NCBI GenBank assembly: GCA_008501785.1
Contig: QQUD01000356.1
Span: 1 to 9,692 of the forward strand
Length of the DNA stretch: 9,692 bases
From: Chloroflexota bacterium
Lineage (GTDB): Bacteria; Chloroflexota; Anaerolineae; Promineifilales; Promineifilaceae
Direction: 5' to 3'
The notes below the pieces were generated by a model. The model searched no databases, was not told where the DNA came from, and saw only the letters and a program-made list of their open reading frames with translations. Below are positions 1-9,692 of the stretch, piece after piece. How positions within the stretch are numbered: position 1 is the stretch's first letter; the number at the start of each line of letters is the position of its first letter. A program made the translations under genes and the position numbers.

Positions 1-964
1 GCACGGTCGAAGTGGCCGTTTACCCGTCAATGTCAAGCTCTGTTTCGATGGCGAGGAAGAAATCGGCTCGCCCAATATCGAGCCATTCGTGAAGTCCAAC
101 CAAACGCTGTTGGCTGCCGATCTGGTACTTATTTCTGATGGGGCTATGATTCGTACGGATCAACCTTCGATTGATTATGGGCTGCGTGGCGTCATTTCTG
201 CTGAAATTCATGTGACTGGGCCGCACCGTGATTTGCATTCAGGCAGCTATGGTGGCTCCGTGCATAACCCGGCACAAGCAATTGCCGAGATTGTGACGGC
301 GCTGCACCATCCTGATGGCTCCGTAGCGATCCCAGGCTTTTACGATGATGTTACGTCACTTTCTCCCGCAGAACGCGAGCTTTTGCAGCAAGTTCCCTAC
401 GACGAAACCCAGTGGGGTGAAGAAACCGGCGCACCCCAACCGTGGGGAGAGTCTGATTTCACCTTTTACGAGCGCATGACATCACGACCAACCTGCGAGG
501 TGAATGGCTTGTGGGGTGGCTTCAGCGGCGAAGGGTTTAAAACGATTATTCCTGCAAAAGCTGGGGCAAAAATTAGTATGCGGTTGGTAGAGAGCCAGGA
601 TGCCAACAAAATATCAGAACAATTTGTTGCATTTGTGGAGAGCCTTGCGCCCGATACTGTAAACGTGTCTGTTGACGTGCAGGCAGGTGCAGATGCGGCA
701 GTGACCCCTCACGACTCACCTTACATTCAGGCTGCGATGCAGGCGTATGAGGCTGGATGGGGCGCAACGGCGGTGCTGAGTCGCGGTGGTGGCTCGCTGC
801 CAATTGTGGCAACTTTCCAAAGTGAATTAGGTACACCTTTTGTGCTGATGCCGTTTGGTTTGGACGATAATCGGCATTCTCCTAACGAACATTACCGGTT
901 GGACCATTTTGATAAGGGGTTGGATACGGCCGTTTACTTCTATCACTTTCTCTCCCAAAATTAA
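1..964 (+). CDS. M20-family dipeptidase (metallopeptidase), 5' end missing
   Basis: The reading frame is open from base 2, so the gene starts left of the window; a GTG at base 89 is only an internal Val codon. About 320 residues are visible. Seen: an acidic EEEIGSP motif (visible residues 18-24) holding the general-base and metal-bridging glutamates of M20 enzymes, SDG (45-47) with the next metal Asp, DLHSGSYGG (77-85) at the start of the lid/dimerisation domain, and NRHSPNEH near the end, where His292 fits the last zinc ligand. The HSG-Y-GG form is typical of the carnosinase/CNDP-like dipeptidase branch rather than ArgE or DapE. The expected role is zinc-dependent hydrolysis of dipeptides or short peptides in the cytoplasm; the substrate cannot be read from sequence. 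The N-terminal HxD metal site lies outside the window. An ACGGCCGT palindrome at 926-933 encodes part of the C-terminus (Thr-Ala-Val). No hairpin terminator follows the TAA. Confidence 0.93.
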   Translation, partial: HGRSGRLPVNVKLCFDGEEEIGSPNIEPFVKSNQTLLAADLVLISDGAMIRTDQPSIDYGLRGVISAEIHVTGPHRDLHSGSYGGSVHNPAQAIAEIVTALHHPDGSVAIPGFYDDVTSLSPAERELLQQVPYDETQWGEETGAPQPWGESDFTFYERMTSRPTCEVNGLWGGFSGEGFKTIIPAKAGAKISMRLVESQDANKISEQFVAFVESLAPDTVNVSVDVQAGADAAVTPHDSPYIQAAMQAYEAGWGATAVLSRGGGSLPIVATFQSELGTPFVLMPFGLDDNRHSPNEHYRLDHFDKGLDTAVYFYHFLSQN

Positions 965-1023
965 TCAAAACTGAATAAAACGCGAAGATTAGATAGTTTG
1001 CGCATTGAAATTGCTTGGCCTCA

Positions 1024-1083
1024 TTGACAAAACGTTTAATTTAGAATAGCTTAATATCAAATAGTTTGCTGTCAAGCTATTTG
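1024..1083 (+). promoter_or_regulatory. Promoter and palindromic MarR-type operator before the regulator gene
   Basis: A perfect TTGACA lies at 1024-1029; the hexamer 17 bp downstream (TAGCTT, 1047-1052) is a weak -10 match. The stronger signal is an inverted repeat at 1058-1083: left arm CAAATAGtTTG, centre CTGT, right arm CAAgCTATTTG, with 10 of 11 positions paired. The right arm ends 9 bases before the ATG at 1093. This size and symmetry fit binding by a MarR dimer and suggest that the regulator represses its own gene. The left half (ATAGTTTGC, 1061-1069) recurs at 993-1001, 68 bp upstream. The palindrome is seen directly; its function as an operator is inferred. Confidence 0.6.
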
Positions 1084-1092
1084 CGAGAAATT

Positions 1093-1542
1093 ATGAGCAC
1101 ACATCATCAGGGAACAGGTGAAGAACGGGCTGCGCTGGATGTCTACATTAAATTGTCACGCGCTGCAAATGCGGTCACAAACCGCATCAATGCACATTTG
1201 GCCGATGTTAATTTGACTATTAGCCAATTTGGGGTGTTAGAGTCACTCTACCATTTGGGTCCCATGCATCAAAACGTGCTTGGTGAAAAAATTCTAAAGA
1301 GCAGCGGCAACATGACTTTGGTGATAGACAATCTTGTAAAACGTGGCCTTGTAGAGCGCCGCCGTGATGAACAAGATCGTCGCTATATTCAAGTTTACCT
1401 CACTGAAGCTGGTAAAGAGCTTATCGACGATATTTTTCCTCGTCATGTGAAAATTGTGGTCAACGAAATGCAAATCCTCTCGTCGGCAGAAAAAAAACAA
1501 CTGGCTCGTTTATGTCGCAAAGTTGGCTTGCAAGACATGTAA
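1093..1542 (+). CDS. MarR-family repressor, MhqR-like
   Basis: A 149-residue winged-helix regulator of normal MarR length. I prefer the ATG at 1093 over the in-frame TTG at 1066, because the longer form would read through the operator-like palindrome and adds only nine residues. Seen: an N-terminal dimerisation helix, then the helix-turn-helix with recognition helix around SSGNMTLVIDNLVKRGLVER, then the wing with DEQDRR, and C-terminal helices including the DDIFPRHV segment. The EKILKSSGNMT stretch resembles the MhqR (YkvE) branch of Bacillus, which represses mhqO/mhqD-type genes and responds to methylhydroquinone and related quinones. The next two genes are of exactly those types, which supports the assignment. 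Its only cysteine is near the C-terminus, so a simple thiol switch like OhrR is not obvious. The ribosome-binding site is weak (GCGAGAAA). MarR membership is very sure; the ligand is inferred from context. Confidence 0.9.
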   Translation: MSTHHQGTGEERAALDVYIKLSRAANAVTNRINAHLADVNLTISQFGVLESLYHLGPMHQNVLGEKILKSSGNMTLVIDNLVKRGLVERRRDEQDRRYIQVYLTEAGKELIDDIFPRHVKIVVNEMQILSSAEKKQLARLCRKVGLQDM

Positions 1543-1836
1543 ATTTTTTAGTCAGAATTTGATTACAATGCTAAAAAGTTTATCAACTTTCACGGAAGCT
1601 GAGAAATAGTTTTCGCTTGAGCAATTTGGTTCATAGCTTCCGGGAAAATGAGGTAACAATTTATTTTAACAGTGTATTGATATTCAAGTAATTTAAGAAG
1701 TAAATGATCAAAGATTGCGCTGATTACGCAGATTTTTCATCGGCGCAATCTGCGTAATCTTTGATAAAAATTAACCGGCAACCCACAATCAACCTCAATC
1801 AATTTGTGGCGTTGTTGGTCTTAGGAGAATCAGTAA
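1543..1836. other. Intergenic region between the MarR gene and the dioxygenase gene
   Basis: This 294-bp stretch holds no gene. Seen in order: a small palindrome AAAGTT-TATC-AACTTT (1575-1590); an 8-bp inverted repeat CGGAAGCT/AGCTTCCG (1593-1600 and 1635-1642) with a 34-nt loop; inside that loop ATAGTTTTC (1606-1614), close to the half-site of the MarR operator; a possible weak promoter TTGATA (1677-1682) with TAAATG (1701-1706) 18 bp downstream; the palindromic repeat at 1707-1765, listed separately; and a good ribosome-binding site AGGAGA (1823-1828), 8 bases before the ATG at 1837. No U-tailed terminator follows the MarR gene, so read-through into the dioxygenase gene is possible. Confidence 0.6.
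1707..1765. repeat. Palindromic intergenic repeat element (ATTACGCAGATT type)
   Basis: A 59-bp dyad-symmetric element. ATTACGCAGATT (1723-1734) pairs perfectly with AATCTGCGTAAT (1747-1758). The outer arms ATCAAAGATT (1707-1716) and AATCTTTGAT (1756-1765) also pair, and GATTGCGC (1713-1720) pairs with GCGCAATC (1743-1750), so several hairpins compete. From memory, words such as AATCTGCGTAATC turn up as dispersed intergenic repeats in many environmental genomes, so this is probably one copy of a small non-coding repeat family (REP/MITE-like). There is no T-tract directly after it, so it is not a standard terminator. Confidence 0.65.
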
Positions 1837-2934
1837 ATGAAAATTCAAGGGTTGCATCACATTACGCTGGTGTGTTCGAATGCGCAGCGTACGGTCGATT
1901 TTTATACAAAGGTGTTGGGTTTGCGTTTGGTGAAGCAGACGGTTAATTTTGATGATCCGGGAGCATATCATCTGTATTTTGGGGATGAAGTGGGGAGGGC
2001 GGGAACGGCCGTTACCTTCTTCGAATGGCCCACTGCACCCAAAGGTCGTCCCGGCATTGGTGGCACGCACCACTTTGCGCTCAACGTGCCAGATTACGAT
2101 GGCTTACTCATGTGGAAACGCCGTCTGACTGATTTGGAGATCAATGTTGATGGCCCATTAGATCGGCATTATTTCACTTCAATTTATTTTCGTGATCCGG
2201 ACGGTGTGATTATTGAAATTGCTACCAGTGGTCCTGGCTTTGTTGCTGATGAAAATGTAGCCACACTGGGAACTGAGCATCGCGATCCACCCGCGCAAAT
2301 GGTTGTGAATAATCGTGACGAAGCTCGCATCAAATCAACGACATGGGCTGAACCAGTTCCTGAGATTAACAGCCAGATGGCACTGCGTCACGGGATGCAC
2401 CACATTACGGCGATTGGCACTGACATTGAGCGCACGCATGCCTTTTTCGGCGATTTGCTGGGGTTGCAGCGGGTGAAAATGACATCGAATTTTGATGATC
2501 CGACGTCGGCGCATTGGTATTGGGGGGTGGAAAACGGCCGTCCTGGGACCCTCATCACCTATTTTGAACGCGATTCGAAGGACAAACGTTATCATCGTGT
2601 GCAAATGGGGGCTGGACAAACGCATCACTATGCATTTAGCGTACCAGATGAAGAAACACAACTTGAGTATCGTGAAAAACTGATTCGGGCTGGATTGCGC
2701 GTGTCGCCAGTAATGGATCGCGTCTACTTCAAAAGTATTTATACCAACGATCCAGATGGTCATATTGTCGAATTAGCAACCGCCGGACCTGGATTTTTAT
2801 ATGATGAGGCTGTCAATGAGTTGGGACAATCGCTGAAGCTGCCACCCTGGTTACAACAACATCGTACCTCAATTGAAAATGCACTAACCCCCTTAAAAGT
2901 AATCCCCTGGAAAAGCTTGGAGTTGGATAAATGA
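1837..2934 (+). CDS. mhqO: Ring-cleaving dioxygenase, VOC/glyoxalase fold (MhqO/PcpA-like)
   Basis: A 365-residue protein made of two VOC modules. Internal duplication is plain: HHIT at 7-10 and 188-191, HH at 78-79 and 263-264, and a DPDG.I.E.AT.GPGF block at about 120-135 and 305-320. In the related hydroquinone dioxygenase PcpA the iron ligands are an N-terminal His plus a His and Glu of the second module 49 residues apart; here His7/8, His263 and Glu312 fit, with exactly that 49 spacing. The predicted reaction is Fe(II)-dependent cleavage of hydroquinone-type rings in the cytoplasm. It is about 40 residues longer than PcpA/MhqO as I recall them, mostly in the linker between modules. A clear ribosome-binding site AGGAGA stands 8 bases before the ATG. 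Its TGA overlaps the next gene's ATG by four bases, so translation is coupled. It carries ACGGCCGT twice (2005-2012 and 2534-2541). Family is sure; substrate is inferred. Confidence 0.88.
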   Translation: MKIQGLHHITLVCSNAQRTVDFYTKVLGLRLVKQTVNFDDPGAYHLYFGDEVGRAGTAVTFFEWPTAPKGRPGIGGTHHFALNVPDYDGLLMWKRRLTDLEINVDGPLDRHYFTSIYFRDPDGVIIEIATSGPGFVADENVATLGTEHRDPPAQMVVNNRDEARIKSTTWAEPVPEINSQMALRHGMHHITAIGTDIERTHAFFGDLLGLQRVKMTSNFDDPTSAHWYWGVENGRPGTLITYFERDSKDKRYHRVQMGAGQTHHYAFSVPDEETQLEYREKLIRAGLRVSPVMDRVYFKSIYTNDPDGHIVELATAGPGFLYDEAVNELGQSLKLPPWLQQHRTSIENALTPLKVIPWKSLELDK

Positions 2935-3581
2935 GTTTATCTAATCCATCTGATCCACATGCAACGCAAACCGTTAAATCAGCGGGACTTGCTGTAAAAG
3001 ATGCCAAAGCTGCTATGATCATGGTGCATGGTCGTGGCGCAACTGCGGAAAACATTCTGACGCTTGCCCCAGAATTTGTACAGCCTCATTTTGCCTATGT
3101 TGCACCACAAGCAGCACAAAATACGTGGTATCCATTTAGCTTTTTGGCTCCCATAGCAAATAATGAACCTGGTATTTCATCTGGCATTTCCAAATTGGGC
3201 AGTCTGGTCGATGAGTTGGTTGCTGCTGGTGTGCCACATCAAAAAATATTTTTACTTGGATTTTCGCAGGGAGCATGTCTGGTGTTGGAGTGTGCTGCAC
3301 GATATGCACAGCGTTATGGGGGTGTCATTGGATTGAGCGGAGGATTGATTGGTCCTGATGACACACCGCGTGATTACGCTGGCTCTTTGAATGGTACGCC
3401 CATTTTTTTAGGTTGCAGCGATGTTGATTTTCACATTCCAAAAGAACGTGTTTTGCAAAGCGCCGAGATTTTAGAAAATTTGGGGGGGAATGTGACGGCA
3501 AAATTGTATCCAGGCATGGGACATACCGTTAATCAAGATGAAATTGAATTTATAAAAAACATGGTAAACAAAATTTCTTGA
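2931..3581 (+). CDS. mhqD: Alpha/beta hydrolase, MhqD-like carboxylesterase/phospholipase family
   Basis: A 216-residue serine hydrolase of the family that includes MhqD and the YtpA/carboxylesterase group. Seen: the oxyanion-loop motif HGRGA (33-37), the nucleophile elbow GFSQG (110-114) with Ser112, the acid in GCSDVD (Asp164, with Asp166 as the alternative), and the catalytic His198 in GMGHTV. Length is normal for the family and there is no signal peptide, so it acts in the cytoplasm. The ATG overlaps the stop of the dioxygenase gene (ATGA, 2931-2934), so the two are co-translated. In Bacillus subtilis mhqD is controlled by the MarR regulator MhqR together with dioxygenase genes, which matches this gene order. 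The precise substrate of MhqD-type hydrolases is not established as far as I know; hydrolysis of a ring-cleavage product or a quinone-derived ester is an inference. Confidence 0.87.
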   Translation: MSLSNPSDPHATQTVKSAGLAVKDAKAAMIMVHGRGATAENILTLAPEFVQPHFAYVAPQAAQNTWYPFSFLAPIANNEPGISSGISKLGSLVDELVAAGVPHQKIFLLGFSQGACLVLECAARYAQRYGGVIGLSGGLIGPDDTPRDYAGSLNGTPIFLGCSDVDFHIPKERVLQSAEILENLGGNVTAKLYPGMGHTVNQDEIEFIKNMVNKIS

Positions 3582-3615
3582 TAGGTAGAGCTGTCGCCGC
3601 TTTTTGATTTCCATA

Positions 3616-3630
3616 TATACTTTTGTCATG
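3616..3630 (+). promoter_or_regulatory. Possible -10 box for a leaderless S41 peptidase transcript
   Basis: TATACT (3616-3621) differs from TATAAT at one base and lies six bases before the ATG at 3628. Transcription from this box would begin about at the A of the start codon. No Shine-Dalgarno sequence precedes that ATG and no convincing -35 hexamer is seen. The alternative is read-through from the hydrolase gene, which ends 46 bp upstream without a clear terminator. Confidence 0.3.
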
Positions 3631-4767
3631 AAACATTTTACGAAATGGAAGGACACGGCCGTTACTATTCTTATCGCAGTTGTGTGGTTTGCGATTGGGT
3701 GGGTGGCAAACGGCCGTTTTCAGAATTCTGATACCGCCTTATTTAAACAAGTGCAAGAAGGCCTGATTGATCATCATGTTGATGAATTGCCATCCAGCCG
3801 AGAAATGACCTACGATGCAATTCGTGGGATGATTGCTGGCGTTGATGACCCATATGCTGCATTTTTCGAACCGGCAATGGGTGCGCTTTTTCAACAAGAT
3901 TATCAAGGAAATACAGGTGTTACTGGGATTTTGCTTGATTTAATTGGCGATCAGTGGGAAGTCATTGTTTTATTGCCGGGGGAACCTGCTGCAGAAGCAG
4001 GTCTACTGCTTGGAGATGTGGTACTGTCGATTGGTGGGGTTTCTTTGACGAGCAGCATAACCGATCCGGAGATTGCTTTGTTGTTGAGAGGTCCAGCCGA
4101 TGAACCAGTTGAATTTGTTGTGCAGCGCGGTGAAGAAACGCTGACATTTGCACCCATACGTAAAGCACGTCCCATTGTGTCGAGTGGAGAAATGCTGGAT
4201 GGTGATATTGCGTATTTTGCCCAGTACACATTTACGGCCAATTCACCAGAATTGGTTAAAGCTGAATTGACCCAACTGCTGGCTCAAAATCCGCGAGCGA
4301 TTATTTGGGATCTGCGCAGCAATGGTGGTGGTTCAATGGATGCAGCCCAAGAAAACTTGAGCTATTTCATTGATGAAGGGCTTTTGTTTACCGTGGCGTT
4401 GAAAGATGGAAAAGAACGGCCGTATCCTGCCAATGGCAACACCCTGGCCCCCAATATTCCGCTGGTTGTGTTGATTGGCGAACGAACCTATTCATCTGCG
4501 GAAACAGCCGCAATTTCGATTGCTGAAAATGAGCGGGGCATTCTGATTGGCAGCACGACTTTTGGCAAAGGGACCGTGCAAGAAACTGTGCCGCTGCTTG
4601 ATGACAGCATGTTGCAATATACCGTTGCTCATTGGCTTTCGCCATCTGGTGTATGGGTGGAGAAAAAGGGGGTAGCACCTCAAATCTACGTAGAAGATGA
4701 TCCTGCAACTGAGGCGGACGAAGTGATTGAAGAAGCGGTACGTTATATTGAAATGGAACTGAAGTAG
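3628..4767 (+). CDS. S41-family C-terminal processing peptidase (CtpA-like), membrane-anchored
   Basis: A 379-residue protease with the standard order of parts. An uncleaved N-terminal membrane segment (about residues 9-27) anchors it so that the catalytic part lies outside the cytoplasm. A cap/N-terminal helical part follows (35-90, with DDPYAAFF), then a PDZ domain (about 95-170) with GEPAAEAGLLLGDVVLSI, which recognises substrate C-termini. The peptidase core has WDLRSNGGG (227-235), SSAE (289-292) and TFGKGTVQ (311-318). Ser289 and Lys314 are 25 residues apart, the same spacing as the Ser-Lys dyad in Prc and D1 processing protease, so it should be active. The ATG at 3628 is preferred over the in-frame TTG at 3604 because it places a short positive tail before the membrane segment. 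Neither start has a good ribosome-binding site. ACGGCCGT occurs at 3655, 3710 and 4416. The substrate is unknown. Confidence 0.92.
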   Translation: MKHFTKWKDTAVTILIAVVWFAIGWVANGRFQNSDTALFKQVQEGLIDHHVDELPSSREMTYDAIRGMIAGVDDPYAAFFEPAMGALFQQDYQGNTGVTGILLDLIGDQWEVIVLLPGEPAAEAGLLLGDVVLSIGGVSLTSSITDPEIALLLRGPADEPVEFVVQRGEETLTFAPIRKARPIVSSGEMLDGDIAYFAQYTFTANSPELVKAELTQLLAQNPRAIIWDLRSNGGGSMDAAQENLSYFIDEGLLFTVALKDGKERPYPANGNTLAPNIPLVVLIGERTYSSAETAAISIAENERGILIGSTTFGKGTVQETVPLLDDSMLQYTVAHWLSPSGVWVEKKGVAPQIYVEDDPATEADEVIEEAVRYIEMELK

Positions 4768-4769
4768 AC

Positions 4770-4817
4770 AGAGACAGAGACAGAAGGTATCTTATTCTGT
4801 CTCTGTCTCTTTTTTTT
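4770..4817 (+). terminator. Rho-independent terminator after the S41 peptidase gene
   Basis: A perfect 16-bp stem (4770-4785 with 4795-4810), a 9-nt loop and a run of eight T (4810-4817). The left arm consists of repeated GACAGA units and starts three bases after the TAG stop. The T-run overlaps the stop codon (4816-4818) of the convergent DUF1800 gene. On the minus strand no T-run follows the stem, so it acts mainly on plus-strand transcription. Confidence 0.92.
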
Positions 4818-6156
4818 ATCTTAATTGAAATTGTGGGGAGTTGAGCATCAAGGCGATGGTTTCCCGTAGGCGTTGTTGGCCTGATTGTGTGAGCAGGTTG
4901 ATGGGAGCATCAAGTCGCTGATCATTGGCTAAATAGTTGACTAATATTTGCCGATCCTCTGGTGCAATTTTGTAGCCGAAAATGTGGTTAATCCAGTAAT
5001 CAACCAATGTGTTTGCTGTTTGTTTTTGGGGAGAGCCGGATTGTGGTTGGGTGTTGAGATGAAAACGGCCGTTTTCATCTTGAAGCTCCATCAGCCAATT
5101 AATCATGCGCCAGCGCATTCGTAAATGTGTGTTGTTTTGCCAGTGAGATTTCACATCTGGGTATCCACCCGGTTCTGGTGAGGCAAAAGGGGCTTGTCCA
5201 ATCTGGCTGTAGCGCCACATAAAGCTATCGCTGATTGCATGATCATATTGAATGATCAAATTTGTGTTTGTAGCTCGTAAAGCCGAGACGATTGTTTCAA
5301 ACGGCCGTTTCACTTTCTCACCCCATGTATTCTGAAATTCTGTAGAAAGCAAAATATGCCTGACGACTTGTTTTAACTGGTCTGGGGCTGATTGTTGATT
5401 GAGAAATATCGTGGTGGCTGATTGCACAATTTGGCTCGTAGGATGATCACTTATGAACCGACAACATAGTTTTGTACAGACAAATCTTGCCGTTTCTTCA
5501 TGATCTTCCATTTCTTGCCAGGGTGATAAATTTGCGATTTCGTTAGAAAGTTGCCATTCTGAGCTGCTAACAACCGCATCTACAAACTGTTGATAGTTTC
5601 CCAGTAAATTAGCTCGTATCACGTTTGCATCATAGTCGATTATGGTTGCGGCAATTTGGGGGGATTGCCATGCATAAATATTAAAATAATCATGCCAAAA
5701 ATCAGCTAATAGCTCGACTAGCTGACTTCGACTGTAAATGGCTCGTAAAAAGTTGAGACGTTCTAATTCGCGCAGCGGCAGCGTTTGTTGGGGATACTCA
5801 ATGGTTTTTTGAAGATGAGCAGAGCTGAGTTCAGCGCGAGATTTATGGATTGTGGAAAAATTGGCTGCAGCTAGATAGGTTTCAAAATCTGTGTCGGAAA
5901 TAGAGTTGGGGTTTAATTGTTGTTCGACGTAGTTAATTAGCCGTTGGGTATCAGTCGCACCAAGCTGTTGGAATTGCTCTAAATCCAAGGGTCGTTGACC
6001 AAATCCGGCTCGATTAAATAGGATGATGGGTAAAGACGGCCGTTTCGTATGAAAACGAAACAAACGATTCGTCGTGGGCAGGTTTGGAACCGTTGCGGGT
6101 GTTGTTTGAGACAATAAACTTTGGTGCTGTGTGAGCCTTGTTGCCGTTAATGTCAT
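4816..6156 (-). CDS. DUF1800-family protein, apparently missing its central part
   Basis: A 446-residue protein recognisable as DUF1800 at both ends. N-terminal: FNRAGFGQRP (47-56) followed by a helical EEWL-like region and ADFWHDYFNI (151-160). C-terminal: ARFVCTKLCCRFISDHP (223-239), the HILLSTEF-NTWGEKVKRPFETIVSALRA block (267-295), GGYPDV (330-335) and RWRMINWLMEL. In the family, a long conserved stretch with a NENYARELLELHTLG-type motif lies between VIRANLLGNYQQFVDAV and the ARFVC block. Here only about 25 unconserved residues (197-222) replace it, in frame. The start ATG has a good ribosome-binding site, GGAGA (6164-6168 on the complement). The DUF1501 gene that often accompanies DUF1800 is not in the window. 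Function is unknown. Either the gene is an expressed shortened variant or it is decaying after an in-frame deletion. It contains ACGGCCGT three times. Confidence 0.85.
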   Translation of the reverse strand: MTLTATRLTQHQSLLSQTTPATVPNLPTTNRLFRFHTKRPSLPIILFNRAGFGQRPLDLEQFQQLGATDTQRLINYVEQQLNPNSISDTDFETYLAAANFSTIHKSRAELSSAHLQKTIEYPQQTLPLRELERLNFLRAIYSRSQLVELLADFWHDYFNIYAWQSPQIAATIIDYDANVIRANLLGNYQQFVDAVVSSSEWQLSNEIANLSPWQEMEDHEETARFVCTKLCCRFISDHPTSQIVQSATTIFLNQQSAPDQLKQVVRHILLSTEFQNTWGEKVKRPFETIVSALRATNTNLIIQYDHAISDSFMWRYSQIGQAPFASPEPGGYPDVKSHWQNNTHLRMRWRMINWLMELQDENGRFHLNTQPQSGSPQKQTANTLVDYWINHIFGYKIAPEDRQILVNYLANDQRLDAPINLLTQSGQQRLRETIALMLNSPQFQLR

Positions 6157-6212
6157 ACGCTTATCTCCAGCATAATGATGAGTTAAAAGTTAAAAGGAGT
6201 TTACGCAAATCA

Positions 6213-6240
6213 TGTATAGAACTTATCAATAGTTTCTCAA
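6213..6240 (-). promoter_or_regulatory. Candidate promoter of the DUF1800 gene
   Basis: On the minus strand TTGAGA (6240-6235) and TATACA (6218-6213) are separated by 16 bp. Transcription would start near 6206, giving a leader of about 50 bases before the ATG at 6156. Fit to the sigma-70 consensus is fair (5/6 and 4/6). Confidence 0.45.
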
Positions 6241-6319
6241 ATTTACCCCCTGTTCGTCAAAAGTACCTATGTCCTATGACACCTTTCCTATTCACTAACT
6301 GTTTGTCACTGCCTATAGT

Positions 6320-6430
6320 TTTTTTACTTGCACGAACTCTTTTTTGAGGACATGAAGTCTTTCCTGAGGACACGAAGTCTTTCCTGAGAACACGAAGTCT
6401 TTCCTGAGGACACGAAGTCTCACCTGAAGA
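6320..6430. repeat. Tandem repeat array, 20-bp unit
   Basis: The unit TTTCCTGAGGACACGAAGTC repeats without spacers. Three near-identical copies lie at 6360-6379, 6380-6399 (one change) and 6400-6419. A diverged copy precedes them (6340-6359), a strongly diverged one before that (6320-6339, sharing the CACGAA-TC end), and a partial copy follows (6420-6430). Copies decay at both edges, as expected for slippage or unequal exchange. There is no open frame through the array. It lies upstream of the DUF1800 promoter, between that gene and the small membrane protein gene. The 20-bp period is close to two DNA turns, so repeated protein binding is possible but unproven. Confidence 0.85.
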
Positions 6431-6583
6431 ATTTTCTCCACTATTTCGAAAATTAAAAAAATATTTTGTTGATTTTTGTATTGCCTATGCGGGAGCCGAT
6501 GAGGAGGCCTTATCGATGAAAGTTCGGACCTAATTTAGCAAACTTTATTCGCGTGAAAAGAAGCAGAAGCATTTGAAGAAGCA
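6431..6583. other. Intergenic stretch with one stable hairpin
   Basis: An AT-rich run (6431-6480) is followed by a hairpin at 6497-6515: CGATGAGG, loop AGG, CCTTATCG (8 pairs including one G-T). The flanks GGAGCCGA and TTCGGACC could extend the fold. No U-tract follows, so it is not a terminator, and I could not match it to a known riboswitch. A promoter for the small gene at 6635 presumably lies here, but I see no convincing -35/-10 pair. Confidence 0.4.
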
Positions 6584-6623
6584 GCTCACTTAATGAGCAA
6601 AAGGCTCATTTTATGAGCAATTT
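6584..6623 (+). promoter_or_regulatory. Two tandem palindromes in the leader of the small membrane protein gene
   Basis: Two 20-bp units stand head to tail. Each begins with a 15-bp dyad: GCTCA-cttaa-TGAGC (6584-6598) and GCTCAT-ttt-ATGAGC (6604-6618). The second ends 6 bases before the ribosome-binding site GGAGAA (6625-6630). As DNA, dyads spaced two helical turns apart look like paired operators. As RNA, four alternately complementary segments can form either hairpins 1:2 and 3:4, or hairpin 2:3. Both readings suggest control of the 6635 gene; which one applies cannot be decided from sequence. Confidence 0.55.
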
Positions 6624-6634
6624 TGGAGAAAATA

Positions 6635-6763
6635 ATGAATAAGCGATTCGATATCAGTGGACAATTAAATGGATTATCCTTTTTTACAAAGAAATATACA
6701 GGCATGATGACTGGGTTCACCATGATGTTAGGATTTACCATGATCTATTTGTTGATGTTTTAA
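6635..6763 (+). CDS. Small Met-rich single-pass membrane protein, 42 residues
   Basis: This short frame starts with ATG behind a good ribosome-binding site (GGAGAA, four bases away) and ends with TAA. The product has a polar, mildly basic N-terminal half (MNKRFDISG then FFTKKYTG) and a hydrophobic C-terminal helix of about 20 residues with seven methionines. The helix contains a small duplication, GFTMML then GFTMIY, also visible in the DNA as two related 18-nt blocks (6714-6731 and 6732-6749). Seven bases after the stop begins a strong terminator, and upstream lies a palindromic leader. The full set of ribosome-binding site, frame, terminator and regulated leader argues for a real gene. I recognise no family. 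A short membrane-active peptide (regulatory subunit, metal-linked Met helix, or toxin of a type I system) would fit the shape, but nothing shows which. No facing antisense RNA gene is evident. Confidence 0.6.
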   Translation: MNKRFDISGQLNGLSFFTKKYTGMMTGFTMMLGFTMIYLLMF

Positions 6764-6769
6764 AACAAA

Positions 6770-6812
6770 AAAACAGTGCCGCTGCCCAATATTGGGCAGC
6801 GCCACTGTTTTT
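6770..6812. terminator. Bidirectional terminator between convergent genes
   Basis: Stem arms AAAACAGTG (6770-6778) and CACTGTTTT (6803-6811), one mismatch, then a perfect inner palindrome of GCTGCCCAAT with ATTGGGCAGC (6781-6800). Five T follow on the plus strand (6808-6812), and a long A-run before the stem (6764-6773) gives the T-tract for the minus strand. It serves both the 42-residue gene (plus) and the rhomboid gene (minus, stop at 6836). Confidence 0.92.
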
Positions 6813-6835
6813 CCTCGTTGGTTGTTGCGTATTAC

Positions 6836-7432
6836 TCAGCGATAGCCGTTCAATTGTTTGCCTGTGAAATAAGCCGCGATTGCACCCCCAATAAACCCAA
6901 ATAAATGTGCCTGCCAGGAAACTCCCTCTGCAATTGGCAAAACACCCCAAATTAAACTGCCATAAAGAAAGAAAACAACAATAGCAATGAGTATTGATTT
7001 AACGCTGCGTTCGAAATAACCTACCAACAGCAAAAATCCAAAATAGCCAAAAATCAGCCCACTGGCCCCGAGATGAACCGAACGAGATGGTCCAATAATC
7101 CAAGTTCCCAGACCACTAACCAGCACAATAATAGTTGAAATATTCAAAAAGTGTTGCAGTTTTCTCGTGCTTAGAATTAACCAGCCTAAAACCAAAAATG
7201 GTACGGTGTTAGCGATTAAATGTTGAAAACTACCGTGTAGCAGTGGCGCTAATGGGATGCCCCATAAACCAGTTAATGTCCGTGGCCGAATGCCAAACGC
7301 ATCGAGTGAGCCACGAAAAATGAGCCAATCCACTAGCTCTATAGCCCAAAGCAGCAGTACAAAACTGCCTAAAAGGGTAAGTTGTTGTTTGAGGGTGTTG
7401 GATATTTGCTGCAAGCGATTGTCGATTTCCAT
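6836..7432 (-). CDS. Rhomboid-family intramembrane serine protease
   Basis: A 198-residue multi-pass membrane protein. I choose the ATG at 7432, which has GAGG nine bases upstream; an in-frame GTG at 7468 would add 12 residues but has no ribosome-binding site. Seen: the first membrane segment (about 18-40), the HGSFQHLIAN signature (66-75, matching the family pattern H....HL..N), the catalytic serine in GASG (Ser124) and the catalytic histidine in SWQAHLFGF (His176), followed by the small-residue helix GFIGGAIAAYF. All elements for the Ser-His dyad are present, so it should cleave membrane-anchored substrates within the bilayer. It has the compact six-helix core without a large extra domain. 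It is divergent from moeA and convergent with the 42-residue gene, so it is monocistronic. The substrate is unknown. Confidence 0.93.
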   Translation of the reverse strand: MEIDNRLQQISNTLKQQLTLLGSFVLLLWAIELVDWLIFRGSLDAFGIRPRTLTGLWGIPLAPLLHGSFQHLIANTVPFLVLGWLILSTRKLQHFLNISTIIVLVSGLGTWIIGPSRSVHLGASGLIFGYFGFLLLVGYFERSVKSILIAIVVFFLYGSLIWGVLPIAEGVSWQAHLFGFIGGAIAAYFTGKQLNGYR

Positions 7433-7473
7433 TGATTGTTGCCTCGAATTTGGGGTCTTGATAAGCACCCGTT

Positions 7474-7543
7474 AAAATAGACTATTGAAACGTAGCTTCA
7501 ATTTAGAAGTGTAGTTTCAATTTAGAAGCATTACTTTTATATT
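7474..7543. promoter_or_regulatory. Divergent promoters for rhomboid and moeA on a direct repeat
   Basis: An 18-bp direct repeat, GTAG(C/T)TTCAATTTAGAAG, occurs at 7492-7509 and 7511-7528 (17 of 18 identical, 19-bp period). Each copy contains CTTC/GAAG dyad ends (the second starts TTTC). Copy 1 supplies a -35-like TTGAAG for the rhomboid gene on the minus strand (7501-7496), with TATTTT (7479-7474) 16 bp away. Copy 2 supplies a -35-like TTTCAA for moeA (7515-7520), with TATATT (7538-7543) 17 bp away. A regulator binding the repeats would cover both -35 regions. The repeats are certain; promoter use is inferred. Confidence 0.5.
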
Positions 7544-7571
7544 TTACGTGATTTCGAACAGAGTGTTGCAT

Positions 7572-8825
7572 ATGCCTGAGTTTTTTAATGTTTTACCACC
7601 AGATGAAGCGCGAGAATTGTTGTTTGAGTATTTAACGGCCGTTCTCCCTCCCGAAACTATCCCGGCCACAGACGCTCTCAATCGCGTCACGGCTAGCCCC
7701 GTTTTTGCCCCACACGCCTTGCCTACATTCCGTCGTAGCACGATGGATGGTTACGCTGTCAAAGCCGTCAATACTTATGGTGCCAGCGAATCTTTGCCTG
7801 CATTTCTCAATGTGATTGGCGAAGTGCCGATGGGGCAGGCGGCTTCTGTCACGTTGCTCACAGGCGAGGCAGCTATTGTTCATACCGGTGGCATGATTCC
7901 TGAAACGGCCGATGCAGTTGTGCAAATCGAGCATACTCAGATTGTGGGTGCAGGCAGGGTGGATGCGCCACCTTATGAAATTGAGGTCTTTAAAGCCGTT
8001 GCTGTGGGGCAAAATGTGCTGCAAGTTGGCGAAGATGTGCAGCATCAAGACGAAATTTTACCAGCAGGTCATTTGCTGCGACCTCAGGATTTGGGTGGAT
8101 TGCTGGCGCTTGGGATTATGGAAGTGAATGTTACCCAGCGACCACGGATTGGTATCTTGGCAACGGGTGACGAAGTGATTCCGCCTGCAAACATGGCTGG
8201 CCCTGGTCAAATTCGGGACATCAACAGCTATACGGTTGCCGGTTTGACGCAGCAGGCTGGAGGCATTCCGGTTATTGGCGAGATTGTCGCGGATGATTTT
8301 GCGGTGCTGGAAACGGCCGCTGCTACCATGTTAGCCGAAACTGATATGCTAGTCATGTCCGCAGGCTCCTCTGTAAGTGTGCGTGACATGACGGTTGATG
8401 TGCTGAACAAGTTAGGGAAACCAGGTGTTTTGCTGCATGGCGTCGCTACGCGACCGGGCAAACCAACGATTGTGGGTGTAGTAGACAACAAACCCATTAT
8501 TGGCTTGCCTGGGAACCCCGTTTCGGCAATGGTGCAGTTTGACATGTTTGGCACACCGGCTATTTACAGGCTGCAAGGTGTGCAGCAGATGCCACGCAGA
8601 GGGTTGGTGTGGGCAAAATTGAGCCAAAACATTGCCAGCGAAAGCGGCCGTGAAGATTATGTGCCCGCTCGACTGGATGATGGTGCTGATGGGCTGACCG
8701 CCACCCCTGTTTTTGGCAAATCCAACTTGATTTATACGCTTGTCAACGCGGATGGGCTGATTAAAATTCCTTTGAACAAAGGTGGTTTGCTGGCTGGTGA
8801 ATGGGTAGAAGTAAGGTTGTTTTAA
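7572..8825 (+). CDS. moeA: Molybdopterin molybdotransferase MoeA
   Basis: A 417-residue protein of normal MoeA length, which inserts molybdate into adenylylated molybdopterin, the last step of molybdenum cofactor synthesis in the cytoplasm. Seen: the N-terminal LPPDEAR start, STMDGYAV (56-63) with Asp59, GEVPMGQ (83-89), HTGGMIPETADAVVQIEHT (104-122), the central MoCF domain with ATGDEV (197-202), PGQIRDINSY (211-220) and the SAGSSVSVRDMT loop (263-274), GLPGNPVSAM (311-320), and the C-terminal beta domain with NADGLIKIP. The glycine-rich loop is SAGSS.S.RDMT instead of the Escherichia coli GGVSVGE.D form. I know this variant from other MoeA-like proteins; Asp272 keeps the position of the conserved acid. 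The ATG at 7572 is chosen over an in-frame GTG at 7548; neither has a strong ribosome-binding site. No other cofactor genes are in the window. CGGCCG cores occur at 7636, 7906, 8314 and 8645. Confidence 0.95.
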   Translation: MPEFFNVLPPDEARELLFEYLTAVLPPETIPATDALNRVTASPVFAPHALPTFRRSTMDGYAVKAVNTYGASESLPAFLNVIGEVPMGQAASVTLLTGEAAIVHTGGMIPETADAVVQIEHTQIVGAGRVDAPPYEIEVFKAVAVGQNVLQVGEDVQHQDEILPAGHLLRPQDLGGLLALGIMEVNVTQRPRIGILATGDEVIPPANMAGPGQIRDINSYTVAGLTQQAGGIPVIGEIVADDFAVLETAAATMLAETDMLVMSAGSSVSVRDMTVDVLNKLGKPGVLLHGVATRPGKPTIVGVVDNKPIIGLPGNPVSAMVQFDMFGTPAIYRLQGVQQMPRRGLVWAKLSQNIASESGREDYVPARLDDGADGLTATPVFGKSNLIYTLVNADGLIKIPLNKGGLLAGEWVEVRLF

Positions 8826-8860
8826 TTAACTAACATTTGTAGCTAACAATAATTATTACT

Positions 8861-9091
8861 TCATTTTTCTTGTTTTTTTATTGGTATGTCCAATTCATCT
8901 CTCATCAATTGATCGCATGTGACATGAAAAGTGTCCGCAATTTTTATGATCATTTCAGCATTTGGAGTTCTTCTGCATTTCTCAAGTTGTGAAATGTATG
9001 TGTTGTGTACGCCTAGCAAATTTCCAAGCTGCAATAATGTTAAATTTCGATTTTTCCTTAAAAAGTAAAGCTTTTCACCGAATTTTTGCAT
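8861..9091 (-). CDS. Small XRE-family HTH regulator (controller-protein-like)
   Basis: A 76-residue protein that is almost entirely one HTH_3/XRE domain: LTLLQLGNLLGVHNTYISQLE (17-37) is the helix-turn-helix, followed by RRTPNAEMIIKIADTFHVTCDQLM (40-63), the standard last two helices, and a short basic tail. Size and placement next to a DNA methyltransferase gene resemble C proteins of type II restriction-modification systems, which time expression of methylase and nuclease. On the minus strand a perfect TATAAT (9115-9110) puts the transcript start about 12 bases before the ATG, with no Shine-Dalgarno, as in near-leaderless C genes. It ends 35 bp from the convergent moeA stop, so no endonuclease gene can follow it. 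HTH membership is very sure; the C-protein role is inferred from the neighbour. Confidence 0.85.
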   Translation of the reverse strand: MQKFGEKLYFLRKNRNLTLLQLGNLLGVHNTYISQLEKCRRTPNAEMIIKIADTFHVTCDQLMRDELDIPIKKQEK

Positions 9092-9096
9092 GGTGT

Positions 9097-9144
9097 TTGA
9101 AAATTGTAAATTATATGCTACTATTCATAGCAACTGCTATGAAT
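9097..9144. promoter_or_regulatory. Overlapping divergent promoters with a 9-4-9 operator palindrome
   Basis: A perfect palindrome ATTCATAGC-AACT-GCTATGAAT lies at 9123-9144. A third half-site, GCTAC (9117-9121), faces the left arm. For the methyltransferase, TTGAAA (9097-9102) and TACTAT (9119-9124) are 16 bp apart, so the palindrome would cover the -10 edge and start site. For the XRE gene on the minus strand the -10 TATAAT is at 9115-9110, so the same palindrome covers its -35 region. One bound regulator could repress one promoter and either activate or repress the other. The obvious candidate is the XRE protein itself. Confidence 0.6.
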
Positions 9145-9165
9145 ATGGGTTAATAATTGAAATCT

Positions 9166-9692
9166 ATGAATCTTACCTATTTGAATAATACCATTCTTCC
9201 GCATGAGCAAAAAGTTGTCATCTTGCCTCGGCAAGATTTTGAGGTAGCTGAATATTTTGCAGGTATTGGTTTGGTACGATTAGGTTTGGAAATTGCTGGT
9301 TGGAAAGTTGTTTTTGCAAACGATTATGCAATTGAGAAATATAAAATGTATCATGCATTTTTTAATGATTTTCAAGATCATTACGTTATTGAAAATATTT
9401 TCAATTTGAATCCCAATATTATCCCGAAAACTTTACTTGCTACAGCTTCTTTTCCATGTATCGATTTATCTTTAGCTGGTAAGCAAAACGGAATTAATGG
9501 TACATATTCCAGTGCATTTTGGGGATTTATAGAGATTCTAAAAAAGCAAGACAATGAAAAACCAAAATTAGTTTTGTTAGAAAATGTCAATGGTTGGTTA
9601 ACTTCTAATAATGGGGATGATTTTAGACTAACTATAAAAGCATTAAATTCGTTAGGTTATGCATGTGATGTAATTTCGTTAGATGCAATCCG
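9166..9692 (+). CDS. DNA (cytosine-5-)methyltransferase, 3' end beyond the window
   Basis: 175 residues are visible, open to the right edge. Seen: motif I EYFAGIGLVRLGLE (29-42) for S-adenosylmethionine binding, the acidic motif II position ND (52-53), motif IV FPCIDLSLAGKQNG (96-109) with the nucleophile Cys98, and motif VI LENVNGW (138-144). These are the C5-methylase motifs in the right order and spacing; the motif IV form PCIDLS replaces the usual PCQ(P/D)FS. The variable target-recognition region and motifs IX-X are not in the window, so the recognition sequence cannot be guessed. The ATG at 9166 has no good ribosome-binding site, and no better in-frame start is seen. The gene is AT-rich compared with moeA and lacks the ACGGCCGT word, both consistent with horizontal transfer. 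It could be part of a restriction-modification system or a solitary methylase. Confidence 0.93.
   Translation, partial: MNLTYLNNTILPHEQKVVILPRQDFEVAEYFAGIGLVRLGLEIAGWKVVFANDYAIEKYKMYHAFFNDFQDHYVIENIFNLNPNIIPKTLLATASFPCIDLSLAGKQNGINGTYSSAFWGFIEILKKQDNEKPKLVLLENVNGWLTSNNGDDFRLTIKALNSLGYACDVISLDAI

Follow-up and report, generated by a model that had tools for sequence, protein, structure and literature searches.

A HIP1-like palindromic octamer with a CGGCCG core in one order of Chloroflexota

HIP1 (GCGATCGC), the highly iterated palindrome of cyanobacteria, was first described in 1995 (PMC3497702), and in the parts of the literature covered here its function is still unsettled. According to one survey, HIP1 is found at 300-2,700 copies per Mb with observed-to-expected ratios of 55-228, every cyanobacterial genome in which sequences are highly over-represented encodes a putative methyltransferase that could act on these, and in four strains rich in HIP1 no CGATCG methyltransferase is recognizable (PMC4390886). 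HIP1 sites are stated, in a further paper, to be maintained by selection (PMC6604393, citing Xu et al. 2018). A preliminary description of a Chloroflexota contig drew a parallel with HIP1 for an octamer palindrome of different sequence, ACGGCCGT, and suggested that it may be a methylation target, a word for DNA uptake or repair, or an element of nucleoid organisation.

The window examined, meaning the whole 9.7-kb stretch of DNA analysed, contains ten exact copies of ACGGCCGT, as originally counted, compared with a mean of 0.07 and a maximum of 1 in 200 dinucleotide-preserving shuffles. The reported excess of more than 60-fold is real but too low as a figure, given a 131-fold excess over the first-order Markov expectation of 0.08. 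Every other 8-bp palindrome is present at most three times in the window. The copies (coordinates unstranded) occupy all three codon frames (4, 3 and 3 copies) of genes on both strands, as described, though in five genes rather than six. They lie in an M20 peptidase gene (926..933, frame 0, read as ACG GCC GT), a VOC dioxygenase gene (2005..2012, frame 0, and 2534..2541, frame 1, both kept in loci L001, L002 and L003), an S41 peptidase gene (3655..3662, frame 0; 3710..3717, frame 1; 4416..4423, frame 2), a DUF1800 gene on the minus strand (5065..5072, frame 1; 5301..5308, frame 2; 6036..6043, frame 2) and the MoeA gene (7635..7642, frame 0). The longer symmetry AAACGGCCGTTT noted at 3708-3719 and 5299-5310 is present at both positions, and the copy at 5065, with symmetric gaaa/tttc flanks, likewise lies within AAACGGCCGTTT. 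The exact copies end at 7642 and not at 8651, where instead a near-match, GCGGCCGT (8644..8651), comes to its end with the core intact; two other near-matches, ACGGCCGA (7905..7912) and ACGGCCGC (8313..8320), also have an intact core. The reported lack of intergenic copies holds for the window, where only 1,555 bases are intergenic and one to two copies are expected, but not for relatives. Similarly, the right end is free of exact copies for 2.05 kb, which is too short to carry much meaning.

Whole-genome counts for the three closest relatives gave 11,524, 12,611 and 5,641 copies in 5.8, 6.0 and 4.9 Mb, respectively, versus 218, 237 and 201 for the reversed word. At least 2,887 copies were found in 29 of the 56 genomes of one Chloroflexota order, including one genome (G048) of the CGGCCG type described below, and counts were at most 430 in all 361 members of the class sampled from outside this order. 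In the 28 ACGGCCGT genomes, the density is ~440-2,090 per Mb. A genome-wide count near the Markov expectation, or equal enrichment of other GC-rich palindromes, had been put forward as evidence that would speak against the parallel with HIP1. The sampled DNA was instead mostly at 47-123 times the first-order Markov expectation (the exceptions being G029 at 9.8 and G041 at 175, the latter from only 4.2 kb, with no scorable sample for G032), and the next-best 8-bp palindrome among those listed for the ACGGCCGT genomes reached 6.9-fold. For the conservation and methylase counts below, the ACGGCCGT group comprises 27 genomes, leaving out G014 (2,887 copies), whose samples are word-poor, and retaining G029 despite its word-poor samples. 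The word is not abundant in G024, even though this genome falls inside the ACGGCCGT clade, and G033-G040 form a word-poor sister group. Intergenic DNA of the relatives has 118 sites in 116.6 kb versus 1.4 expected, with the same flank preference as the coding copies.

Other genomes of the order have words with the same core. TCGGCCGA is the word of G010 (9,414 copies) and G028 (7,668 copies), GCGGCCGC is present 62 times in 42.6 kb of G044 (79-fold), and six genomes are enriched 7- to 14-fold for CGGCCG without one fixed outer pair. Near-misses that differ at the outer base occur at 1.4-4.6 times expectation, compared with 0.3-1.6 for core differences, and 27 of 36 distinct one-step variants are at the outer pair; the other nine are core losses, seven of them C-to-T or G-to-A, too few to read. 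We conclude that ACGGCCGT is a HIP, being dispersed at hundreds to thousands of copies per Mb, with no comparable palindrome in the window or among those listed for the sampled DNA, deviations at the outer base and alternate words. The parallel with HIP1 was borne out in density, fold enrichment, the combination of a core with a variable outer pair, outer near-misses, flank extensions and alternate words in sister lineages (PMC4390886), as well as in carriage by some phages. The sequence differs, as noted at the outset, with a CGGCCG core in place of CGATCG, no GATC and a different phylum. This is a HIP system like that of the cyanobacteria, and we found no report of ACGGCCGT or a CGGCCG palindrome in Chloroflexota in the literature covered, which did not extend to subscription papers and preprints.

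The flanks of the word have a symmetric preference, GGAA-word-TTCC, in which the two half-sites are independent, and C and G are nearly excluded beside TCGGCCGA in G010 and G028 (0.03 and 0.13 of expectation). Together with the near-random spacing of the copies, these features would suit a word bound by an abundant protein that organises the nucleoid or chromosome and takes no part in self-recognition. We regard this explanation as unlikely, however, as no candidate protein was found and the phage-like contigs discussed below conserve the word in a way that an architectural site would not obviously need.

Conservation was assessed with all sampled loci pooled, as a comparison of two contigs alone gave only 24 orthologous pairs, and with overlapping frames removed, which kept 906 of 1,559 gene pairs. 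At third-codon identity of 0.6-0.7, where 32 of 40 gene pairs are from one genus-level group (G005-G009), 190 of 203 ACGGCCGT sites were kept, compared to 680 of 2,556 same-composition 8-mers (27%) and 4 of 90 other palindromes of the same composition. The frame-0 sites alone were kept at 76 of 80 versus 314 of 859 controls. The pooled counts are not independent, owing to common ancestry among the genome pairs and to overlap of a few stretches within G030 and G031, but nine genome pairs taken singly went in the same direction. An all-8-mer scan with no preset word ranked ACGGCCGT first (1,946 of 2,934 kept, 215 expected), and the same scan for 6-mers in the CGGCCG-type genomes ranked CGGCCG first (88 of 155 kept, 27.7 expected). 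Fourfold sites in pairs at 0.6-0.8 had 96-100% identity within the word and 60% identity at distance 1, against a background of 62.5%, and this first outside base was at or below background in all three divergence classes. Distances 2 and 4 were also high (0.86 and 0.85) in the 0.6-0.8 class but in neither of the two classes of greater divergence. Site conservation has an edge near 8 bp.

At third-codon identity of 0.35-0.55, the frame-0 copies were kept at just 20-33% (controls 12-21%), so single copies are conserved over long times only to a limited extent. Copies in frames 1 and 2 were kept at 50-86%, to which constraint on the residues they encode may contribute. With larger divergence, many copies were gained or lost and the density was unchanged. 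Turnover in frame 0 with density held is what would be expected of a repair, conversion or mismatch ratchet that generates the word and shields it, with no selection for its use, as in Elhai's methyl-directed repair model or very-short-patch repair, and the rarity of one-step core variants also fits. The drop in conservation to background or below from the first base outside the word argues against such a ratchet.

The word also affects protein sequence. Thr-Ala-Val tripeptides occur 956 times versus 154 expected from composition, a six-fold excess, and 922 of the 956 are spelled by ACGGCCGT; in the word-poor sister group there are 23 versus 22 expected, 13 of them spelled by ACGGCCGT. The word therefore overrides protein sequence, with copies written even where the protein changes, and abundance strong enough to shape proteins points to a DNA-reading system. 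The imposed amino acid changes would be expected from a biased conversion or repair drive no less than from selection. Composition, codon bias or a repeated protein motif could account for frame 0 being the most used (755 of 1,442 coding sites), but we consider this explanation practically negligible given the loss of the tripeptide excess in the sister group and the poor retention of other palindromes of the same composition. The spread over three frames and both strands, with intergenic copies in the relatives, leads to the same view, which the preliminary description had already taken of codon bias and of a single protein motif.

Methylation of a cytosine of CGGCCG, with the word kept for the methyl mark in the way proposed for the cyanobacterial HIPs, would be consistent with a core of the type read by C-methylases, a changing outer pair and near-misses at the outer base, as for HIP1. 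Cyanobacterial HIPs are, in the covered literature, usually paired with a putative methyltransferase, whereas none of those tested fits the distribution of the Chloroflexota word. At E<=1e-8, in searches for which the yardstick genes rpoB and mutL were each missing from 6 of 56 genomes, C5 methylases (PF00145) were not found in 13 of the 27 ACGGCCGT genomes and N4/N6 methylases (PF01555) were not found in 4 of the 27 or in 4 of the 6 CGGCCG-type genomes. Both families were not found in G008, G031, G041 and G052 at this threshold. The C5 methylases compared belong to several families; one, common to G011, G049 and G050, is also present in the word-poor G033, where it adjoins a Vsr gene. The best-distributed candidate reader, which fits in part, is a permuted DUF1156-like methyltransferase encoded in 25 of the 27 ACGGCCGT genomes, both TCGGCCGA genomes and the GCGGCCGC genome and not found in G024. 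This protein is also present in all eight word-poor genomes G033-G040 and in word-poor relatives outside the order, however, and in none of the six CGGCCG-type genomes (in one survey of these proteins, up to four candidates were scored per genome and absences there mean little). A methylation-target role is possible, as first suggested, but we judge it somewhat unlikely.

Vsr (PF03852), the endonuclease of very-short-patch repair, is encoded in only 8 of the 56 genomes of the order and does not fit as the driver of a ratchet. MutL, which would be compatible with a ratchet, is present in 50 of 56 and does not discriminate, since G024 and G033-G040 do not have the abundant word though all but G040 have MutL. 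We thus consider a ratchet without selection on word use improbable.

Phage carriage is known for HIP1, with 26 and 23 copies in 40 kb of the Nostoc phages N1 and A1, versus 0.10 and 0.16 expected. Among 22 viral contigs, which were picked for containing the extended word and so do not give a phage-wide share, 13 have the Chloroflexota word at 70-176-fold, and phage-type genes are present on five of the word-rich contigs. The sites were kept at 48 of 56 versus 78 of 371 at 65-80% identity, about as strictly as in the hosts, which are assigned from the word only. The word-rich viral contigs also carry methylase-like genes of several families, with less than 31% identity to the host methylases compared, in alignments longer than 100 residues. 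The presence and conservation of the word at host density in phage-like genomes suggest that the reader would act on whatever DNA is replicated in the cell.

Collectively, we favor the interpretation, with a probability of about 45%, that ACGGCCGT, as the HIP of this Chloroflexota order, is recognised by a sequence-specific factor and has its use under selection, perhaps as a density-coded self mark. The putative reader would be a single protein that binds DNA or modifies a core cytosine, contacting the CGGCCG core most strongly and the outer base pair more weakly. Selection on word use, beyond biased mutation or repair, would maintain copies that are held among close relatives, gained and lost over longer times at steady density, and written despite protein change. 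As a self mark in DNA processing, the word might spare or guide the repair, recombination or degradation of word-bearing DNA, as a palindromic counterpart of Chi. The likeness to Chi (RecBCD/AddAB) is that of a short word, over-represented genome-wide, with relevance to DNA processing; Chi sites are asymmetric and work in an orientation-dependent way, whereas the Chloroflexota word is palindromic, and the uptake words of the Pasteurellaceae and Neisseriaceae are not palindromes. Chi is set beside HIP1 in one paper (PMC5101192), and DNA uptake sequences share with the word the character of an abundant short word (PMC1939737).

A second HIP system, with another phylum, another core, related words and natural losses in one order, allows comparative tests beyond the cyanobacteria. 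Because the host word can be carried by phages in both groups and is conserved on phage-like contigs, the range of possible functions is narrowed to those with an effect on any cellular DNA. A broader and rather doubtful extension is that HIPs are a convergent density-coded self mark in at least two phyla, with phages needing to carry the host word for tolerance and a reader that is independent of one conserved methyltransferase. A word that sets tripeptides proteome-wide would be a striking example of proteins shaped by demands at the level of DNA, and the word could help in linking phages and contigs to their uncultured hosts in this order.

All ten exact copies of the 8-bp palindrome ACGGCCGT (core CGGCCG) that the preliminary description counted in the window are present, where shuffles give 0.07, and the next commonest 8-bp palindrome has three copies. 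The window is of Chloroflexota origin, the best named match of its dioxygenase being an Ardenticatenaceae MAG (81% identity), and its genes are all ordinary: M20 peptidase, MarR regulator, VOC dioxygenase, esterase, S41 peptidase, DUF1800, rhomboid, MoeA and a C5 methylase truncated at the right edge. All genome-wide figures are from relatives of the window's source. Bacterial and archaeal genomes were scanned with a dioxygenase alignment, the best 80 of the 130 loci being retained. The three closest loci (L001, L002 and L003; 79-82% identity) carry 37 copies in 15.0 kb, 55 in 20.7 kb and 16 in 10.9 kb, ~100 times expectation, and the remaining 77 carry 0 to 2 per locus. Whole-genome counts for the three closest relatives (11,524, 12,611 and 5,641) bore out the high iteration proposed from the window, with about 200 copies per genome of the reversed control, TGCCGGCA.

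The abundance is confined to one order in the genomes covered. At least 2,887 copies of ACGGCCGT were found in 29 of the 56 genomes of this order, and at most 430 in all 361 genomes from outside it in a class-wide sample (n=396). A word-poor sister group (G033-G040) has 220-646 copies, more than the reversed control (91-222) and far fewer than the other genomes. G029, with 11,907 copies genome-wide vs 4 in the 40.9 kb sampled (C1, C2, L099) and with GAGCTC enriched 4.2-fold in the first sample, is probably a mixed assembly.

Members of the order poor in ACGGCCGT often carry another word. TCGGCCGA, with the same core, is used by G010 and G028 (51- and 50-fold in samples; 9,414 and 7,668 copies genome-wide), and GCGGCCGC by G044 (62 in 42.6 kb, 79-fold). 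In six further genomes (G011, G048-G052) CGGCCG is enriched 7- to 14-fold without a single fixed outer pair; G011 and G048, the latter among the 29 above, lean to an A..T outer pair (ACGGCCGT 25- and 34-fold), and G049-G051 have 1,889-2,070 TCGGCCGA. The TCGGCCGA neighbours in the G010 and G028 samples are nearly always A or T (0.03 of expectation for C, 0.13 for G), and the functional unit in these genomes may thus be the 10-bp WTCGGCCGAW. G023 has 3,665 copies of TGCCGGCA in 4.0 Mb vs only 14 of ACGGCCGT, possibly a further highly iterated palindrome (HIP) with a different core. On an RpoB tree (50 genomes, quick search, midpoint root, 10 of 47 inner branches open), all 23 of the ACGGCCGT genomes tested fall on one side of a single branch (support 93), and the TCGGCCGA, CGGCCG-type and TGCCGGCA genomes group together (support 87). 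The sister group adjoins the ACGGCCGT clade, and G024, with 155 copies, lies inside it.

The words are also conserved. In orthologous genes of ACGGCCGT genomes at third-codon identity 0.6-0.7, 190 of 203 copies were kept; the controls of identical composition were other 8-mers (680 of 2,556 kept) and other palindromes (4 of 90 kept). These comparisons come mostly from one group, G005-G009 (32 of 40 gene pairs). In frame 0, where synonymous change is possible, the figures were 76/80 for the word and 314/859 for controls. At identity 0.35-0.55, the word was kept in 20-33% of cases in frame 0 (controls 12-21%) and in 50-86% in frames 1 and 2 (controls 6-14%). Therefore, copies turn over in the long term where the protein gives no support, while density persists. 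Fourfold sites inside the word were 96-100% identical in the 0.6-0.8 class, with 60% at the first outside position and a background of 62.5%; sites at distances 2 and 4 were high in this class alone (0.86, 0.85). In the other two classes, both more diverged, sites inside the word ranged over 0.65-0.99 vs backgrounds of 0.41-0.47. An unbiased scan over all 8-mers placed ACGGCCGT at the top (1,946 of 2,934 kept, 215 expected), as did a 6-mer scan of the CGGCCG-type genomes for CGGCCG (88 of 155, 27.7 expected); in the sister group neither was among the eight words listed. Position 1525 of rpoB is ACGGCCGT in 21 of 22 aligned genomes of the ACGGCCGT group and in five further genomes too; in G024 it is ACGGTCGT. 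In L001-L003, at a nucleotide identity of 69-75%, the window's two dioxygenase sites are intact (6/6), vs 3 of 73 control 8-mers.

Protein sequences bear the imprint of the word. Thr-Ala-Val occurs 956 times in 382,461 codons of ACGGCCGT genomes, where amino-acid composition predicts 154. The word spells 922 of the 956, even though ACG accounts for 31% of Thr codons and GCC for 45% of those for Ala; thus ACGGCCGT is written at the protein's expense. The corresponding numbers were 23 vs 22 in the sister group, 9 vs 18 in G010 and G028 (one spelled by ACGGCCGT) and 29 vs 18 in the CGGCCG-type genomes (19 so spelled). The word spells 13 of the 23 in the sister group samples, though it is not abundant there, and a remnant or weakened version of the system may persist in these genomes. 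A protein-level cost would be expected under selection and under conversion drive alike, and a repair drive spreading the word is a real alternative; Vsr, the very-short-patch repair endonuclease, was found in only 8 of the 56 genomes of the order. One genome, G027, has three Vsr genes. By approximate gene calls, 118 copies are intergenic (116.6 kb, 1.4 expected) and 1,442 coding (897 kb), with a flank preference for GGAA / TTCC common to both. Spacing is near exponential, with 85 pairs closer than 50 bp vs 136 expected; a role as an architectural site is likewise a real alternative.

Phage-like DNA carries the word as well. Viral contigs were scanned with the extended 16-mer and thus chosen by word (29 stretches, 22 contigs); 13 of the 22 have ACGGCCGT at 70-176 times expectation (1.2-2.8 per kb), three of the thirteen having identical stretches in common, and the other nine have one or two copies each. 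Among 20 proteins scanned, phage-type matches were found on five contigs: a terminase large subunit (L289), a DnaB-like helicase and replication protein O (L291), an endolysin (L288), a primase (L302) and a Gp37-like protein (L301). L309, with actin-like and HerA-like matches, could be another kind of element. Sites were kept in 48 of 56 cases at 65-80% identity (control words 78/371) and in 38 of 39 at 80-90% (132/351). The proposed parallel with HIP1, the cyanobacterial octamer, extends to phages: Nostoc phages N1 and A1 carry 26 and 23 copies of HIP1 in 40 kb vs 0.10 and 0.16 expected. Word-rich viral contigs encode several methylase-like genes, which belong to different families (L302:7110-7949, 9802-10542; L305:72-995, 9698-10996).

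Cyanobacterial HIPs accompany methyltransferases, with some exceptions (PMC4390886). For the word studied here, a methyl mark is a real alternative function. At E<=1e-8, C5 methylases went undetected in 13 of 27 ACGGCCGT genomes and N4/N6 methylases in 4 of 27, and neither was detected in G008, G031, G041 and G052. With rpoB and mutL, used as yardsticks, lacking in 6 of 56 genomes each, gaps in the assemblies are unlikely to explain the C5 result by themselves. The window's C5 methylase, an N-terminal part cut by the window edge (9157-9690, + strand; PF00145, TIGR00675), is 65% identical across 148 aa to a G026 methylase with a Vsr gene nearby. Through a weak split match we reached a ~660 aa methyltransferase whose motifs are permuted and which matches DUF1156 weakly; it is a candidate reader, not the answer. 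It is present in 25 of 27 ACGGCCGT genomes, G010, G028 and G044, and was not found in G024 or any CGGCCG-type genome; it also occurs in all eight sister-group genomes, in G014, G016, G046, G047 and G054-G056, and outside the order at 48-60% identity. The G021 copy (G021:C73:282-2246) shares 81% identity with its G001 counterpart, above those of G012, G013 and G003, which are nearer G001 on the RpoB tree; this suggests horizontal transfer.

The enrichment, the variant words, the site conservation and the imprint on proteins are direct observations. Our reading is that ACGGCCGT forms a HIP system of independent sequence, the word being held by strong pressure, in which selection and drive may both have a share. 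A putative sequence-specific protein would read the word and would also act on phage DNA. Of the possible functions, we infer a self mark in DNA processing to be the likeliest.
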